Of a DNA stretch of 64,000 nt, positions 1 to 64,000 are shown piece after piece; position 1 is the stretch's first letter, and each line of letters starts with the position of its first letter. A program made the position numbers and the translations under genes. Location of the stretch: contig CP040678.1 in NCBI GenBank assembly GCA_005954745.1, forward strand, positions 1,426,001 to 1,490,000, read 5' to 3'. Origin of the DNA: Halostella pelagica (GTDB lineage: Archaea > Halobacteriota > Halobacteria > Halobacteriales > Natronoarchaeaceae). Under the pieces are notes generated by a model that had not been told where the DNA came from, ran no database searches, and saw nothing but the letters and a program-made list of their open reading frames with translations.

Positions 1-1
1 A

Positions 2-733
2 CACGTCGACCCCGCGTTCGGGATGCACCCGTATCAGGCTCGTAAGGCCGTCTACGAGGCCGGCGTCGACCGCGCCGTCGCGAACGACGTCGCGAGCGTC
101 CTCCGGACGCTCTACCAACTATGGGAGAGCAGGGACGGTAGCGATGCCGAGATCAACCCGCTGATGGTGACGGCCGACGACGAGGTCATCGCGGCCGACG
201 CCGTCATGAACATCGACGAGGACGCGCTCTTCCGTCAGCCCGAACTCGCCGAGATGGAAGACGAGTCCGCGGGCGGCGACGCGCTCGAACAGAAAGCGGA
301 CGAGTACGGCTTCGATTACGTCCGTCTCGACGGGAACGTCGGCATCATCGGAAACGGTGCCGGTCTCGTCATGACGACGCTCGACCTCGTGGACCACTAC
401 GGCGGTTCGCCCGCTAACTTCCTCGACGTCGGCGGCGGCGCGAAGGCGGAACGCATCGCGAACGCCCTCGATATGGTGTTCTCCGACGACAACGTAGACA
501 GCGTCGTGTTCAACATCTTCGGCGGTATCACCCGCGGCGACGAGGTCGCCCGGGGTATCAACGAGGCGCTGGAGCAGTTCGACGAGATCCCCAAACCCGT
601 CGTCGTCCGACTCGCGGGCACGAACTGGGAGGAAGGCCTCGAGATCCTCAACGAGGACCTCGTGACGGTCGAACAGACGCTCGAAGACGCGGTACAGCGT
701 GCGGTCGAGTACGCAGAGGAGGTGGAAGCATGA
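2..733 (+). CDS. sucC: Succinyl-CoA ligase beta subunit (5' end outside window)
   Basis: The beta subunit of the TCA-cycle enzyme that interconverts succinyl-CoA and succinate with formation of a nucleoside triphosphate. The open frame runs in from the window edge, so the ATP-grasp N-terminus is missing and 243 residues are visible. Family hallmarks are present: EINPLMV (metal/nucleotide site), [14 protein letters not shown] and [14 protein letters not shown]. The stop overlaps the start of sucD by ATGA, so the two subunits are translationally coupled. An in-frame ATG at 23 is internal and not the start. Confidence 0.96.
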
Positions 734-1599
734 GCGTTCTTGTAGATGATGACACCCGCGTTATCGTGCAGGGTATCACCGGCGGCGAGGGCAAGTTCCA
801 CGCCGAACAGATGATCGAGTACGGGACCAACGTCGTGGCCGGTGCCGTCCCCGGGAAGGGAGGCCAGGAAGTCGACGGCGTCCCCGTCTACGACACCGTC
901 GAAGGGGCCGCGCGCGAGGAGGACGCCGACGCGTCGGTCATCTTCGTCCCGCCGGCGTTCGCCGGCGACGCTGTGTTCGAGGCGCTCGACGCGCCGATCG
1001 ACCTCGCGGTCGCGATCACGGAGGGCATTCCGACGCAGGACATGGCCAAGGTGAACAAGCGCCTCGGCGAAGTCGACACCCGTCTGATCGGGCCGAACTG
1101 CCCCGGCATCATCACGCCGGGCGAGGCGAAACTCGGCATCCTGCCCGGCAACATCTTCTCTTCGGGCAACGTCGGTCTCGTCTCCCGCTCCGGGACGCTG
1201 ACCTACCAGGTCGTCGACAACCTGACCGACCGCGGTCTGGGCCAGACGACCGCCATCGGCATCGGCGGCGACCCCATCATCGGCACGGACTTCGTCGACG
1301 CCCTCGAACTGTTCGAGGCCGACGAGGACACCGAAGCAGTCGCCATGTGCGGGGAGATAGGCGGCGAGGACGAGGAGCAGGCCGCGAAGTACATCGCCGA
1401 ACACATGGACACGCCCGTCGCCGGATTCATCGCCGGCCGCACGGCCCCGCCGGGCAAGCGCATGGGCCACGCCGGCGCTATCGTCTCCGGTAGCGGCACC
1501 GGGACCGCCGAGTCCAAGATCAACGCCCTCAACGACGCGGGCGTCCCCGTCGGCGACACGCCCGAGGAAGTCGCCGACCACATCGAAGACCTGCTGTAA
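730..1599 (+). CDS. sucD: Succinyl-CoA ligase alpha subunit
   Basis: 289 residues, full family length. The N-terminal CoA-binding Rossmann domain begins [11 protein letters not shown], the substrate region contains [12 protein letters not shown], and the phosphohistidine lies in GHAGAIVSG (His247), which carries the phosphoryl group between the subunits. The start overlaps the sucC stop (ATGA), showing a sucCD operon. Cytosolic TCA-cycle enzyme. Family assignment is secure; the nucleotide preference (ADP or GDP) cannot be read from the sequence. Confidence 0.97.
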
Positions 1600-1662
1600 G
1601 CGGCGGTTCGCCGCTCCCGTTTTTGTCGACAGCTTCAATCCGTCCGCCGCCGAGCGACGACC

Positions 1663-1974
1663 ATGGCTCGCGAATACGATAAACTGGTCCGGGACCGGAT
1701 CCCGGAGATAATCGAGGCAGACGGCGAGACGCCGGTCATCCACGCGGCGGCTAACGGAGAGTACGAACGCCGACTCCGGGAAAAACTCGACGAGGAAACC
1801 GCCGAGTTCTACGAAGACGGCCGCGTCGAAGAGTTGGCCGACGTACTGGAAGTCGTGTACGCCCTCTGCGACCTGAAAGGCGTCTCGGCGGAGCGACTGG
1901 AAGCTATCCGGGCCGAGAAAGCCGAGGAACGCGGACGGTTCGAGGAGCGTATCGTGTTAGATCGCGTTGAGTGA
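1663..1974 (+). CDS. MazG/HisE-like nucleotide pyrophosphohydrolase
   Basis: 103 residues. The start YDKLVRDRIPEII and the later EETAEF...EELADVLEVVYAL pattern are those of the all-alpha NTP pyrophosphohydrolase superfamily (phosphoribosyl-ATP pyrophosphohydrolase-like, COG4997 type); the EExxE and ExxD acidic residues would bind Mg2+. Such proteins hydrolyse noncanonical or phosphoribosyl nucleotides, but the substrate here is unknown. No his genes are nearby, so a house-cleaning role is more likely than histidine synthesis (inference). Monocistronic, 63 bases after sucD. Confidence 0.82.
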   Translation: MAREYDKLVRDRIPEIIEADGETPVIHAAANGEYERRLREKLDEETAEFYEDGRVEELADVLEVVYALCDLKGVSAERLEAIRAEKAEERGRFEERIVLDRVE

Positions 1975-2052
1975 TCCAACTTTCGCGTCAATCCTATCGG
2001 GTCCACCGGTTCGGGGGTCAGCTCTCTCGATCATTCGGATATCGGGGGTACG

Positions 2053-2502
2053 TCAGGCTTCGACCGCGACAACCCGGTTGCCGCTCGCTGCTGCAGCGAC
2101 GGCCGCCCCGAGCGCGAACCAGAGTGTCGACGCGACGCCGATACCCGCCAGCACGTAATACCCGTACGCGACGACGATATCCGGCGGCGTGTTGGTGGCG
2201 ACCGCGTGATGGATCCACCAGTAGACCGTGTGCCGCGGAGCGGCGCTCTCGTATATCGTGTAGGTGAGTGTCGACCCGAGGAGCAGGCCACTGAGACTGC
2301 CGCTTAGCAGACCGTGAACGACGCGACTGAGGCGGGCACCGCCGACCATCGTTCCGGCCACGTAGCCGCCGGCAGGACCGGCGAGTATGAGGAGCGCGAT
2401 CCCGACATGAGAAACCGGGAACGGGAGACGGATGGAAACGGCGGCGAGGACCAGCGAAACCGGCGGGATGAGCCCGAGACAGACGGTTTCGTAATCAAAC
2501 AT
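2053..2502 (-). CDS. Uncharacterised four-helix membrane protein
   Basis: 149 residues from the ATG at 2502; the open frame continues to 2607 but the extra stretch is Arg/Cys-rich and unlike the membrane core, so the inner start is preferred. About four hydrophobic segments: LGLIPPVSLVLAAVSI, VGIALLILAGPAGGYVAG, VHGLLSGSLSGLLLGS and the C-terminal VLAGIGVASTLWFALGAAVA. The Gly-rich GGYVAGTMVGG stretch resembles DUF5518-type haloarchaeal membrane proteins, a weak resemblance. No function can be assigned. Confidence 0.7.
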   Translation of the reverse strand: MFDYETVCLGLIPPVSLVLAAVSIRLPFPVSHVGIALLILAGPAGGYVAGTMVGGARLSRVVHGLLSGSLSGLLLGSTLTYTIYESAAPRHTVYWWIHHAVATNTPPDIVVAYGYYVLAGIGVASTLWFALGAAVAAAASGNRVVAVEA

Positions 2503-2606
2503 AGCGGTCGTACGGCCGCGGAGGAAGTGCACCTTTCGATCACAGAAGCCGAGCCAGTAACGCTCGCAGGCCGCCAGGGGACGTGGCGGCGTCGGTACCG
2601 ACATCA

Positions 2607-2897
2607 TCAGGTATCGAATGAGAGAGAGTCGTCAGCCACCCCGTCCAGTTCGAGAACCTGACTGAAGTCACCGTTCGTCGGTTCGTCTCTCCGGTTCGAG
2701 TCTTCGGGTTCGAGGTCGAAGGTCCGACCCGGTTGGTTTCCCGGGCCGCAAGACGGAGCATGTCCGGTGTCTTTTAGCCCCACCTCGGCGATGGCGGCCG
2801 ATAGCTCCTCGTCGGTGGCCTCCGCTTGGTGGGTAGTCGGGTCGTCAGATTCGTCGTCGTCCGGCTTTCAACCGGGATCGGGGTGGATTCCAGCCAT
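2607..2897 (-). pseudogene. Acidic ORF interrupted by an in-frame TGA
   Basis: Reading the minus strand from ATG 2897, nine codons (MAGIHPDPG) are followed by TGA at 2870-2868, then 86 further codons in the same frame to TGA at 2609-2607. The second part is strikingly coding-like for a haloarchaeon (KPDDDESDDPTTHQAEATDE near its start, FSQVLELDGVADDSLSF at its end). A TATA-like TTTAAC lies about 35 bases upstream of the ATG. A single TGG-to-TGA change would restore one 96-residue protein. Either a nonsense mutation, a sequencing error or readthrough; no in-frame ATG begins the second part. Confidence 0.5.
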
Positions 2898-2994
2898 GTT
2901 GCGGTTATAGTTATATCTCCTCAATCTCGTGTTAAATCTCCCACTTCTACAGCCGATAGGTTTCGAATATGGGGCGTTGACGGGGACCGGTAAA

Positions 2995-3675
2995 TTACCG
3001 GAAGCCGAAAAACGAGAGAATGCGAGCGAGAATACCGCCTTCAGACGTAGTCGACTCACCGTCGCTTTTCTCCGCCGAACTCTCCTCGGCAGCGTTGGCC
3101 GGACCGTCTGAACCGGCCTCTATCGTGTCCTCTTCGATGGAACCGTCCGAACCGTTGCCGTCAGCGTCCGCGCTTTTGCTATTATCGACATCAGTACCGG
3201 CATCCGTTTCGTCTACGATGACTTCGGTCTCCGCGAACAGGTCTCCGGTATCGGCAAACGGGTCGGCCTCACTGTCGTCAGTCACCTCTTCGGTTTCGGA
3301 GGTTAGGTCCGCGGTTCCCGTCTCGACCCACCGGAACTCGTCGCCGTCGGCCCGTTCGGGGATCAGCAAACTTTCGATCTCTGATCCCGCCGTGACCGCT
3401 TCTCCGCCGTCGTCGTACTCCCCGTGGTCGTGGCCGTCCGCGTCGTCGAGTATCGAGTCGGCTGACGCATCCTCGTACGCTGCGAGGTCGTCCTCCTCAG
3501 TTTCCGCCTTGAGTTCGTTGAACAGCGTCTCTGCCGTCGTGTCACGAACTCTGTCCTCTAACGTAGGCCCCTGTGATCCGTTCCGCCGTCCCGTGTTTTC
3601 GTCGGCGGGGTCGTCACTATCCCTCGCGATCCCTCGTTCCTTCCCCGACGGCGTCCCCCCGTGTGCTTCCGTCAT
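2995..3675 (-). CDS. Highly acidic protein with C-terminal amphipathic helix
   Basis: 226 residues. After a charged N-terminus there is a short possibly ordered block, PTLEDRVRDTTAETLFNELK (residues about 37-56), then a long Asp/Glu/Ser/Thr-rich disordered region and a hydrophobic end, GGILARILSFFGFR, which could be a membrane-anchoring amphipathic helix. The opposite strand also has a 221-codon open frame (3020-3685), but its Ser/Pro-rich product is typical of an antisense shadow. AT-rich bases upstream of 3675 fit a promoter. Function unknown. Confidence 0.65.
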   Translation of the reverse strand: MTEAHGGTPSGKERGIARDSDDPADENTGRRNGSQGPTLEDRVRDTTAETLFNELKAETEEDDLAAYEDASADSILDDADGHDHGEYDDGGEAVTAGSEIESLLIPERADGDEFRWVETGTADLTSETEEVTDDSEADPFADTGDLFAETEVIVDETDAGTDVDNSKSADADGNGSDGSIEEDTIEAGSDGPANAAEESSAEKSDGESTTSEGGILARILSFFGFR

Positions 3676-3903
3676 GATCGTTTAATGTTCATAACGACAT
3701 ATTTTCCTTTAAATCTTTGCTAATGAAAAAGTGTTGTCAAAAGGAGAAGAAACACCCGACCGCACCGGATTAGAGATAGTAGGGACGGTCTATCGGGATA
3801 TTTGAGCCAAACACTCTGCAACCGGATCCGGCGTCCGGACTGGATTCCGTCTTTCGTCGTCCCATGGGGCGTACGTCCGATGAGTTCCGCTAGCCAAAGT
3901 CAG

Positions 3904-4173
3904 CTAACTACACTGCCTACAGACGCTGGCTGACGGTTCGGTGACGGACCCGCAGTGGTTACAGCGACCGTGGGGGCCGTCAGTTGACGAGATGCCGGGT
4001 ATCACCGCTCGGAGGTTCGGTCGCGGGTCAACGCCGTGAACAGTCTCGATGTGGTCGAGCAAAGCGTCGTCGCGGAGTTTCGATAACCCGCGCCACAGGC
4101 CCAGAAACAGTAGTGTCGGCAGAATACTCAGGAACGCGGTCAGTAGGAGGCGAAACGCGATCTCGGCGTTCAT
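3904..4173 (-). CDS. Membrane-anchored zinc-ribbon protein (downstream of a pair)
   Basis: 89 residues from the ATG at 4173, which overlaps the stop of the upstream gene by ATGA. One N-terminal transmembrane helix (AFRLLLTAFLSILPTLLFLG) is followed by a cytosolic linker and a C-terminal zinc ribbon CNHCG...CRQCS that ends at the last residue. The architecture mirrors the upstream gene, suggesting an ancient duplication or a functional pair. Earlier in-frame starts (to 4242) fall inside the upstream gene and are not needed. Function unknown. Confidence 0.75.
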   Translation of the reverse strand: MNAEIAFRLLLTAFLSILPTLLFLGLWRGLSKLRDDALLDHIETVHGVDPRPNLRAVIPGISSTDGPHGRCNHCGSVTEPSASVCRQCS

Positions 4174-4469
4174 CACCGACCGGCGAGCGGATCGGCACAG
4201 TCCCAACAGAACGTGTACATCGACTCGTTGACCGTGCCGCACGACCTGCAGGACACGGTCTCGGCATCAGTCGAGGACTGGCGACCGGTCGTCGCGGCCG
4301 AATCACCGACGTGACCCGGCGGGGCCGTGTCTGTGGAACGGCCAGCGAGGCGTCGTTCCGAGGTGTCGTCTGACCGCAGATACTCGAGCAGAAGCAGCGG
4401 AATCACGACCAGCAACGGGACGAGCATGACCACCCCCACGTAGAGGATCACGGTTACGAACGATTCCAT
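4173..4469 (-). CDS. Membrane-anchored zinc-ribbon protein (upstream of a pair)
   Basis: 98 residues from ATG 4469 (MESFVTVILYVG). One strong transmembrane helix (residues about 5-30), a Ser/Thr/Gly linker, then a zinc ribbon CRSCGTVNESMYTFCWDC near the C-terminus. A TTAAG element about 32 bases upstream of the ATG fits a leaderless promoter. Translation is coupled to the following, similarly built gene. Zinc ribbons of this kind usually mediate protein-protein contacts; the partner is unknown. Confidence 0.75.
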   Translation of the reverse strand: MESFVTVILYVGVVMLVPLLVVIPLLLLEYLRSDDTSERRLAGRSTDTAPPGHVGDSAATTGRQSSTDAETVSCRSCGTVNESMYTFCWDCADPLAGR

Positions 4470-4511
4470 GTGAGGAGATAGCAAAGCGTCCTACTTAACC
4501 TCCACGGCCGT

Positions 4512-5003
4512 TCAGGCCGCTTTCCCGAGGCCTATCAGGGTCACGATGCTAGCGAATACGCCGAGGGCGAACAGGACGTAGTTCGCGACGGGGTTTTTCG
4601 CCGGCGTCACGTCGAACGAGTACCGCCGCCGCGAGAGCGGCCAGAACGGGCGGATCCCCATCGGCGTGAGCACGTCACCGAGCATGTGCGTCAGGACGGT
4701 GAGAGTCCCGATCGCGAACCCGAACGCTCGGAGGTCCAGGCCGGCCGTCGCACCGAACAGTGGGTCGAGCGCCGACCCGACGAAACCGAATACCACCCCG
4801 ATCAACAGGGCGAAAACGAACGAATGCGTCGGTCCGCGGTGCTGTATCAGGGGGAGTCGGTGGTCGCAGTCGGGGAGCATCGCCGTACCGACCATGATCG
4901 CTCCGCCGAGATACGCGGCGAGAGCGTTGCCGCGAACGACGAGCGCGGCACCGACCGGCGCGTACACCAGCAACGCGATCCCGTAGTGGCCGAGTTGATA
5001 CAC
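4512..5003 (-). CDS. YdjM/DUF457-type membrane-bound metal-dependent hydrolase
   Basis: 163 residues. The metal-ligand signature MLPDCDHRLPLIQHRGPTHS plus HMLGDVLTPMG is that of the LexA-regulated/YdjM inner-membrane hydrolase family (DUF457), with about four transmembrane helices between and after. The His/Asp ligands are all present. Family members have no firmly defined substrate. The ORF starts with ATG at 5003 and is separated from the next gene by a short divergent promoter region. Confidence 0.85.
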   Translation of the reverse strand: MYQLGHYGIALLVYAPVGAALVVRGNALAAYLGGAIMVGTAMLPDCDHRLPLIQHRGPTHSFVFALLIGVVFGFVGSALDPLFGATAGLDLRAFGFAIGTLTVLTHMLGDVLTPMGIRPFWPLSRRRYSFDVTPAKNPVANYVLFALGVFASIVTLIGLGKAA

Positions 5004-5089
5004 GCTCGATCGTTTTTCGCGAACGATACCAAACCTGTCGATGCGCCGGGAGCGAAACCATGATAATCGCTACCGGTGAGGACTCCGGT

Positions 5090-5662
5090 ATGGCGGACGA
5101 CATCGAGGCAATGACGCGGTTCCCAGTCCCGGACGTCGACGACCTGCCGGACGACCTTCGAGAGCGGATCGAGGAGGAGACGGAGCGAAGCGGGTTCACG
5201 CCGAACGTGTTTCTCGCGTACGCGTATCGGCCCTCGCACTTCCGGGCGTTCTTCCAGTATTACGACGCCCTGATCGACAACAGCGAGTTAACTCGCGAGG
5301 AGATAGAGATGATAATCGTCGCCGTCAGCGGCGTCAACGACTGTTACTACTGCAACGTCGCCCACGGTGCGCTGGTCCGGATCTACGCCGAAGCCCCGCT
5401 TCTGGCCGACCAACTCGTATCGAACTACCGCAACGCCGACATCGGCGACCGCCACCGGACAATGCTCGATCTGGCGGTGAAACTCACCGAGAACCAGGCC
5501 GCCGTCGACGAATCCGATTTCGTACGCATGCGCGAGGCCGGATTCAGCGACCGCGCTATCTGGGACGTCGGAAGCGTCGCGGCGTTTTTCAACCTCTCGA
5601 ACAGGATGGCACAACTCGCCGACATGCGGCCGAACGAGGAGTTCCACACGATGGGGCGTTGA
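5090..5662 (+). CDS. AhpD-like peroxidase-related / carboxymuconolactone decarboxylase family protein
   Basis: 190 residues from ATG 5090 (MADDIEAMTRFPVP); an upstream ATG at 5060 is possible but adds ten residues that look non-homologous. The core carries the AhpD redox signature CYYCNVAHG (Cys85, Cys88, His92), a proton-relay thiol pair in an all-alpha fold, and the later IWDVGSVAAFFNLSNRMA helix typical of the peroxidase-related subfamily. Likely an oxidative-stress thiol peroxidase or reductase; partner reductants are not nearby. Confidence 0.88.
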   Translation: MADDIEAMTRFPVPDVDDLPDDLRERIEEETERSGFTPNVFLAYAYRPSHFRAFFQYYDALIDNSELTREEIEMIIVAVSGVNDCYYCNVAHGALVRIYAEAPLLADQLVSNYRNADIGDRHRTMLDLAVKLTENQAAVDESDFVRMREAGFSDRAIWDVGSVAAFFNLSNRMAQLADMRPNEEFHTMGR

Positions 5663-5817
5663 CAATTTCGTCTCGCTAGGAGCGAACTGTTCCCGTGAAT
5701 TCCCGTTACAGTGCTGTCGATCTGGGTTCACCGAAAACATGGATCCAATTCACACATTTATTAAATTAACCGCCGGATGTCGAAAAGTGTTTAGGGAGGT
5801 CCGCCCAACTCCAACGT

Positions 5818-6408
5818 ATGCGAGAACTCGACGAAACGGATCTCGGTATCTTGCGACTTCTCGTCGCGGACGCTCGCCGTCCGTACAGCGATATCGCAAA
5901 ACAGGTCGACGTCTCACCACCCACTGTCTCCGACCGCGTCGAACGGCTCGAAGAACTCGGCGTCATCGAACGATTCACGCTCGATATCGACCAGTCAAAA
6001 CTGAACGACGGCGTCTCGGTTCTCATCGATATCGACCTCAAGCCGGGTGCCGTGAGAGGGATCAAGCACAGTCTTGCGGAAGCCGAACAGGTCGAACACG
6101 TCTTTTCCACCGCTGACGCGTCCGTCGTCGTCCAAGCGACTGTCCGGCAAGACGAAGTCCAAGCGATGCTCGCAGACGCGATAGAAATGGAGAAGGTTAT
6201 CGACTACGACGTCCGTCTGCTCGCTGACTCTCAATGGAGTCCACAGATCGACGGCGCGGAGTTCGCACCGGACTGTGACGAATGCGGAAACACGGTCGAC
6301 AACGAGGGCGAATCGGTCCGGGTCGACGGTCAACTACATCACTTCTGCTGTTCTTCCTGCCGAAGCAACTTTCAGAACCGGTACGAGCGGCTGAAGGAGT
6401 CCGCCTGA
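5818..6408 (+). CDS. Lrp/AsnC-type regulator with C-terminal TRASH metal-binding domain
   Basis: 196 residues. Residues 1-60 form an Lrp/AsnC winged helix (DETDLGILRLLVADARRPYS, then DVSPPTVSDRVERLEE as recognition helix), followed by a RAM-like domain. The last 45 residues form a TRASH domain with CDECG and FCCSSC metal ligands, as in archaeal copper-responsive regulators. The CopZ-like gene that follows 246 bases downstream supports metal sensing. An AT-rich promoter (TTTATTAAATTAA) lies about 55 bases upstream. Confidence 0.9.
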   Translation: MRELDETDLGILRLLVADARRPYSDIAKQVDVSPPTVSDRVERLEELGVIERFTLDIDQSKLNDGVSVLIDIDLKPGAVRGIKHSLAEAEQVEHVFSTADASVVVQATVRQDEVQAMLADAIEMEKVIDYDVRLLADSQWSPQIDGAEFAPDCDECGNTVDNEGESVRVDGQLHHFCCSSCRSNFQNRYERLKESA

Positions 6409-6654
6409 AACGTTTCGACCAGCGCCTGCACACCGTTTCGCCGCTTCCTGGGGCCCACTCGGTTGCAGGTTGGATTGAAGCTGATTTGTCTCCTTGCGTG
6501 CTGAATACAGTCGGCATTGAATCCGCTCCGGTCGGCGTTCGCGCCGGATAATACGGTCGTTTCCAGCGTCAGCGTCCCCAGAGTCCTCTTTCGTTCCGGT
6601 TCGTTCGACCCTGATACCGTAACTATTCTAAGGCGACGACGTGCTATTTCTGGT

Positions 6655-6852
6655 ATGGTGACAGAACTGACCATCGAAGGCATGACTTGCCAGGGTTGCG
6701 AAGAAGTCGTCGAAAAGGCGCTCGAAATGGCCGACGGCGTCGAGGAAGCTACGGCCGACCGATACGAAGACACCGCCAGTATCGAGGGCGACGCTGATCC
6801 CGAGATGCTCGTCACCAAAGTAGAGATGGCCGGATACGAAGCCTCAGTGTAA
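6655..6852 (+). CDS. CopZ-like heavy-metal-associated (HMA) domain protein
   Basis: 65 residues, a single HMA domain with the Cu(I)/metal motif MTCQGC (Cys12, Cys15) in the expected first loop. Such proteins shuttle Cu(I) to P-type ATPases or regulators in the cytosol. The start ATG 6655 is preceded by a TATA-like CTATTCTAAGG about 30 bases upstream, so the messenger is probably leaderless. It follows the Lrp-TRASH regulator; no copper ATPase is in the window. Confidence 0.9.
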   Translation: MVTELTIEGMTCQGCEEVVEKALEMADGVEEATADRYEDTASIEGDADPEMLVTKVEMAGYEASV

Positions 6853-7330
6853 CCCCCGATCTTCTTCGGCAACGACGCTACGCCACAGTTACGACGCCCG
6901 AAGGCAGCGTTCGCAACGAACCGACTGCTCGGTCGGGCCCGTCCGACGGCCCCGTTCGGACTGACGGACGTCCGTCAGCGACGGCCTGTCTCGGGAACTA
7001 ACTGAATCAGGTCATCCGGAAGTATAACGACACCACGGCTTTTAACCAGTTCAGGTGGCCGTTTTTACGGGTTTCAGTGGTAGTAGTAGTAGTAGTAGCT
7101 TGGTCTTTCCCTGTCGCACCGCTAACCTTGCCGATGACAGACCACACGTCACTCTGTGGGTTCCCCCAACTGGTGAGTAGTTCCGCGGTAGTCGGCCTGC
7201 AACGGCAGCGACACGGACGGCGGTTCAGGCGAGGCAGAGGGGACCGGATACGACGACGGGGACGGAAATTCATCTATCACCTCACGAGTGGGTACCGTCA
7301 TTTTTGCCGCCTGAGCCCCAACGATATACT
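6853..7330. other. Intergenic region without a supported gene
   Basis: 478 bases between the HMA protein and halocyanin. Contents: a perfect 18-base palindrome CTGACGGACGTCCGTCAG at 6961-6978, a short TAG trinucleotide tract (about six units) near 7080-7099, and the AT-rich halocyanin promoter just before 7331. Open frames on both strands are Arg-rich shadows. Confidence 0.6.
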
Positions 7331-7888
7331 ATGGGATCTGAGAGACTGCTCGACCGGCGAACGTTCCTCCGCGTTTCGAGCGCAACGGCGACTGCGGCGC
7401 TCTTAGCGGGGTGCGGAGGTCCCAGTGGGGACGACGGGGACAGTAACGGAGAAGAAACCGACGGGGGTAACACGGACGAAGTAATGGAAGACACCGAAGA
7501 CGGGAACGAGAGCGACGGCGATGGCGACGGCAGCGTCGATGCCGAAGTCGACGAGTACCTCTCGGACACCGACAACTACGACGGCGTCGTCGACGAGACG
7601 GGCAGCGGTGAGCTGACGGTTCTGGTCGGCGCGGAGGGCAACGGCGGCAACTTCGCGTTCGAACCGGCGGCTGTGCAGGTCAGTCCCGGCACGGAAGTCG
7701 TCTGGGAGTGGACCGGCGAAGGGAGCGTCCACAACGTTGTTCACGAAGACGGGGAGTTCGAGAGCGAACTCACCGACGAAGAGGGGGCTACCTTCTCGCA
7801 CACGTTCGAGGAATCAGGTACCTATCTCTACTACTGTGAACCGCACCGGAGCCAGGGGATGAAAGGCGCAGTCGTCGTCGAATCGTGA
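7331..7888 (+). CDS. Halocyanin (blue copper lipoprotein)
   Basis: 185 residues. The N-terminus has a Tat motif RRTFLRV (residues 9-15) and a lipobox LLAGC (Cys28), so it is exported folded and lipid-anchored outside the membrane. A long acidic Asp/Glu/Gly linker precedes the halocyanin domain, whose type 1 copper ligands are visible: His in VHNVVH, then Cys169, His172 and Met177 in YYCEPHRSQGM. It would carry electrons in the respiratory chain. ATG 7331 is chosen because it places the Tat motif at the N-terminus; an upstream start at 7304 is less likely. Confidence 0.95.
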   Translation: MGSERLLDRRTFLRVSSATATAALLAGCGGPSGDDGDSNGEETDGGNTDEVMEDTEDGNESDGDGDGSVDAEVDEYLSDTDNYDGVVDETGSGELTVLVGAEGNGGNFAFEPAAVQVSPGTEVVWEWTGEGSVHNVVHEDGEFESELTDEEGATFSHTFEESGTYLYYCEPHRSQGMKGAVVVES

Positions 7889-8000
7889 GTCGACAGTCGT
7901 CCGGTCGTCACGGTGGCGGCCCGACGGTTACGAGTCGTCACCGCTGACGACGTTCACCCAAACCGCGGACGTTTTACTCGCTTCCGTCCTACCGGGTCGC

Positions 8001-8663
8001 GTGCAGAACGTTACTGACCGAACCCGTAACCCGTTCGGCATGTCGCCACCCTGTGACGCGCCCTGTTCGGCCGGCGGTCCCGAGGCCGTCCACGGGTACG
8101 GCGACGCCAACGCCGATTTCCACGTCATCGGCGACCACCCTGGCGTTCACGGCGGTCGGTCGACCGGAGTGCCTTTCACTGAAACCGACGGCGCTCGTCG
8201 CCTCCAGTCCGTGCTCCACGAGGCCGGGTTTCTCGATGCGGCGTACAGCGACGAACCGTCCGTCGAGAACCTCTTTTGCAGTTACCTCCACGCGTGCTGC
8301 GTTCCCGAGGGCGACACACCCGACGAGGAGTCGTACGGCCGCCTGGAACGGTTTTTCGACGCGGAGTTTCGAGCGATCAACGCCCACGTTCTCCTCCCCG
8401 TCGGTGAGCGTGCGACCCGCCACGTGCTAGAACAGTACACCGCGCAGGCTCACAAGATAGACGTCGACCTCCCGACGCTCCACGCGACTGAGGTCCACGG
8501 CCGCGGCTATCTCGTCGTTCCGGTGCGGGACCCTGCGGCCTGGACCGACACCGACCGCGACCGCCTCGCCGCTCGCCTTGCAGACGTTCTCAGTTCGGAC
8601 TACCGGCAGGAAAGCGACCTCGGTCGGTTCCTCCCGGGCGATGAATCGTACCGGGTCCGGTGA
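8001..8663 (+). CDS. Uracil-DNA glycosylase superfamily protein
   Basis: 220 residues from a GTG at 8001; a TTTTACTC element about 30 bases upstream supports a leaderless GTG start. Motif A-like GDHPGVHGG and the VFxxx-like PFTE loop, plus a late VPVRDPA in the place of the HPSP motif, match the UDG fold. N-terminal CDAPC and the later FCSYLHACC could bind an Fe-S cluster as in family 4/5 enzymes. The catalytic residues are not canonical, so uracil excision is not certain; another base or nucleotide substrate is possible. Confidence 0.8.
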   Translation: MQNVTDRTRNPFGMSPPCDAPCSAGGPEAVHGYGDANADFHVIGDHPGVHGGRSTGVPFTETDGARRLQSVLHEAGFLDAAYSDEPSVENLFCSYLHACCVPEGDTPDEESYGRLERFFDAEFRAINAHVLLPVGERATRHVLEQYTAQAHKIDVDLPTLHATEVHGRGYLVVPVRDPAAWTDTDRDRLAARLADVLSSDYRQESDLGRFLPGDESYRVR

Positions 8664-8809
8664 GACTCCCCGACGTCGCAGTGTAACTACGTCCCACGCC
8701 CACCGCGGCCCCCGCAGGCCAGCATATCTCGGCCTCGGGACTGGCGACGCGAACCGCGCGTTCCGGCGGGATCCACAAAAGACGTATAGTCTCCCGCGAA
8801 GTGTTGGGT

Positions 8810-10060
8810 ATGAAACGGGTTCGCGGTCGCCCACTCGGTGCCTGGGTCGTTCTCGCGACCGGGATCCTCTTCGGCGTCCGAACGGTCTATCTCATGCGCC
8901 AGGGCCGCGCGGACTGGCTCGCGCTCAACTACAAGGTGTACTACTACGCTGCGGAGGCCAGCATGGCCGGCGAACCCTTCTACGACGTGACGCCGCCAGG
9001 GTGGCCCGCGTACAAATACCTCTACCCGCCGGTGTCTATCCTGGCGTTTTACCCGTTCGCGCTGTCGGGTAGCTGGGTCCCTGGATTCGCCGTCCACACC
9101 GCCATCGCCGTGGCGACGGGCGTCGGCGGAGCGGTCCTGTTATGCCGGTACGTCGAGCGCGCCGGACAGTCGCTGTCCCGCCTCGACTACGGCCTCGTCG
9201 CCGGCTTTCTCGTTCTCTCGATTCACTCCGTGCCATCCGTGTTCTACGGGAACGTCAACGTCCAGTTAGCGGCGCTTACTGTCGTGGGGTTCGTCGCGCT
9301 CGACGCCGACCGAGAACTCGTCTCCGGCGTCGCCTTCGCACTCGCCGCGTTCATCAAGGTGTTTCCCGCGCTGTTCGGGGTCTGGTTCCTCCGGCGGCGG
9401 TCCTGGCGCGCCGTCGGCGCGGCGCTTTCGACCGGCGTCGGACTGCTTGCCCTCGGTATCCCCCTCTTCGGCGTCGAGACGACGCGGACCTACTTCGACG
9501 AAGCGCTGCTTCCGCGAAATCGAGCCGACACCTTCGCCGGCGGTCTCGACCCGAACGCGGCGTACATCACGCTCCGTCGGCCGCTCTCCGTCGCCTTTCC
9601 CGATACCGACCCGACTGTTCTGGTCGTCGTCCCGTTTCTCCTGCTCGCGCCCGTCGTCCTCTATCTCTACACGGGCCTGAACGACCGAACCGACCGCCTC
9701 GTCGCCGTTCACGGGACGGTTACGGCGACGCTGCTCGCGCTCCCGTCGTATTTCATCTACTACGTCTATCTGATTTTCCCGCTTGTCGCACTCCTCTATC
9801 TCATGGAAACGGGGCCGGCCCGGAAACTGTTCGTCGCCGGAGCCGTCCTCGCCAACTTCTCCTTTACTCTCAATAACGCGGAGAACGTGGTGCGACTGCT
9901 TCCCGAGGTCGTTCGGCCGACGCTGTTCGCGGTCATTCGGCCGGTGCTTACCCTCTCGACGCCGATAGAGTATGGAATGGTGCTAATGCTCGGAGCGTGC
10001 GTCGTCCACAGGGCGAGGCGAAACAGTTCGGTCAGAACAGACGCTTCAGCCGCGGCGTGA
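8810..10060 (+). CDS. GT87-like (DUF2029) integral-membrane glycosyltransferase
   Basis: 416 residues from ATG 8810 (MKRVRGRPLGAW); TATA-like bases at about 8780 favour this over the GTG at 8801. About ten transmembrane helices; a conserved extracellular loop FYDVTPPGWPAYKYLYPPV and the cytosolic IKVFPALFGVWFLRRRSW stretch are typical of the polyprenyl-linked mannosyltransferase-like GT-C family DUF2029. Probably transfers a sugar from a lipid carrier to cell-surface glycoconjugates (family inference). Its last 29 bases overlap the convergent J-domain gene. Confidence 0.85.
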   Translation: MKRVRGRPLGAWVVLATGILFGVRTVYLMRQGRADWLALNYKVYYYAAEASMAGEPFYDVTPPGWPAYKYLYPPVSILAFYPFALSGSWVPGFAVHTAIAVATGVGGAVLLCRYVERAGQSLSRLDYGLVAGFLVLSIHSVPSVFYGNVNVQLAALTVVGFVALDADRELVSGVAFALAAFIKVFPALFGVWFLRRRSWRAVGAALSTGVGLLALGIPLFGVETTRTYFDEALLPRNRADTFAGGLDPNAAYITLRRPLSVAFPDTDPTVLVVVPFLLLAPVVLYLYTGLNDRTDRLVAVHGTVTATLLALPSYFIYYVYLIFPLVALLYLMETGPARKLFVAGAVLANFSFTLNNAENVVRLLPEVVRPTLFAVIRPVLTLSTPIEYGMVLMLGACVVHRARRNSSVRTDASAAA

Positions 10061-11201
10061 CGAAGGCGTTGAACGGCAGTGCAACGACCGCACAGAGCGG
10101 CAGGACGCCGAACGCGACGACCGTCAGAACCGGGGAGTCGACGCCGGCGAGGTTCGCTACGAGGCCGACGGCCGGTGCCAGGACGGCGACGACGTAGAGG
10201 TACGTCGGCTGCCAGGCGAACGCTTTCCGCGTCGTGCGGACGACGACGAAGATGACGAGCGGCATGAGCACGGCCCCGGCGGCGATCAGGATTCCTGCCC
10301 CCGGTCGCCCCTCAACGAGCGCGCTCGACCGCACGAACCCTGACACCGACGTAAATCCGTACTCTCCTGTGAGCAGAGCACTACGGAGTGCGGAAACGTC
10401 CGTTCCGCTCGCGCCCACCTGCGCGGCGAACTCCCGTAGTGCGTCGATGTGTTCGCTAGCGTACAGGCCGATGCCGGCGACGTACACGAACGCCGTCAGA
10501 AACACGAGCGGCCACCCGTAGTTGAAAGAGCGGAGGCGCTCGACCAGGCCGGGCCCGTCAGCCGAGGTCGCGCCGCCGGTTCCGCCCGCTGTACCGGTCG
10601 CCGACCCTGTTTTCGTCTCCGACGCCGCCGAGCGGCCGGTGCGAGTCGATGCGCCCGTCGTTCCCGTCGCCGACCCCGTGTTCGTCCGAGTGTTCGTGCG
10701 CGTGCGTGTACTCGTCGACGCGTCGTTCGACGTTCCGGTGGAGGCACCGGTCGTTCCGGTCGTCGACGAACCGCTCGCCGCTCCGGGGTTCGTTCCGGAC
10801 GCAGTATCGGTCCCCCCGGCCCTCGCGGTCGTCGTGCGGCCGGTTCCAGCGCTGCCGGTCGACTTGCCTGCCCCAGCCGACGCCGTACTCGACGGTCCGG
10901 ACGCCGCGACCTCAGTTCCGCCGCTGCCCGAGTCCGTCGGGTTCCACTGATCCGGGTCCGGTAACCCCTCCAGACGCTTCGCCACGTAATTTTTGTGCCC
11001 CAACCGGTCGTACGCCTTTCGTTCGACCGGGTCGTTGAGGGTATCGTACCCCTTCTTGAGGGCGGTAAATTGGGCGGGGGCGCGGGGGTCGTCGTTCAGG
11101 TCCGGATGCACCTCCTGAACCCTGCTGCGGAACGCCTCTTTGATGTCCTCCTGGGAGGCGTCTTCGGGGACACCGAGGAGATCATAGAAATCGTACGTCA
11201 T
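10032..11201 (-). CDS. Membrane-bound J-domain (DnaJ-like) protein
   Basis: 389 residues. A canonical J domain occupies residues 1-65 (YDLLGVPEDASQEDIKEAFR, HPD at VHPDLND, then AYDRLG). A low-complexity Ser/Thr/Gly/Ala linker of roughly 130 residues follows, then about five transmembrane helices at the C-terminus. The J domain should stimulate an Hsp70 ATPase at the membrane; there are no zinc-finger or substrate-binding DnaJ domains, so this is not the general chaperone DnaJ. The linker DNA is repetitive (tandem GGTACGTC-like variants). Confidence 0.9.
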   Translation of the reverse strand: MTYDFYDLLGVPEDASQEDIKEAFRSRVQEVHPDLNDDPRAPAQFTALKKGYDTLNDPVERKAYDRLGHKNYVAKRLEGLPDPDQWNPTDSGSGGTEVAASGPSSTASAGAGKSTGSAGTGRTTTARAGGTDTASGTNPGAASGSSTTGTTGASTGTSNDASTSTRTRTNTRTNTGSATGTTGASTRTGRSAASETKTGSATGTAGGTGGATSADGPGLVERLRSFNYGWPLVFLTAFVYVAGIGLYASEHIDALREFAAQVGASGTDVSALRSALLTGEYGFTSVSGFVRSSALVEGRPGAGILIAAGAVLMPLVIFVVVRTTRKAFAWQPTYLYVVAVLAPAVGLVANLAGVDSPVLTVVAFGVLPLCAVVALPFNAFVTPRLKRLF

Positions 11202-11272
11202 AGAGAGTGTTCAGTGTCGGAAACGTACCCCCATCTTATATTTCCCCTGCAAATATTCTCTCCGAAAGTCGG

Positions 11273-12541
11273 TCAAAAATCAGTTAGTGACGCCTGTCCG
11301 GACGGTTCGTCGCCGACGTCGCTCCCGCTGGCCTCGGGAGTATCGTCCCCAGCGACACCGTCTGTCGTCGCCGCGTGCTCGCTCGCGCCGTCCCATCCGT
11401 CTAGGCTGGTCTGGTCGCCTGCGGCGAAACTCAGGTTCGAGACGCGGACCCCGACTTTCCGGACCGGTGCGTCGGAGAACTCACTGAGGAGATCGAGTGC
11501 CACCCTCTCGACGAGTTCCGGTTCGTCGACGGGACCGGGCAGCGACCGCGCCCTGGTGTTTACGTTGTACGGCGGCGTGACCGCTTTGATCCCGATAGTG
11601 CGGTACATCGCACCGTTGCGCCGAGCGCGGTCCGCCACGGCGCTGGCGAGGGTCCGAACCTGTTCGCGCTTCCGGTCGGCGTCGGTGACCGCCTCCGCGA
11701 ACGCAGACTCCCGCGAGAGACTCTTCGGATCGCCCGTCGGCGTCACCTCCCGGTCGTCCTCGCCGCGGGCGCGGTCGTACAGCTCGCGCCCGCGACTGTC
11801 GAATGCCGCTTCGAGCGTCCGCGGGTCCGTCTCGGCAATATCGCCCGCAGTGTGTACGTCCATGTCTCGCAGTTCTCTGGCGGTTACCGGACCGACGCCG
11901 TGGATCTCCTCGACGTCGAGCGGTGCCAGAAATTCCCGCAGTTCGTCCGGATGAACGACGACCAGTCCGTCCGGCTTGTCGCGGTCGCTCGCCACCTTCG
12001 CCGTGCTCATGTTCGGCGCGACGCCAACGCTCGCGACGACGCCGACCTCCCGCTCGATGCGGTTTTTGACGTGGCGTGCGAAGCCGTCGGCTACGTCCCA
12101 GGCCGTGCGGTCGGTAACGTCCAGGTACGCTTCGTCGATACTGACCTCACGGACGACATCTGCGCACTCGTGGAGGATCTCCTTTACGTCCGCGCTCACC
12201 GACTCGTAAAAGTCCATATCGACGGTGCGGTAGTAGCCCGCATCGTCGAGGTCGGAGTCCTCGGAGGCGGCGGATCTGCGAGGTAGCCGCTCCAGCGCGG
12301 TCGTGATCGCCTGGGCACTCTCAACGCCGTACTCTCGGGCCTCGTAGCTCGCCGTGGCGACGGCCCCCACATCGTCTCCGGGCTCGTACCCCATCCCGAC
12401 GACGACGGGTTCGCCGCGGAGTTCGGGCTCGCGCAGTCGCTCGCAGGACGCGTAGAAACAGTCCATGTCGACGTGGAGGACGATCCGGTTGCCGTCCTCC
12501 TTGGGGACGCCCGGCAGCCGCGGCCTGTCGCCCTCCGCCAT
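11273..12541 (-). CDS. dinB: DNA polymerase IV (Y-family translesion polymerase)
   Basis: 422 residues from ATG 12541 (MAEGDRPRLPGVPKE); a TTAATTG element about 30 bases upstream fits a leaderless start, and the frame's extension to 13147 is antisense to the ggt gene. Palm motifs DMDCFYASCE and SIDEAYLD carry the catalytic acids; a helix-hairpin-helix EEIHGVGPVTARELRDM follows, and the little-finger domain is complete. The extreme C-terminus QASLTDF is a PCNA-interacting box. Performs error-prone bypass synthesis at lesions. Divergent from ggt with a 72-base shared promoter region. Confidence 0.95.
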   Translation of the reverse strand: MAEGDRPRLPGVPKEDGNRIVLHVDMDCFYASCERLREPELRGEPVVVGMGYEPGDDVGAVATASYEAREYGVESAQAITTALERLPRRSAASEDSDLDDAGYYRTVDMDFYESVSADVKEILHECADVVREVSIDEAYLDVTDRTAWDVADGFARHVKNRIEREVGVVASVGVAPNMSTAKVASDRDKPDGLVVVHPDELREFLAPLDVEEIHGVGPVTARELRDMDVHTAGDIAETDPRTLEAAFDSRGRELYDRARGEDDREVTPTGDPKSLSRESAFAEAVTDADRKREQVRTLASAVADRARRNGAMYRTIGIKAVTPPYNVNTRARSLPGPVDEPELVERVALDLLSEFSDAPVRKVGVRVSNLSFAAGDQTSLDGWDGASEHAATTDGVAGDDTPEASGSDVGDEPSGQASLTDF

Positions 12542-12613
12542 GTCAGTGCGTTGGGGGACGAGCGCAATTAAGACCGTCGCCGCTCCTTTCACCGTTCGCG
12601 AGGTACGATACCT

Positions 12614-14236
12614 ATGGACACACCGGATCTCGATCGATTCGACTCCCGTCGGTCGACGGTCTACGCGCCCAACGGCGTCGTCGCGACCAGCCAGCCGCTC
12701 GCCGCCCAAGCGGGTGTCGCGACGCTCCGGGACGGCGGCAACGCCTTCGATGCCGCGGTGGCGACCGCGGCCGCCCTCAACGTCGTCGAACCCACGAGCA
12801 CCGGTCTCGGCGGCGACGTGTTCGCGCTGTACCGCACGGCGGACAACGACGTCGGGGCGATGCGCAGCTGCGGCGGCGCGCCCGGCGATGCCACTATCGA
12901 AGCCGTTCGGTCGGCGGTTGCCGAAACCGAATCCGTCGAACCGGCCGATGCGGCGATGCCGGAACGCGGTCCGCACACGGTGACGGTCCCCGGAACCGCC
13001 CGCGGGTGGGAGGCGACGCTGGACGAACTCGGCACTATCTCCCTCACCGAGGCGCTCCGTCCGGCGATCCGGTACGCCCTCGACGGCTATCCGGTGACGG
13101 AAGTGATCGCCCATCACTGGGCGGCCGCCGAGGACATTTTTGATCACGCGAACGCGCGCGAGGCCTATCTCTTCGACGGCGACGCGCCGACCGTGGGAGA
13201 CACCGTCCGACTACCGCAACTCGGGCGTTCGATGGAGCGCATCGCCGACCGCGGTGCCGACGCGGTGTACGAGGGAGACATCGCCGACGCTATCGTCGAG
13301 GAAGTCCGGACACGCGGCGGCCTCCTCACACGGGAGGACCTCGCCGCGTTCGAACCGGAGTTCGTCGACCCCATCAGCACGACGTACTGCGGGACTGAGG
13401 TGTACGAACTCCCCCCGAACAACCAGGGCCTCATCGCCCTCGAAGCGCTCAACATCGCCGAGGAACTCGGTGCAGGCGACCATCCCATCGACTCCCCGGA
13501 CCGCGTTCACTACTTCACCGAGGCGCTGAAACTCGCCTTTCACGACGGTCACCGCTACATTACCGACCCGGAGTACGAGAACGTTCCGCACCTACACAGC
13601 AAGGCGTACGCCGCGGAACGCGCGACCGCTGTCGGCGAGACGGCGCTTTCGGACATCGACGTCGGCGTACCGAACGCCAACGCCGAGGACGCCGACACCG
13701 TACTGCTCACTGTGGCCGACGACGACGGGAACCTCGTCGCCTTCATCAACTCCCGGTTCGCCGGGTTCGGCAGCGGACTCGTCGCGGGAGACACCGGTAT
13801 CGCGCTGCAGAACCGCGGCGCGTCGTTCTCGCTCGATCCCGATCATCCCAATCACCTCGAACCCGGGAAGCGACCGTTCCACACGCTCGTTCCCGCCGTC
13901 GCGAAGTTCGACGAAGACGATTGGGCTGCCTTCGGCGTCATGGGCGGGTTCATGCAACCGCAGGGGCACGTGCAAGTCATCTCAAATCTCGTTGACTACG
14001 ACCTCCCGCTTCAGGCGGCGCTCGACCGTCCCCGGTTTCGGTACCGCGAGGACGGCAGTCTCGCCGTCGAGGAACGGATGACCGACACCGTCCCGACCAA
14101 GCTCGCGCGGAAGGGCCACGACGTGTCGATCCTCGAACCGTCGCTGTTCGGCGGCGCGCAGATCGTCAGGAACGACCGGGGGACGCTCTCGGGAGCGACC
14201 GAACCACGGAAAGACGGCGTCGCTCTCGGGTACTAA
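12614..14236 (+). CDS. ggt: Gamma-glutamyltranspeptidase family protein
   Basis: 540 residues, an Ntn hydrolase precursor. Signatures: GGNAFDAAVATAAALNVVEP, STGLGGDVFALY, and the self-cleavage site before Thr362 in AEDADTVLLTVADDDGN, where Thr becomes the N-terminal nucleophile. PPNNQGLIALEALN is also family-typical. No signal peptide is visible, so the enzyme is probably cytosolic, which is common in archaeal members; the true substrate may be gamma-glutamylcysteine or another acyl compound rather than glutathione. Its 3' end converges on the rRNA terminator. Confidence 0.93.
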   Translation: MDTPDLDRFDSRRSTVYAPNGVVATSQPLAAQAGVATLRDGGNAFDAAVATAAALNVVEPTSTGLGGDVFALYRTADNDVGAMRSCGGAPGDATIEAVRSAVAETESVEPADAAMPERGPHTVTVPGTARGWEATLDELGTISLTEALRPAIRYALDGYPVTEVIAHHWAAAEDIFDHANAREAYLFDGDAPTVGDTVRLPQLGRSMERIADRGADAVYEGDIADAIVEEVRTRGGLLTREDLAAFEPEFVDPISTTYCGTEVYELPPNNQGLIALEALNIAEELGAGDHPIDSPDRVHYFTEALKLAFHDGHRYITDPEYENVPHLHSKAYAAERATAVGETALSDIDVGVPNANAEDADTVLLTVADDDGNLVAFINSRFAGFGSGLVAGDTGIALQNRGASFSLDPDHPNHLEPGKRPFHTLVPAVAKFDEDDWAAFGVMGGFMQPQGHVQVISNLVDYDLPLQAALDRPRFRYREDGSLAVEERMTDTVPTKLARKGHDVSILEPSLFGGAQIVRNDRGTLSGATEPRKDGVALGY

Positions 14237-14290
14237 AATGATGATGCGATGCCGCCCGCGTGCGGTGTGGCCGTCGCTCGCGGTCGATAT

Positions 14291-14323
14291 GAAAAAAGCC
14301 CATCCGGCGGAGCCGGACGGGCT
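14291..14323 (-). terminator. Intrinsic terminator of the rRNA operon
   Basis: On the minus strand, directly after 5S rRNA, AGCCCGTCCGGC pairs with GCCGGATGGGCT (12 pairs, one G-T) around a three-base loop, followed by a run of six T. No tRNA-Cys gene lies between 5S and this hairpin, unlike many haloarchaeal rRNA operons. Confidence 0.85.
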
Positions 14324-14336
14324 AGTAGTATGAGTG

Positions 14337-14458
14337 GGTGGCGGCGAACCGGATTTCCCAGAGACTCGCGTACTCCAGTACTCGCCGGAACGCTAGTGGG
14401 CTTAACGACCGTGTTCGGGATGGGTACGGGTGGAACCCCACTGCTATGGCCGCCGTAA
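14337..14458 (-). rRNA. rrf: 5S ribosomal RNA
   Basis: About 122 bases. The minus strand shows the conserved helix I ends (TTACGGCGGCC at the 5' end, GGTTCGCCGCC at the 3' end), and loop sequences CCCGTACCCATCCCGAACACGG and GGCGAGTACTGGAGT-like stretches in the expected order. It is the last gene of the operon. Ends are set by helix I pairing and could shift by a base or two. Confidence 0.95.
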
Positions 14459-14518
14459 CGCCGACCCACGGAGTCGAACCGTGGTGGTATACCGATATCG
14501 GTGGTATGAAACCGTAAT

Positions 14519-14552
14519 GTACGTGCAATCCAGGTAACGCCTGGACCCGTTC
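14519..14552 (-). other. 23S rRNA processing stem, 3' arm
   Basis: The transcript of this stretch (GAACGGGTCCAGG...CTGGATTGCACGTAC) is complementary to 17532-17565, forming a long helix that closes the pre-23S loop; the mismatched middle fits a bulge-helix-bulge cut by the archaeal splicing endonuclease. Known for haloarchaeal rRNA operons; pairing read directly here. Confidence 0.8.
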
Positions 14553-14585
14553 GTGGGTACAGTGCGATGAGTGTGTGGCGTCGAT

Positions 14586-17482
<2,897 letters not shown>

Positions 17483-17531
17483 GTGGTGCACTACCATGGT
17501 GGTAGTGCGATATATTGTCACTGTGACCCGG

Positions 17532-17565
17532 GAACGGGTCCAGTGGACGTCTGGATTGCACGTAC
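17532..17565 (-). other. 23S rRNA processing stem, 5' arm
   Basis: Transcribed before 23S; complementary to the arm at 14519-14552 (for example CTGGATTGCACGTAC on the plus strand here against its reverse complement there). Lies between tRNA-Ala and 23S rRNA. Confidence 0.8.
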
Positions 17566-17721
17566 ACACGGCCTCATCACACGCCCCTGGGTGTCACCGG
17601 GGGCGTATTCAACCCTTCCCAACCGCGCTTGCGCGGGATGGTGCATCGGTTCGTTCGGATTCAATCGTAGCGGAGTAACCCACTTAAGGGCAACGGTTCC
17701 GTACGACGAATTCGAACAGCA

Positions 17722-17793
17722 TGGACCCACTGGGATTCGAACCCAGGGCGTCCTCCTTGCAAAGGAGGCACTCTACCGCTGAGCTATGGGCCC
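17722..17793 (-). tRNA. tRNA-Ala (anticodon TGC) in the 16S-23S spacer
   Basis: 72 bases, cloverleaf readable: acceptor GGGCCCA pairs with TGGGTCC, D arm GCTC...GAGT, anticodon arm CTCCT-TTGCAAG-GAGGA with TGC, T arm CTGGG-TTCGAAT-CCCAG, discriminator A. Position between 16S and 23S is standard for haloarchaea. CCA is not encoded. Confidence 0.97.
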
Positions 17794-17813
17794 ACCTCCC
17801 TTCCGGGAGGAGC

Positions 17814-17850
17814 GTTAGCCTTGGTAGTTCTAAGGTGCCCGATCGGTTGC
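17814..17850 (-). other. 16S rRNA processing stem, 3' arm
   Basis: 37 bases whose reverse complement matches 19477-19513 at both ends (GTTAGCCTTGGTAGTTC outer arm, CCGATCGG inner arm) with a mismatched centre of about seven bases, as expected for a bulge-helix-bulge processing site. Confidence 0.82.
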
Positions 17851-17913
17851 AGGGCGGTGGTTGACGAATACGGACGAAGGTGAGCCACCCGCGTCGGGGT
17901 GGTCTCGGGTCGT

Positions 17914-19384
<1,471 letters not shown>

Positions 19385-19476
19385 GTACCTGGCCACAAGG
19401 GCCAGGGGGCGTGGCGGGTATACTCAGACGAGTATACACCATCTTGCGTGGTCCGTAATTCGGCGACAACCGGATC

Positions 19477-19513
19477 GCGACCGATCGGGTGTCACCGAAC
19501 TACCAAGGCTAAC
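19477..19513 (-). other. 16S rRNA processing stem, 5' arm
   Basis: In the leader about 95 bases before the mature 16S end; pairs with 17814-17850 to close the pre-16S loop. Ends match perfectly over 16 and 10 bases; the centre forms the putative bulge-helix-bulge. Confidence 0.82.
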
Positions 19514-19590
19514 ATCAGATCCCATCGTGTACGGCGGACCGCAGGGGTGGAATCCTCATGTCCTTCGGACTTCATTGTAGTGGACGACGG

Positions 19591-19603
19591 GTACATAAAC
19601 CCG
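19591..19603 (-). promoter_or_regulatory. rRNA promoter, proximal copy
   Basis: Minus strand GGGTTTATGTAC with TCGAC just upstream and ACTACAATGAAGTCCGAAG about 25 bases downstream, where the transcript should begin. Same arrangement as the two copies upstream. The GGGTTTA-GTACC core is the known haloarchaeal rRNA box A (TATA) element. Confidence 0.8.
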
Positions 19604-19691
19604 TCGAACCCACCTGCGGACATCGGTCCGCGGGAAGTCCGAGGCGGGACGTCCCGCCTCACTTCTTCGGACTAATTTGTAGAGTCGGAAG

Positions 19692-19704
19692 GGTACATAA
19701 ACCC
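19692..19704 (-). promoter_or_regulatory. rRNA promoter, middle copy
   Basis: Minus strand GGGTTTATGTACC preceded by TCGAA and followed by TCTACAAATTAGTCCGAAG; 101 bases upstream of the proximal copy and clearly homologous to it. Confidence 0.8.
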
Positions 19705-19808
19705 TTCGACCCAGCTCCGTCGGACCGAAGCCCGACAGAACCCCGGGAGGGCGGCACGATGCTCGCCAACTCGGCGTCCGAGTACGGACTCGATTGTAGA
19801 GTACTTAG

Positions 19809-19820
19809 GTACTTAAACCC
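19809..19820 (-). promoter_or_regulatory. rRNA promoter, distal copy
   Basis: Minus strand GGGTTTAAGTAC followed by TCTACAATCGAGTCCG; third member of the tandem series, 117 bases upstream of the middle copy. A weaker fourth candidate, GGCCTTTTATGATTACC, lies at 19922-19938. Confidence 0.78.
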
Positions 19821-20023
19821 GTTCATCTTCGGTCGGCCCGTAGTAGTCCGAAATTCACCTGGAGGGACGAGGAATCTCTCGCCCTCCGCGTGTGTTTCGT
19901 CGCATCCTATTCGAGGCGAGGTAATCATAAAAGGCCGTCGAATCGGTTACTATGCAATTAACGTTCCTGTAGTATGTTGGTAATGTTCGGAATCGACGAA
20001 AGAGATAGATGTGTGCGGGCTGA

Positions 20024-20665
20024 ATGGAGACACGAACACGTCGGTCCTTGGGAATCATGGATATCGAAGCCCTGCGTGAGAGCGGTAGCGAACAGATCCA
20101 CACCGTCGCGAGCGCACTCGACCTGCCTGACAGTGTGTGTGAAACTGGATACGCCATCTTCCACCAGGTGTACACGCCTGAAACACAGCAAGGGAGACCC
20201 TGTGACGTGATCGCCACGGCGGCTCTGTATCTGGCGTGCAAGCAAGAGAACGTTCCCGTCCATCCGACAGATATCGCCGAAGAGGCTGACCTCCAGGAGA
20301 AGTATCTCTACAGGCGCTCGAAGTGGATCCAGTCGGAGTTAGGAACGCGGATCCAGTCGTTCAACCCGAACGACTACGTCGACGAGTACTGCGAACAGCT
20401 CGGCCTTCCCGATGAAACGCGAGAGCTGGCTCAGAACATCGTCACCGTCACCACCGACCGAGGACTGGCCTCCGGTAAGTCGCCGCGAGGATTCGCCGCC
20501 GCTGCAGTGTACTACGCTGCGACGGTTCACAAGGAAGACTGTACGCAGGGTGACGTCCACGAGATCGCGGACGTGAGCAAAATCACGATACGGAACCGCT
20601 ACCAGGAACAGGCGGAGGCGGTCGGCGACCTACTGTCGGACGGGGGCGAACTCGCGGCGGATTAA
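20024..20665 (+). CDS. TFIIB/TFB core-domain protein lacking the N-terminal zinc ribbon
   Basis: 213 residues. Two cyclin-like repeats typical of TFB are visible: IATAALYLACKQENVPVHPTDIA and the second FAAAAVYYAATVHKEDCTQGDV with TIRNRYQEQ, the latter matching the TFB DNA/TBP-binding repeat. A normal TFB begins with a CxxC zinc ribbon and B-reader; here the repeats start within about 25 residues of the start, so RNA polymerase recruitment is doubtful. ATG 20024 fits a leaderless start; ATG 20057 is an alternative. Divergent from the rRNA promoters. Confidence 0.88.
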   Translation: METRTRRSLGIMDIEALRESGSEQIHTVASALDLPDSVCETGYAIFHQVYTPETQQGRPCDVIATAALYLACKQENVPVHPTDIAEEADLQEKYLYRRSKWIQSELGTRIQSFNPNDYVDEYCEQLGLPDETRELAQNIVTVTTDRGLASGKSPRGFAAAAVYYAATVHKEDCTQGDVHEIADVSKITIRNRYQEQAEAVGDLLSDGGELAAD

Positions 20666-21441
20666 TCGCCGTGAGCCAGATCGCTCGCTCGTTCGACCTG
20701 CGTCCCGTTGTACCGACACTGTTCGAGCGCGTGTTTCGCCGCCATACCGGCCTCGTGTGCGTTGCTCGCACGTCCAACGCCGACCTGTAAGTCCACGTCC
20801 ACGCTCTCCGCGACGTGGTCGATGGCGTCCTGATACTCTGTGGCGTCGAGGTCCGGGCAGGTGGCGATGACGTTGTCGCCGCCCACGAAGAACGAGAGCG
20901 ATTCGTGCGCGCGACGCATGTAACGCATGAGTTCCGCGTACCCCTGCTCGATAGTGATGAACGAGTCGAAGGCGTTGAGTTCGTCGGTGTACTTTCCGGT
21001 TGCGTTGATCACGTCGAAATGTGCGATCTGAACGTCGTCGTCGCTCCGTTCGAGATCAGAGAGCGGCTCTCCGCGGAGGATCTCTCTGCGGCCTTTGTCC
21101 TGTGCGCTCCCGGCGTCCTGTAACTGTGCAGTCGCATCGTCGAGCGCCGCGACCGGTGATGGGGCTGCAGCGACGCTGAGACTGATAGAGACCGGATATC
21201 GGTTCCCAATAGACTCCTGAACGCGCGCGTGGTCGTCGATATCCAGACCGTTCGTCACCGCGATCATATTGTCGAATCGGGTGAAGAACACGTACCCGTC
21301 GCGGTTGCCGACCAGTTGCGATAGGTCGGCGTAGAGGCGGGACTGCATCGTCTGGAGATCGACCTCGCGTCGCGGTTCCGGAGTCACCGTCCAGGGACCG
21401 TAATTATCGATCTGAACGAGTGTTACCTGAGTGTTCGCCAC
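20662..21441 (-). CDS. gch3: GTP cyclohydrolase III (IIa, ArfA-type)
   Basis: 259 residues from GTG 21441 (start VANTQVTLVQIDNYGPWTVT read as Met); the frame's extension to 21561 precedes the universally conserved N-terminus. The family's QIDNYGPWT opening, two ferredoxin-like/GGDEF-related halves (FTRFDNMIAVTNG and FFVGGDNVIATCPD) are present. It converts GTP to the formylamino-pyrimidine used for archaeal riboflavin/F420 biosynthesis. Overlaps the convergent TFB-like gene by four bases. Confidence 0.95.
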   Translation of the reverse strand: MANTQVTLVQIDNYGPWTVTPEPRREVDLQTMQSRLYADLSQLVGNRDGYVFFTRFDNMIAVTNGLDIDDHARVQESIGNRYPVSISLSVAAAPSPVAALDDATAQLQDAGSAQDKGRREILRGEPLSDLERSDDDVQIAHFDVINATGKYTDELNAFDSFITIEQGYAELMRYMRRAHESLSFFVGGDNVIATCPDLDATEYQDAIDHVAESVDVDLQVGVGRASNAHEAGMAAKHALEQCRYNGTQVERASDLAHGD

Positions 21442-21579
21442 GATGAGCGGTGCTATGGTGTACTCCCTTATTCCAGTATTGATTGACATCAGGCTGGGAC
21501 CGACCCCCTCGACCACCACTGCCCGCTCGCGTTCAGCGACGTACAAAATCATACCCGTCACGCGCGCGTACGCGAAACC

Positions 21580-21972
21580 GTGTCTGACACCACTACATCC
21601 GAGGCCGAACGATTACTCACGAGCGAGCCATTGATGGCGCATCTCGCAACGAGCGTCGACGACCGCCCGCACGTCGCTCCCCTCTGGTACGTCTACGACG
21701 ACGGCGTCGTCGAGATCGTGACGACCGGTCGGAAGTTAGCGAACGTCCGAGAAAACCCGCGCGTCGCGCTCTCGGTGCAGAAAGACGAAGACGGAGACCC
21801 TCACTGGATGGTGACGCTACGCGGGACGGCAACGGTGGTCGAAGACGAGGACGCGTTCCGCGAGACCAACCGCCGAATAAACGCGAAATACGGCGTCGCC
21901 GAGGACGCACACGCTGAAAACACACTGGTTTGGATCGACGTCGGGTCAGTGAACTACCGGACGTACGACTGA
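21580..21972 (+). CDS. Pyridoxamine 5'-phosphate oxidase-fold (FMN or F420) protein
   Basis: 130 residues from GTG 21580 (second residues SDTTTSEAERLL). The split-barrel pattern MAHLATSVDDRPHVAPLWYVYDDG...VEIVTTGRKLANVRENPRVAL is that of the PNPOx-like family, many haloarchaeal members of which bind FMN, F420 or heme. No pyridoxine genes are adjacent. Likely a small cytosolic flavo- or deazaflavo-oxidoreductase. Confidence 0.88.
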   Translation: MSDTTTSEAERLLTSEPLMAHLATSVDDRPHVAPLWYVYDDGVVEIVTTGRKLANVRENPRVALSVQKDEDGDPHWMVTLRGTATVVEDEDAFRETNRRINAKYGVAEDAHAENTLVWIDVGSVNYRTYD

Positions 21973-22220
21973 CCCCGGGACGCCAGGAAACAGGGTTGCG
22001 GTTGAGAGCGCCACACCGCCAAGGACGGGATGTGGGAGAAGGGATCCATCTTCGTCCGCAATTACCCAGGCCGGATTCGTCACCGTCGTCGCGAAATGTA
22101 GGACGGTCTTCTCTCTGCCGTGTTTACAGTGGTGCTGTCGCGGTAACAGAGTCAGACCCGAAAGCGATCACGCACGTTACACTGGCGTATAAACCCGTGT
22201 ACGAAGATATCTTCTTATGG

Positions 22221-23771
22221 ATGGTCGAGTTCAAGTTGCTTGCTCACGACCTGGGTCGGATGCTTCAGGCGCTGTCGCTCATGATGGCGGCCACTGTCGT
22301 CGTCGCCCTCATCTGGCGAGAGTTCTACGCGGTCCCGGCCCTGATCATTTCCGGCCTCATCCCGCTGGCAATCGGGAGTTCCCTCACCAGTTACTTCGGC
22401 GGTACGGTAGAGGTCGGAAAGCTCCACGGCATGATGATCGCAGCGTCGGGATGGTTCCTCGTCGCGGTATTCGGTAGCCTTCCGTTTTACCTGGTCGCCT
22501 GGACGATCCACCTGGACCCGGCTCTTCTGAACGCACCCGACCTCACTGGGCGGGCCGCGAGTACGGTCGGGGCCTTCCGCGATCCTCTCAACGCCTTCTT
22601 CGAGAGTATGAGCGGGTTCACCGGGACTGGACTGACGATGACCGACGACGAGTCGTCGCTCCCGCGGTCGCTGCAGTGGTGGCGGTCGTTCATCGAGTGG
22701 ATCGGCGGCGTCGGCGTCATCGTTCTCACCACGGCTATCCTCGCCCGGCCCGGGAGCGGATCGCTCACACTCTACGAGAGCGAGGCACGCGAGGAGAAGA
22801 TCCATCCGAGCATCATCTCGACCGTGCGGACGATCTGGTGGATCTTCCTCCTGTTTACGTTCCTCTCGATCACGCTGCTGTGGCTTGCCGGGATGCCCGC
22901 GTGGGATGCGATCAACCATGGGATGACCGGTCTCTCGACCGGCGGGTTTTCGATCACGGACAACTCGATCGCCACGTACGACAGCCCGCTCATCGACTTC
23001 GCGCTGTTTCCGGTGATGATCCTGGGGGGAATCGCCTTCCCCGTTCACTACCTGATTCTACAGGGGCAACTACGGAACTTTTACACCGACTTGCAGACCC
23101 GCTGGTTTTTCGGGTTCCTCGCAGTCGGTTCCGCGGCCGTCACGTGGCTGTTGAACAGGCAAGACACCTATGAGTCGACGTTCGCCGCGTTTCGCTACGG
23201 GGCCTTCCAGTTCGTCTCGGCGCTTTCGTGTACCGGGTTCCAGACGGCCGGCAGCCTCGGGCCGAAGTGGCCGACTGAGGCGCAACTGGCCATCGCGTTC
23301 GCGATGTCGATCGGGGCGGCCGCGGGGTCGACGGTCGGGGGGATCAAGCTCATCCGCGTCGCGACGTTCACCAAGGGGACGCTGTATCGAATTCAGGGCG
23401 TGTTCGTCCCGGACACCGTCGTTCGCCGGTTCAGGCTCGACGGCCGGAAGCTCGACGACGCGGAGGCCGCCCGCGAGATCGAGGAGGCGGCCATCATCTC
23501 CTTCCTCTGGGTGGTCTTCCTCTCGGTGAGTACGCTCGTCCTGCTTCTCGTGTTGCCCATCGAACCGGGGGAGTTCACGCTCGAGAACGTCATATTCGAG
23601 GTGACCAGCGCCCAGGGCAACGTCGGCCTCTCCTCGGGTATCACCGGTCCAGACATGCCGACGCCTGCGAAGGTGATCTTCCTGTTTAACATGTGGATCG
23701 GGCGCCTGGAGATCATCCCGGTGCTCGTCCTGCTTCGGGGTCTCTTCCAGAAGTTCAACGTGTACGAATGA
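22221..23771 (+). CDS. trkH: Trk-type potassium uptake channel subunit
   Basis: 516 residues from ATG 22221 (MVEFKLLAHDLGRML); a GTATAAACC box about 30 bases upstream supports a leaderless start there, and the long frame upstream is not homologous. Four selectivity-filter loops are visible: SGFTGTGLTM, TGLSTGGFSI, SCTGFQTAGS and QGNVGLSSG, each with the filter glycine, within ten or more membrane helices. Imports K+, the main compatible solute of haloarchaea. First gene of a trkH, small membrane protein, trkA cluster. Confidence 0.95.
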   Translation: MVEFKLLAHDLGRMLQALSLMMAATVVVALIWREFYAVPALIISGLIPLAIGSSLTSYFGGTVEVGKLHGMMIAASGWFLVAVFGSLPFYLVAWTIHLDPALLNAPDLTGRAASTVGAFRDPLNAFFESMSGFTGTGLTMTDDESSLPRSLQWWRSFIEWIGGVGVIVLTTAILARPGSGSLTLYESEAREEKIHPSIISTVRTIWWIFLLFTFLSITLLWLAGMPAWDAINHGMTGLSTGGFSITDNSIATYDSPLIDFALFPVMILGGIAFPVHYLILQGQLRNFYTDLQTRWFFGFLAVGSAAVTWLLNRQDTYESTFAAFRYGAFQFVSALSCTGFQTAGSLGPKWPTEAQLAIAFAMSIGAAAGSTVGGIKLIRVATFTKGTLYRIQGVFVPDTVVRRFRLDGRKLDDAEAAREIEEAAIISFLWVVFLSVSTLVLLLVLPIEPGEFTLENVIFEVTSAQGNVGLSSGITGPDMPTPAKVIFLFNMWIGRLEIIPVLVLLRGLFQKFNVYE

Positions 23772-23980
23772 ATCCAGAACAGATACCGTTCGTCCGTTTC
23801 GCGGCTCGCTTCGGCGTCGAGGACCGCGTGCTCGCGGCGTTCATGCTGGCCGGGCCGCTGGTCGTCTCCTCGCTCGCACTGCTCGGCCGGTCGGCGGTCA
23901 CTTCCGTCCTCGCGGGAGCGTACGTGGGGCTGTTCGTCCTCTACGTCGCGTATCGGGGGGTCGCCACGGACGGGGAGTGA
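23768..23980 (+). CDS. Small two-helix membrane protein in the trk operon
   Basis: 70 residues; ATG overlaps the trkH stop (ATGA), so translation is coupled. Charged N-terminus (FVRFAARFGVEDRV) then two hydrophobic helices (FMLAGPLVVSSLALLG and VLAGAYVGLFVLYVAYRG). The position between trkH and trkA suggests an accessory subunit of the K+ transporter, but this is inference from context only. Confidence 0.8.
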   Translation: MNPEQIPFVRFAARFGVEDRVLAAFMLAGPLVVSSLALLGRSAVTSVLAGAYVGLFVLYVAYRGVATDGE

Positions 23981-24026
23981 TCCACCGCCCCCGGAACTTT
24001 GGAGGATGGCCGTCGTAGCTCGTCCG

Positions 24027-24701
24027 ATGTACATAATCATCGTCGGAGCGGGTCGGATCGGCACGCCGCTGATCGATCTCGCGACGGGCTCCGGACACGA
24101 AGTCGTCGTGATCGAGAGCGATGAGGTCGCCGCGGACCGCATCGCTGACGAGTACGACTGCATCGTCATCAACGCAGACGCCACGAGGATGAGCACGCTC
24201 GACGATGCCGACGTCGACGAGGCCGACGCGCTCATCTCGACCACGGACCGCGACGCGACAAACGTCATGGTCTGCCTGCTGGCGAAAAAGCGCGAAGTGC
24301 CGGCCGTCGTCTCGGTCGTCCACGACCCAGACCACATGGACCTGTTCAAGGAGATCGGGATCAGCACGATGGAGAACCCGTCGCGGCTCATCGCCGAACA
24401 CCTCTTCCGGTCGGTCGTCCGCCCCTCTATCGTTGACTACATGCGCATCGGCGAGGCGGCAGAGGTGTTCGAGATCACGATCGACGAGGATGCCCCCATC
24501 GCGGGGAAGACGATCCGCGAGGCCGCGGCCGACGGCACGTTGCAGGGCGAAGTGCTCATCGTCGCCGTCGAGCGCGGCGAGGGCGAACCGGTGACGCCGC
24601 AGGGTAACACCCCGCTCCGGCCGGGCGACCTCCTGACCGTGTACTCGGCGGAAGGGGCAACGCCGGACGTGACGGACATCTTCGGCCACTACGAGGACTA
24701 A
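24027..24701 (+). CDS. trkA: TrkA-type RCK (K+ uptake regulatory) protein
   Basis: 224 residues from ATG 24027 (MYIIIVGAGRIG). RCK_N Rossmann fold with GAGRIG for NAD(H)/ATP, acidic IES at the end of strand two, then RCK_C from about residue 140 (FEITIDEDAPIAGKTIREAA, LRPGDLLTVYS). A single RCK pair is normal for archaeal TrkA. Should gate the adjacent TrkH channel in response to nucleotides; RCK_C domains can also bind c-di-AMP. Confidence 0.93.
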   Translation: MYIIIVGAGRIGTPLIDLATGSGHEVVVIESDEVAADRIADEYDCIVINADATRMSTLDDADVDEADALISTTDRDATNVMVCLLAKKREVPAVVSVVHDPDHMDLFKEIGISTMENPSRLIAEHLFRSVVRPSIVDYMRIGEAAEVFEITIDEDAPIAGKTIREAAADGTLQGEVLIVAVERGEGEPVTPQGNTPLRPGDLLTVYSAEGATPDVTDIFGHYED

Positions 24702-24822
24702 GAATCGGAGTGACGGTGGGAGGCTTCGTACTTTGCTAGTATCGCGATTTTCGCGCCGGGCAGGAGACCGTGCTGTCGGTAGAACGGATTAGGAACGGAG
24801 CGCTCCCGGCGATGTTTCCTCA

Positions 24823-24874
24823 TACGGATTGTTGTAACGATTTACCGGTCATCGCCGGTGCGGGTCGGCGATGA
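24823..24874. repeat. Truncated copy of palindromic repeat family 2
   Basis: GATTGTTGTAACGATTTACCGG followed by a hairpin TCATCGCC...GGCGATGA resembles the left half of the elements at 29066 and 58365 (GACTGTTGTAACTGTGTACCG then a hairpin ending in CGGCGA). It abuts the end of the permease remnant. Confidence 0.45.
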
Positions 24875-24992
24875 CGAACGAGATGATAGCGCTGCTTCCC
24901 ACCACGGCCACCGCCTGGCCGGACAACGAGAAGATCCCCGCCGCGATCATCGTGCCTAGCCCAGCGCAAAGGCAACCTAGAAACCCAATGTC
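24849..24992 (-). pseudogene. Fragment of an amino acid/polyamine (APC) permease
   Basis: The minus frame reads about 47 codons, including AGLGTMIAAGIFSLSGQAVA and VGSSAIISFVIA, the unmistakable first-helix signature of APC-family transporters (GxGxxIGxGIF...G). Everything downstream of helix 1-2 is missing: the frame hits a stop directly after DPHRR. Upstream codons do not form a normal N-terminus. A decayed transporter gene, truncated where the repeat begins. Confidence 0.7.
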
Positions 24993-25310
24993 CGGGTGTG
25001 TTCGACCATATACGCCGTTCAACAGCCACTCTGGTAAACGTCTGTGACAGCACGAGCGCATTTCGATTCTTCAGCACGGAGAGTGCAGGACATACTGAAT
25101 TACCGTAACCAGATGGACTGAAAAACTGGTTCGTGTATGCGGACCCGTCGAGGGGCGAACGTAACCCCTTCAACGAAGCCAATACCTACTGGTACTCATT
25201 CCTTTCGGGTTATTGAGGATACAATAATGATACCGAATTGGTGAATATCGAGCATGGACTAATCAATCATCACCCATACGTATTTGCCTGCAGATGTCCT
25301 TTCACATAAC

Positions 25311-25523
25311 ATGAACGTCCCCTCTAGGCACTGGTCTTCGGAGGTTCGCCAACTACTTTTCATCGGGTTCGGGGGAGTCATGGCGGTTGCTTTGTCGTAT
25401 GATTACGTGACAACAGAAGGGGAATCAGACATGTTTTTTGTTATCATCGGAGCCGGTCTGTTACTTGCAATGCTGGTGATTGTCCCTGTACTACTGGTTA
25501 ACCGCAGGCAAGGTTCGGACTGA
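25311..25523 (+). CDS. Small two-helix membrane protein
   Basis: 70 residues from ATG 25311 (MNVPSRHWSSEVRQLLF). Two hydrophobic helices: LLFIGFGGVMAVALSY and FFVIIGAGLLLAMLVIVPVLLV, then a short basic tail. Codon usage is less GC-biased than neighbours, compatible with recent transfer or weak expression. Not recognised. Confidence 0.6.
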   Translation: MNVPSRHWSSEVRQLLFIGFGGVMAVALSYDYVTTEGESDMFFVIIGAGLLLAMLVIVPVLLVNRRQGSD

Positions 25524-25799
25524 TAAGTTCGCACGTGTAGTGAGTACACGATTCACGCTAAACCGGCTGCATAACTCCATGAGACGTAGCCGCTACTACT
25601 GGCGATGATTCTGTTACGGACCTTTTCCGGCTTTCTTCATCGAAACCAGTTCGGGACGGACTAGCAGTGGTTGTGAGTCGGGTTCCAGTATCGTTTGCCG
25701 ACCGAACCGTGACGTATTCACAACGAAAAAGCGTCTCGGAGAACTGTTTTCTCCTAATAGGAACCCATCAGCAATGCTAAGAAAGGTTAATATATGGTA

Positions 25800-25977
25800 T
25801 GGGGTCGGAGGGATTTGAACCCCCGATCGACTGATATCTCCGGCGCGCCTCGGTACCCCAGAGGGTCGTCAACGCGACCGATGATCAGTCGGTCGCTCGG
25901 TATATCAGTCTGGGATGTCGTCACCGGGCGCTGAAACCTCTGGAGTCAGTCGCCATTCCGGGCTTGGCCACGACCCC
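25800..25977 (-). tRNA. tRNA-Trp (anticodon CCA) with intron
   Basis: 178 bases. Exon 1 (25977-25940) starts GGGGTCG and ends CTCCAG through position 37; exon 2 (25835-25800) is ATCAGT...CGACCCCA. Acceptor GGGGTCG/CGACCCC, anticodon stem ACTGA/TCAGT and T arm GGGGG/CCCTC (two G-T) all pair. The intron (25939-25836, 104 bases) sits after position 37. CCA is not encoded. Confidence 0.93.
25836..25939 (-). ncRNA. tRNA-Trp intron, box C/D guide RNA-like
   Basis: In Haloferax volcanii the intron of pre-tRNA-Trp acts as a C/D RNA directing 2'-O-methylation of C34 and U39. Here the 104-base intron has the same size and place, with box C-like GTGACGA, CTGA boxes and CCTCTGGGG-type sequence complementary to the anticodon region CTCCAGAGG. 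Function is inferred by homology of position and motifs. Confidence 0.72.
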
Positions 25978-26038
25978 GCGATAGTCGATTGGTCGGAGTT
26001 TCGTAAAGTGGTTTCGATTCAAGACCGAGCGCAGGCGG

Positions 26039-26263
26039 TTACTCCCGGTCAGTTTCGGCCCAGTCGCAGTCCTGGCACTTGTAGCCAGTGACGAACTCGG
26101 TAACGGTCGGCATGTAACCGACTTGAAGCACGTCCTCGCCGCAGTTCGGACACTCGCGGTCCGCATCCGTTATCGCCTCCGCTTCCATGATATCCTCGCC
26201 TTCGATCATCTCGGCCAGTGACTCGGCCGTGACCATACGACCTTGCACGACGCGGTTGCTCAT
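26039..26263 (-). CDS. Small zinc-ribbon protein (DUF5795-like)
   Basis: 74 residues from ATG 26263 (MSNRVVQGRMVTAESLAEMI). A two-knuckle zinc ribbon, ECPNCG near residue 42 and KCQDCDW near residue 68, surrounds VLQVGYMPTVTEFVTGY. I believe this is the haloarchaeal DUF5795 family, often beside the membrane protein that follows on this strand; no biochemical role is known to me. Confidence 0.82.
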   Translation of the reverse strand: MSNRVVQGRMVTAESLAEMIEGEDIMEAEAITDADRECPNCGEDVLQVGYMPTVTEFVTGYKCQDCDWAETDRE

Positions 26264-26301
26264 ACGCGAAGAAGTCGGTCGGGGGAAGTAAGCGTTCGCT
26301 T

Positions 26302-27183
26302 CTACAGCCACGGGGCGCGTCCCTCGGCCGATATCGGCGCGTCGACGGACTGGACAGCCTCGTCGGAGTCCTCGGCGTCCTGTCCTCCGTCGGGCAGGGC
26401 GCGGTCGGGGGCCGAGTCGCGATGTCTCGCGTGGGTACTATCTTCGCGGACCGTCGCCGTTCCGCTGGGGTCGAACGCGAACAGCGCGGTCACGGCGAGG
26501 ACGGCGAGCGGCGCGCGTCCGAACGGCATACCGAGCAACGACAGCGGCAGGAGACCGAGCGCGACGGCGCTGCCGAACCTGAAGCGGTCGATGTCGACGT
26601 GTTCGCGCAGCGTCGGAGCGAGCAGAGCAACGAGGAACGCGAAGCCGACACCGACGCCCGCCGAGGCGACCGCTCGCAGGACTAACGCGGCGTCGGGCAC
26701 CAGTACGAGTTCGGCACCGGCGGGGTCGAGACTGCCGATGAGTCCCAGGCCGACGATGACCGCCGGCCGAGGGAGGTACTCACCGATTCGCGCGCTCGCG
26801 GTCTGGGCCGCGACGGCCGCGATGACCAGCGCCGCGAAGCGCTCGAACAGTTCGAGGTTTAGCAGACTCTGTATCGTCGGAGCGAGTGCCGCTTCGACGG
26901 CCGCGACGACGAGCAACACCGCGCCGACGAGCAGAACAGTTCGAGCCTGCTCCCGCGGCGTTCCGTCCATTTCCGCGAGGATGACAGCGACCGTTGCGCT
27001 CCCGCCGAACACCAGCAGGCCGACCTGCAGGATGCCCGCCGTGGTGTCCAGTGCGCCGGCGAGAACCAGCGCGGGGAATATGCCGTCGACCAGCGGCAGA
27101 CACATGATGGTCGCGAGTAGCTTGGTCGCATCGCTCAGCCGTTCTTCGAGGCCGAGTGCGATCTGCTCTCGGGACGTAGTCAT
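26302..27183 (-). CDS. Multi-helix membrane protein (DUF5794-like)
   Basis: 293 residues. About eight hydrophobic segments between residues 20 and 235 (for example LLATIMCLPLVDGIFPALVL and LLPLSLLGMPFGRAPLAVLA), then a charged, disordered C-terminal tail of 55 residues. Probably the haloarchaeal DUF5794 family. Lies 39 bases upstream of the zinc-ribbon gene on the same strand, so they may be cotranscribed. Transport activity is conceivable but unsupported. Confidence 0.82.
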   Translation of the reverse strand: MTTSREQIALGLEERLSDATKLLATIMCLPLVDGIFPALVLAGALDTTAGILQVGLLVFGGSATVAVILAEMDGTPREQARTVLLVGAVLLVVAAVEAALAPTIQSLLNLELFERFAALVIAAVAAQTASARIGEYLPRPAVIVGLGLIGSLDPAGAELVLVPDAALVLRAVASAGVGVGFAFLVALLAPTLREHVDIDRFRFGSAVALGLLPLSLLGMPFGRAPLAVLAVTALFAFDPSGTATVREDSTHARHRDSAPDRALPDGGQDAEDSDEAVQSVDAPISAEGRAPWL

Positions 27184-27189
27184 CGCAGG

Positions 27190-27393
27190 CTAACCAGCAT
27201 GGCCGTACCCCGCGGCCGGAAGGCGGTCTGAGCCGCAGTAGTGCCCGCAGTCGACGTTCTCCCGCCACTCGATCGGGGGGAGTGTCCGCGACCGTTTAAA
27301 TGCCGTCGCCATCGCAAAGAACGAGAGGAGGGTGTCGGAGTCGGCGCTCGTCTGACCGGCGCGAGACGGTGCGATGGGACTGGCGGAGTCCAT
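27190..27393 (-). CDS. Possible small protein upstream of the membrane protein
   Basis: 67 codons from ATG 27393, with a TTATTC element about 27 bases upstream, right for a leaderless start, and ending seven bases before the next gene. One CGHYC motif and a mixed composition. No family recognised; it may simply be a leader whose internal CATTTAAACG near 27300 serves as the promoter of the membrane-protein gene. Confidence 0.35.
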   Translation of the reverse strand: MDSASPIAPSRAGQTSADSDTLLSFFAMATAFKRSRTLPPIEWRENVDCGHYCGSDRLPAAGYGHAG

Positions 27394-27545
27394 ACTCGAC
27401 TATCGAGTCGCCCGAAGAATAAGCATTGCGTGAGACGTGTATGCACGCCCCTGAGTGTCCGATTTCGGGGGATCTGACGTGCGGCTGGCTCCCACAGCGC
27501 CGGGCATCTCGCAACGTTTTTGGGCGGGGGAGCCCGACAGTTTAC

Positions 27546-29045
27546 ATGGCGAACGACGTTCCTGACGACGGCACTTTCTCCGAGAAGCTACGCGTACCGG
27601 AAGCGCTCACGTTCGACGACGTGTTGCTCCGACCGAAAGAGAGCAGCGTTGAACCGGACGAGGCGGACCTCTCGACGCGTGTCTCGACGAACGTCACCCT
27701 GAACGTCCCCGTCCTCTCGGCAGCGATGGACACCGTCACCGAGAGCGACCTGGCGATAGAGATGGCGCGCCAGGGTGGTCTCGGCGTCCTACACCGAAAC
27801 ATGGACGTCGACAAGATGGTCAGCGAGATAGTGCGCATCAAACGCGCGGACGAACTCATTATCCGGGAGGTCGTCACCGCGCGCCCCGACCAGACCGTCC
27901 GCGACGTCGACGAGATGATGAGCCGCAAGGGCGTCAGCGGAGCGCCAGTGGTAAACGACGACGACGAGGTACTCGGTATCATCAGCGGTACGGACATCCG
28001 CCCGTATCTGGAGGTCGGCGAGAGCGACGAAGTCCGCGAAGCGATGACCGACGAGGTCATCACCGCCCCGGAGGACGTCACGGCGCGCGAAGCGCTCGAA
28101 CTGATGTACGAGTACAAGATCGAGCGAGTGCCCATCGTCGACGACGAGAACCGCCTGGTCGGTCTCGTCACGATGCAGGGCATCCTCCAGCGGCGCGAGT
28201 ACGACAACGCCGCCCGCGACGAAGACGGGAAACTGATCGCCGGCGTCGCCGTCGGACCGTTCGAAACCGACCGCGCCGCGGCCGCCGACGAGGCCGGCGC
28301 AGACGTGGTTTTCATCGATTGCGCGCACGCACACAACAACAACGTGATCGAGGGTGCCGAAGAGATCAAAGAGTCCATCGACGCGGACGTGGTCGTCGGC
28401 AACGTCGGAACGCGAGAAGCCGCCGAGGCTCTCGTCGACTTCGCCGACGGTCTGAAGGTCGGTATCGGCCCGGGAAGCATCTGTACGACCCGCGTGGTCA
28501 GCGGGTCGGGTATGCCTCAGATAACGGCCGTCGCGCAGGTCGCGGACGTCGCCAGTCAGCATGACGTTCCCGTCATCGCGGACGGCGGCATCCGCTACTC
28601 GGGCGACGCGATCAAGGCTATCGCCGCCGGCGCGGACGCGGTCATGCTCGGGTCGTACTTCGCAGGTACCGACGAGGCACCCGGTCGCGTCATCACGATG
28701 AAGGGCAAAAAGTACAAGCAGTATCGCGGCATGGGGAGCGTCGGCGCGATGAAAGGCGGTGACGACGAGGAGAACCGCTACCTGAAAGAGGCCCCCGAGG
28801 ACGACGAGGAGTACGTTCCCGAGGGCGTCGAGGCCGCAACGCCGTACAAGGGAAGTCTCCAGAGCGAACTCCACCAGCTAACCGGCGGTATGCAAAGCGG
28901 GATGGGGTACGTCGGCGCGGAGACGATACCGGGGTTCAAACGGCGCTCGGAGTTCGTCCGCGTCTCCTCCGCGGGCCAGCGCGAGAGCCACGCCCACGAC
29001 GTCGTCATCACGGACGAAGCGCCGAACTACAGTCCGGACGAGTAG
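27546..29045 (+). CDS. guaB: Inosine-5'-monophosphate dehydrogenase
   Basis: 499 residues from ATG 27546 (MANDVPDDGTFSEKL); the upstream in-frame extension is Cys/Arg-rich and not homologous. Family order is intact: LTFDDVLLRP, two CBS domains (about residues 95-220), GIGPGSICTTRVVSG with catalytic Cys313, ADGGIRYSGDA and MKGKKYKQYRGMGS flap. Oxidises IMP to XMP in guanine nucleotide synthesis. A GTTTTTGGG element about 30 bases upstream suggests a leaderless message. Confidence 0.97.
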   Translation: MANDVPDDGTFSEKLRVPEALTFDDVLLRPKESSVEPDEADLSTRVSTNVTLNVPVLSAAMDTVTESDLAIEMARQGGLGVLHRNMDVDKMVSEIVRIKRADELIIREVVTARPDQTVRDVDEMMSRKGVSGAPVVNDDDEVLGIISGTDIRPYLEVGESDEVREAMTDEVITAPEDVTAREALELMYEYKIERVPIVDDENRLVGLVTMQGILQRREYDNAARDEDGKLIAGVAVGPFETDRAAAADEAGADVVFIDCAHAHNNNVIEGAEEIKESIDADVVVGNVGTREAAEALVDFADGLKVGIGPGSICTTRVVSGSGMPQITAVAQVADVASQHDVPVIADGGIRYSGDAIKAIAAGADAVMLGSYFAGTDEAPGRVITMKGKKYKQYRGMGSVGAMKGGDDEENRYLKEAPEDDEEYVPEGVEAATPYKGSLQSELHQLTGGMQSGMGYVGAETIPGFKRRSEFVRVSSAGQRESHAHDVVITDEAPNYSPDE

Positions 29046-29065
29046 GCTCAGACAACGGTCTCTCG

Positions 29066-29148
29066 TAGGGACTGTTGTACGTCTGTCCGGGAGTTGTTCG
29101 TCGACCCCGTGTCGACGAATGCCGGTACACAGTTACAACGGCCTCTAT
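29066..29148. repeat. Palindromic repeat family 2, copy 1
   Basis: 83 bases beginning TAGGGACTGTTGTAC and ending GTTACAACGGCCTCTAT, the ends being inverted repeats, with an inner hairpin CGTCGACCCCGTGTCGACG. Related to 58365-58446 and to partial copies at 24823 and 59715. Its right end overlaps the last codon of the neighbouring zinc-finger gene. Confidence 0.65.
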
Positions 29149-29267
29149 CAGTTGCCAGCCGTCACGCACCGCGGTGAACACGCCGCACTCTCTGCCGCGT
29201 TCGAACTCGGATGCGCTGTAAACTCGCGACCACAGCCCGCGCAGTCGTAGGTCTCGAAGCCCGCCAT
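29148..29267 (-). CDS. Tiny zinc-finger protein, 39 residues
   Basis: Begins MAGFETYDCAGCGREFTAH and ends AACSPRCVTAGN. The CxxC...CxxxC arrangement (CAGC at residues 9-12, CSPRC at 30-34) is that of the small haloarchaeal zinc-finger micro-proteins. ATG 29267 has GCGTATCC about 22 bases upstream, acceptable as a TATA region. The stop codon TGA falls at the edge of the palindromic repeat. Small and easily missed; function unknown. Confidence 0.75.
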   Translation of the reverse strand: MAGFETYDCAGCGREFTAHPSSNAAESAACSPRCVTAGN

Positions 29268-29458
29268 ACGTCTCGAGATACAGCAGGATACGCCAAAGAA
29301 GTTTTGACGACACTGACACGGGTCGAGCGAGCGGAAACCGCCGACCGGTCCACCTGTATCAAATCCCCGTTGATTGCCGTCCGCTGTCCGCCGACCTCCG
29401 CTCCCGGCTTCGAGAGGTTTGCTGTAGAGTTAATAGGGGCGAGCGATTGGATGGAGAA

Positions 29459-29962
29459 GTGACACCCGACGAGAGAGCGACTACGGACGGGGAGCACGGT
29501 TCTTCGGACCCGCTCGTCCGACCGAAAGGGTACGTGGAGGAGACACCAGTCATCCGCCGGATCGGCGATAGAGAACTCTATCTGGGGAACAGACTTGCGG
29601 CCGACCCCGAGGAACACGACCGCACGTTCGACTACGTCCTTTCGGCGACTACCGAGACACAGCCGCTCACGACGCATCATCGGCCCCTGACCGATGGACC
29701 CGGGAACGAGTGGGTCGTCTTCAAGTCGGCTGTCGACACTGCCCGGACGCTGTACCGTCGAGAGGGATCCGTTTTAGTCAACTGTAAAGCCGGGATATCG
29801 CGGAGTACCACGGTCATCGCGGCGGCGCTCGCGGCCGAGGAAGACCGAACGTTCCGCGACGCGCTCGCTTTCGTCCATGACGCTCGTCCGTACGCGATGC
29901 CGAACCCGGCTCTCCACGAGTTGGCGGTGGTGTATCTGGCTGCCCGGTCGGGGCCAGCGTAG
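29459..29962 (+). CDS. Dual-specificity protein phosphatase-like protein
   Basis: 167 residues from GTG 29459; an AGTTAATAG box 28 bases upstream supports a leaderless GTG. The CX5R loop is VNCKAGISRSTT (Cys109, Arg115), the cysteine-phosphatase signature, and RRIGDRELYLGNRLAADPEE matches the DSP N-terminal strand. The general-acid Asp is likely in the preceding PLTDGPGNEW segment. Dephosphorylates Ser/Thr/Tyr or another phosphoester; substrate unknown. Promoter shared with nothing obvious. Confidence 0.9.
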   Translation: MTPDERATTDGEHGSSDPLVRPKGYVEETPVIRRIGDRELYLGNRLAADPEEHDRTFDYVLSATTETQPLTTHHRPLTDGPGNEWVVFKSAVDTARTLYRREGSVLVNCKAGISRSTTVIAAALAAEEDRTFRDALAFVHDARPYAMPNPALHELAVVYLAARSGPA

Positions 29963-30113
29963 TCGAACGGCCCGTTCCAGTCACGGAATTCTCCGCGGCA
30001 CGTCCGTCCTGACCGATCTCGTTGGGTCCCGGCTGACGGCGGCAGCAAGTTCGGAACCGGACGATTGATCACGATAACAGTTAACAACACACACTGCGAA
30101 GTGAAAACACGCC

Positions 30114-30251
30114 ATGAACGTCCTAGACCGCATCCGTTCACTCGGGGAACCCCCGACCGAACAGTACCAGTGTGCGTACTGCGATCTCACGTACGAGACG
30201 TCGTATCTGGTCTGTCCGTCCTGCGGGGGCGACAAACTCGAACAGCTGTGA
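30114..30251 (+). CDS. Small zinc-ribbon protein, 45 residues
   Basis: Starts MNVLDRIRSLGEPPTEQYQC and ends LVCPSCGGDKLEQL. CAYC and CPSCG form a zinc ribbon after a short N-terminal helix. CAGTTAAC about 33 bases before ATG 30114 fits a leaderless promoter. Similar in design to the gene at 30487-30633 on the other strand. Function unknown. Confidence 0.8.
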   Translation: MNVLDRIRSLGEPPTEQYQCAYCDLTYETSYLVCPSCGGDKLEQL

Positions 30252-30304
30252 GGAGTCGGAGACGAAACGCGCGAGTCTTTGACTCACTAGCGTTCGTCAG
30301 AAGA

Positions 30305-30379
30305 GCGGGCCGGGCGCGATTTGAACACGCGACCGTCTGATTAAGAGTCAGACGCTCTGCCAGACTGAGCTACCGGCCC
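30305..30379 (-). tRNA. tRNA-Lys (anticodon CTT)
   Basis: 75 bases. Acceptor GGGCCGG/CCGGCCC with discriminator G, D arm GCTCAGTCTGGCAGAGC, anticodon arm CTGAC-TCTTAAT-CAG with CTT, T arm CGCGT-GTTCAAAT-CGCGC. No intron. Archaeal CTT decodes AAG, the dominant Lys codon here. Confidence 0.95.
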
Positions 30380-30486
30380 AATACACCCGAGAGTTACCGG
30401 GGTGTACTAAAATACGTTTTGTTTCTCCGGCGGGACCGTCCGAGAATCAGGGACGCGAGCACGACGGTACTCGAAGCAACGACCAG

Positions 30487-30633
30487 TCACTCGATCTCGA
30501 ACTGGGCTGATTCGGTCGAACCGCATTCGGGGCACATGTCCTCGTCAGCACTAAGGGAGGTGCCACAGCGGCGACACTCGTGGACCACGTTGGGCTCGTC
30601 GGCAAACAGGCGTTTCATTTTGTCGAGAAGCAT
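30487..30633 (-). CDS. Small zinc-ribbon protein, 48 residues
   Basis: Starts MLLDKMKRLFADEPNVVHEC and ends in FEIE. CRRCG and CPECG form the zinc ribbon after a short amphipathic helix (residues 1-14). Unusually for this window it has a good Shine-Dalgarno, GGAGGTAAAACC before ATG 30633. Function unknown; resembles the gene at 30114 in size and layout. Confidence 0.8.
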   Translation of the reverse strand: MLLDKMKRLFADEPNVVHECRRCGTSLSADEDMCPECGSTESAQFEIE

Positions 30634-31005
30634 GGTTTTACCTCCATTGAGATGGGCGGTGTCATTGAGATAGGTAGTGTAGCCGACGACGCGGGATCGG
30701 CACCGCGGAATTCGAGTCGTCGGCAGATTGGTGGGCGTGCTCGGATAATTCAGTCGAAGAGTATAACAGGTTCGGATCGGATTCCAATCTCAACGGAAGT
30801 GAAATAACTCGATTTAGACGCCCAATAGAACGTCTACGCCTCTCTAGGGCTACTATCTGAAGAACTATCTCGGCGTGGAGCGAGACGACTCGGTGGACAT
30901 ATATTCTGACTCCCCCACAGTGAAAGTAGCGCTCATTCGCGGGTTTCGTCGGGGAAAGAGCGGGTTCGGGACCGTTAAGTATCGTCCGAAGTAACAGAGC
31001 GGCAA
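30634..31005. other. Intergenic region, no gene seen
   Basis: 372 bases between a zinc-ribbon gene and the RCK-DHH gene. Contains the Shine-Dalgarno and promoter of the former at its left end and GACCGTTAAGTATCG, a TATA-like element about 30 bases before 31006, at its right end. No coding frame with haloarchaeal composition. Confidence 0.55.
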
Positions 31006-32460
31006 ATGAACACTGGCGTAACTATCTCCTCGATTTCGACGTACGCTATTCTCGGTTGCGGGAGCGTCGGTCACGCGGTCGCGGAGGAACTCGTAGACCA
31101 GGGGAAAGACGTGCTCATCATCGACAAGGACGAAGGCCGGGTCGAGGCGTTGCGGGACCAGGACCTGAACGCTCAGCAGGCGAACATCGTCGACGAGTCC
31201 GTGGCCGAGACTGTCGCGAGCCGCGATGTGATCCTCATCATGTCCTCGGACGTAGAGGCGAACAAGGCGGCAGTAGCGAACATTCGCGAGAAAAACGACG
31301 ACCAGTTCGTCGTCGTCCGCGCGAGCGACCCCGTCTCCAGCGACGAACTCCGGGAACTCGGCGCGGACCACGTCATCAACCCGTCCGCCGTCATCGCCGA
31401 TTCCGCGCTTCGGTCGCTAGAAACCGGCGAGTTGGAGTACAAGGCGCGCCAGTTGAGCGACGTCCTGAGCGACACGAAAGAGCAGGTCGCGATACTCACT
31501 CACGACAATCCGGACCCGGATTCGATCGCAAGCGCCGCCGCGTTGCAGGCTATCGCAGAACACCTCGACGTGGAAGCGGACATCTTCTATCTCGGCGACA
31601 TCGGCCATCAGGAGAACCGAGCGTTCGTCAATCTCCTGGGGATCGAACTCCACGACTGGACCGCCGTCGAGGACTTCGACACGTACGATACGGTCGCGCT
31701 CGTCGACCACGCGAAGTCATCGGAAGTCGACCACGACCTGCCCGTCGATATCCTCATCGACCACTACGAACCCGACGAGGACTACGACGCGTCGTTCGTC
31801 GACGTCCGGCCGAACATGTCCTCGACATCGACGATCATGACGAAGTACATTCAGGAGTTCGACATGAACGTCGGCGAGGAGGTCGCCACCGCGTTGCTGT
31901 ACGGCATCCGTGCGGAGACGCTCGATTTCAAACGCGATACGACGCCCGCCGACCTGACGGCGGCGGCGTATCTCTACCCGTTCGCCAACCACGATACGCT
32001 GGAACAGGTCGAGTCGCCGAGCATGTCCCCGGAGACGCTGGACGTCCTCGCGGAAGCGATCACGAACCGCGAAGTCCAGGGGAGTCATCTCGTTTCGAAC
32101 GCGGGGTTTATCCGCGACCGCGACGCCCTAGCGCAGGCCGCACAACACCTCCTGAACCTCGAAGGGATCACGACGACCGCAGTGTTCGGCATCGCCGACG
32201 ACACCATCTACCTCGCCGCGCGGTCGAAGGACATCCGCATGAACATCGGGAAGGTGCTCGCGGACGCCTACGCGGAGATCGGCGAGGCCGCGGGCCACTC
32301 GACGCAGGCGAGCGCGGAGATACCGCTCGGCATCTTCACGGGCATCGAGACGAACGAGGAGAACCGTGATACGCTCCTCAAGTTGACTGAGGAAGCGGTG
32401 AAACGAAAACTGTTCGACGCGATGGGCGTCGAGAGCGGCGAGAGCGGGAACGGGTCCTAA
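31006..32460 (+). CDS. RCK_N-DHH-DHHA1 phosphoesterase
   Basis: 484 residues. Residues 10-130 are a TrkA-N (RCK_N) Rossmann domain (YAILGCGSVGHAVAEELVD). From about 155 a DHH phosphoesterase domain: VAILTHDNPDPDSIASAAAL, then LVDHAKSSEVDHD and LIDHYEPDEDYDASF, with the metal-binding Asp/His residues intact; a DHHA1-type C-terminus follows. DHH-DHHA1 enzymes cleave c-di-AMP or nanoRNA. Fusion to a K+-channel regulatory fold and the presence of trkHA in the window make c-di-AMP/potassium signalling plausible (inference). Confidence 0.92.
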   Translation: MNTGVTISSISTYAILGCGSVGHAVAEELVDQGKDVLIIDKDEGRVEALRDQDLNAQQANIVDESVAETVASRDVILIMSSDVEANKAAVANIREKNDDQFVVVRASDPVSSDELRELGADHVINPSAVIADSALRSLETGELEYKARQLSDVLSDTKEQVAILTHDNPDPDSIASAAALQAIAEHLDVEADIFYLGDIGHQENRAFVNLLGIELHDWTAVEDFDTYDTVALVDHAKSSEVDHDLPVDILIDHYEPDEDYDASFVDVRPNMSSTSTIMTKYIQEFDMNVGEEVATALLYGIRAETLDFKRDTTPADLTAAAYLYPFANHDTLEQVESPSMSPETLDVLAEAITNREVQGSHLVSNAGFIRDRDALAQAAQHLLNLEGITTTAVFGIADDTIYLAARSKDIRMNIGKVLADAYAEIGEAAGHSTQASAEIPLGIFTGIETNEENRDTLLKLTEEAVKRKLFDAMGVESGESGNGS

Positions 32461-32750
32461 ACGACCGCTTCTTCGCTTTCGTCCTCGGGGCGTTGGATCC
32501 GTTCTATCACGTCGTTTATCAGTACGATATCACCGACGGCTTTGACCCAGCGGTACGGGATGATGACGCCCCGGGCGTCGTCGCGAACGCCCGCGAACAG
32601 GTCCCGATTGAGTTCGCGTAGTGCAAGGCCGGTGACGAGTTCCGTGTCGAGATCGAGGCGCACGTCCTCGATCTCGCCGACGAAAACGCCGCCGTTCGAG
32701 TACACCTCCCGCCCGACGAGTGCAGTGATCTCCTGGGGTGTGTCGTCCAT
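32457..32750 (-). CDS. PRC-barrel domain protein
   Basis: 97 residues, essentially a single PRC barrel: ITALVGREVYSNGGVFVGEI...VRLDLDTELVTGLAL...RGVIIPYRWVKAVGDIVLIN. Small archaeal PRC-barrel proteins bind RNA, ribosome-related or CdvA/SepF-like partners. Overlaps the convergent RCK-DHH gene by four bases. Role unassigned. Confidence 0.88.
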   Translation of the reverse strand: MDDTPQEITALVGREVYSNGGVFVGEIEDVRLDLDTELVTGLALRELNRDLFAGVRDDARGVIIPYRWVKAVGDIVLINDVIERIQRPEDESEEAVV

Positions 32751-33169
32751 ACAGAACCGGTGGGCAGGGTGTGCCTTAATTGTTAGTCAGACGCGCGGCG
32801 ACAGTCTCGGCCGGTATCGGATGCTGTTGGATCATTATACAAAAGATATATGTGATTATAATCAAACGCTGACTTTCATTTCGGGAGGTGAGGTTATATG
32901 CGAGGCAACGGTGTATCTCTAATGCCGGGGTGCCTCTGACAACCGGCAAACAACGTCGGGTTGACTTGCCCGGGTCGGCCCGACGAAACGGGGGAAACCC
33001 CGTTCGGTGGCTCCGTATCGCTTTTGCTACACTGACAGACGTGCGTCACCGAAGGTGTTCTATCGGTCAGATACGCGAAATAGCCGACACGGAAAGTCGG
33101 CAGTAGACCCGACCGGGAGTCTGACTGCGATCATGCCTTACTTCAGACAGCACGCGCGTAGCCGATGAT
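32751..33169. other. Intergenic region with possible structured leader
   Basis: 419 bases. AT-rich promoter-like stretch (ATTATACAAAAGATATATG near 32834), a strong Shine-Dalgarno GGGAGGTGAG before an ATG at 32898 that opens only 13 codons, then hairpins: 32955-32984 (GTCGGG/CCCGAC), 32987-33004 (AACGGGG-GAAA-CCCCGTT) and 33083-33103 (GCCGAC/GTCGGC). No longer gene is supported. Confidence 0.45.
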
Positions 33170-33652
33170 ATGGACGGGCACGACGCGGCGACGGCGGTGT
33201 ATGCGGGTCTTTTGCTCGTAGTGCTCGGCGGCGTCGCCTGGGCCGCCGGCGAACCGTTCGTTTTCCCGAGTCTCGGACCGTCCGCCTTTCTCATGGCGAA
33301 GGCTCGACGAGGGTCTTCGGTTACGCCCCGGCGGGTCATCGGCGGTCACACTGTCGGCGTCATCGGTGGACTCGTCACCTACGGGTTGGTCGACCCGGGC
33401 GTGGCGCTGTCAACCTCGCTGCCCGCGTTCTCGGAGGGGACACTGGAACTCGCTGTGGCCGCGGCGCTTTCGGTCCTGCTGACGAGCGTCGGGATGCTGG
33501 CCACGAATACGAGCCATCCGCCGGCGTGCGCGACGACGCTCATCGTCGCTCTGGGCGTTCTCCCTACCGTCCGAGCCGGCGCAGTGATCGTCCTCGCGGT
33601 GACGGTCCTCGTCGCGGTTCACGAACTCGTACTGCGGTCGGTAGCGCTATAG
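33170..33652 (+). CDS. HPP-family integral membrane protein
   Basis: 160 residues with about four helices. The HPP motif is present in LATNTSHPPACATTLIVALG, and PFVFPSLGPSAFLMAKA is the other conserved segment. Members include the plastid nitrite transporter, so anion transport is possible but unproven. Its TAG stop is formed by the first bases of a palindromic repeat (33648), so the C-terminus may have been altered by insertion. Confidence 0.88.
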   Translation: MDGHDAATAVYAGLLLVVLGGVAWAAGEPFVFPSLGPSAFLMAKARRGSSVTPRRVIGGHTVGVIGGLVTYGLVDPGVALSTSLPAFSEGTLELAVAAALSVLLTSVGMLATNTSHPPACATTLIVALGVLPTVRAGAVIVLAVTVLVAVHELVLRSVAL

Positions 33653-33731
33653 TAACAGCTGAAACGATTTACACACCGATCGCACAGCTGTCGTGCGATC
33701 GGGTGTGCAATGACTTTCAGTGGCTACTATA
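33648..33731. repeat. Palindromic repeat family 1, copy A
   Basis: 84 bases from TATAGTAACAGCTGAAAC to TTTCAGTGGCTACTATA, an imperfect inverted repeat with inner stem CGATCGCAC...GTGCGATCG. Its reverse complement aligns along the whole length with the copy at 52680-52763. MITE-like. Confidence 0.8.
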
Positions 33732-33892
33732 GTTCTGTCGCGATTAAACCGGTCCCGAACGGCGGCAAGCGGGTCCGGATAGCCGACGTAGCGGGGTTCG
33801 CGGGGCGACCGTGCTGGTTCCAGTCCGGAAGGAACTGTCGCCGGCCGTTCCGAAGGCCATCCATATGACTTCAGGGGACGAATTGCCACCCG

Positions 33893-34981
33893 ATGGTCTC
33901 GATCGTCACCGGTGGACGATTGCTGACTGGGGTCGCCCTGATCCTCACCAACGGCTTTTTCGTCGCTACCGAGTTCGCATTGACCAGAGTCCGGCAGTAC
34001 GACGAGTCGGAGTTCGACGATCCCGGCCTCCGGCGTGCCTGGGAAATGACCGAACGCCTGGAGATCTACCTCACGAGCTGCCAGGTCGGGATCACTGCCT
34101 CGAGCATCGCGCTGGGCGTCGTCGCCGAACCGGCCCTGGTCGAACTCCTCGCGCCGCTGACTGCGGTGCTTTCCGGCGCTTTGCCCGTCGCGCTTCCCGG
34201 CGGTTCGGGTCACGTGGTCGGTGCGACGCTTGCGTTCATCATCATCAATCTCCTCCATCTCACCCACGGCGAACAGACGCCGACGTACCTCGGCATCGAG
34301 AAGACGAAATTCGTCGCACGATACGGTGCCGGGCCGCTGTACTGGTTCACGAAGGCGATCACTCCGCTGATCGCCTTCGGCGACTGGGTGGCGAAGGCGA
34401 CGCTCCGACTGTTCGGAATCGACGTAACTCGCCCGTGGGCGGAGGACGAAGAGGAACTGATCTCGACGCGTGCAGCGCTCAGGAGCGAGATAAACGAAGC
34501 ACTGAGTCAGGGCCCGGTTTCGGACGAACGGGAACAGGAGATACTGAACGCCCTCCAGATCGGCGACGAACCGGTCGGACAGATCATGGTGCCACGCGAG
34601 GGCGTCGTCCCCCTCTCGGTCGAGGACGAGTTCGAGACGAACCTCGCTCGGATGCAGGAACACCCGCACGTCCGGTTTCCGCTGGTAGAAGGCGACTTCG
34701 AGGGGTTCCGCGGCGTCGTGTACTCGCCCGACGTCTTACGGAACCTTGAACCGCTTCGATCCGGACAAACCACGCTTACCGACATCTCCCGCGACGCCGT
34801 CGAGATAGATTCCGAGACGTCCGTCAGCGACGCTATCGATCGGTTTCAGTCGGCCGGAGAGGAGTTAGCTCTCGTGGTCGATGCGGGTGATGTCGTCGGA
34901 TTACTAACGGCGACCGACGCCTGGGAAGCCATCACCGGGGAGTTAGAGGACCCGCTCGACGAGTACACCCCTGCCGCGTGA
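33893..34981 (+). CDS. CNNM/CorC-type membrane protein (DUF21 plus CBS pair)
   Basis: 362 residues. N-terminal CNNM/DUF21 domain with three or four helices (residues 1-150: TNGFFVATEFALTRVR, CQVGITASSIALG), then a linker and a CBS pair (VGQIMVPREGVVPLSVED to VVGLLTATDAWEAI). The usual GExxPK motif reads HGEQTPTYLG, so the lysine-containing part is changed. Family members affect Mg2+/Co2+ transport or Na+ homeostasis. ATG 33893 follows the repeat by about 160 bases. Confidence 0.9.
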   Translation: MVSIVTGGRLLTGVALILTNGFFVATEFALTRVRQYDESEFDDPGLRRAWEMTERLEIYLTSCQVGITASSIALGVVAEPALVELLAPLTAVLSGALPVALPGGSGHVVGATLAFIIINLLHLTHGEQTPTYLGIEKTKFVARYGAGPLYWFTKAITPLIAFGDWVAKATLRLFGIDVTRPWAEDEEELISTRAALRSEINEALSQGPVSDEREQEILNALQIGDEPVGQIMVPREGVVPLSVEDEFETNLARMQEHPHVRFPLVEGDFEGFRGVVYSPDVLRNLEPLRSGQTTLTDISRDAVEIDSETSVSDAIDRFQSAGEELALVVDAGDVVGLLTATDAWEAITGELEDPLDEYTPAA

Positions 34982-35065
34982 CCGCCCGCACGGACGCGGC
35001 TCTCCGAGCGATCGCTCGGCACCGGTTCCAGCCGACCGCCCACGAACGCATCGACGGCCACACAG

Positions 35066-35614
35066 TCACGCATCGGTCGCGAACTCCTCGTCGAACAGTT
35101 CTCGAACGCTCGCGTACGTTTCGTCAGTGATGGCGTCGCGGACTACCGCGTAAACGCCTCTGACCTGCCGGCTGCGGGCCTGCGAGATGACCGCGGAGAG
35201 GAACTGATACACGCTGTCCGACTGGGCGTACATCAGTAGGACGTTGACGTTGTCGAAAACGACCCACCCAGCACCGGGTTCGACGTGACGCATCGCGTTG
35301 GAAAACCGGAGGTTGATGCCGGTGAGGTCGGTGGGACCGACGACATCGGCCACCCACAGCGGACCGTCGTAGTTGATCGATGATCCGGAAACTGGAACGA
35401 CACCTACTTTCGACGGCTCGCCGCCCATCTCGCGAACGGTCCGTTCGATCTTGGTCGGCGACCGCGTGACAGAGACCACGAGCAAGTTTTCGAACGCGTC
35501 CGCGGGGAGACGTTCGAGCGGCGACCGCATCGACGGGACGGAGAGCAGACACTGCGTCCCCGGGTCGACCGAGATCCGCTCCCGGCGATCGGCGCGGTTA
35601 CTCGTCGTTAGCAC
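35066..35614 (-). CDS. HTR-like protein (divergent RecA/KaiC-fold)
   Basis: 182 residues. Contains strand-helix blocks such as NLLVVSVTRSPTKIERTVREM, DLTGINLRFSNAM and GAGWVVFDNVNVLLMYA, the pattern of the haloarchaeal HTR-like (DUF7504) family, a RecA-like fold that lacks a clear Walker A. Third gene of a minus-strand operon with two small membrane proteins; it overlaps the preceding gene by 17 bases. Believed to take part in sensory or regulatory complexes, but function is unproven. Confidence 0.78.
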   Translation of the reverse strand: MLTTSNRADRRERISVDPGTQCLLSVPSMRSPLERLPADAFENLLVVSVTRSPTKIERTVREMGGEPSKVGVVPVSGSSINYDGPLWVADVVGPTDLTGINLRFSNAMRHVEPGAGWVVFDNVNVLLMYAQSDSVYQFLSAVISQARSRQVRGVYAVVRDAITDETYASVRELFDEEFATDA

Positions 35615-35939
35615 GGTCGAACCCTCCGCTTGTCGTTGTATCCACTATTTCGAAGGCGTCAGTCTCGGTGGTGACGAACTCGCTGGCGAACGACCAGATC
35701 CCGACTGTCATACAGGTCGTCGCAAGGAAGTGAAGTGCGCTTCGGACCCCGAAGGACCCGATCCCGAACGTTCCCAGGATGTACGTCGCGGTAAAGACCA
35801 GAAAGCCCAGAGATAGAAAGACGAACCCCTCCGTGTACGCCACGTTCTGGGCGTAGGCGACCAGCGGATAGACGAGTAACGCGCCGGTCACGAAAAGCAG
35901 GACGGATTGGGTGACGAACACCGCACCGGCGATGTCCAT
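35598..35939 (-). CDS. Three-helix membrane protein of the HTR-like operon
   Basis: 113 residues, three hydrophobic helices (FVTQSVLLFVTGALLVYPLV, FVFLSLGFLVFTATYILG, LHFLATTCMTVGIWSFA) and a polar C-terminal tail. Resembles DUF7521-type haloarchaeal membrane proteins. Overlaps the following HTR-like gene and is one base after the preceding membrane gene, so the three are cotranscribed. Confidence 0.78.
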   Translation of the reverse strand: MDIAGAVFVTQSVLLFVTGALLVYPLVAYAQNVAYTEGFVFLSLGFLVFTATYILGTFGIGSFGVRSALHFLATTCMTVGIWSFASEFVTTETDAFEIVDTTTSGGFDRANDE

Positions 35940-35940
35940 C

Positions 35941-36249
35941 TCAGACCGCCCTCCGTTCAGTGAGTAGCAAGATCCCGTTGACGGTCGCCACCAACGCCGC
36001 TCCGACGCCGATCGACGAGAACACGAGATATCCGGTTCCCGTAGTCTCGCCTCCGAGCAGGGAGATAGCCTCCGACAGGATGAACGCGAAGATGGTCACG
36101 GGAAGGGGCTTCAGCATTGCGCCGAACGGGGCGTTACGAAACCCGTACGCCGCGACTACTGACAACGGCAGCGCTACTGACAGCATCGACACCGTGGCGA
36201 GGGCGAACACGTCGCCTACCGTGACGGCACCCGCTCCATTAATCGACAT
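35941..36249 (-). CDS. Three-helix membrane protein, first gene of the HTR-like operon
   Basis: 102 residues from ATG 36249 (MSINGAGAVTVGDVFAL). Three or four hydrophobic helices (LATVSMLSVALPLSVVAAYG, PLPVTIFAFILSEAIS, LVFSSIGVGAALVATVNGIL). Similar length and layout to the next gene and to the protein at 59299, suggesting a shared family. Upstream in-frame ATG 36297 gives an Arg-rich start and is less likely. Confidence 0.76.
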   Translation of the reverse strand: MSINGAGAVTVGDVFALATVSMLSVALPLSVVAAYGFRNAPFGAMLKPLPVTIFAFILSEAISLLGGETTGTGYLVFSSIGVGAALVATVNGILLLTERRAV

Positions 36250-36352
36250 TATTCTGACGTATCCGAACACGATCATTCGAGAAGAACGCAACCGCAACGT
36301 AGTAAACCCGATGGCCGGATCGACCCGTCGTCGCCGTAGCCACCAGCGGGGG

Positions 36353-36976
36353 TCACAGCGCGTCGGAGATGCGCTCTAGGGGACCGTCCGCGAGTTCTGC
36401 CGCATCGGCCGGTATCGTTTTCCACCCCGCGGCCTCGGCGGCTTCAAGGTCGGAGTCGTGATTGGAGACGTAGACGAACGTCTCGGCGTCTGCCGCCGCT
36501 TCGGCCGCGGCGAACAGGTCTCCGCTCGCTTTCGTCGCATCGCGTTCGTACGATATGACCACGTCGTCGAGCGAGTCCGCGATCCCCAGTTTCTCCAGTT
36601 TCGCGCGCTGGAGGTCCGGCAAGCCGCTGGTGAGGACGCCGACGGCGTGCTCCGCGCCGACGGTTTCGACCAGGCCCGGGAGGTCCGCGACGGCAGGGCG
36701 GACGGCGTCGACTTCCAGTTGCTTCTGGAGGTCAGCGGCCTCCTCGGCCGAGATGTCGACATCGGCGGTTATGTCGTCGAAGTACGCCGCGTACGACCCC
36801 ACGAGCGGATCGTCCTCCAGTTCGAGGAACCGGTCGAAAAACAGGTTTGAGTGTTTCGTCGGATCTATCTCCGGGTCCGGAACGTCGGCGTGCTGGAGAA
36901 CCTCCACGGCGAGAGCGTCGAAGGGACGCTCCATCCGGGTGAGTGTCAGGTCGAGATTGAAGTAGACGGCCGGCAT
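36353..36976 (-). CDS. HAD-superfamily protein with altered nucleophile motif
   Basis: 207 residues from ATG 36976. HAD layout is complete: helical cap (residues about 15-90), motif II VLTSG, motif III region with Lys near TKASGDLF, and motif IV VSNHDSDLEAAEAAG. But motif I reads FNLDLTLT instead of FDLDGTL: the nucleophile Asp is Asn7 while the acid/base Asp9 is kept. Phosphatase activity by the normal mechanism is unlikely; it may bind a ligand or act as a regulator. Monocistronic, minus strand. Confidence 0.85.
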   Translation of the reverse strand: MPAVYFNLDLTLTRMERPFDALAVEVLQHADVPDPEIDPTKHSNLFFDRFLELEDDPLVGSYAAYFDDITADVDISAEEAADLQKQLEVDAVRPAVADLPGLVETVGAEHAVGVLTSGLPDLQRAKLEKLGIADSLDDVVISYERDATKASGDLFAAAEAAADAETFVYVSNHDSDLEAAEAAGWKTIPADAAELADGPLERISDAL

Positions 36977-37035
36977 GAGCGGCAGTTCCAACGCCGCGAC
37001 GGTATTCCTTGCGATCAGCGGGCGTCTTTCGGCGG

Positions 37036-38097
37036 TCAGTGACCGATCAAGCCGTCCACGTCGGCATGGTCAGCGAGCAGCGACCGCATCGTCGCGACCG
37101 TCTCGGCGTCGCGGGTGCGTCCCGAGCGGACCACTTTTTCCGCCCGGTCGACCGTCGTCAGCGTGTCCGTCTGGACGAGCAGGATCGGGACGCCCTTATC
37201 GGCGGCTTTCCCCACGACCGATCCGGACGGCCGGTGCCCGCCGGTCAGGATCAGGCATCTGACGCCGGGGGCTTCGAGCGCCGCCGTGTGGATGTCCGCG
37301 CGGTCGCCACCGGTGATGACGGCGGCGTCTTTCGTCCGCCGGAAATGTCGCAGCGCTTCGTCAGCACCCATCGCGCCGACGCTGAACCGTTCGACGTACC
37401 CGTCGGTCGGAACGTCAGTAACGACATCTGCGGCCAGTTCTTCCGCCAGTTCGCCGACAGTCACGCCCGCCAGATCCCGGTCGCGGGGGAGAACACCGTA
37501 GACGGTGATCCCGCGCCCTTCGAGGAAGGGGACGACGTCCGTTTCCAGCGCGTCGAAGTTCGCGTCCGCGACGAGGTTGAACACGACGCCGTCGAGGCGG
37601 TCGCCCAGTCGGTCGGCGGCGGCGATGATGTCGTCGGCGTCGCTCGGCCGTTCGTACGTCGCGACGAGCACGACACGAGCGTCGATGATATCGGCTATCT
37701 GGTCGTCTGTCAGGTCGACGATGCCACCGGTAGTGAGACTGCCGCCGCCCTCGACGAACACGTGGTCCGCGTCCGCGGCGATGGAGTCGAACCGCTCGGC
37801 GACGGTGTCGCGAAGTTCCTCCGGGTCCTCGCGGCCGCGGATCGCCTGCTCGACGAACGTGGGGGAGTAGACGATAGGCTCCATCTCGTGCATCTCGGCA
37901 TCAAGGCCGAGCAGTTCGCGCGCGAGCATCGGGTCGTCGTCCATCGTCTTGCCGACGTTGCTCTGGAGACGGGTCCCCTTCGGCTTCATGTAACTGACCG
38001 ACTCGCCGCCCTCCCGTGCCAACTGGGCGAGCGCGAGGGTAATGGCGGTCTTACCGGTGCTTTCGTCAATCGATGTCACGAGCGTGGTGTGGGTCAT
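37036..38097 (-). CDS. Phosphotransacetylase-N-like protein (P-loop plus DRTGG)
   Basis: 353 residues. N-terminal BioD-like P-loop domain (LVTSIDESTGKTAITLALAQ, Walker A-like DESTGKT) with FVEGGGSLTTGG, then a DRTGG domain ending in KGVPILLVQTDTLTTVDRAE. This is the architecture of the N-terminal part of long Pta enzymes but without the transacetylase domain. It overlaps the acd start by ATGA (38094-38097), so it is made together with ADP-forming acetyl-CoA synthetase and probably regulates or senses acetate metabolism. Confidence 0.9.
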   Translation of the reverse strand: MTHTTLVTSIDESTGKTAITLALAQLAREGGESVSYMKPKGTRLQSNVGKTMDDDPMLARELLGLDAEMHEMEPIVYSPTFVEQAIRGREDPEELRDTVAERFDSIAADADHVFVEGGGSLTTGGIVDLTDDQIADIIDARVVLVATYERPSDADDIIAAADRLGDRLDGVVFNLVADANFDALETDVVPFLEGRGITVYGVLPRDRDLAGVTVGELAEELAADVVTDVPTDGYVERFSVGAMGADEALRHFRRTKDAAVITGGDRADIHTAALEAPGVRCLILTGGHRPSGSVVGKAADKGVPILLVQTDTLTTVDRAEKVVRSGRTRDAETVATMRSLLADHADVDGLIGH

Positions 38098-40193
38098 AGC
38101 TTGTCGGTGTCTACGGTGAGTCTGATGTCGACTGCCTGTACTCCGTCCGGCCCCGCGACGAGCGGGTTGATGTCGAGTTCGAGTATCGCCGGGAAGTCCG
38201 TTACCAACTGCGAGAGCCGCTGGATCGTTTCGACGATCGCGCCCTCGTCAGCGGACGTTCTGCCGCGGGCACCGCGGAGAAGCGGCGCGGCTTTGATCTC
38301 GTCTATCATTTCGGTCGCTTCGTCGCGGCCGACGGGGGCGACACGAACCGTCGTGTCTTCGAGTATCTCGACGAAGATACCGCCCAGACCGAACAGGACG
38401 AGCGGTCCGAACTGCGGGTCCCGGTTCATCCCGACGATAGTCTCGGTGCCTGTATCGAGATCGACCATCTCCTGAACCTGAACGCCGATCACCGTGGCGT
38501 CGGGCTGATAGTTCCGGGCGCGGGTGATCAGGTCCTCGTACGCGTCGTACACGTCCTCGTTTTCGACACCGACTTTCACGCCGCCGATGTCGGACTTGTG
38601 AAGGATGTCGGGGCTGACTATCTTCATCACGACCGGTCCGTCGATGTCCTGTGCGACCGACACTGCATCCTCGGGCGCGTCGGTGATGTCACCCTCCGGT
38701 GTCGGAATGCCGTAGGCGTCTAACAGGTCCATCGCCTCGACGCCGAGGCGGTTGTCCCCCCGTCGCTTCGCGCCGCGAAGCACGTCCCGCGCTCGCTCGC
38801 GGTCGACGTCGAACTCGGCGGGCGGTTCGACCGTGTGGTCCCGGATATCGCGGTACTCCGAGAGCGCTTCGAGGCTCCGGATGCCGCGGGCGGGGTCGAA
38901 GTAGTTCGGGATGCCGCCCTCGCGGAGGACGTCCGCTGCCGCCTCGGTGCTCTCGCCGCCCATCAGGCAGGTGACGACGGGCTTGCCGTGTTTCTCCTGC
39001 AGGGCGAGGATCTCCTCGGCGAGCGTCTCGAACGACAGGACTGCGGTCGGGGCGGAGACGACCACCGCCGCGCCGACGCCGTCGTCCGACAGCGCGATGT
39101 CGATCGCCGACCGAAACCGCTCGATGTCGGCGTCTCCGATCGTGTCGACCGGGTTGTACACGTTCGCCTCGTCCGGCAAAGCGTCCTGTAGCGCCGAGAT
39201 CGTCTCGTCCGAGAACGACGCGAGCGAGAGGCGGGAATCGCCGATGGCGTCCGTCGCCATCACGCCGGGGCCGCCGGCGTTCGTGACGACGGCCACGCCG
39301 TCGCTGTCGGGGAGCGGTTGCCCCGAAAGCGCCCGGGCGTAGTCGAACAGTTCCTGAACCGTCTCGACGCGCTGGACGCCCGCCTGTTCGAGACCGGCCT
39401 CGTACGCCTCGTCGCTCCCGGCGATGGAGCCGGTGTGCGAGGACGCGGCTTGCGCGCCCGCGTCAGTCCGGCCCGACTTCACGAGCACTATCGGCGTGTC
39501 GTCAGTCACGTCGCGGGCGGTACGGATGAACTCCTGGCCGTTGTCGATGCCTTCGAGGTAGCCGAGGATCACGTCGGTGTCGGGGTCGTCGCCCCACTCC
39601 TGTACGAAATCAGTTTCGTCCAGAACGGCCTCGTTTCCGAGGGAGACGACGTCTTTGAAGCCAAGTCCCTGGTCGTTCGCCCAGTCGAGCACGGCGGTGA
39701 TGAACGCGCCGGACTGACTCATGAACGAGAGCGACCCCGGAAGCGCCTTCTCCGGGCCGAACGTGGCGTTCATGTCGACGGGAGTGCTCATCACGCCGAG
39801 GCTGTTGGGGCCGACGAGGTTGAGGTCGTGTTCCTCTGCCACGGCGACGAGTTCCCGCTCCCGGGCGGCCCCGTCGCTGCCGGTTTCGCTGAACCCGGCG
39901 GTGATGACGACGACGTTCTCGACGCCCGCCTCCGCGGCCTCCTCAACGGCGTCGACGGCGATCTGAGGCGGAACGACTACGACAGCCAGGTCGGGCATGT
40001 CGGGGACGCTCCCGACATCCGGATAGCAGTCGAGGCCGAGAACCGACTCCCGGTTGGGGTTCACCGGGACGACGCTCCCGTCGAACTCGTCACGCAGATT
40101 CGTCACGATGGCCCGACCGACCGACCCCTCGCGGTCGGTTGCGCCGACGACTGCGACGCTCTCGGGCGCGAACAACTCGGATAACGATCCCAT
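38094..40193 (-). CDS. acd: Acetyl-CoA synthetase (ADP-forming), alpha-beta fusion
   Basis: 699 residues from ATG 40193 (MGSLSELFAPESVAVVG). Order: CoA-binding domain, succinyl-CoA-ligase-like domain, then ATP-grasp domain from about residue 475 (GIPTPEGDITDAPEDAV, GPVVMKIVSPDILHKSDIGG). The first phosphohistidine is His253 in SSHTGSIAG. Conserves energy by making ATP from acetyl-CoA during acetate overflow, a haloarchaeal speciality. CATTTAATCA about 30 bases upstream is the likely TATA box; a two-gene operon with the DRTGG protein. Confidence 0.95.
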   Translation of the reverse strand: MGSLSELFAPESVAVVGATDREGSVGRAIVTNLRDEFDGSVVPVNPNRESVLGLDCYPDVGSVPDMPDLAVVVVPPQIAVDAVEEAAEAGVENVVVITAGFSETGSDGAARERELVAVAEEHDLNLVGPNSLGVMSTPVDMNATFGPEKALPGSLSFMSQSGAFITAVLDWANDQGLGFKDVVSLGNEAVLDETDFVQEWGDDPDTDVILGYLEGIDNGQEFIRTARDVTDDTPIVLVKSGRTDAGAQAASSHTGSIAGSDEAYEAGLEQAGVQRVETVQELFDYARALSGQPLPDSDGVAVVTNAGGPGVMATDAIGDSRLSLASFSDETISALQDALPDEANVYNPVDTIGDADIERFRSAIDIALSDDGVGAAVVVSAPTAVLSFETLAEEILALQEKHGKPVVTCLMGGESTEAAADVLREGGIPNYFDPARGIRSLEALSEYRDIRDHTVEPPAEFDVDRERARDVLRGAKRRGDNRLGVEAMDLLDAYGIPTPEGDITDAPEDAVSVAQDIDGPVVMKIVSPDILHKSDIGGVKVGVENEDVYDAYEDLITRARNYQPDATVIGVQVQEMVDLDTGTETIVGMNRDPQFGPLVLFGLGGIFVEILEDTTVRVAPVGRDEATEMIDEIKAAPLLRGARGRTSADEGAIVETIQRLSQLVTDFPAILELDINPLVAGPDGVQAVDIRLTVDTDKL

Positions 40194-40426
40194 CGTTTTC
40201 AACTTCGCCCGCACGAGTGATTAAATGTATGCATCTTCTCGCCGGACGGGAACAGTTACGACACATATCTCGTCGGGACGCACGCCGCCGGCCCTCTACG
40301 TCGGTTTCCCCCGCTCTCTCCCTTGATCCTGAATACCGCTACGGGGAGCGGTTCCCCAGTGCCGCTGTCCGCGTTCGTCCGTAGGCGACCCCGAACGGAC
40401 TTAACGCAGGTCGTTGGAAAGCGTCC

Positions 40427-42214
40427 ATGAGACGCCGTATCTTCCTCCGGGGGACGGCAGCCTGTCTGGGCGGTGCGGTCGCCAGCGCCTTCGGCATCGA
40501 CGGTCGCGTCGTGGACGCCCAGGAGGCGGCTCCGACGGTCGTCGACGCCGAGTTGACGGTACGCGACAGCGGGTGCGGCGACGGCTCCCAGCGCGCGACC
40601 GTTCGGGCTGACGCGGCGGCGGACCGCGTTACGGTCGATGGCGTCGTCGCCGCGCCGAGCGCGTGTTACACGGCGGAACTCGCCGGCGCGGCGTACGACG
40701 ATGGCGCGGACGCACTGGATCTGACTGTCAGAACCGTCGAACGCGAGGACGTCGACCTCTGCGTACAGTGTCTCACGGCCATCGAGTACCGGGCCGTCGT
40801 GACGTTCGACGGCGGGTTGCCGGGCCGGGCGGTCGTCCATCACGACGACGAGACGGTGACCGAATCGGCACTCGACGCCGCTGCCGCGAACTGGCGACAG
40901 TCCGCGTTCGACGCCGCAAACACCGCAGTCGACGCTACGGGGCGCGGGCCCGACACCGCCACGACGGTCCGGTGGACGCAGGACGACGTTCGCACTGCCC
41001 CCGCAATCGTCGACCAGGGCGTCGGCGGTAGTGCCGGAGAGAGCGGTTCCGAGGCGGGCGCTACTGGTAGTAGCGATGGTGACGAACTCGTCGGTTCAGG
41101 CGACGGCTCCGTGGCGTTCGTCGGTGCATCCGGCGGCGGAGTCAGCGCGCTGGACGGCGAAACCGGCGACGAGCGCTGGTCGTTCGACGCCGTCGGACCC
41201 CTCGCGGGCACGCCGGCTGTCGTCGACGGAACGGTGTACGCGGCCGGTACCGACGGGCACGTCGTCGCAGTCGACGCGGTAACGGGCGATACGGGGTGGA
41301 ACCGTTCCGTCGACAGCAGCGTCGCGGCGGCCCCGACAGTCACCGGAGGTGGCGGGAGCCGGTCCACGGTACCCGGCACGGTGTACGTCGTCGCCAGCGG
41401 CTCCAGTACCCCCGGTCGGATTATCGCTATCGACACAGGGGACGGAACGGTCCGCTGGACGCGCGAGTCCGGCGGGAACGTCCGCGACCCCCTCGCTATC
41501 ACGGAGGATCTGGTTTACGTCGGTCGGTCGGACGGAAGGCTGCTGGCGCTGTCCCCCGAGGACGGGCAACGGCAGTGGGAACGCCGGGTCGGCGACGAGA
41601 CGGCCAACGTCACAGCGCCCGCCGTCCGCGACGGGCTAGCGTATCTCGCCGCCCGGACTGAGAACGAGGACGGTCCCGGCGGCCGCGTGTTCGCGTTCGA
41701 TGCGGCGTCGGGAGAATCGGAATGGACGCGTGATCTCGGGACATCGGCGGTCCCGCGCTCGCTCGCAGTCGCCGACGGTACGGTTGTCGCAAGCGCCGCC
41801 GCGTACGGTGAGGTCGCGCTCAGTGACGGTGCCGGCGGCACTCAGAGCGGGGGCGACACCGACATGTCGGCGGCAGGAGGGAGTGTCCACGCGCTGAACG
41901 CTTCGAACGGGGACGAGCGGTGGAGTCGGACCACGACCGCCGAGGTCACCGCGGGACCGACCATCGCAGGCGGGACGGCGTACGTCCCGCTGAACGGCGG
42001 CATCGCGGCGGTCGCGCTCGACGACGGCGGGGAGCGCTTCACCACGTCCTTTCCCGCCCGCGTCACCGCACCGGCGACGCCCGCCGCGGGTCGACTGTAC
42101 CTTGCCGTCGACGACGACCGACTCGTCGCTCTGGGTCCAGCGGAGTCCGAGGGCCCAACGGCGGGACAGTCACTCGGTGACGTCGACGACCGACGCGCCG
42201 GAAACGTCCAGTAG
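40427..42214 (+). CDS. Exported PQQ-like beta-propeller repeat protein
   Basis: 595 residues. Tat-type signal RRRIFLRGTAACLGGAVASA at the N-terminus (residues 2-21) without an obvious lipobox, so probably secreted or cleaved. A domain of about 190 residues with Cys pairs (SGCGDGS, LCVQCLTA) precedes a beta-propeller with repeated GxxxWxxDxxxGxxxWS-type blades (LDGETGDERWSFDAVG, IDTGDGTVRWTRESGG, LSPEDGQRQWERRVG). Such folds bind quinones or act as scaffold; catalytic residues are not evident. Its 3' end overlaps the convergent ybaK-like gene by 45 bases. Confidence 0.88.
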   Translation: MRRRIFLRGTAACLGGAVASAFGIDGRVVDAQEAAPTVVDAELTVRDSGCGDGSQRATVRADAAADRVTVDGVVAAPSACYTAELAGAAYDDGADALDLTVRTVEREDVDLCVQCLTAIEYRAVVTFDGGLPGRAVVHHDDETVTESALDAAAANWRQSAFDAANTAVDATGRGPDTATTVRWTQDDVRTAPAIVDQGVGGSAGESGSEAGATGSSDGDELVGSGDGSVAFVGASGGGVSALDGETGDERWSFDAVGPLAGTPAVVDGTVYAAGTDGHVVAVDAVTGDTGWNRSVDSSVAAAPTVTGGGGSRSTVPGTVYVVASGSSTPGRIIAIDTGDGTVRWTRESGGNVRDPLAITEDLVYVGRSDGRLLALSPEDGQRQWERRVGDETANVTAPAVRDGLAYLAARTENEDGPGGRVFAFDAASGESEWTRDLGTSAVPRSLAVADGTVVASAAAYGEVALSDGAGGTQSGGDTDMSAAGGSVHALNASNGDERWSRTTTAEVTAGPTIAGGTAYVPLNGGIAAVALDDGGERFTTSFPARVTAPATPAAGRLYLAVDDDRLVALGPAESEGPTAGQSLGDVDDRRAGNVQ

Positions 42215-42646
42215 TACGTCGGGGGCTATCGGGAACACTGCGTCGGGCGTTCCGGCGGCGGCCCAGACCGTCTCGTCCGCCGAGAGCGTCTCGTCGAAGA
42301 GGACCGGGATCTCCTCGTCGTGACACACCGGCGGAACGCCGCCGATCGACCAGCCCAGGGCGTCCTTGACCACAGCGGGGGACGCCGGTTCGACGTCAGA
42401 GGGGTCGACGTCGAAATGGTCGGCAAGTCGCTGCTCACTGACCCGGTTCTCGCCGCTGGTGAGCGCGACTACGAGGTCGTCACCGACGCGCATCACGATG
42501 CTTTTGACTATCTGCGCCACTTCGCACCCTACCGCGTCGGCGGCGTCGTCCGCGGTTTTCGTCCCGGCGGGGAACTCCGTCACTTCGATATCGAGGTCGT
42601 ACTCGTCGCGCGCTCGCTGGGCGAATCGTTCCGCGCTCGGATGCAT
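42170..42646 (-). CDS. YbaK/ProX-type aminoacyl-tRNA deacylase
   Basis: 158 residues from ATG 42646 (MHPSAERFAQRARDEYDLD), with GGGTTTTTGT about 27 bases upstream. Conserved elements: AAAxxxGC-like ADAVGCEVAQIVKSIVMR with the key Lys, LTSGENRVSEQRLADHF, and GWSIGGVPPVCHD. Hydrolyses mischarged tRNA such as Cys-tRNA-Pro or Ala-tRNA. Standalone cytosolic editing factor. Confidence 0.92.
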   Translation of the reverse strand: MHPSAERFAQRARDEYDLDIEVTEFPAGTKTADDAADAVGCEVAQIVKSIVMRVGDDLVVALTSGENRVSEQRLADHFDVDPSDVEPASPAVVKDALGWSIGGVPPVCHDEEIPVLFDETLSADETVWAAAGTPDAVFPIAPDVLLDVSGASVVDVTE

Positions 42647-42772
42647 ACCTCTCGCACTGACGCGGTCGGACAAAAACCCTCGGTGTCGCGACAGTATACA
42701 CCGCGACGAACGGTGCCGTCGGGCGGTCCGGCCGTCGCACCGAACCTGGTATACCCGGTGTGTGATACGCCG

Positions 42773-43771
42773 CTACTTCCGTCTCGCTGCGACCTCATCC
42801 CGGCCGGGGAGTGCCGTCATCGCCCCCTTCTCGGTCGTCGTCGTCGCAGCGACGGCGTTGGCGAACGCGAGCGTCTCGTCTAACGACCGCCCCGCGACGA
42901 GGGCGGCTATCGCGCCGGCAGTGAAGGCATCGCCCGCGCCCGTCGTGTCTACCGCGTCGACGTCGTAGCCGCCGTGGCGGGCCGTGCCTGCCCAGGGCGC
43001 GTCGTCAGTCGCGACGGCGACGGAGCCGTCGCCGCCGAGGGTGAGCAACACGGTGTGTGGCCCGAGGTCGCAGGCGCTCCGAGCGAGCGCAGCAGTTCTC
43101 TCTCCCGACGCACCGAGCGAGCGGAGTTCGGCCGGCGTCGCCTTCAGCACGTCCGTGTGTTCCAGTACCCATCCGGCGACCGTCTCGAACTCCGTGTCGC
43201 TACCCCACAGTTCCGGCCTCGCGTTGGGATCGAACGAGACCGTACAGCCGGCGTCCGCCGCGCGCTCTACCAGGTCGAGCGTCGCCGTCCGACTCGGTTC
43301 GTCGGCCAACGTCACGCCGCCGACGTGGACCCACTGCGCCTCGGCTACCGTTTCGTCCGGGACGGTTCCCGATCGCATGCGCGTGTCCGCGGTGCTGTCT
43401 CGGTAGAACGTAAACGACCGGTCCGGGTCCCCGGGAGACGAAGACGGTCGAGGGCTCGATGAACTGTGTTCATCGGTGACCTCGTGATGCGAGACGAAGG
43501 CGAGCGTCGTCTTGGCGCTCGGGTCGCGTTCGACGAACCGGTCCGGCAGGCCGTACTCGTCGAGTGTTCGTGCGAGGAAGTCACCGAACGGGTCGTCTCC
43601 GACGCGGGTCCAGAACAGCGGTGGTTCGTCCAGTCGCGACAGGCCCACTGCCACGTTCGCGGGTGCGCCACCGGCGCGACGGGTGAACGCTCCTGTCTCG
43701 TCCAGAGCGCCGGGGGTCTCCGGAATGAAATCGATCAGCGTCTCCCCGGCGACGATGACGTCGCGTGTCAT
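42773..43771 (-). CDS. PfkB-family sugar kinase (fructokinase-like)
   Basis: 332 residues from ATG 43771 (MTRDVIVAGETLIDFIPE); the frame upstream to 43849 is not homologous. Signature 1 GGAPANVAVGLSRLDEPPLF and signature 2 DTTGAGDAFTAGAIAAL with catalytic Asp are complete; FDPNARPELWG is typical of fructokinases. An unusual Ser/Pro-rich insert EHSSSSPRPSSSPGDPDRSF near residue 110 lies in the lid region. Phosphorylates a ketose or a related sugar; fructose is the best guess. Confidence 0.92.
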   Translation of the reverse strand: MTRDVIVAGETLIDFIPETPGALDETGAFTRRAGGAPANVAVGLSRLDEPPLFWTRVGDDPFGDFLARTLDEYGLPDRFVERDPSAKTTLAFVSHHEVTDEHSSSSPRPSSSPGDPDRSFTFYRDSTADTRMRSGTVPDETVAEAQWVHVGGVTLADEPSRTATLDLVERAADAGCTVSFDPNARPELWGSDTEFETVAGWVLEHTDVLKATPAELRSLGASGERTAALARSACDLGPHTVLLTLGGDGSVAVATDDAPWAGTARHGGYDVDAVDTTGAGDAFTAGAIAALVAGRSLDETLAFANAVAATTTTEKGAMTALPGRDEVAARRK

Positions 43772-43938
43772 GGCTATCACTTGGCGTTCTCGGTCAAAGT
43801 ACTGCCGGGGCGGGTTGGTTGCGGTTACGCTGGCCGCCGCGGGTCCCACCCAACAGCGCGCCCCAGTTTCGCCGGACCGGGAAAGCGACAGAAGCCGCCG
43901 TCCAGCAGTTCAACGGAGTCCGGGTCCAAACGGTCCCG

Positions 43939-44271
43939 TCAGTCCGTTCTCTCCGGCGCGACGACGACACGGCCCGCCCCCGAGACGGACACGTAGTGGT
44001 CGGCGTGGACGAACGAGAGGGCGGTCGACCTTTCGCCTCGACGGATGAGGGCGTCGAGTGCGTCGGTGTCGACGCTTTCGTGTAGGGGGTCGATATCGAA
44101 CGGGTCGGTGTCCGCGGCGTCTGACAGTGCGTACACGACCGCTTCGCTCGCCGGGTTCGCACCGGGTTCGAACGTCCGCTCTACGATGTCGTTCTGATCG
44201 GGGACAGTGCCCGGTTGCTCGTCAGCATCGTTCGACGCGGTTCCAACGCGATGAATGTCGCTATCTCCCAT
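43939..44271 (-). CDS. HalOD1 output-domain protein
   Basis: 110 residues. After a disordered 35-residue start, NPASEAVVYALSDAADTDPF...DIDPLHESVDTDALDALI and VSVSGAGRVVVAPE match the haloarchaeal HalOD1 domain, found as an output module next to sensory regulators. It lies 55 bases downstream of the Bat-type regulator on the same strand, so a two-gene regulatory unit is likely. Confidence 0.88.
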   Translation of the reverse strand: MGDSDIHRVGTASNDADEQPGTVPDQNDIVERTFEPGANPASEAVVYALSDAADTDPFDIDPLHESVDTDALDALIRRGERSTALSFVHADHYVSVSGAGRVVVAPERTD

Positions 44272-44326
44272 CGACTATCTTTATCCCCCGAGGACGGGTC
44301 TACCGGCGGGTTTAGTACACAACCCT

Positions 44327-44986
44327 TTATATGGGGTCGCGGACCGGCGAGGCATCGACCAGCGTTGCGGTGACGAGCGTATCGATACCGCGCTGGAGAC
44401 GTGCGGAGGTAGCCTGTGACGAGATGCCGAGTTCCCGTGCTAACGCTTTCAGAGTCGTCTCCCGCGGTTGCGAGAAGTACCCCTTTTCGTGGGCGAGCAA
44501 CAGCGTGTCGCGTTGCTTGTCGGTGAGTCCGTAACATTTCCCGGGGTCTTCCGTGTCAGTGTAGAGACGGTGAAGAACGAACGAGACGCCAGTGTTCTCG
44601 AACACTTTCCGGTACTGGAACAGGGATTCGCGGGTCGGGAACCGCATGTTCATGGCCCACCCGCGGTGGCTCGCGGTTATTCCGAGAAACGTCGCGGCAG
44701 ACTCTCGGTAGGCGTCGTAGAAGGAGGTTCGAGAACAGTGGACACGGTACATGCGTTTGTCTTCGAGGCGTTCGAGGAGGGTGTACTCCGAAACGGACTC
44801 GTCCTCGGCGAGCGCCGCCTCGAAGTCGTCGAAGTCGCGCCCGGTGGCCCAGAAGTAGAAGATAGGGAGCCCCGACTCGCCGGCGGTGTCCTCTTCGACG
44901 GAGAGTTCTATCTCCGGGACTGCTTCGAGCGAATCAGTGAGCAGTAGCTCGTTCCCCTTGAGAGTCAGTTCGGCGACGATACCCAT
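44327..44986 (-). CDS. Bat-type (HTH-10) transcriptional regulator
   Basis: 219 residues. The N-terminal half is the bacterio-opsin-activator-like sensory domain (DKRMYRVHC...FLGITASHRGWAMNMRFP), and the C-terminus is HTH-10: LTDKQRDTLLLAHEKGYFSQ, TLKALARELGISSQATSARL, a tetra-helical DNA-binding domain. No bop or carotenoid gene is adjacent. Divergent from dpsA across a region with DtxR-like palindromes, so its own promoter may be metal-controlled. Confidence 0.92.
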   Translation of the reverse strand: MGIVAELTLKGNELLLTDSLEAVPEIELSVEEDTAGESGLPIFYFWATGRDFDDFEAALAEDESVSEYTLLERLEDKRMYRVHCSRTSFYDAYRESAATFLGITASHRGWAMNMRFPTRESLFQYRKVFENTGVSFVLHRLYTDTEDPGKCYGLTDKQRDTLLLAHEKGYFSQPRETTLKALARELGISSQATSARLQRGIDTLVTATLVDASPVRDPI

Positions 44987-45043
44987 ACAGTTATTTGGAG
45001 CCGAGAGCGCTAAACGGTTCCGCCCCCTTCGTGCGAATCTGTT

Positions 45044-45057
45044 TTAGGCAACTCTAA
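45044..45057. promoter_or_regulatory. DtxR-like palindrome upstream of dpsA (box 1)
   Basis: TTAGGCAACTCTAA: half-sites TTAGGC and, inverted, TTAGAG. Partial match to the TTAGGnnnnCCTAA type of box used by DtxR/IdeR-family metal regulators (Idr, SirR in haloarchaea). Inference from motif only. Confidence 0.4.
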
Positions 45058-45079
45058 ATCACACTTGCTGGAAATATCT

Positions 45080-45093
45080 TTAGGTTATCCAAA
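45080..45093. promoter_or_regulatory. DtxR-like palindrome upstream of dpsA (box 2)
   Basis: TTAGGTTATCCAAA, a near palindrome (inverted TTTGGATAACCTAA), 23 bases before the dpsA TATA-like CTTTAAGTAC. Fits an iron-regulator operator. Confidence 0.5.
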
Positions 45094-45150
45094 AAACTGT
45101 TTGTGTAGTGGGAATCTTTAAGTACCTGTACGGAGTAGGTAGAACTGAAC

Positions 45151-45684
45151 ATGAGTACCCAGGAAACCGTCCGGCGAGAGGCCGGTACCGTAGAAGAGAG
45201 CGCCCTCCGCATCGACGAGGAGAAAGCCGAGCAGATCATCGATGCGTTGAACACTGACCTGGCCGCGACGTACGTGCTGTATCACCAGCTAAAAAAGCAC
45301 CACTGGAACGTCGAGGGAGCCGAGTTCGAAGCGCTCCACGAGTTCTTCGAGGAGGCCTACGAGGCTGCGGAGATAGCCGCCGACGAACAGGCGGAACGAG
45401 TACAGGCTCTGGGCGGCGTCCCGATAAGCGGGATGTCCGACCTCGAAGAGGCCGCGCCGGTCGAACCGGAAGGCAACGACGTGTACGACGCCCGTACCTC
45501 CATGGAGAACGACATGGAGATGTACGGCGACATCATCGAGAGCCTGCGCGACCACGTCGAACTCGCCGAGAACCTCGGCGACCCCGGCACCGCCGAGATG
45601 CTTCGCGGACACCTGCTGGAGGCCGAGGAGTTCGCCCACCACATCGAACACTACATCGAAGACGACTCCCTGAAGAACTGGTAA
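45151..45684 (+). CDS. dpsA: DpsA ferritin-like iron storage/DNA protection protein
   Basis: 177 residues. Dps ferroxidase motif HLQLKKHHWNVEGAEF-like LYHQLKKHHWNVEGAEFEAL with EEAYEAAEIAADEQAERV following, and the second ferritin-type helix EMLRGHLLEAEEFAHHIEHY. Forms a dodecameric shell that oxidises Fe(II) with H2O2 and stores the mineral. A CTTTAAGTAC TATA element lies about 28 bases before ATG 45151. Two upstream palindromes suggest control by a DtxR-type iron regulator, as known for haloarchaea. Confidence 0.96.
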   Translation: MSTQETVRREAGTVEESALRIDEEKAEQIIDALNTDLAATYVLYHQLKKHHWNVEGAEFEALHEFFEEAYEAAEIAADEQAERVQALGGVPISGMSDLEEAAPVEPEGNDVYDARTSMENDMEMYGDIIESLRDHVELAENLGDPGTAEMLRGHLLEAEEFAHHIEHYIEDDSLKNW

Positions 45685-45790
45685 GCGTCCGGTAGAGAGA
45701 CTACGTTTTTGCAGTTCCAACTAGCAGGGCCGTCGCACGCTTTCGATCCTCGACGAGGTTCGACTGCCCGCGTAAAGAGAAATCGGGAGT

Positions 45791-45961
45791 TTACCGGTGA
45801 AGGTCGACGGTGAGGTCAGTCGCTATCCAGGCGTCGCTGTTTTCGGGGTCGGTGAAGACGGTACGGCCCGGTCGCGTTTCGTATGCCGCGACGACTGTCG
45901 ATTCAGCAGGTACTGATTCCGCGACGTGTTCTTCCTGTTCCGAACTACCTTGAACTGCCAT
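45791..45961 (-). CDS. Small DUF7331-like protein under paired DtxR-like boxes
   Basis: 56 residues from ATG 45961: MAVQGSSEQEEHVAESVPAE at the start, then AYETRPGRTVFTDPENSDAW and IATDLTVDLHR. The RxGRTVFT...N.DAWI core recalls the haloarchaeal DUF7331 micro-protein family. A CTTATAG box about 30 bases upstream is framed by two DtxR-type palindromes. Probably controlled by metal or iron; function unknown. Confidence 0.72.
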   Translation of the reverse strand: MAVQGSSEQEEHVAESVPAESTVVAAYETRPGRTVFTDPENSDAWIATDLTVDLHR

Positions 45962-45969
45962 TACCCGGA

Positions 45970-45983
45970 TTAGGCCTGCCTAA
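45970..45983. promoter_or_regulatory. DtxR-like palindrome next to the TATA box (box 3)
   Basis: TTAGGCCTGCCTAA, arms TTAGGC/GCCTAA with two-base spacer. Directly downstream (minus orientation) of the TATA-like CTTATAG, so a bound protein would block transcription. Confidence 0.6.
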
Positions 45984-45995
45984 AGCTATAAGGGT

Positions 45996-46009
45996 TTTGG
46001 TCGGCCTAA
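45996..46009. promoter_or_regulatory. DtxR-like palindrome next to the TATA box (box 4)
   Basis: TTTGGTCGGCCTAA, arms TTTGGT/GCCTAA inverted as TTAGGC/ACCAAA. Lies on the other side of the TATA element from box 3, 26 bases away centre to centre. Confidence 0.55.
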
Positions 46010-46061
46010 GTTTCGGAAGACCGACCAAGCGCTTACCGCTCACCGGAACGGACCGGCGATC

Positions 46062-46282
46062 ATGGAGTGGACCGTCTTCAGGGGGATATCAGTCAGGAGT
46101 CCGCCGATGCGCTGGTCAACGCCGCGGGCACCAGCCTTCGGATGGGGAGCGGCGTCGCCGGGGCGCTGCGGCGCGGTGCCGGCGAGCAGATAAACGAGGC
46201 GGCGATGGAGAAGGGACCTGTCGACCTCGGCGAAGTCGCGGTCACGGACGCGTTCGACTTCGACGCTGACTACGTCGGCAAC
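46062..46282 (+). pseudogene. Broken macro-domain (ADP-ribose-binding) gene
   Basis: ATG 46062 begins MEWTVF and the following frame, shifted by one base at about 46078-46085, continues QGDISQESADALVNAAGTSL, RMGSGVAGALRRGAGEQI and EKGPVDLGEVAVTD, the strong macro-domain signature. After DFDADYV the homology ends abruptly at about 46282, just before the aldo/keto reductase stop. So the gene has both a frameshift and a C-terminal truncation (about 75 of 170 residues). Intact members remove ADP-ribose from proteins or hydrolyse O-acetyl-ADP-ribose. Confidence 0.75.
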
Positions 46283-46311
46283 GTCGTTTCACCGGGCGCT
46301 ACCGTGCCGCT

Positions 46312-47286
46312 TCACTCGTGGCCGGAGACGCGGACCGGTTCGTACGGTTCCTCGAGATACTCCAGTTCGTCGTCCGAAAGCGTCATCTCGACAGCTTCGA
46401 CGGCGTCTTCCAGGTGTTTGACGCTCGTCGTGCCGACGATGGGTGCGTCAACCGCGTCCTGATGGAGCAACCAGGCCAGCGCTATCTGCGCCATCGTCGC
46501 ATTGCGGTCGTCGGCCAGGTCCGCGACGCGTTCGTTGACCTCCCGACCGCCGCCCTCGAAGTACGGATGTTCGCGGGCGTAGTCGTCCGTTTCGCCGCGG
46601 GTCGTCGCCTCGTGTTCCTCGTGTGGCCGCGTGAGGTAGCCGCGGGCGAGCGGACTCCACGGAACGACGCCGACGTCTTCCTGCTCGCACAGCGGGAGCA
46701 TCTCGCGTTCCTCCTCCCGGTAGAGCAGGTTGTAGTGGTTCTGCATGGTGACGAACCGTTCCAGGTCCAGCCGTTCGCTCGTCCGAAGCGCGTCCGCGAA
46801 CTGGTAGGTCCACATGGAACTCGCGCCGAGGTACCGGACCTGTCCCCTCCGCACGGCGTCGTCGAGCGCCCGGAGCGTCGTCTCTATCGGCGTGTCGTAA
46901 TCCCAGCGGTGGATCTGGTAGAGGTCGACCGTCTCCATGCCGAGGCGGTCGAGACTGTTCTGCAGTTCCTGCTCGATAGCCTTCCGGGAGAGGCCGCCGG
47001 AGTTCGGGTCGTCCTCGTCCATCCGGAAGTAGCCCTTCGTGGCGACGACGGCTTCGTTTCGTCGACCGTCTAACGCCGTTCCGAGGACGCGCTCGCTCTC
47101 GCCTTCCGAGTACATGTTCGCCGTGTCGAAGAAGTTGATACCGAGGTCCATCGCCCGGTCGAGTATCTCCAGGCTCTCCTCCTCGTCTAGGACCCAGTCG
47201 CGCCAGTCGCTCGTGCCGAAGCTCATGCAACCGAGACAGATCCGACTGACTTCCATGCCGGTGGAACCGAGCGTCGTGTACTCCAT
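46312..47286 (-). CDS. Aldo/keto reductase
   Basis: 324 residues from ATG 47286 (MEYTTLGSTGMEVSRIC). TIM-barrel AKR signatures: LGINFFDTANMYSEGESERV with catalytic Asp and Tyr, VATKGYFRM with Lys, and YQIHRWDYDT with His; the NADPH motif is near VGTTSVKHLEDAVEAVE. Reduces carbonyl compounds in the cytosol with NADPH; substrate unknown. The 3' end lies against the truncated macro-domain gene. Confidence 0.94.
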   Translation of the reverse strand: MEYTTLGSTGMEVSRICLGCMSFGTSDWRDWVLDEEESLEILDRAMDLGINFFDTANMYSEGESERVLGTALDGRRNEAVVATKGYFRMDEDDPNSGGLSRKAIEQELQNSLDRLGMETVDLYQIHRWDYDTPIETTLRALDDAVRRGQVRYLGASSMWTYQFADALRTSERLDLERFVTMQNHYNLLYREEEREMLPLCEQEDVGVVPWSPLARGYLTRPHEEHEATTRGETDDYAREHPYFEGGGREVNERVADLADDRNATMAQIALAWLLHQDAVDAPIVGTTSVKHLEDAVEAVEMTLSDDELEYLEEPYEPVRVSGHE

Positions 47287-47381
47287 GCCACCGCGTACGG
47301 CGAGGGGGTGCAAAAGCGTGGAGGTGGAGGAATCTCGCACGGGCACTGAACCCGTCTGCTATCGTTCAGCTCTCGAACGAT

Positions 47382-47460
47382 ACTAGTCCCTGAAACGGGT
47401 TACAACTGAGCGCATTGCCGTCGTGCGCTCAGGTGTGTATTGACTGTCAGTGACTACTGG
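47382..47460. repeat. Palindromic repeat family 1, copy B
   Basis: About 79 bases from ACTAGTCCCTGAAACGGG to GTCAGTGACTACTGG, including the family core GCGCATTGCCGTCGTGCGCTCA. Same orientation as copy A; more diverged and with weaker ends. Confidence 0.7.
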
Positions 47461-47475
47461 AGCGTCGTCACCGCA

Positions 47476-47892
47476 TCAGAGCGATATCGCGTACGGCCAG
47501 GCCCGGGTACTCAGGGCCAGGAGGACGATCGCGGTTCCGAACATGGCGGCGTTTTTCAGGAAGCTGTTCATCTCGTTTTGCTGTTGCTGAGGGTCGTCGA
47601 CGTTCCAGAAGTCGTGCATCTTCGGCGTCGCGACGAGAAGGAACGTCGCCAGCGCTCCCGCGCCCAGGAGAGGGTACAGGCCCAGCGCCACGAGTAGACC
47701 GCCGACCAGCAACATCCCGCCAGTGAACGGAACCATTAGTCCCGCGGCGGGGACGCCCTTGGCGTCCGCGTAGCCGACCATAGATTCGGTGTCCACGAAG
47801 TGGTTCAATCCCGTGAACGCGAGAACGGCACCGAACATTACTCTCCCCACCAGGAAGAGGACCTCGCCGACGGCCGTTAGTTCGAGGGCCAT
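47476..47892 (-). CDS. DoxX-family membrane protein
   Basis: 138 residues with four helices. Conserved DoxX features: VMFGAVLAFTGLNHFVD near the N-terminus and PFTGGMLLVGGLLVALGLYP. A good Shine-Dalgarno GGAGGTG precedes ATG 47892, so the transcript has a leader. Divergent from the HxlR gene with palindromic DNA between them. DoxX proteins are linked to thiol/redox membrane complexes; the exact role here is unknown. Confidence 0.9.
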   Translation of the reverse strand: MALELTAVGEVLFLVGRVMFGAVLAFTGLNHFVDTESMVGYADAKGVPAAGLMVPFTGGMLLVGGLLVALGLYPLLGAGALATFLLVATPKMHDFWNVDDPQQQQNEMNSFLKNAAMFGTAIVLLALSTRAWPYAISL

Positions 47893-47970
47893 CAGGCCCC
47901 ACCTCCGGCGGAAACAGTTGCGAGACGATACGAAACTTGCGTCGGGATACGTGATTTCATTACGTTACCT

Positions 47971-47986
47971 GGTTCGATAGCGAACC
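47971..47986. promoter_or_regulatory. Palindrome between doxX and hxlR genes
   Basis: GGTTCGATAGCGAACC: six-base arms with a four-base spacer, overlapping the TATA-like CCTTTTAGG of the HxlR gene. Candidate autoregulatory operator for HxlR. Confidence 0.45.
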
Positions 47987-48027
47987 TTTTAGGCGTTCCC
48001 GGACGTCGGAGTTAGTAGGTAACACCG

Positions 48028-48375
48028 ATGTCCCTCGAATCTACCCCCTCGCCTGAAGAGAAAAACGAGAGCGCCTGCGACGTGGTCGAATCGCTCGAAC
48101 AGATCGGCTCCCAGTGGCGACTCATCGTCCTCAACGACCTGCAGGAGGATGAAAAGCGGTTCAACGAACTCAAACGCTCGACTGGCGCGAACTCCCGGAC
48201 CCTCTCGCGGGTGCTCGACGACCTGACCGACCTCGGATTCGTCACGCGCCGCCTCGAAGAGGACGCGCCGGTCGCGACGTACTACAGTCTCACGGAGAAG
48301 GGTCGGTCGCTCTGTCCCGTCTTCGACGAGATCGAGGACTGGGCAGAAGATTGGCTCGGCGAGGCGGAGAGTTAA
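48028..48375 (+). CDS. HxlR-family winged-helix regulator
   Basis: 115 residues. HxlR layout: SACDVVESLEQIGSQWRLIV, then FNELKRSTGANSRTLSRVLDDLTDLGFVTRR as recognition helix, and YYSLTEKGRSLCPVFDEI wing and dimerisation helix. The near N-terminal Cys (SACDV) is a possible redox sensor as in other HxlR proteins. Divergently placed beside doxX, which it probably controls. Confidence 0.93.
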   Translation: MSLESTPSPEEKNESACDVVESLEQIGSQWRLIVLNDLQEDEKRFNELKRSTGANSRTLSRVLDDLTDLGFVTRRLEEDAPVATYYSLTEKGRSLCPVFDEIEDWAEDWLGEAES

Positions 48376-48400
48376 GTCCTCGGCGTCCGACCGTCTGACC

Positions 48401-48595
48401 ATGCCGAATGTACCGTTTACCCCGTCCTCGTCACACGCAGAAGACGGTGCGGCCAAAGGGGCGAAAACCGGCGCGAAACTAGCCAAACCGTTCGGCCCGG
48501 TGCCCGCCGGCGTCGCGGCCGGCGTCGGCGGTGCGACCGGTTTCGCCGCGGGCTACGCCCGCGACCAGGTCGAGTCGCTCTGCCCGTTCAGCTGA
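48401..48595 (+). CDS. Small Gly/Ala-rich hypothetical protein
   Basis: 64 residues starting MPNVPFTPSSSHAEDGAAKG; the central FGPVPAGVAAGVGGATGFAA is a glycine-zipper-like hydrophobic stretch. Sits 25 bases after hxlR on the same strand and may be cotranscribed. No family recognised. Confidence 0.6.
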   Translation: MPNVPFTPSSSHAEDGAAKGAKTGAKLAKPFGPVPAGVAAGVGGATGFAAGYARDQVESLCPFS

Positions 48596-48666
48596 CTGTT
48601 CGTTCGGAGATCACGGTCCGGCGGTTCTCTGGTGGATTCAAGTTACGGAGACGCGTAGCGTCGCGC

Positions 48667-49593
48667 ATGAACGACACTCGACGCGCGATTCTCGCCGCGC
48701 TCGCCGACGGACCGGTGACGGGGCCGGCGCTGGCGGACCGCCTCGATGTCTCGCGCGCTGCCGTCTGGAAACAGGTCGACGGCCTCCGCGAAGAGGGGTT
48801 CGAGATCGAGAGCAACGGCGAGGGGTACCGGTTGACCGCGGTCCCGGAGTTCGGGGGCACGGCCGTCGAATACGGCCTCGACGCCCCCTACGAAGTGGAA
48901 TACCACGACACGATAGACAGCACGAACGCCCGCGCCCGGGACCTGGCGGGCGACGGCGCGAGCGACGTAGTCGTCCTCGCAGACGAGCAGACGCACAGCA
49001 AAGGCCGCCTCGATCGCGAGTGGACCTCGCCGAGCGGCGGAGTCTGGATGAGCGTCGTCGTCCGCCCGGACCTCCCGCCGGCGCACGTTCCGCTGGTGAC
49101 GCTCGCCGCTGCCGTTGCGACGACTCGCGCGCTTCGCGAAGCGGGCGTCGACGCCGGCATCAAGTGGCCGAACGACGTACTCGCCGCCGACGACGGGCGG
49201 AAACTCGCCGGGATCCTGACCGAGATGGAAGGCGAGGCTGACCGCGCGAACTGGGTGGTCGTCGGCGTCGGCGTGAACGCGAACGTCGACCCGGAAACAC
49301 TGCCCGACACGGCGACCAGCGTCCGCGAGCACGCCGGAGACGTAGAGCGTCGACCGTTCGTCCAGCGGTTCCTAGAGGAGTTCGACGACCTGCTTTCCGA
49401 CTCGGACGCGGTGCTTGCGGCCTGGAGAGACAACGCTTTAACGCTCGGACGGACGGTACGCGTCGAGACGCCCTCCGGCGACGTAATCGGCGAGGCTATC
49501 GACGTGGAGTTTCCCGGAACGCTCGTAATCGACACCGAAGACGGCGAGCGACGGGTACACGCCGGCGATTGCGAGCACCTCCGGCCGCACTGA
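48667..49593 (+). CDS. birA: Biotin--[acetyl-CoA carboxylase] ligase / repressor (BirA-type)
   Basis: 308 residues. N-terminal winged helix (DTRRAILAALADGPVTGPAL, DRLDVSRAAVWKQVDGLREE) then the catalytic domain: SAVxSTN-type DTIDSTNARARDLAG, GRLDREWTSPSGGVWMSVVV (biotinyl-AMP loop) and IKWPNDVLAADDGRKLAGIL with the essential Lys. Attaches biotin to acetyl/propionyl-CoA carboxylase BCCP and may repress biotin genes. No other biotin gene is in the window. Confidence 0.95.
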   Translation: MNDTRRAILAALADGPVTGPALADRLDVSRAAVWKQVDGLREEGFEIESNGEGYRLTAVPEFGGTAVEYGLDAPYEVEYHDTIDSTNARARDLAGDGASDVVVLADEQTHSKGRLDREWTSPSGGVWMSVVVRPDLPPAHVPLVTLAAAVATTRALREAGVDAGIKWPNDVLAADDGRKLAGILTEMEGEADRANWVVVGVGVNANVDPETLPDTATSVREHAGDVERRPFVQRFLEEFDDLLSDSDAVLAAWRDNALTLGRTVRVETPSGDVIGEAIDVEFPGTLVIDTEDGERRVHAGDCEHLRPH

Positions 49594-49628
49594 AAACCGA
49601 TCAACGCTGGCGGCGGTGCCGTCTGTCG

Positions 49629-50165
49629 CTACTCCTCGACGCTGGCGACTGATCCCGTATCGTCCTCCTCGCGGTTTCTCTCCCGCTTTTCCGCCGGATT
49701 CTGCTCGCGACCCTCCGCTCCCTCCTCACTTGGTTCGCCGACGCGGACAGTCAGAACGGGGACGTCCGACGAGCGAACAACACGTTCCGCGACGCTGCCC
49801 AGAAGCAGGCGGTCGATGCCGCCGCGACCGTGGGTCCCCATGACGATCAGGTCGCAGTCGTTCTGCTCGGCGTATCGGACGATCTCCTTGCTCGGCGTCC
49901 CGTCGACCAGCGATCCCTCGACATCGACGGACGTTCCGGCGGCGATGTCGCGGACGCGGTCTATCGCCGCTTCGCCCTCGTCCCGGAGCATGTCGGAGAT
50001 ACCCTCCCAGGACGTCTCCATCGGGAGAGTGCCGTAGCTAGCCGTGTTCACCACGTACACCGCGTGGACGCTCGCCCCGTGGGCTTCAGCGAGATCGATC
50101 GCGTGCCCGATTGCGCGTTCGACGCCGTCCGAACCGTCCGTCGGGACGAGAATGCGGTCGTACAT
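49629..50165 (-). CDS. Universal stress protein (UspA family)
   Basis: 178 residues from ATG 50165 (MYDRILVPTDGSDGVERA). One UspA domain with the ATP-binding motif MGTHGRGGIDRLLLGSVAER followed by S for the phosphate loop. An acidic C-terminal tail of about 30 residues (rich in Glu) extends beyond the domain. Usually binds ATP and supports stress survival; no specific partner is known. Confidence 0.94.
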   Translation of the reverse strand: MYDRILVPTDGSDGVERAIGHAIDLAEAHGASVHAVYVVNTASYGTLPMETSWEGISDMLRDEGEAAIDRVRDIAAGTSVDVEGSLVDGTPSKEIVRYAEQNDCDLIVMGTHGRGGIDRLLLGSVAERVVRSSDVPVLTVRVGEPSEEGAEGREQNPAEKRERNREEDDTGSVASVEE

Positions 50166-50229
50166 CGTGTTACGTGTTCGCATACGACGCAGGTTGATAA
50201 AAACCCATCGTGCGAGAGACGCGTTCCTG

Positions 50230-51243
50230 CTACAGCAACACGCGCTCCACGTCCGAACTGCCGGCGCGGCGAACGACGGATCTGACCACGTCCCGAGCGC
50301 CGGCGAGATTGTCGGAGTCGCCGTCTAGAACCAGGAGTTTCGCTGCTCGGCCCGGTTCGATCAGACCGCAGTTCAGACCCGCGATGTCCGCGCCGCGTAC
50401 CGTCGCCATCCGCAGGACCTCGGTCGCTGACAGGTCGAACAGCTTCGCCGCGAACTCCATCTCGCGAAACATCGACGGGCTGTTCGTCATCACGTTGTCC
50501 GTCCCGAGCGCGAGCGTCGTTCGCTCGGCCAACTCGTCGACCGGCGGCAGGCCGACATCGGTGACCAGATTCGACCGCGGACAGATGACGACCGGTATCT
50601 CGTTGTCCTGTAACCGCTCTAAGTGAAGCGGTTCCGGGTGAACCATGTGGACCAGAAAGTCAGGGTCCAGGTCCAGTGCGGGGTTGATATCGCTGCTGTC
50701 GACTTCGCCTGCGTGAATGCCGAACAGTTTGTCGGCGGCCCGCGTCGCCGTCCGTTCGCGGCCGAACCGGTCGTCGTTCGCACCGCTCGCTCCGTACCCG
50801 TCTGCGGCCTCCATCGCGTCGATCGTCTCCCGGCCGAGCACGACCGGGTCGATACGCAGTCCGTCAGCGGCCGCCCTGATCGCGTCGACGCCGTCGACGC
50901 CGCCCTCCCGGAACTCGATCGTCGTCGCAGTGCCTGTCGCTTGCATGTACGCGAGCGACCGTCGCATCGCGGCGACTAGTTCCGACTGGTCGGCCTTCCG
51001 GAGCAGGCGATGTTTCAGCCCGTCCGGCGGCGCGACGAGTTCCTCCAGAGTGAGGCCGCCTCCCGCCTCCTTCGCGATCGAATCTCCGATGTGGGTGTGG
51101 GCGTTGACGAACGCGGGAATCACGACAGCGTCACTCTCGACCGACGCCTCCTCGATGGCCGTTATCTCGCCGTCCTCCGCGACGACGCGGCCCTCGATCG
51201 GCTCGAACTCCCGGCCGCGAAGTATCGTCCCCTCTATCTCCAT
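50230..51243 (-). CDS. Amidohydrolase / metal-dependent deaminase
   Basis: 337 residues. TIM-barrel amidohydrolase: HTHIGDS near residue 50 (first metal ligands), GIHAGEVDSSD, HMVHPEPLHLERL and ALGTDNVMTNSP with the last metal Asp; the C-terminus GLIEPGRAAKLLVLDGDSDN returns to the beta-sandwich. Closest in feel to TrzN/SAH- or deoxyadenosine-deaminase enzymes; the substrate cannot be told. On the minus strand between the Usp and HD genes. Confidence 0.88.
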   Translation of the reverse strand: MEIEGTILRGREFEPIEGRVVAEDGEITAIEEASVESDAVVIPAFVNAHTHIGDSIAKEAGGGLTLEELVAPPDGLKHRLLRKADQSELVAAMRRSLAYMQATGTATTIEFREGGVDGVDAIRAAADGLRIDPVVLGRETIDAMEAADGYGASGANDDRFGRERTATRAADKLFGIHAGEVDSSDINPALDLDPDFLVHMVHPEPLHLERLQDNEIPVVICPRSNLVTDVGLPPVDELAERTTLALGTDNVMTNSPSMFREMEFAAKLFDLSATEVLRMATVRGADIAGLNCGLIEPGRAAKLLVLDGDSDNLAGARDVVRSVVRRAGSSDVERVLL

Positions 51244-51306
51244 ATGGATGGTGGTTGTGCGGACTCCGTAATCAGTTGTCCGACTCGCCGTCGCTTCGCC
51301 CGCATC

Positions 51307-52536
51307 TCAGCGGTCGCCGAACTCGTCCAGTCGGGCGTTCCACCCGCTCCGGCGCTCGGTGACGAGCGACCCGTCGATGTCCAGACCGAGCGAGTCGACC
51401 GCGGCCCGCCCGACCTGTGCAGTCACCTCCTCGGGTGCGTACACGCCTAGCCGCCACTGCGAGCGCTGCGCCGCCCGGAGCGCCTCGACGAGCGGCGACT
51501 GCTCGTCGAGTCTCCGTATCTCTCCGGCGACGGCTACTCGCGTCGACGACTCGGTCATCGTCGGACGCGCCGGCACGTCGAGGATGACTTGCTCCGGGTC
51601 GACGCCAGCGTTCGCGGCTATCTCCCGTTCGCACTCCCGGACGACATCGTGGTTGGCCGCCAGAACGCTCTCGGGAACGCTCTCTAGTTCAGCCCACAGA
51701 GCGCGCTTGAACAGGTCCCGGTTACAGAGCCGTCTGGCGGTGTTCGCCGTCGCGTCCGCCTCCCGAAGCGCGACGAGGAGCCCCGGGTCGTCCAACCGAC
51801 GGAGTTCCTCGGCGGTGTAGTCGGTCGTTTCGAGCAGTCGCTCGGATGCCCGCCGGAGCATAGACTTGCTGATCCGGGCCACGTGATGGCTGTAGACGGT
51901 CGGATTCATCAGCGCTCGCGCGACCAGGAGGCTCTCGGCCGCCTGGACGTTCCCCTCGGCTAACACGAGTTCCCCGTCGACGAAGGTGAGCTCTCGGATC
52001 AGTCGTTCGTGGTCGATCGTCCCGTACGGGACGCCGGTGTGGTGTGCGTCTCGCACGAGATAGTCCATCCGGTCTACGTCTAACTCGCCAGAGACTATCT
52101 GTCCGAAGCGGCCCTCGCCGGCGACGAGATCCGCGACGGCGGCAGGCGAGAGCCCGTGGTCGCGAAGTACCGAACCGACCTCGCCGCCGACGAACAGCTC
52201 GTGGACGTCGTCGTGGTACTTCCCGGTACGTCGGTGGATGATGTCCTCGACGTTGTGGCTGAACGGGGAGTGACCGACGTCGTGCAGTAGCGCGGCGGCC
52301 TCGACGCGTGCGGCCCGGTCACCCTCGACGCCGAGGTTAGAGAGCGCTTCGCAGGCGAGGTGATACACGCCGAGGCTGTGTTCGAACCGCGTGTGGTTTG
52401 CGGACGGATACACCAGAGACACCGTCCCTAACTGCTTGATCCGGCGGAGTCGCTGGACCGCGGGCGTGTCCAGGAGGTCTCGCGCCACGCCGTCCACGGT
52501 GATGTGGTCGTGGACGGAGTCCTTGATCGTCTTCAT
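51307..52536 (-). CDS. HD-domain dNTPase-like phosphohydrolase (SAMHD1 type)
   Basis: 409 residues from ATG 52536 (MKTIKDSVHDHITVDG). Motifs H...HD...D: TRFEHSLGVYHLACEAL, ALLHDVGHSPFSHNVEDIIH, then DRMDYLVRDAHHTGVPYGTI, all as in SAMHD1-like dNTP triphosphohydrolases and the YwfO family. May hydrolyse dNTPs or GTP; the last 110 residues are a family-specific regulatory extension. The start fits the D-x-I/V-H-x-H-I opening of the family. Confidence 0.93.
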   Translation of the reverse strand: MKTIKDSVHDHITVDGVARDLLDTPAVQRLRRIKQLGTVSLVYPSANHTRFEHSLGVYHLACEALSNLGVEGDRAARVEAAALLHDVGHSPFSHNVEDIIHRRTGKYHDDVHELFVGGEVGSVLRDHGLSPAAVADLVAGEGRFGQIVSGELDVDRMDYLVRDAHHTGVPYGTIDHERLIRELTFVDGELVLAEGNVQAAESLLVARALMNPTVYSHHVARISKSMLRRASERLLETTDYTAEELRRLDDPGLLVALREADATANTARRLCNRDLFKRALWAELESVPESVLAANHDVVRECEREIAANAGVDPEQVILDVPARPTMTESSTRVAVAGEIRRLDEQSPLVEALRAAQRSQWRLGVYAPEEVTAQVGRAAVDSLGLDIDGSLVTERRSGWNARLDEFGDR

Positions 52537-52679
52537 GCGCCGACCTTCGGCGCGTTCCTTCAAAAAGTGTCGTTCGTCTCCTCGGAAGTCGCTCGCGACG
52601 CCGGGCAACGGTCACCGTGTCCCCTGAAACGGGTCAGCCTCCGGAGTCGTGTCAGTCGGAACGGTAGAGACGGTGGAAC

Positions 52680-52763
52680 TATAGTAGTCACTGAAAATCA
52701 ATACATACCTAATCGCACGACATCAATGCGATCAGCGTGTAAATCGGTTCTGTGACTACTATA
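52680..52763. repeat. Palindromic repeat family 1, copy C
   Basis: 84 bases with perfect 12-base inverted ends TATAGTAGTCAC and GTGACTACTATA, and an inner hairpin ATCGCACGACATCAATGCGAT. Aligns over its whole length with the reverse complement of copy A. Best-preserved member. Confidence 0.85.
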
Positions 52764-52820
52764 GCGACTGCTGCTGACGGAGAACACGGATGCGAGCGTT
52801 TCATCGCTGGATCACACTAG

Positions 52821-53051
52821 TCACGAGATCGCAACTGCGACGACTATCAGTCCTGCTAAACCTACACACATTCCGACAATAAACCCGACTAGGTCAGCTG
52901 TTTCGTCCATTTCAATATCAGATGGCCGTTGCGTTGTCCCGGTAGCCTTCAGCTGTCGATTGAGTCGGTCGATAACCGGATGGTTGATCGCAGTAAGTGC
53001 CCCACCGAGAACCAGGACGACACCGAATACCGCCTGTCCGACTGCGACCAT
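52821..53051 (-). CDS. Small two-helix membrane protein
   Basis: 76 residues from ATG 53051 (MVAVGQAVFGVVLVLGG), with an AAAACTATTG element about 35 bases upstream. Helices VAVGQAVFGVVLVLGGALTA and LVGFIVGMCVGLAGLIVVAV at the two ends, a polar loop between. Part of the accessory region beside repeat copy C. Not recognised. Confidence 0.65.
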   Translation of the reverse strand: MVAVGQAVFGVVLVLGGALTAINHPVIDRLNRQLKATGTTQRPSDIEMDETADLVGFIVGMCVGLAGLIVVAVAIS

Positions 53052-53159
53052 AGCGCGAGTATCTATCGACCAAAACAATAGTTTTGCCCTTCCCGCGTAC
53101 AGAGAGTATGCTTATCGCACCGCTTTCGGACTTCATCGTTCGAACAAGATCGTGAGGCC

Positions 53160-53480
53160 CTACACAGGTGGGTCTGCGTCGTCACCGAATCCACTCCCGT
53201 ACGCCTCGACGACTTCCGTGACGGTGACTTCGTACGCATCATACCACTCTGTCCACCGCTGTTTCGCCCGTTCGTGGTCAGAATCTGCTCCAAACGACTC
53301 AAGCGCGTCCAACGACCCCCAGTAGTATACGACGAGAACCTCCTCACTCTCCGGGGCGTGCCACGTCCGCTTGCCCATATACCCCTCCGTGCCCTCGGCA
53401 GCCGCCTGTATCGCGTCATTCAGCTCGTGAAACTCCGAATCGTACTCCCCCGGATCGAGGCGAAACGTAACAAGATACAT
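53160..53480 (-). CDS. ABM-fold (antibiotic biosynthesis monooxygenase-like) protein
   Basis: 106 residues from ATG 53480 (MYLVTFRLDPGEYDSEFH). A ferredoxin-like alpha/beta barrel is suggested by the pattern FRLDPGEY...TEGYMGKRTWHAPESEEVLVVYYWGSLDALES, with the Trp and Tyr of the substrate pocket. Probably a small heme-degrading or oxygenase-like dimer; no neighbours help. Lower GC than the core genes. Confidence 0.72.
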   Translation of the reverse strand: MYLVTFRLDPGEYDSEFHELNDAIQAAAEGTEGYMGKRTWHAPESEEVLVVYYWGSLDALESFGADSDHERAKQRWTEWYDAYEVTVTEVVEAYGSGFGDDADPPV

Positions 53481-53701
53481 CCCTACAGGCAGTTCGCCCC
53501 ACGTGAATAAGGAATTTCTTCTTCGGGGACACAAAATTCGCTACAGTTCACTCGCTGACGTGGTTCATCTCAGTTTTTCGTCTTCGGCCAGTCTCGCCAG
53601 ATACTCCATGATTATTCATTGGCACAGCGAACACTCTTATGGACAACCTGCTCCCATCGGTGGCACGTACCGCCGCCCGAGTGGGTCTATGAAGACAACC
53701 T

Positions 53702-54886
53702 ATGACACGAGACGATGATCGGTCCAACAAGAACCGATTTGCGACCATTGCCGTCGGCACAGCTGAGACCAACACGCGCCTCGACAGAGGTGGAACGAAC
53801 GATGTCGTCCCGCCGATCCACCTCTCGACTACATTCGAGTGGGCCAGTGGTGACGACGGCAATAAACACGATTACTCGCGTGAGAGCAATCCGACGCGGG
53901 CGGCCCTTGAGGAGCAGTTAGCCCACCTCGAAGGCGGCGAGCATGGGCTTGCGTTCGCCTCCGGAATGGCCGCGATCTCAACAGCGATCCTCTCGATCGT
54001 CCCACCCGGAGGCCACCTCGTCTCCTCCGACTCCATCTATAGCGGAACCGAAAAACTGCTCACAGAACTCGTCGGCGGTCACTTCGGCGTCGATGTCGAG
54101 TTCGTCGATGCCCGTGACCCTGAAAACGTCGCTGCCACAGTCGATTCGGACACCGATTTGGTCTGGGCGGAGACGCCGACGAATCCGCTGATACGGCTGT
54201 GCGACATCCGGGCGATAGCTGACATCGCCGATGACTACGACATCCCGTTTGGGGTGGATAGCACCTTTGCGAGTCCGTACTTCCAAGCACCGCTCGGACT
54301 AGGTGCCGACATCGTCGTCCACAGTACTACCAAGTATCTCAACGGGCATTCCGACTCGATCGGCGGTGCCGTTATCACTGACGACGATGGGCTGTTCGAG
54401 CAGTTGGCGTTTGCCCAGCGGACTGGGCTTGGGAACATGCTTTCGCCGTTTGACTGCTATCTGGTTGCGCGGGGGCTGAAGACGTTGCCGGCGCGGATGG
54501 AACATCACGAGGCGAACGCAATGGCGGTTGCGCGGTTCCTCGAGGGCCATGATCGGATTGCACGCGTTCAGTATCCGGGCCTTGAGAGTCACCCGCAACA
54601 CGACCTTGCGTGTGAGCAGATGTCGGGGTACAGCGGGATGCTGTCCTTCGAATTCGACGGCACACTCATCGAACTCGAAGCGTTCATCGAGGGACTCGAA
54701 GTGTTCACACCGGGAGCCAGTCTCGGGGGAGTCGAGAGCCTTGTTGAGGTACCGTCGTTGATGATTCCCGACGAAGTGAGCCACGGGGAGGCTACGGCGG
54801 AGATTCCTGAGACGCTGGTCCGGGTGTCGGTTGGCCTCGAAGATGCTGATGACCTTTGCGAGGATCTCGAGACGGCGCTACCGTAG
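53702..54886 (+). CDS. Cys/Met metabolism PLP-dependent enzyme (cystathionine gamma-synthase/lyase or methionine gamma-lyase-like)
   Basis: 394 residues. Gamma-type trans-sulfuration fold: YSRESNPTRAALEEQLAHLE, FASGMAAISTAILSIVPPGG, WAETPTNPLIRLCDI, and the PLP-Lys in VVHSTTKYLNGHSDSIGG (Lys211). Could be a cystathionine gamma-lyase or synthase, or a methionine gamma-lyase; residues distinguishing them are not decisive here. Codon usage is less GC-rich than neighbouring core genes and the gene lies near repeat copy C, so transfer is possible. TATGAC precedes ATG directly; promoter not clear. Confidence 0.9.
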   Translation: MTRDDDRSNKNRFATIAVGTAETNTRLDRGGTNDVVPPIHLSTTFEWASGDDGNKHDYSRESNPTRAALEEQLAHLEGGEHGLAFASGMAAISTAILSIVPPGGHLVSSDSIYSGTEKLLTELVGGHFGVDVEFVDARDPENVAATVDSDTDLVWAETPTNPLIRLCDIRAIADIADDYDIPFGVDSTFASPYFQAPLGLGADIVVHSTTKYLNGHSDSIGGAVITDDDGLFEQLAFAQRTGLGNMLSPFDCYLVARGLKTLPARMEHHEANAMAVARFLEGHDRIARVQYPGLESHPQHDLACEQMSGYSGMLSFEFDGTLIELEAFIEGLEVFTPGASLGGVESLVEVPSLMIPDEVSHGEATAEIPETLVRVSVGLEDADDLCEDLETALP

Positions 54887-55468
54887 GCGTCCCCCGTGCC
54901 TAATCGGGAAGGAAGTTAATTGCTGACCCCATACGCAAACGCACTCCTCAGTTGGTTCGGGTAGATATCTTTGAAAATACCCGGACATATCCCATCGGTG
55001 TAGGCGATGACCCGACCAGTACAGTTTGTGAGACTTGCAGTCGACGAACCGTGGGGAACATTGTTCCGCACCCTGCCTAGCGGGACGACTTCCCGTTCCG
55101 ATCACGAGTTGTATCGACGGAACCTTGTTCGATCTGCAGTACACTTGATAGCGGATGCGGTCAGACGACATCGACTTGGGCTTCCGAACTCGGCGGGACG
55201 ACCGCAGCAGGTGTGATTATGACGAAGTTTTTTAGACCACGTCGTCGCCGTTCTTTCGCGGGAGGACGGGATTCCGAAAGCCGGACACGGCGCATCCGCC
55301 TACTCGCCGTGCTGGTGAAGGAAGTCGAGTGTGTCGATATCGTCGTTTACGACGCGAAGGCATGGACGATCTAGCTCTCCCTGCATGCGACTTTCGTGAA
55401 CCTGATTTCGCCCGGGGTCTTCCCGCCGAGAACGATATCAGCCGAGTCACCAGCATCTCGGCTGGCAC
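54887..55468. other. Long intergenic region without a supported gene
   Basis: 582 bases between the trans-sulfuration enzyme and the histidine kinase. A plus-strand open frame at 55007-55216 (MTRPVQFVRLAVDEPWGTLF) has no recognisable family, and the rest is Arg-rich or closed in all frames. The right end holds the region downstream of the kinase. Confidence 0.5.
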
Positions 55469-58108
55469 TCAGTACGACCCCTCGGCCGGCAGCGTCACCC
55501 GGAACGTCGAACCAACCCCGGGGTCAGAGTCGACACAGATCTCGCCACCGTGGCGCTCGACGATCCGCTGGCAGAGGGCCAGACCGATGCCCGTCCCCTC
55601 GTGCTCGTCATGGTTGTGGAGCCGCTGGAACACCTGAAAGATCCGGTCTTGGTCGTCAGAGTCGATGCCGATCCCCGTATCGCGGACCGCGACCTCCCAC
55701 TCGTTGCCGTCGCGTTCGACCCCGACGTGTACCTGTGGCGGCGCGTCGCCGCTGTACTCGATCGCGTTCTCCAGCAGGTTCTGAAACACCTGACGGAGTT
55801 GATCACCGTCGCCTCTCACTGTCGGAAGATCATCCGCTGTGATCTCGGCACCGGTTTCCGCGATCCGAACCTGCAGATCCTCGCGAACATCGTCGAGGAC
55901 GCTGTCGAGATCGACGGATTCGAACGGGTCTCCCTCCGTTTCGACCCGAGAATACTTCAACAGTGCATCGATCATCTCCCGCATCCGGTCGGCCCCGTCG
56001 ACGGCGAACTCGAGAAACTCCCGGCCGTCCTCGTCGAATTCGCCCCCGAAACGGCGCTCGATCAACTGGAGGTAGCTCGACACCATCCGCAGGGGCTCCT
56101 GGAGGTCGTGGGAGGCGGCGTACGCGAACTGCTCCAGACGTTCGTTCGACTCTTCGAGTTTGCGCTGATACTCCTTTCGTTCGGTTATGTCAACGAGAGT
56201 GACGACTGCGCGGCTCACCTCGCCATCTGCGTCCCGGACCGGCATGCCGTGGTTCAGTACCGTGCGGTACTCCCCGTCGAACCCCTTGATTTTGATCTCG
56301 TCCGGGTCGGTTACCTCTTCGCCCTGAAGCGCCCGTGCTAGCGGCCACTCGTCAGGGTCGACCGGTTCGCCGGTGTCTTCCCACCAGGCATCGTATTCGT
56401 CGTACTCGGCGACTGACTCGGATTCGGCGACTTCTCCACCCCAGATATCCTCAGCGGCCTCGTTCCACTCGACGATCTTACCGTCGACTTCGGCGACGAA
56501 TACGGCTATCGGGAGCACGTCAATGAGCGCCTGAAGCTGATTACGGCTCTCCTGGAGCGCCTGCTCGCGCTCCTTGCGCTCGGTGACATCCTGGACCGCT
56601 CCGCGTAGCGAGACGACTTCACCTTTCTCAGTCTCGGGGTCTCCCTTTACTCGGAGCCAGCCTACGTCGCCCGTCGGTCTCGGAAAGCGCGCCTCCACGT
56701 CGAAGGGTTTCCCGGTCTCCAGCGCTTCTTCGATGGCCTCTTCGACGATCGCCCCGTCCTCTTCCGTATAGTAGACGTCGAGCGTTGGCTGGTCGTCGTA
56801 GTCCACGTCCAGAAGGTCGAAGAGATGGTCGGACCAGTAGGGTTCGTTCGTGTCGGGGTCGACCTCCCAGCCCGCGACATCTGCGATTCGCTCGGTCTTG
56901 TTGAGCAGGTCTAGCGCGCGTTCGAGTTCACGTTCTCGCTCTTTGCGTTCGGTGATGTCCTGGTCGACTAACATCCCGGCGTAGATCTCATCCTCGGCGT
57001 TCCGTACGGGTAGCGTGTGTGCCATGAAGTCCCGTTCGCCGAGATCGATCTCGAACGTGTTCGATTCGCCTTCGAACACGGCGCGGAAGTTCGGTTTGAG
57101 TTCGTCGATGAGTTCGTCGGGATACCGTCCGTAAATGGTCGTTCCGACGACATCGTCCGGGGAGAGTCCGAGGTCGTCGAGAAGTTCCCCGCCGACGACG
57201 TTGTAGGTGTAGTTCTCGTTGAACAGGCCGACAGAGCCGTTCGGGAAGTTATCAACCAGAGTCCGGTAGCGCCGCTCGCTCTCCTCGAATTCACGCTCGC
57301 GCTTTTTGCGCTCGGTAATGTCTCGGTCCGAGACGATGATCGAGACGACCTCGCCCTCGTCGTCGGTGACGGGTCGGAAATAGCCGCTGAGCGTGTATTG
57401 TTTTCCGTCTGTCCGGGTGAGATCGGCCTCGAAGTCGACGTACTCGCCGTTGGCCGCTCGCTCGGTCCACTTTTTCACCTCCGACTGTTTCGCGTTGTTA
57501 CCGCCCCACCAGGGCGTCTCCCAGAACAACTCGCCGGTCACGTCTTCGAGGGTGGCGTCGATGTACTCCATCGCCGTCCGATTGATTTCTATGACCGTTC
57601 CATCCGGTTCCAGCAATCCAACGAGGATGTTCGGGTCCTCGAAGACGGCCTGGTAACGGCGCTCTTTCGCTCGAAGTTCCCGCTCGTGGTTTTTTCGCTC
57701 CGTGATATCCTCGAACGCGAAGACGGCTCGTTCCAGTTCGCCGTCCTCGTTCCACTGCGGGGCACCGTTGACCGGCACCCAGACGCGCTCACCGGACGGA
57801 CGGCGAAGACCGATGACCTGATCATAGATAGTCTCCTCTCCGTCGACCACGCGGTCAAAGGGCGCTTCGCCTGCTTCGAGTGGCTCCCCGCCCTCGTTTA
57901 CGAGAGCCCAGCGCGAGTCGTCGTGGGTGAACTCGTTGATCTCCTCGCGGGGACGACCGTAGATCTCCTCTGCGCGCTCGTTGGCGAACGTCATCATGCC
58001 ATCGTCGTCAACGACTGCGATCCCGACTGGACTGGTCTGGACGATACCCTCAACGAGATCACGGTCCGTCCAGAAGTCCCGTTCTGTGAGATCCCCTCCA
58101 TCGCTCAT
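55469..58108 (-). CDS. Multi-PAS soluble sensor histidine kinase
   Basis: 879 residues, no membrane helix. Five PAS/PAC blocks in series (each ending in a DITERK/DVTERK motif, for example FEDITERKNHERELR), then HisKA with phosphorylated His667 in AYAASHDLQEPLRMVSSYLQ, and a HATPase domain (NLLENAIEYSG, VRDTGIGID, GTGIGLALCQRIVERHGGEI). A cytosolic sensor, probably of redox or small ligands through PAS. No response regulator is adjacent, so it is an orphan kinase, common in haloarchaea. Confidence 0.95.
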   Translation of the reverse strand: MSDGGDLTERDFWTDRDLVEGIVQTSPVGIAVVDDDGMMTFANERAEEIYGRPREEINEFTHDDSRWALVNEGGEPLEAGEAPFDRVVDGEETIYDQVIGLRRPSGERVWVPVNGAPQWNEDGELERAVFAFEDITERKNHERELRAKERRYQAVFEDPNILVGLLEPDGTVIEINRTAMEYIDATLEDVTGELFWETPWWGGNNAKQSEVKKWTERAANGEYVDFEADLTRTDGKQYTLSGYFRPVTDDEGEVVSIIVSDRDITERKKREREFEESERRYRTLVDNFPNGSVGLFNENYTYNVVGGELLDDLGLSPDDVVGTTIYGRYPDELIDELKPNFRAVFEGESNTFEIDLGERDFMAHTLPVRNAEDEIYAGMLVDQDITERKERERELERALDLLNKTERIADVAGWEVDPDTNEPYWSDHLFDLLDVDYDDQPTLDVYYTEEDGAIVEEAIEEALETGKPFDVEARFPRPTGDVGWLRVKGDPETEKGEVVSLRGAVQDVTERKEREQALQESRNQLQALIDVLPIAVFVAEVDGKIVEWNEAAEDIWGGEVAESESVAEYDEYDAWWEDTGEPVDPDEWPLARALQGEEVTDPDEIKIKGFDGEYRTVLNHGMPVRDADGEVSRAVVTLVDITERKEYQRKLEESNERLEQFAYAASHDLQEPLRMVSSYLQLIERRFGGEFDEDGREFLEFAVDGADRMREMIDALLKYSRVETEGDPFESVDLDSVLDDVREDLQVRIAETGAEITADDLPTVRGDGDQLRQVFQNLLENAIEYSGDAPPQVHVGVERDGNEWEVAVRDTGIGIDSDDQDRIFQVFQRLHNHDEHEGTGIGLALCQRIVERHGGEICVDSDPGVGSTFRVTLPAEGSY

Positions 58109-58532
58109 ATGAACGGTGATGGGCAGGGAGGAGGATAAATTGACCGTTCAACTACACCGTGATCGGGTCTCACCGAGGGAGACTTCCGGACAAAACTACC
58201 GAACTGGCGGTCGTTCAGACGCCGCCATCACCGCCTGAGGCGGCCGGTTTGGACGATCTACTTCGCACTGGCTTCTGTCCGACAGTGTGAGTATCGTGAT
58301 TCGACCTCCGGCAGTGCGGCCACAACGAGAGAACTGGAGAGGGTCTCCGTTATCGTCCTCTTTGATAGGAACTGTTGTAACTGTGTACCGTTATCCGACC
58401 TCGTGTCGGCGAAATACCGAAATGACTGCCTCTGTTGAAATCCTATTAGTTCGACAGTTCTGCCGTCGAAAGAGCCGTTAGGTAGCTCCTGCAATTTTAT
58501 CACCGTCAACCAGACTCGTCGTCCATGGCGTC
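58109..58532. other. Intergenic region with repeat copy, no gene
   Basis: 424 bases between the histidine kinase start and the small membrane protein. Contains repeat family 2 copy 2 (58365-58446) and otherwise no supported frame. Confidence 0.6.
58365..58446. repeat. Palindromic repeat family 2, copy 2
   Basis: 82 bases from ATAGGAACTGTTGTAACTGT to CTCTGTTGAAATCCTAT, inverted ends, inner hairpin CCGACCTCGTGTCGG. Matches copy 1 (29066) in its left arm and inner hairpin; its right arm matches the partial copy at 59715. Confidence 0.65.
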
Positions 58533-58856
58533 TCAGGCTGTACCGTTCGGCGAGTAAGTGTGGAGCCGATAGAGGAGTCGGAGGACCGCTAGGAGGATCG
58601 CTCCCTCGATCAAGAGCGGAAGATACGAGGGAATCTCCGTAACCGAAGCGATGACACCGAAGACGGTCACTGCCAGCCCGATTCGTAAGACGGTGTTCCC
58701 GGCGATGTCTGCAATCACGTCGTCCGGAACAGGCGAACTGTCATCGTATCCCGCCAGGAGGAACGTCCAACCGGCGAACTTGATGAGACCGCCTGCTATC
58801 GTGAGCGCTATTCCGACTGCAAGCCAGTCAACGGCGAGCGAGCCAGTACCGAGCAT
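58533..58856 (-). CDS. Three-helix membrane protein
   Basis: 107 residues. Hydrophobic helices LAVGIALTIAGGLIKFAGW, LRIGLAVTVFGVIASV and LPLLIEGAILLAVLRLLY. Possibly the same loose family as other small haloarchaeal three-helix proteins; unrecognised. Divergent from the HTH gene that follows. Confidence 0.7.
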   Translation of the reverse strand: MLGTGSLAVDWLAVGIALTIAGGLIKFAGWTFLLAGYDDSSPVPDDVIADIAGNTVLRIGLAVTVFGVIASVTEIPSYLPLLIEGAILLAVLRLLYRLHTYSPNGTA

Positions 58857-58955
58857 ACCCGCAAATTTGAGCTCCCGTTGAAAGAAACAGCGGACACGAT
58901 CTCATGCGATGAGACGCTAACTATTTTTATAACTAGCTTCAAACGAACCCGTGTC

Positions 58956-59306
58956 GTGGGGCAGTGGAACCGACTCAACGCAATTACACGGTTACTCGGG
59001 GACGATTGTGTCCAGACGCTGCTCAGAGAGACTACCCAGGAACCTATGTCGGCAGCCGAACTCACCGAAGCTTGTGCAGCATCACGGGCTACCGTCTATC
59101 GCCGTCTTGACGAGTTGACTGACCGTGAACTGCTCGTGGAACAAACGAGACCAGACCCAGAGGGTCACCATCACACGGTCTATGCATCGAATCTGGATCG
59201 CGTGGTAATTGACTTCGTTGACGGTGAATTTGAAGTCCGGGTCAGAAAACAGGAACGCGCCGCCGACCGGTTTACGAACTTCATTGAGGGCCTCTACGAT
59301 GAGTGA
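58956..59306 (+). CDS. Winged-helix transcriptional regulator
   Basis: 116 residues from GTG 58956 (next residues GQWNRLNAITRLLGDD); a strong ATTTTTATAAC TATA box 27 bases upstream favours this over the TTG at 58878. ArsR/MarR-like wHTH: EPMSAAELTEACAASRATVY and RRLDELTDRELLVEQTRP with the wing HHTVYASNLD. Overlaps the following membrane gene by ATGA, so the two form an operon, like the HTR-type set at 35.1-36.2 kb. Confidence 0.85.
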   Translation: MGQWNRLNAITRLLGDDCVQTLLRETTQEPMSAAELTEACAASRATVYRRLDELTDRELLVEQTRPDPEGHHHTVYASNLDRVVIDFVDGEFEVRVRKQERAADRFTNFIEGLYDE

Positions 59307-59616
59307 GACGATCGTTGCACAGACGATTGGCGGGATTTCCGTCGATCTCTTCTTATTGATTTCAGACTATGTTACGATCGCAATAGCGCTCGTCATCGCG
59401 TATATCGCCTACCAAGGGTACAGTCGAAACGACAGCCGACCGATGCTCTTCATCACAGTTGGATTTGTCCTCACCTTTGGCGGGCCTGGACTGATCTTCA
59501 TCGCCTCATTAGTCTTCCCCCTATCACCACTGGTCGTCGGTGGCGCGACACAGCTCACCGAAATTTTCGGCATGGGGCTGATTTTGTATGGGTTTATCGC
59601 ACCGGCGACGAAATAA
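59299..59616 (+). CDS. Three-helix membrane protein (DUF7521-like), coupled to the HTH gene
   Basis: 105 residues from ATG 59299, overlapping the HTH stop. Helices FLLISDYVTIAIALVIAYIA, PMLFITVGFVLTFGGPGLIF and LTEIFGMGLILYGFIAP. Layout and size match the small membrane proteins at 35598 and 35941, which accompany an HTR-like protein; I regard them as the same broad DUF7521-like type. Confidence 0.8.
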   Translation: MSETIVAQTIGGISVDLFLLISDYVTIAIALVIAYIAYQGYSRNDSRPMLFITVGFVLTFGGPGLIFIASLVFPLSPLVVGGATQLTEIFGMGLILYGFIAPATK

Positions 59617-59714
59617 GGCGAGTGTATTTTGCAGACTCATTCGAACCGAATACACCTCAATGCAGGTATCCTGTAGTAACCACAACTGGGCCAGGATTTG
59701 TCATCTACTGATGG

Positions 59715-59750
59715 TTTCAACAGAGCCAAATGACTTGCAACAGTCCCTAT
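59715..59750. repeat. Partial copy of palindromic repeat family 2
   Basis: 36 bases, TTTCAACAGAGCCAAATGAC then TTGCAACAGTCCCTAT. Looks like the two outer arms of the 58365 element joined with the middle missing, a deletion derivative. Confidence 0.5.
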
Positions 59751-59828
59751 GAGTCATAGATTAGTCCACTGGCTACAGAATTTGTCTCTGCGACGAGTGA
59801 GAATCTACATTTCACACCGTATCAGCGT

Positions 59829-60008
59829 TCACTCCTCCGACTTCGTCGATTCGACTTTCTCTGCTCCGCATTCAGGACACTGGCCGTCATCGGTATTAAA
59901 CCGCGCATCACACGCCCGACACCGGAAGTTTGCGGTCTCCTCGGCCCGTTCCTTCGCAGTCTGTTTGAACTGCTCGACCTGTCGTCCGAACTCTTCGAAG
60001 AGCCCCAT
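59829..60008 (-). CDS. Small zinc-ribbon protein, 59 residues
   Basis: Starts MGLFEEFGRQVEQFKQTAKE, an amphipathic helix, then FRCRACDARFNTDDGQCPEC as zinc ribbon and a Lys/Ser/Glu tail. A GATTTATATTTCC box about 33 bases before ATG 60008 gives a clear leaderless promoter. Fifth small zinc-ribbon gene in the window. Function unknown. Confidence 0.82.
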   Translation of the reverse strand: MGLFEEFGRQVEQFKQTAKERAEETANFRCRACDARFNTDDGQCPECGAEKVESTKSEE

Positions 60009-60155
60009 TAGTTCTATACGATGACGACCCCGGGAAATATAAATCGCCAGGTTCGCATACCTGTCGACCACTGCCTCGTTTCAAGAGGTCGTAGAGAATA
60101 CTGATGAAAAGCGGTCTGTATCGTTCCGACCCGGCTACGGGGCCACGGACACCGA

Positions 60156-60890
60156 CTACAGCACGTCGTCGAAGTCCTTGTGGCCGCGGATGTCGACGCC
60201 GTCGGTGGTGATCTCGGCGAGGAAGACGCCGTTGCCGGAGCCAGTGTCGCGCTCGACGGCGCTTTTGACGCTGCGAGCGGCGATGGCTTTGCCTTCCTCG
60301 TTGGAGAGGCCCTCTTCGTACTCCTGTTCGAGGACGCCGTAGGCGATCTGCATGCCGGAACCGGTGACGGTGTAGTCGTCGGCGACGACGCCGCCGGCGG
60401 GGTCGATCGAGTAGACGTGGTGGCCTTCCTCGTCGACGCCGCCGAGGATCGGGTGGATGGCGAAAAACGGACCGCCGCGGGCGAAGTTCCCCGCGAGCGT
60501 CGCCAGCGCGTTGATACTCATGGGCTCGCCGCGGCGAGCCTCGTAGAGGTTCGCCTCGGCGCGGAGGCTACTGATGAACGACTGCGCGCCGCCGACGGAG
60601 CCGACCAGCGTCAGCGCCGCCGTGTCGTGGATCTGCTCGACCTTCTGAACGTTCTTGTTCGAGACGAACCGACCGCCGAGGCTCGCGCGCATGTCCGTCG
60701 CGATGATGACGCCTTCCGCCGTTGCCAGCCCCACCGTCGTCGTCCCCGTCTTGTTCACGTTCTCCAGGTCGTCCAGGCTGTGGTCGTTCGTCGGCATCTC
60801 CCCTATCTCGGGTTGGTAGGGGTCGATGTCGGTCCCAGTGAATCGGTTGCGGTTTCGGGAAAACTCGGAGCCGTTCGGAGGCGTACGCAT
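60156..60890 (-). CDS. psmB: Proteasome beta subunit
   Basis: 245 residues from ATG 60890 (MRTPPNGSEFSRNRN). A 49-residue propeptide ends in NKTG, and Thr50 in TTTVGLATAEGVIIATDMRA is the N-terminal nucleophile after autocleavage; Asp and Lys of the catalytic group lie in ATDMRASLGG and the SVGGAQSF region. 20S core protease. The propeptide length agrees with known haloarchaeal PsmB. A TATA-like element upstream of 60890 is not clear. Confidence 0.96.
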   Translation of the reverse strand: MRTPPNGSEFSRNRNRFTGTDIDPYQPEIGEMPTNDHSLDDLENVNKTGTTTVGLATAEGVIIATDMRASLGGRFVSNKNVQKVEQIHDTAALTLVGSVGGAQSFISSLRAEANLYEARRGEPMSINALATLAGNFARGGPFFAIHPILGGVDEEGHHVYSIDPAGGVVADDYTVTGSGMQIAYGVLEQEYEEGLSNEEGKAIAARSVKSAVERDTGSGNGVFLAEITTDGVDIRGHKDFDDVL

Positions 60891-60976
60891 TGGCCGGAAG
60901 TACACCTCGGTAGATAAAAAGAACAACGGTCGGAACCGGCGGGACCGGAGCGTCGCGACGGCTGGTTATGGCCCTG

Positions 60977-61156
60977 TTATCTGGCTTGGCCGGCGGCGTT
61001 CTGGTACGCGTCGCCGAGGTTTTCGATGATTCTGTGAACCGGCAGGACAACGCCGGCGCGGCTCATTGCGAGTGCGAACGGCATCAGCATGATGCCGACC
61101 GCGAGGCTAATCTGGTACAGGGCGAACAGCGTGGCGAGATACACCCGTCGTATCAT
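60977..61156 (-). CDS. Small membrane protein upstream of psmB
   Basis: 59 residues from ATG 61156: MIRRVYLATLFALYQISLAV, then GIMLMPFALAMSRAG and the basic/polar end YQNAAGQAR. One or two helices. CTTATATAC about 30 bases upstream is a strong TATA box. The gene lies 86 bases before psmB on the same strand and may be its operon leader. Below 60 codons, so easily missed. Confidence 0.72.
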   Translation of the reverse strand: MIRRVYLATLFALYQISLAVGIMLMPFALAMSRAGVVLPVHRIIENLGDAYQNAAGQAR

Positions 61157-61450
61157 TGAACTTCAACCGGTCCCAACAGAAGGAAGTATATAAGAGTTAC
61201 TGTGGTTTTGTCTATATAACAATCTATAATGGCACAACCATCCCGACGCAGTACTGCGGTTCAACTGGAATTGTATCAGGCCAAACGAATCGGGGGGATC
61301 GGTCCGACGCGAGTCTATGTATGGGTTCGCTCATCCCCCGGATTCTCATAAGTTATGAGCATTATCAGCCTGACGTGCGCATCTGTCAGCGGACCGCGCG
61401 GACCGGCCGCGAACCGCAAAGAAAGAAACCCTCCGGCCACAAGCGTTCCT
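61157..61450. other. Intergenic region with AT-rich bidirectional promoter
   Basis: 294 bases. AGTATATAAGAG near 61186 is the TATA region of the minus-strand small membrane gene; TCTATATAAC near 61213 may drive plus-strand transcription. A 40-codon plus ORF at 61229-61351 (MAQPSRRSTAVQLELYQAKR) is not supported. Confidence 0.5.
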
Positions 61451-61822
61451 ATGAGCAACTATCTCGTTGTGATGGAGGCCGCATGGCTGGTTCGCGATGT
61501 CGAAGAAATAGACGACGCTATCGGCGTTGCAGTGAGCGAAGCGGGGAAGCGATTGAACGAGAAGGACATGGATTACGTCGAGGTCGACGTGGGCGCAACC
61601 GGCTGTCCGGCGTGTGGCGAACCGTTCGACTCGGCGTTTATCGCCGCGGACACCGCCCTCGTTGGCCTCGTCCTCGAAATGAAGGTGTTCAACGCCGACA
61701 GCCAGGAACACGCCCAGCGCATCGGTAAAAGCGAGGTCGGCGGGGCGCTTCGCGACGTGCCGCTTTCCGTCGTCGAAACCATCGAGTACGAAAACGAGGA
61801 AGAACTCGAGAGCGGCGAGTGA
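61451..61822 (+). CDS. UPF0212 (DUF555) family protein
   Basis: 123 residues from ATG 61451 (MSNYLVVMEAAWLVRDVEEI). The family pattern is clear: DYVEVDVGATGCPACGEPFD with a zinc-binding-like CPAC pair, and VLEMKVFNADSQEHAQRIGK. A euryarchaeal family without a known function, often next to regulators. The longer frame from 61355 has no homologous extension. Confidence 0.9.
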   Translation: MSNYLVVMEAAWLVRDVEEIDDAIGVAVSEAGKRLNEKDMDYVEVDVGATGCPACGEPFDSAFIAADTALVGLVLEMKVFNADSQEHAQRIGKSEVGGALRDVPLSVVETIEYENEEELESGE

Positions 61823-61860
61823 CCGAAGGTTTATTTTATAACCGAAAGTAATCTGGGAGT

Positions 61861-62400
61861 ATGGAACTCCCGACGCCGGCCGACTTACGCGAGCGGCGGA
61901 ACGAACTGGGGCTAACCCAGAGCGAACTCGCGGAGCGAGCAGACGTGTCTCAGCCGCTCATCGCGCGTATTGAGGGCGGCGACGTCGACCCACGTCTGTC
62001 GACGCTTCGACGGATCGTCAACGCGCTCGAAGCGGCAGAGGGCGGTATCGTCCGCGCCGAGGACCTGATGCACGAGACGGTGATACACGTCGCCCCCGAC
62101 GACGAACTCCGAAAAGCCGTGGGGAAGATGGAAGACGAGGCGTACTCCCAACTCCCCGTTATTCAGGAAGGGATACCGGTCGGGAGCATCAGCCAGAGCG
62201 ATCTAGTTCACGTCGACGAAGGCGCTCGCGGTGAACCGGTACGCGAGTTCATGAGCGAGAGCTTCCCGACCGTCTCGAAAAACGCGACGTTAGACGAGAT
62301 CAGCAGTCTGCTCGACCACTACAAGGCGGTGATGGTAACCGAGGACGGTGAGACCGTCGGTATCGTCACCGAGGCAGATCTGGCGGCGCGACTCTCCTGA
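61861..62400 (+). CDS. XRE-type HTH regulator with CBS pair
   Basis: 179 residues. XRE helix-turn-helix at residues 1-60 (RNELGLTQSELAERADVSQP, LIARIEGGDVDP), then two CBS motifs (HETVIHVAPDDELRKAVGKM and ESFPTVSKNATLDEISSLL, ending VTEDGETVGIVTEADLA). CBS pairs bind adenosyl ligands, so DNA binding may respond to AMP/ATP or SAM. A TTTATTTTATAACC box lies about 25 bases before ATG 61861. Follows UPF0212 by 38 bases. Confidence 0.93.
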   Translation: MELPTPADLRERRNELGLTQSELAERADVSQPLIARIEGGDVDPRLSTLRRIVNALEAAEGGIVRAEDLMHETVIHVAPDDELRKAVGKMEDEAYSQLPVIQEGIPVGSISQSDLVHVDEGARGEPVREFMSESFPTVSKNATLDEISSLLDHYKAVMVTEDGETVGIVTEADLAARLS

Positions 62401-62498
62401 GCGGTCTGTTTCCGACCCCGGCTACCTGAATCACACAGTACACGATAGGTTCGTGACACCATTGATCACGGCTAAGTGCTCTCCTGCGGACTAGCGTG

Positions 62499-63860
62499 AT
62501 GGTGGGGAGAATGAGTAACGAACGAAACAGAGACGACACGTGGAACGCAACGAGAGACCCGGGGACGATCCGCGAATGGGGTGAAGAACGCGGAATCAGA
62601 CCGTACCGACGACGGGATGCCGAGGAACACGAGGTCGACTTCCACCGCCCGGAAGAAGCGTCTGACCGACACGAAGAGGTAGAGTGGAATCGCCTCGGAG
62701 AGACCATGGAGGAACGTGACCTGGTCTTCCTCTACGGCGACAACTCGGACGAGTACGAACTGGTGTCCCACGACGACGCCATCGAGCGTGCGACAATGGA
62801 GAGCGACGCGGTCGAGGAGGCGCTTCTCGAAGGCGAAACCGTCGAGACGGAGGTCGTCGAAACGAAGGTAGTCGAGACAGAAGTCGTCGAACACGAGACG
62901 ATAGAAAGCGAAGTCGTTGACACCGAACTGCTCGGAAGCGAGGTGATCGAAAGCGAGGTCGTCGATCGGAACGTCATCGACACGAGGTTCACCTCCGACG
63001 AGATGGTCGACGACGACCGCGGGACCGACGAGATACCACCGGGGCGGCCGGAAGACCTGACGCTCGAAGCCGACATCGAGGAAGTGCGGACCGAGACGCG
63101 CGAGCAGTTCGAGCGCGTAATCGTTGAGAGCGAAGTCGTCGAGAGCGACACCGTCGAGAGCGACACCGTCGAGACCGACGCGGTGGAAACAACCGTCGAC
63201 GTGGAGGGCGTCGAACGACACCTGCTTCAAAGCGACGTCGTCGGCGCGGGGGAACTCGACGAGAACGCGGTCGACACCGAGGTTATCGAGAGCAGGATGA
63301 AAGAGGGGGATATCATCGAAACCGAGTTCGTCAAGCGCACGCTGGTTGAGGAGGAAATCGTCGACGAGTACCGGAACGTCTACGACCTCGAGGACAGTGA
63401 CCGACTCGCGAGCGACATCGTCGAGACGGAGTACCTGGAGTCGGCGGTCGTCGGGGAAGAAGCCGTGCCGGCCGGCGAGTTCGAAGAAATGCGCGCCGAG
63501 CCGACTGTCGAGGCCACCGCGGGGACCGCCGGACGGACGAGTTCCGGTGGGGCGGCCGCTTCCAGTCCGGACGAGGAGTACGCCGAAGGCGAAGCCGTCG
63601 GGACCGGGAACGAACCCGGCGGCAGCACCGTCCAACTGACCGACGACGACATCGGCAAGACCGTCGTGGACGAACACGGTACCGACGTCGGCGTCGTCTC
63701 GGACGTCGAGGCCAGTAGAATACACGTAAACCCCGAATCGGGGATCGCAGAACGGATCAAGTCGAGTCTCGGTTGGGGAGACGCCGACGAAACCTACGCT
63801 ATCGGCACCGACCAGATCGACCGTATCGACGACGACGAGGTCACCCTCAGGAGCATCTAG
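62499..63860 (+). CDS. Pentapeptide-like beta-helix repeat protein with C-terminal PRC barrel
   Basis: 453 residues from ATG 62499 (starts GTG 62496 and ATG 62511 also possible). After an Arg/Glu-rich N-terminus, residues from about 105 to 330 hold five-residue repeats of the form VVETE/VIESE (for example VETEVVETKVVETEVVEHET), probably a right-handed beta helix, followed by a Gly/Ser-rich linker and a PRC barrel (LTDDDIGKTVVDEHGTDVGV...). Very acidic. May be a structural, surface-like or protein-assembly scaffold; no known function. Residue GxLGWGDADETYAI near the end is typical of haloarchaeal PRC proteins. Confidence 0.85.
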   Translation: MVGRMSNERNRDDTWNATRDPGTIREWGEERGIRPYRRRDAEEHEVDFHRPEEASDRHEEVEWNRLGETMEERDLVFLYGDNSDEYELVSHDDAIERATMESDAVEEALLEGETVETEVVETKVVETEVVEHETIESEVVDTELLGSEVIESEVVDRNVIDTRFTSDEMVDDDRGTDEIPPGRPEDLTLEADIEEVRTETREQFERVIVESEVVESDTVESDTVETDAVETTVDVEGVERHLLQSDVVGAGELDENAVDTEVIESRMKEGDIIETEFVKRTLVEEEIVDEYRNVYDLEDSDRLASDIVETEYLESAVVGEEAVPAGEFEEMRAEPTVEATAGTAGRTSSGGAAASSPDEEYAEGEAVGTGNEPGGSTVQLTDDDIGKTVVDEHGTDVGVVSDVEASRIHVNPESGIAERIKSSLGWGDADETYAIGTDQIDRIDDDEVTLRSI

Positions 63861-63875
63861 TCGAAACGCCAGAGA

Positions 63876-64000
63876 CTACAGCGTCAGGCCGCGGATCGAG
63901 ACGCCGTCGCCTTCTTTTACCGTACCGATGACCTGTCCGTCGGTCGCGTCCGCGAGCGGGTCCGCACTGTCCGCCGGGACGGCGACGACGAACCCGGTCC
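63876..64000 (-). CDS. purM: Phosphoribosylformylglycinamidine cyclo-ligase, C-terminus (partial)
   Basis: 41 residues of the C-terminal end visible; the gene runs off the window. GFVVAVPADSADPLADATDG, then VIGTVKEGDGVSIRGLTL is the end of the AIR synthase (PurM) family. It makes aminoimidazole ribotide in purine synthesis. Convergent with the repeat protein, 15 bases away. Confidence 0.85.
   Translation of the reverse strand, partial: TGFVVAVPADSADPLADATDGQVIGTVKEGDGVSIRGLTL

Follow-up and report, generated by a model that had tools for sequence, protein, structure and literature searches.

The window analysed here, a stretch of 64,000 nucleotides from Halostella pelagica, contains three copies (A, B and C) of a short repeat with inverted ends. 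The copies and the target duplication of copy C were placed as follows:

52680-52763, plus strand: copy C, the query copy (100%), with an 80-bp MITE (miniature inverted-repeat transposable element) at 52682-52761 and a TA duplicate on each side
33648-33731, minus strand: copy A, a full-length MITE with intact TATA ends (alignment; E 9.3e-14 to copy C)
47379-47461, minus strand: copy B, a full-length MITE with decayed ends (alignment; E 3.2e-13 to copy C)
52680-52681, no strand: left TA target duplication of copy C, by homology to the empty sites of sister copies
52762-52763, no strand: right TA target duplication of copy C, followed by G (C-TA-G target), by homology to the empty sites of sister copies

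In the search of the own genome, copy A matched copy C with 79% identity over the full length and copy B with 80% identity, both in reverse orientation to C. Together with the alignment, these matches bore out the original prediction that the three copies form one family, collinear over the full length, and the 12-base inverted ends that it had described for copy C are indeed perfect. The predicted extents of A and C were retained; copy B, which had been put at 47382-47460, was re-placed as listed above. Since empty sites identify the TA at either edge as duplicated target, the element proper of copy C measures 80 bp (52682-52761). For copy C itself no empty allele turned up; the duplication there was assigned from the empty sites of other copies. 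Copies B and C are both intergenic, each lying between ORFs. Copy A adjoins an ORF (33170-33652) whose TAG stop codon (33650-33652) lies inside the MITE. This stop codon is supplied by the copy A insertion, which may have trimmed or altered the C-terminus of the encoded protein. Elsewhere in the window, a tRNA match of 178 bp (25800-25977) is long for a tRNA and probably represents an intron-containing tRNA gene.

A search with copy C returned 22 matches in the H. pelagica genome, corresponding to 21 distinct places (one was matched on both strands) on the chromosome and two smaller contigs. The family was also detected in 98 of the 125 sampled Natrialbaceae genomes, in 52 plasmid records (Natrinema, Haloarcula, Natronorubrum, Halomontanus, Natrialba and others) and in at least 118 stretches from many haloarchaeal genera, chiefly Natrinema. 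Three genomes of one Natrialbaceae genus each held 9-16 of the 84-bp unit among the matches listed; the MITE end motif yielded 50-56 matches per genome there, and a reversed control pattern none. As anticipated for a mobile element, many copies with the same ends were thus found in the own genome and in other haloarchaea, mostly in intergenic positions; the listed plasmid matches fell nearly all at positions without an annotated gene, in records whose annotation is incomplete. Phage records contained no match to the MITE, and viral contigs gave 19 scattered matches to its pattern. Copies in the own genome resembled their nearest consensus by 84% on average versus 95% in another genus, a contrast that stems from a small sample and is biased because the latter copies were best hits; on this comparison the family looks old in H. 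pelagica. Some MITEs occurred as head-to-tail pairs, 1-5 bp apart or with a common TATA (G051 C5, C48, C49; G014 C4:142706-142869), as if the end of one MITE had been the target for the next copy. As a separate observation, homology between a Natrinema zhouii plasmid (L223) and pHH400 (L188:2000-3003) ended at most 3 bp from the left end of a MITE, as if the element marked a rearrangement junction.

Empty alleles were sought first among the collected loci of related species and then by a joined-flank search in 24 genomes. The empty sites in relatives that the original prediction had called for were found at ten loci, where filled and empty alleles were equal in junction length under a model of 2-bp duplication: the filled allele reads TA-[80 bp]-TA and the empty allele carries a single 2-bp site. 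This site was TA at seven loci and TG at three:

L023/L224: aacctaac-TA-ctcgcg
L037/L225: caggag-TA-gtgtt
L029/L230: cgaac-TA-ccgctc
L041, L025, L033: also TA
L001/L258: TA, empty site of a copy of the own genome
L035, L020, L068/L061: TG

At three further loci (L003, L022, L073) divergence or ambiguity prevented the junction from being read, and plasmid pHH400 and its CBA1115 relative carried an identical set of copies and hence offered no empty site. The element proper accordingly spans 80 bp (TAGTAG...CTACTA) with 17-bp inverted ends. Among 175 full-length copies, the duplicated TA was preceded by C in 81% and followed by G in 78%, so that the target is mostly CTAG (C-TA-G). We also noted that CTAG, though the preferred target of the MITE, is strongly under-represented in the window (50 occurrences versus 221 expected from base composition). 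The repeats are short, gene-less and multicopy, they bear terminal inverted repeats, and empty sites reveal their target duplication, as is typical of a MITE. Furthermore, transposition of the IS630/Tc1-mariner type duplicates TA (PMC2170065), and the preference of an IS630 transposon for TA within 5'-CTAG-3' is stated in the title of Tenzen and Ohtsubo 1991, as listed in PMC2170065. Both features, insertion at TA with TA duplication and a preference for CTAG, were found for the MITE. The TG at three empty sites counts against this assignment.

The MITE folds as a single long hairpin, interrupted by an internal loop and a bulge. Across 155 distinct copies, arm positions 9/76, 11/74 and 12/73 covaried within the terminal repeat, and inner-stem covariation was seen at 31/55 (T-A to C-G) and 38/48 (A-T to C-G). 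Pairing was found in 4316 of 4650 cells, above all shuffles (mean 4172), which ignore relatedness. Within the collected loci, paired ends were spaced almost only 83-86 bp apart. The exceptions, all lacking a transposase gene, were longer derivatives that keep the outer ends around another core consisting of GC-rich repeat blocks or another hairpin:

L121:1641-2060: derivative of 420 bp
L102, minus strand: derivative of about 220 bp
L082:3621-3739 and 4085-4204: two derivatives of about 120 bp
L284:1501-1623: derivative of about 120 bp

The family thus seems able to carry other sequence, and since the outer ends are kept around a different core, about 30 bp per end may suffice for mobility.

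A structured RNA or cruciform that selection holds in place, such as a terminator or regulatory hairpin, with dispersal as a secondary effect, would agree with the long stable hairpin, with the covarying pairs of the inner stem outside the terminal repeat, with pairing above all shuffles and with the mostly intergenic positions. However, no Rfam 15 match was obtained at the copies at gathering score, the insertion sites are mutually unrelated, vary between species and are empty in relatives, both orientations occur, and the hairpin core is replaced in the longer derivatives. Moreover, the shuffles take no account of kinship, and a single transposase reading both ends would be expected to make the ends covary. 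In the inner stem, covariation may stem either from palindrome-correcting mutation or from selection for the folded shape. We therefore regard an origin as RNA or cruciform as improbable, and the structured intergenic RNA that the original prediction had offered as an alternative became superfluous. There is a slim chance that the hairpin came to be selected after insertion and that copies throughout the haloarchaea have a regulatory role as RNA or cruciforms; if so, a selected hairpin would explain the inner-stem covariation as well as the persistence of the family in transposase-free genomes. A reading of the repeats as REP/RAYT elements, considered for the GTAG at the hairpin foot, was dropped because the MITE duplicates TA and has IS630-like termini.

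Possible mobilisers were compared within the IS630 family. A domain search located PF13358 (DDE_3) in 75 of the 125 Natrialbaceae genomes, and the best-scoring group consisted of Natrialbaceae transposons of mostly 1,059 bp. In contrast to the gene-less MITE, with which they have no common interior, these elements encode their transposase in two overlapping ORFs, which match HTH_33 and DDE_3 and both also match NF033545 ('IS630 family transposase'). Their termini read CTATAGTAR, and they are preceded by C in 29 of 33 cases and followed by G in 28 of 33, resembling the MITE in both termini and C-TA-G flanks. The ends of the IS630 group are TATAGTAGNCGTTAGAAATAATTGCTCACT and TATAGTAACCGTTAGAAC.. 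(the second end is also given as TATAGTAACCGTTAGAACTTTC..), those of the MITE TATAGTAGCCACTGAAAGTCATTGCACACC and TATAGTAACAACTGAAACGATTTACACACC, with the subterminal end sequence CTGAAAnTCATTGCACAC. The terminal eight bases are identical at both ends, including the G or A at position 8; thereafter the IS630 ends go on with TTAGAA, whereas those of the MITE go on with CTGAAA. For the first end, 21 of 30 positions agreed, with 13 of 22 past the first eight bases (p ~0.0009 by shuffling); the second end matched weakly at 18 of 30 positions, with 10 of 22 past the first eight (p ~0.04). As swapped pairings of the ends performed nearly as well (11/22), the left/right correspondence between MITE and IS630 ends is suggestive only. 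When 31,066 TA sites of the window and 80 loci were scored, MITE ends alone reached at least 20 to the MITE end among the 25 matches listed. One IS630 copy was inserted in a CTAG-like site within a MITE (L300), and the two kinds of element co-occurred: the MITE was present in 67 of the 75 genomes with IS630 versus 31 of the 50 without (p 0.0007, kinship ignored).

The original prediction had noted that no transposase lies in the window, which for the IS630 type (PF13358, the one type tested) was extended to the whole own genome with 0 matches. PF13358 was likewise absent from its four congeners and from several Natrinema genomes whose copies look fresh. Three interior-exclusion pattern searches recovered no autonomous element with the exact 17-bp MITE end, returning only variants, fragments and isolated ends, and no short deletion derivatives with IS630 ends were present in the 1.8 Mb examined. 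An IS630 of the Haloarcula type near the L193 copy was rejected as a partner, as its ends are unrelated and it seems to be a chance neighbour. Because no IS630-type transposase was found in the own genome, the copies there look like relics. Given this absence and the lack of an autonomous element with exact MITE ends, we infer the mobiliser from the likeness of the ends; it would be this IS630 group or a close relative that is lost or unsampled. The several genomes with near-identical copies but without an IS630 transposase, and the missing exact-end partner, could also be reconciled with a TA-duplicating MITE moved by another transposase family, such as an IS5-family group with short TA-type duplications. 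We give this possibility little credence, since the outer 8 bp, the C-TA-G flanks and the subterminal bases are common to the MITE and the IS630 group.

The TA duplication, the CTAG preference and the existence of an IS630 group with like termini and flanks thus mark the MITE as IS630-type. Taken together, the repeats are very probably a haloarchaeal MITE of the IS630/Tc1-mariner kind that depends on a transposase from elsewhere. An IS630-family transposase would recognise both ends of the MITE (TAGTAR and then about 25 bp), excise the 80-bp element and insert it at a TA, preferably within CTAG, whereby the TA would be duplicated; lacking genes, the MITE would rely on this enzyme being supplied from elsewhere. 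Transposition is presumed to proceed by cut-and-paste as in characterised IS630 elements. As the origin of the three copies, the originally predicted non-autonomous element mobilised in trans is supported by the many same-ended copies and the empty sites, and further by the duplicated TA and by a group of transposons whose termini match. The family is an ordinary kind of element, of which no earlier description was found in the open-access literature searched. For a small repeat that is very common in haloarchaeal genomes, this supplies exact ends and a target rule, together with a probable identity and a candidate for the mobiliser. Annotation or masking of the family becomes feasible, and cross-mobilisation by IS630 transposases becomes open to testing in archaea.

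Among the closest known systems, the small mobile repeats SMR-A and SMR-B of Haloquadratum walsbyi resemble the MITE in host and size, being gene-less haloarchaeal elements of 80-110 bp with terminal inverted repeats (PMC3119063). Membership of the MITE in this group is barely conceivable, since SMRs were described without target duplication or a matching transposon (PMC3119063) and are set apart by that description from the MITE, which has a 2-bp duplication and a transposon match. Correia/NEMIS and ERIC are likewise MITEs, short and palindromic, with terminal TA and a duplicated target (PMC2229807), but they are bacterial and differ in sequence and terminal repeat. By analogy, the MITE is the archaeal counterpart of RUP from Streptococcus pneumoniae, a 107-bp repeat with IS630-Spn1 as proposed mobiliser (PMC2229807). 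Like the MITE, RUP is small, palindromic, gene-less, intergenic and multicopy, with terminal TA, target duplication and IS630-like ends (PMC2229807). The two differ in that RUP has a bacterial host and an unrelated sequence, and in that its ends are highly similar to those of an IS630 of the same species, whereas the match of the MITE is partial and its own genome is without the transposase. A TA-targeted hairpin with IS630-like ends is an arrangement found in archaea as in bacteria.
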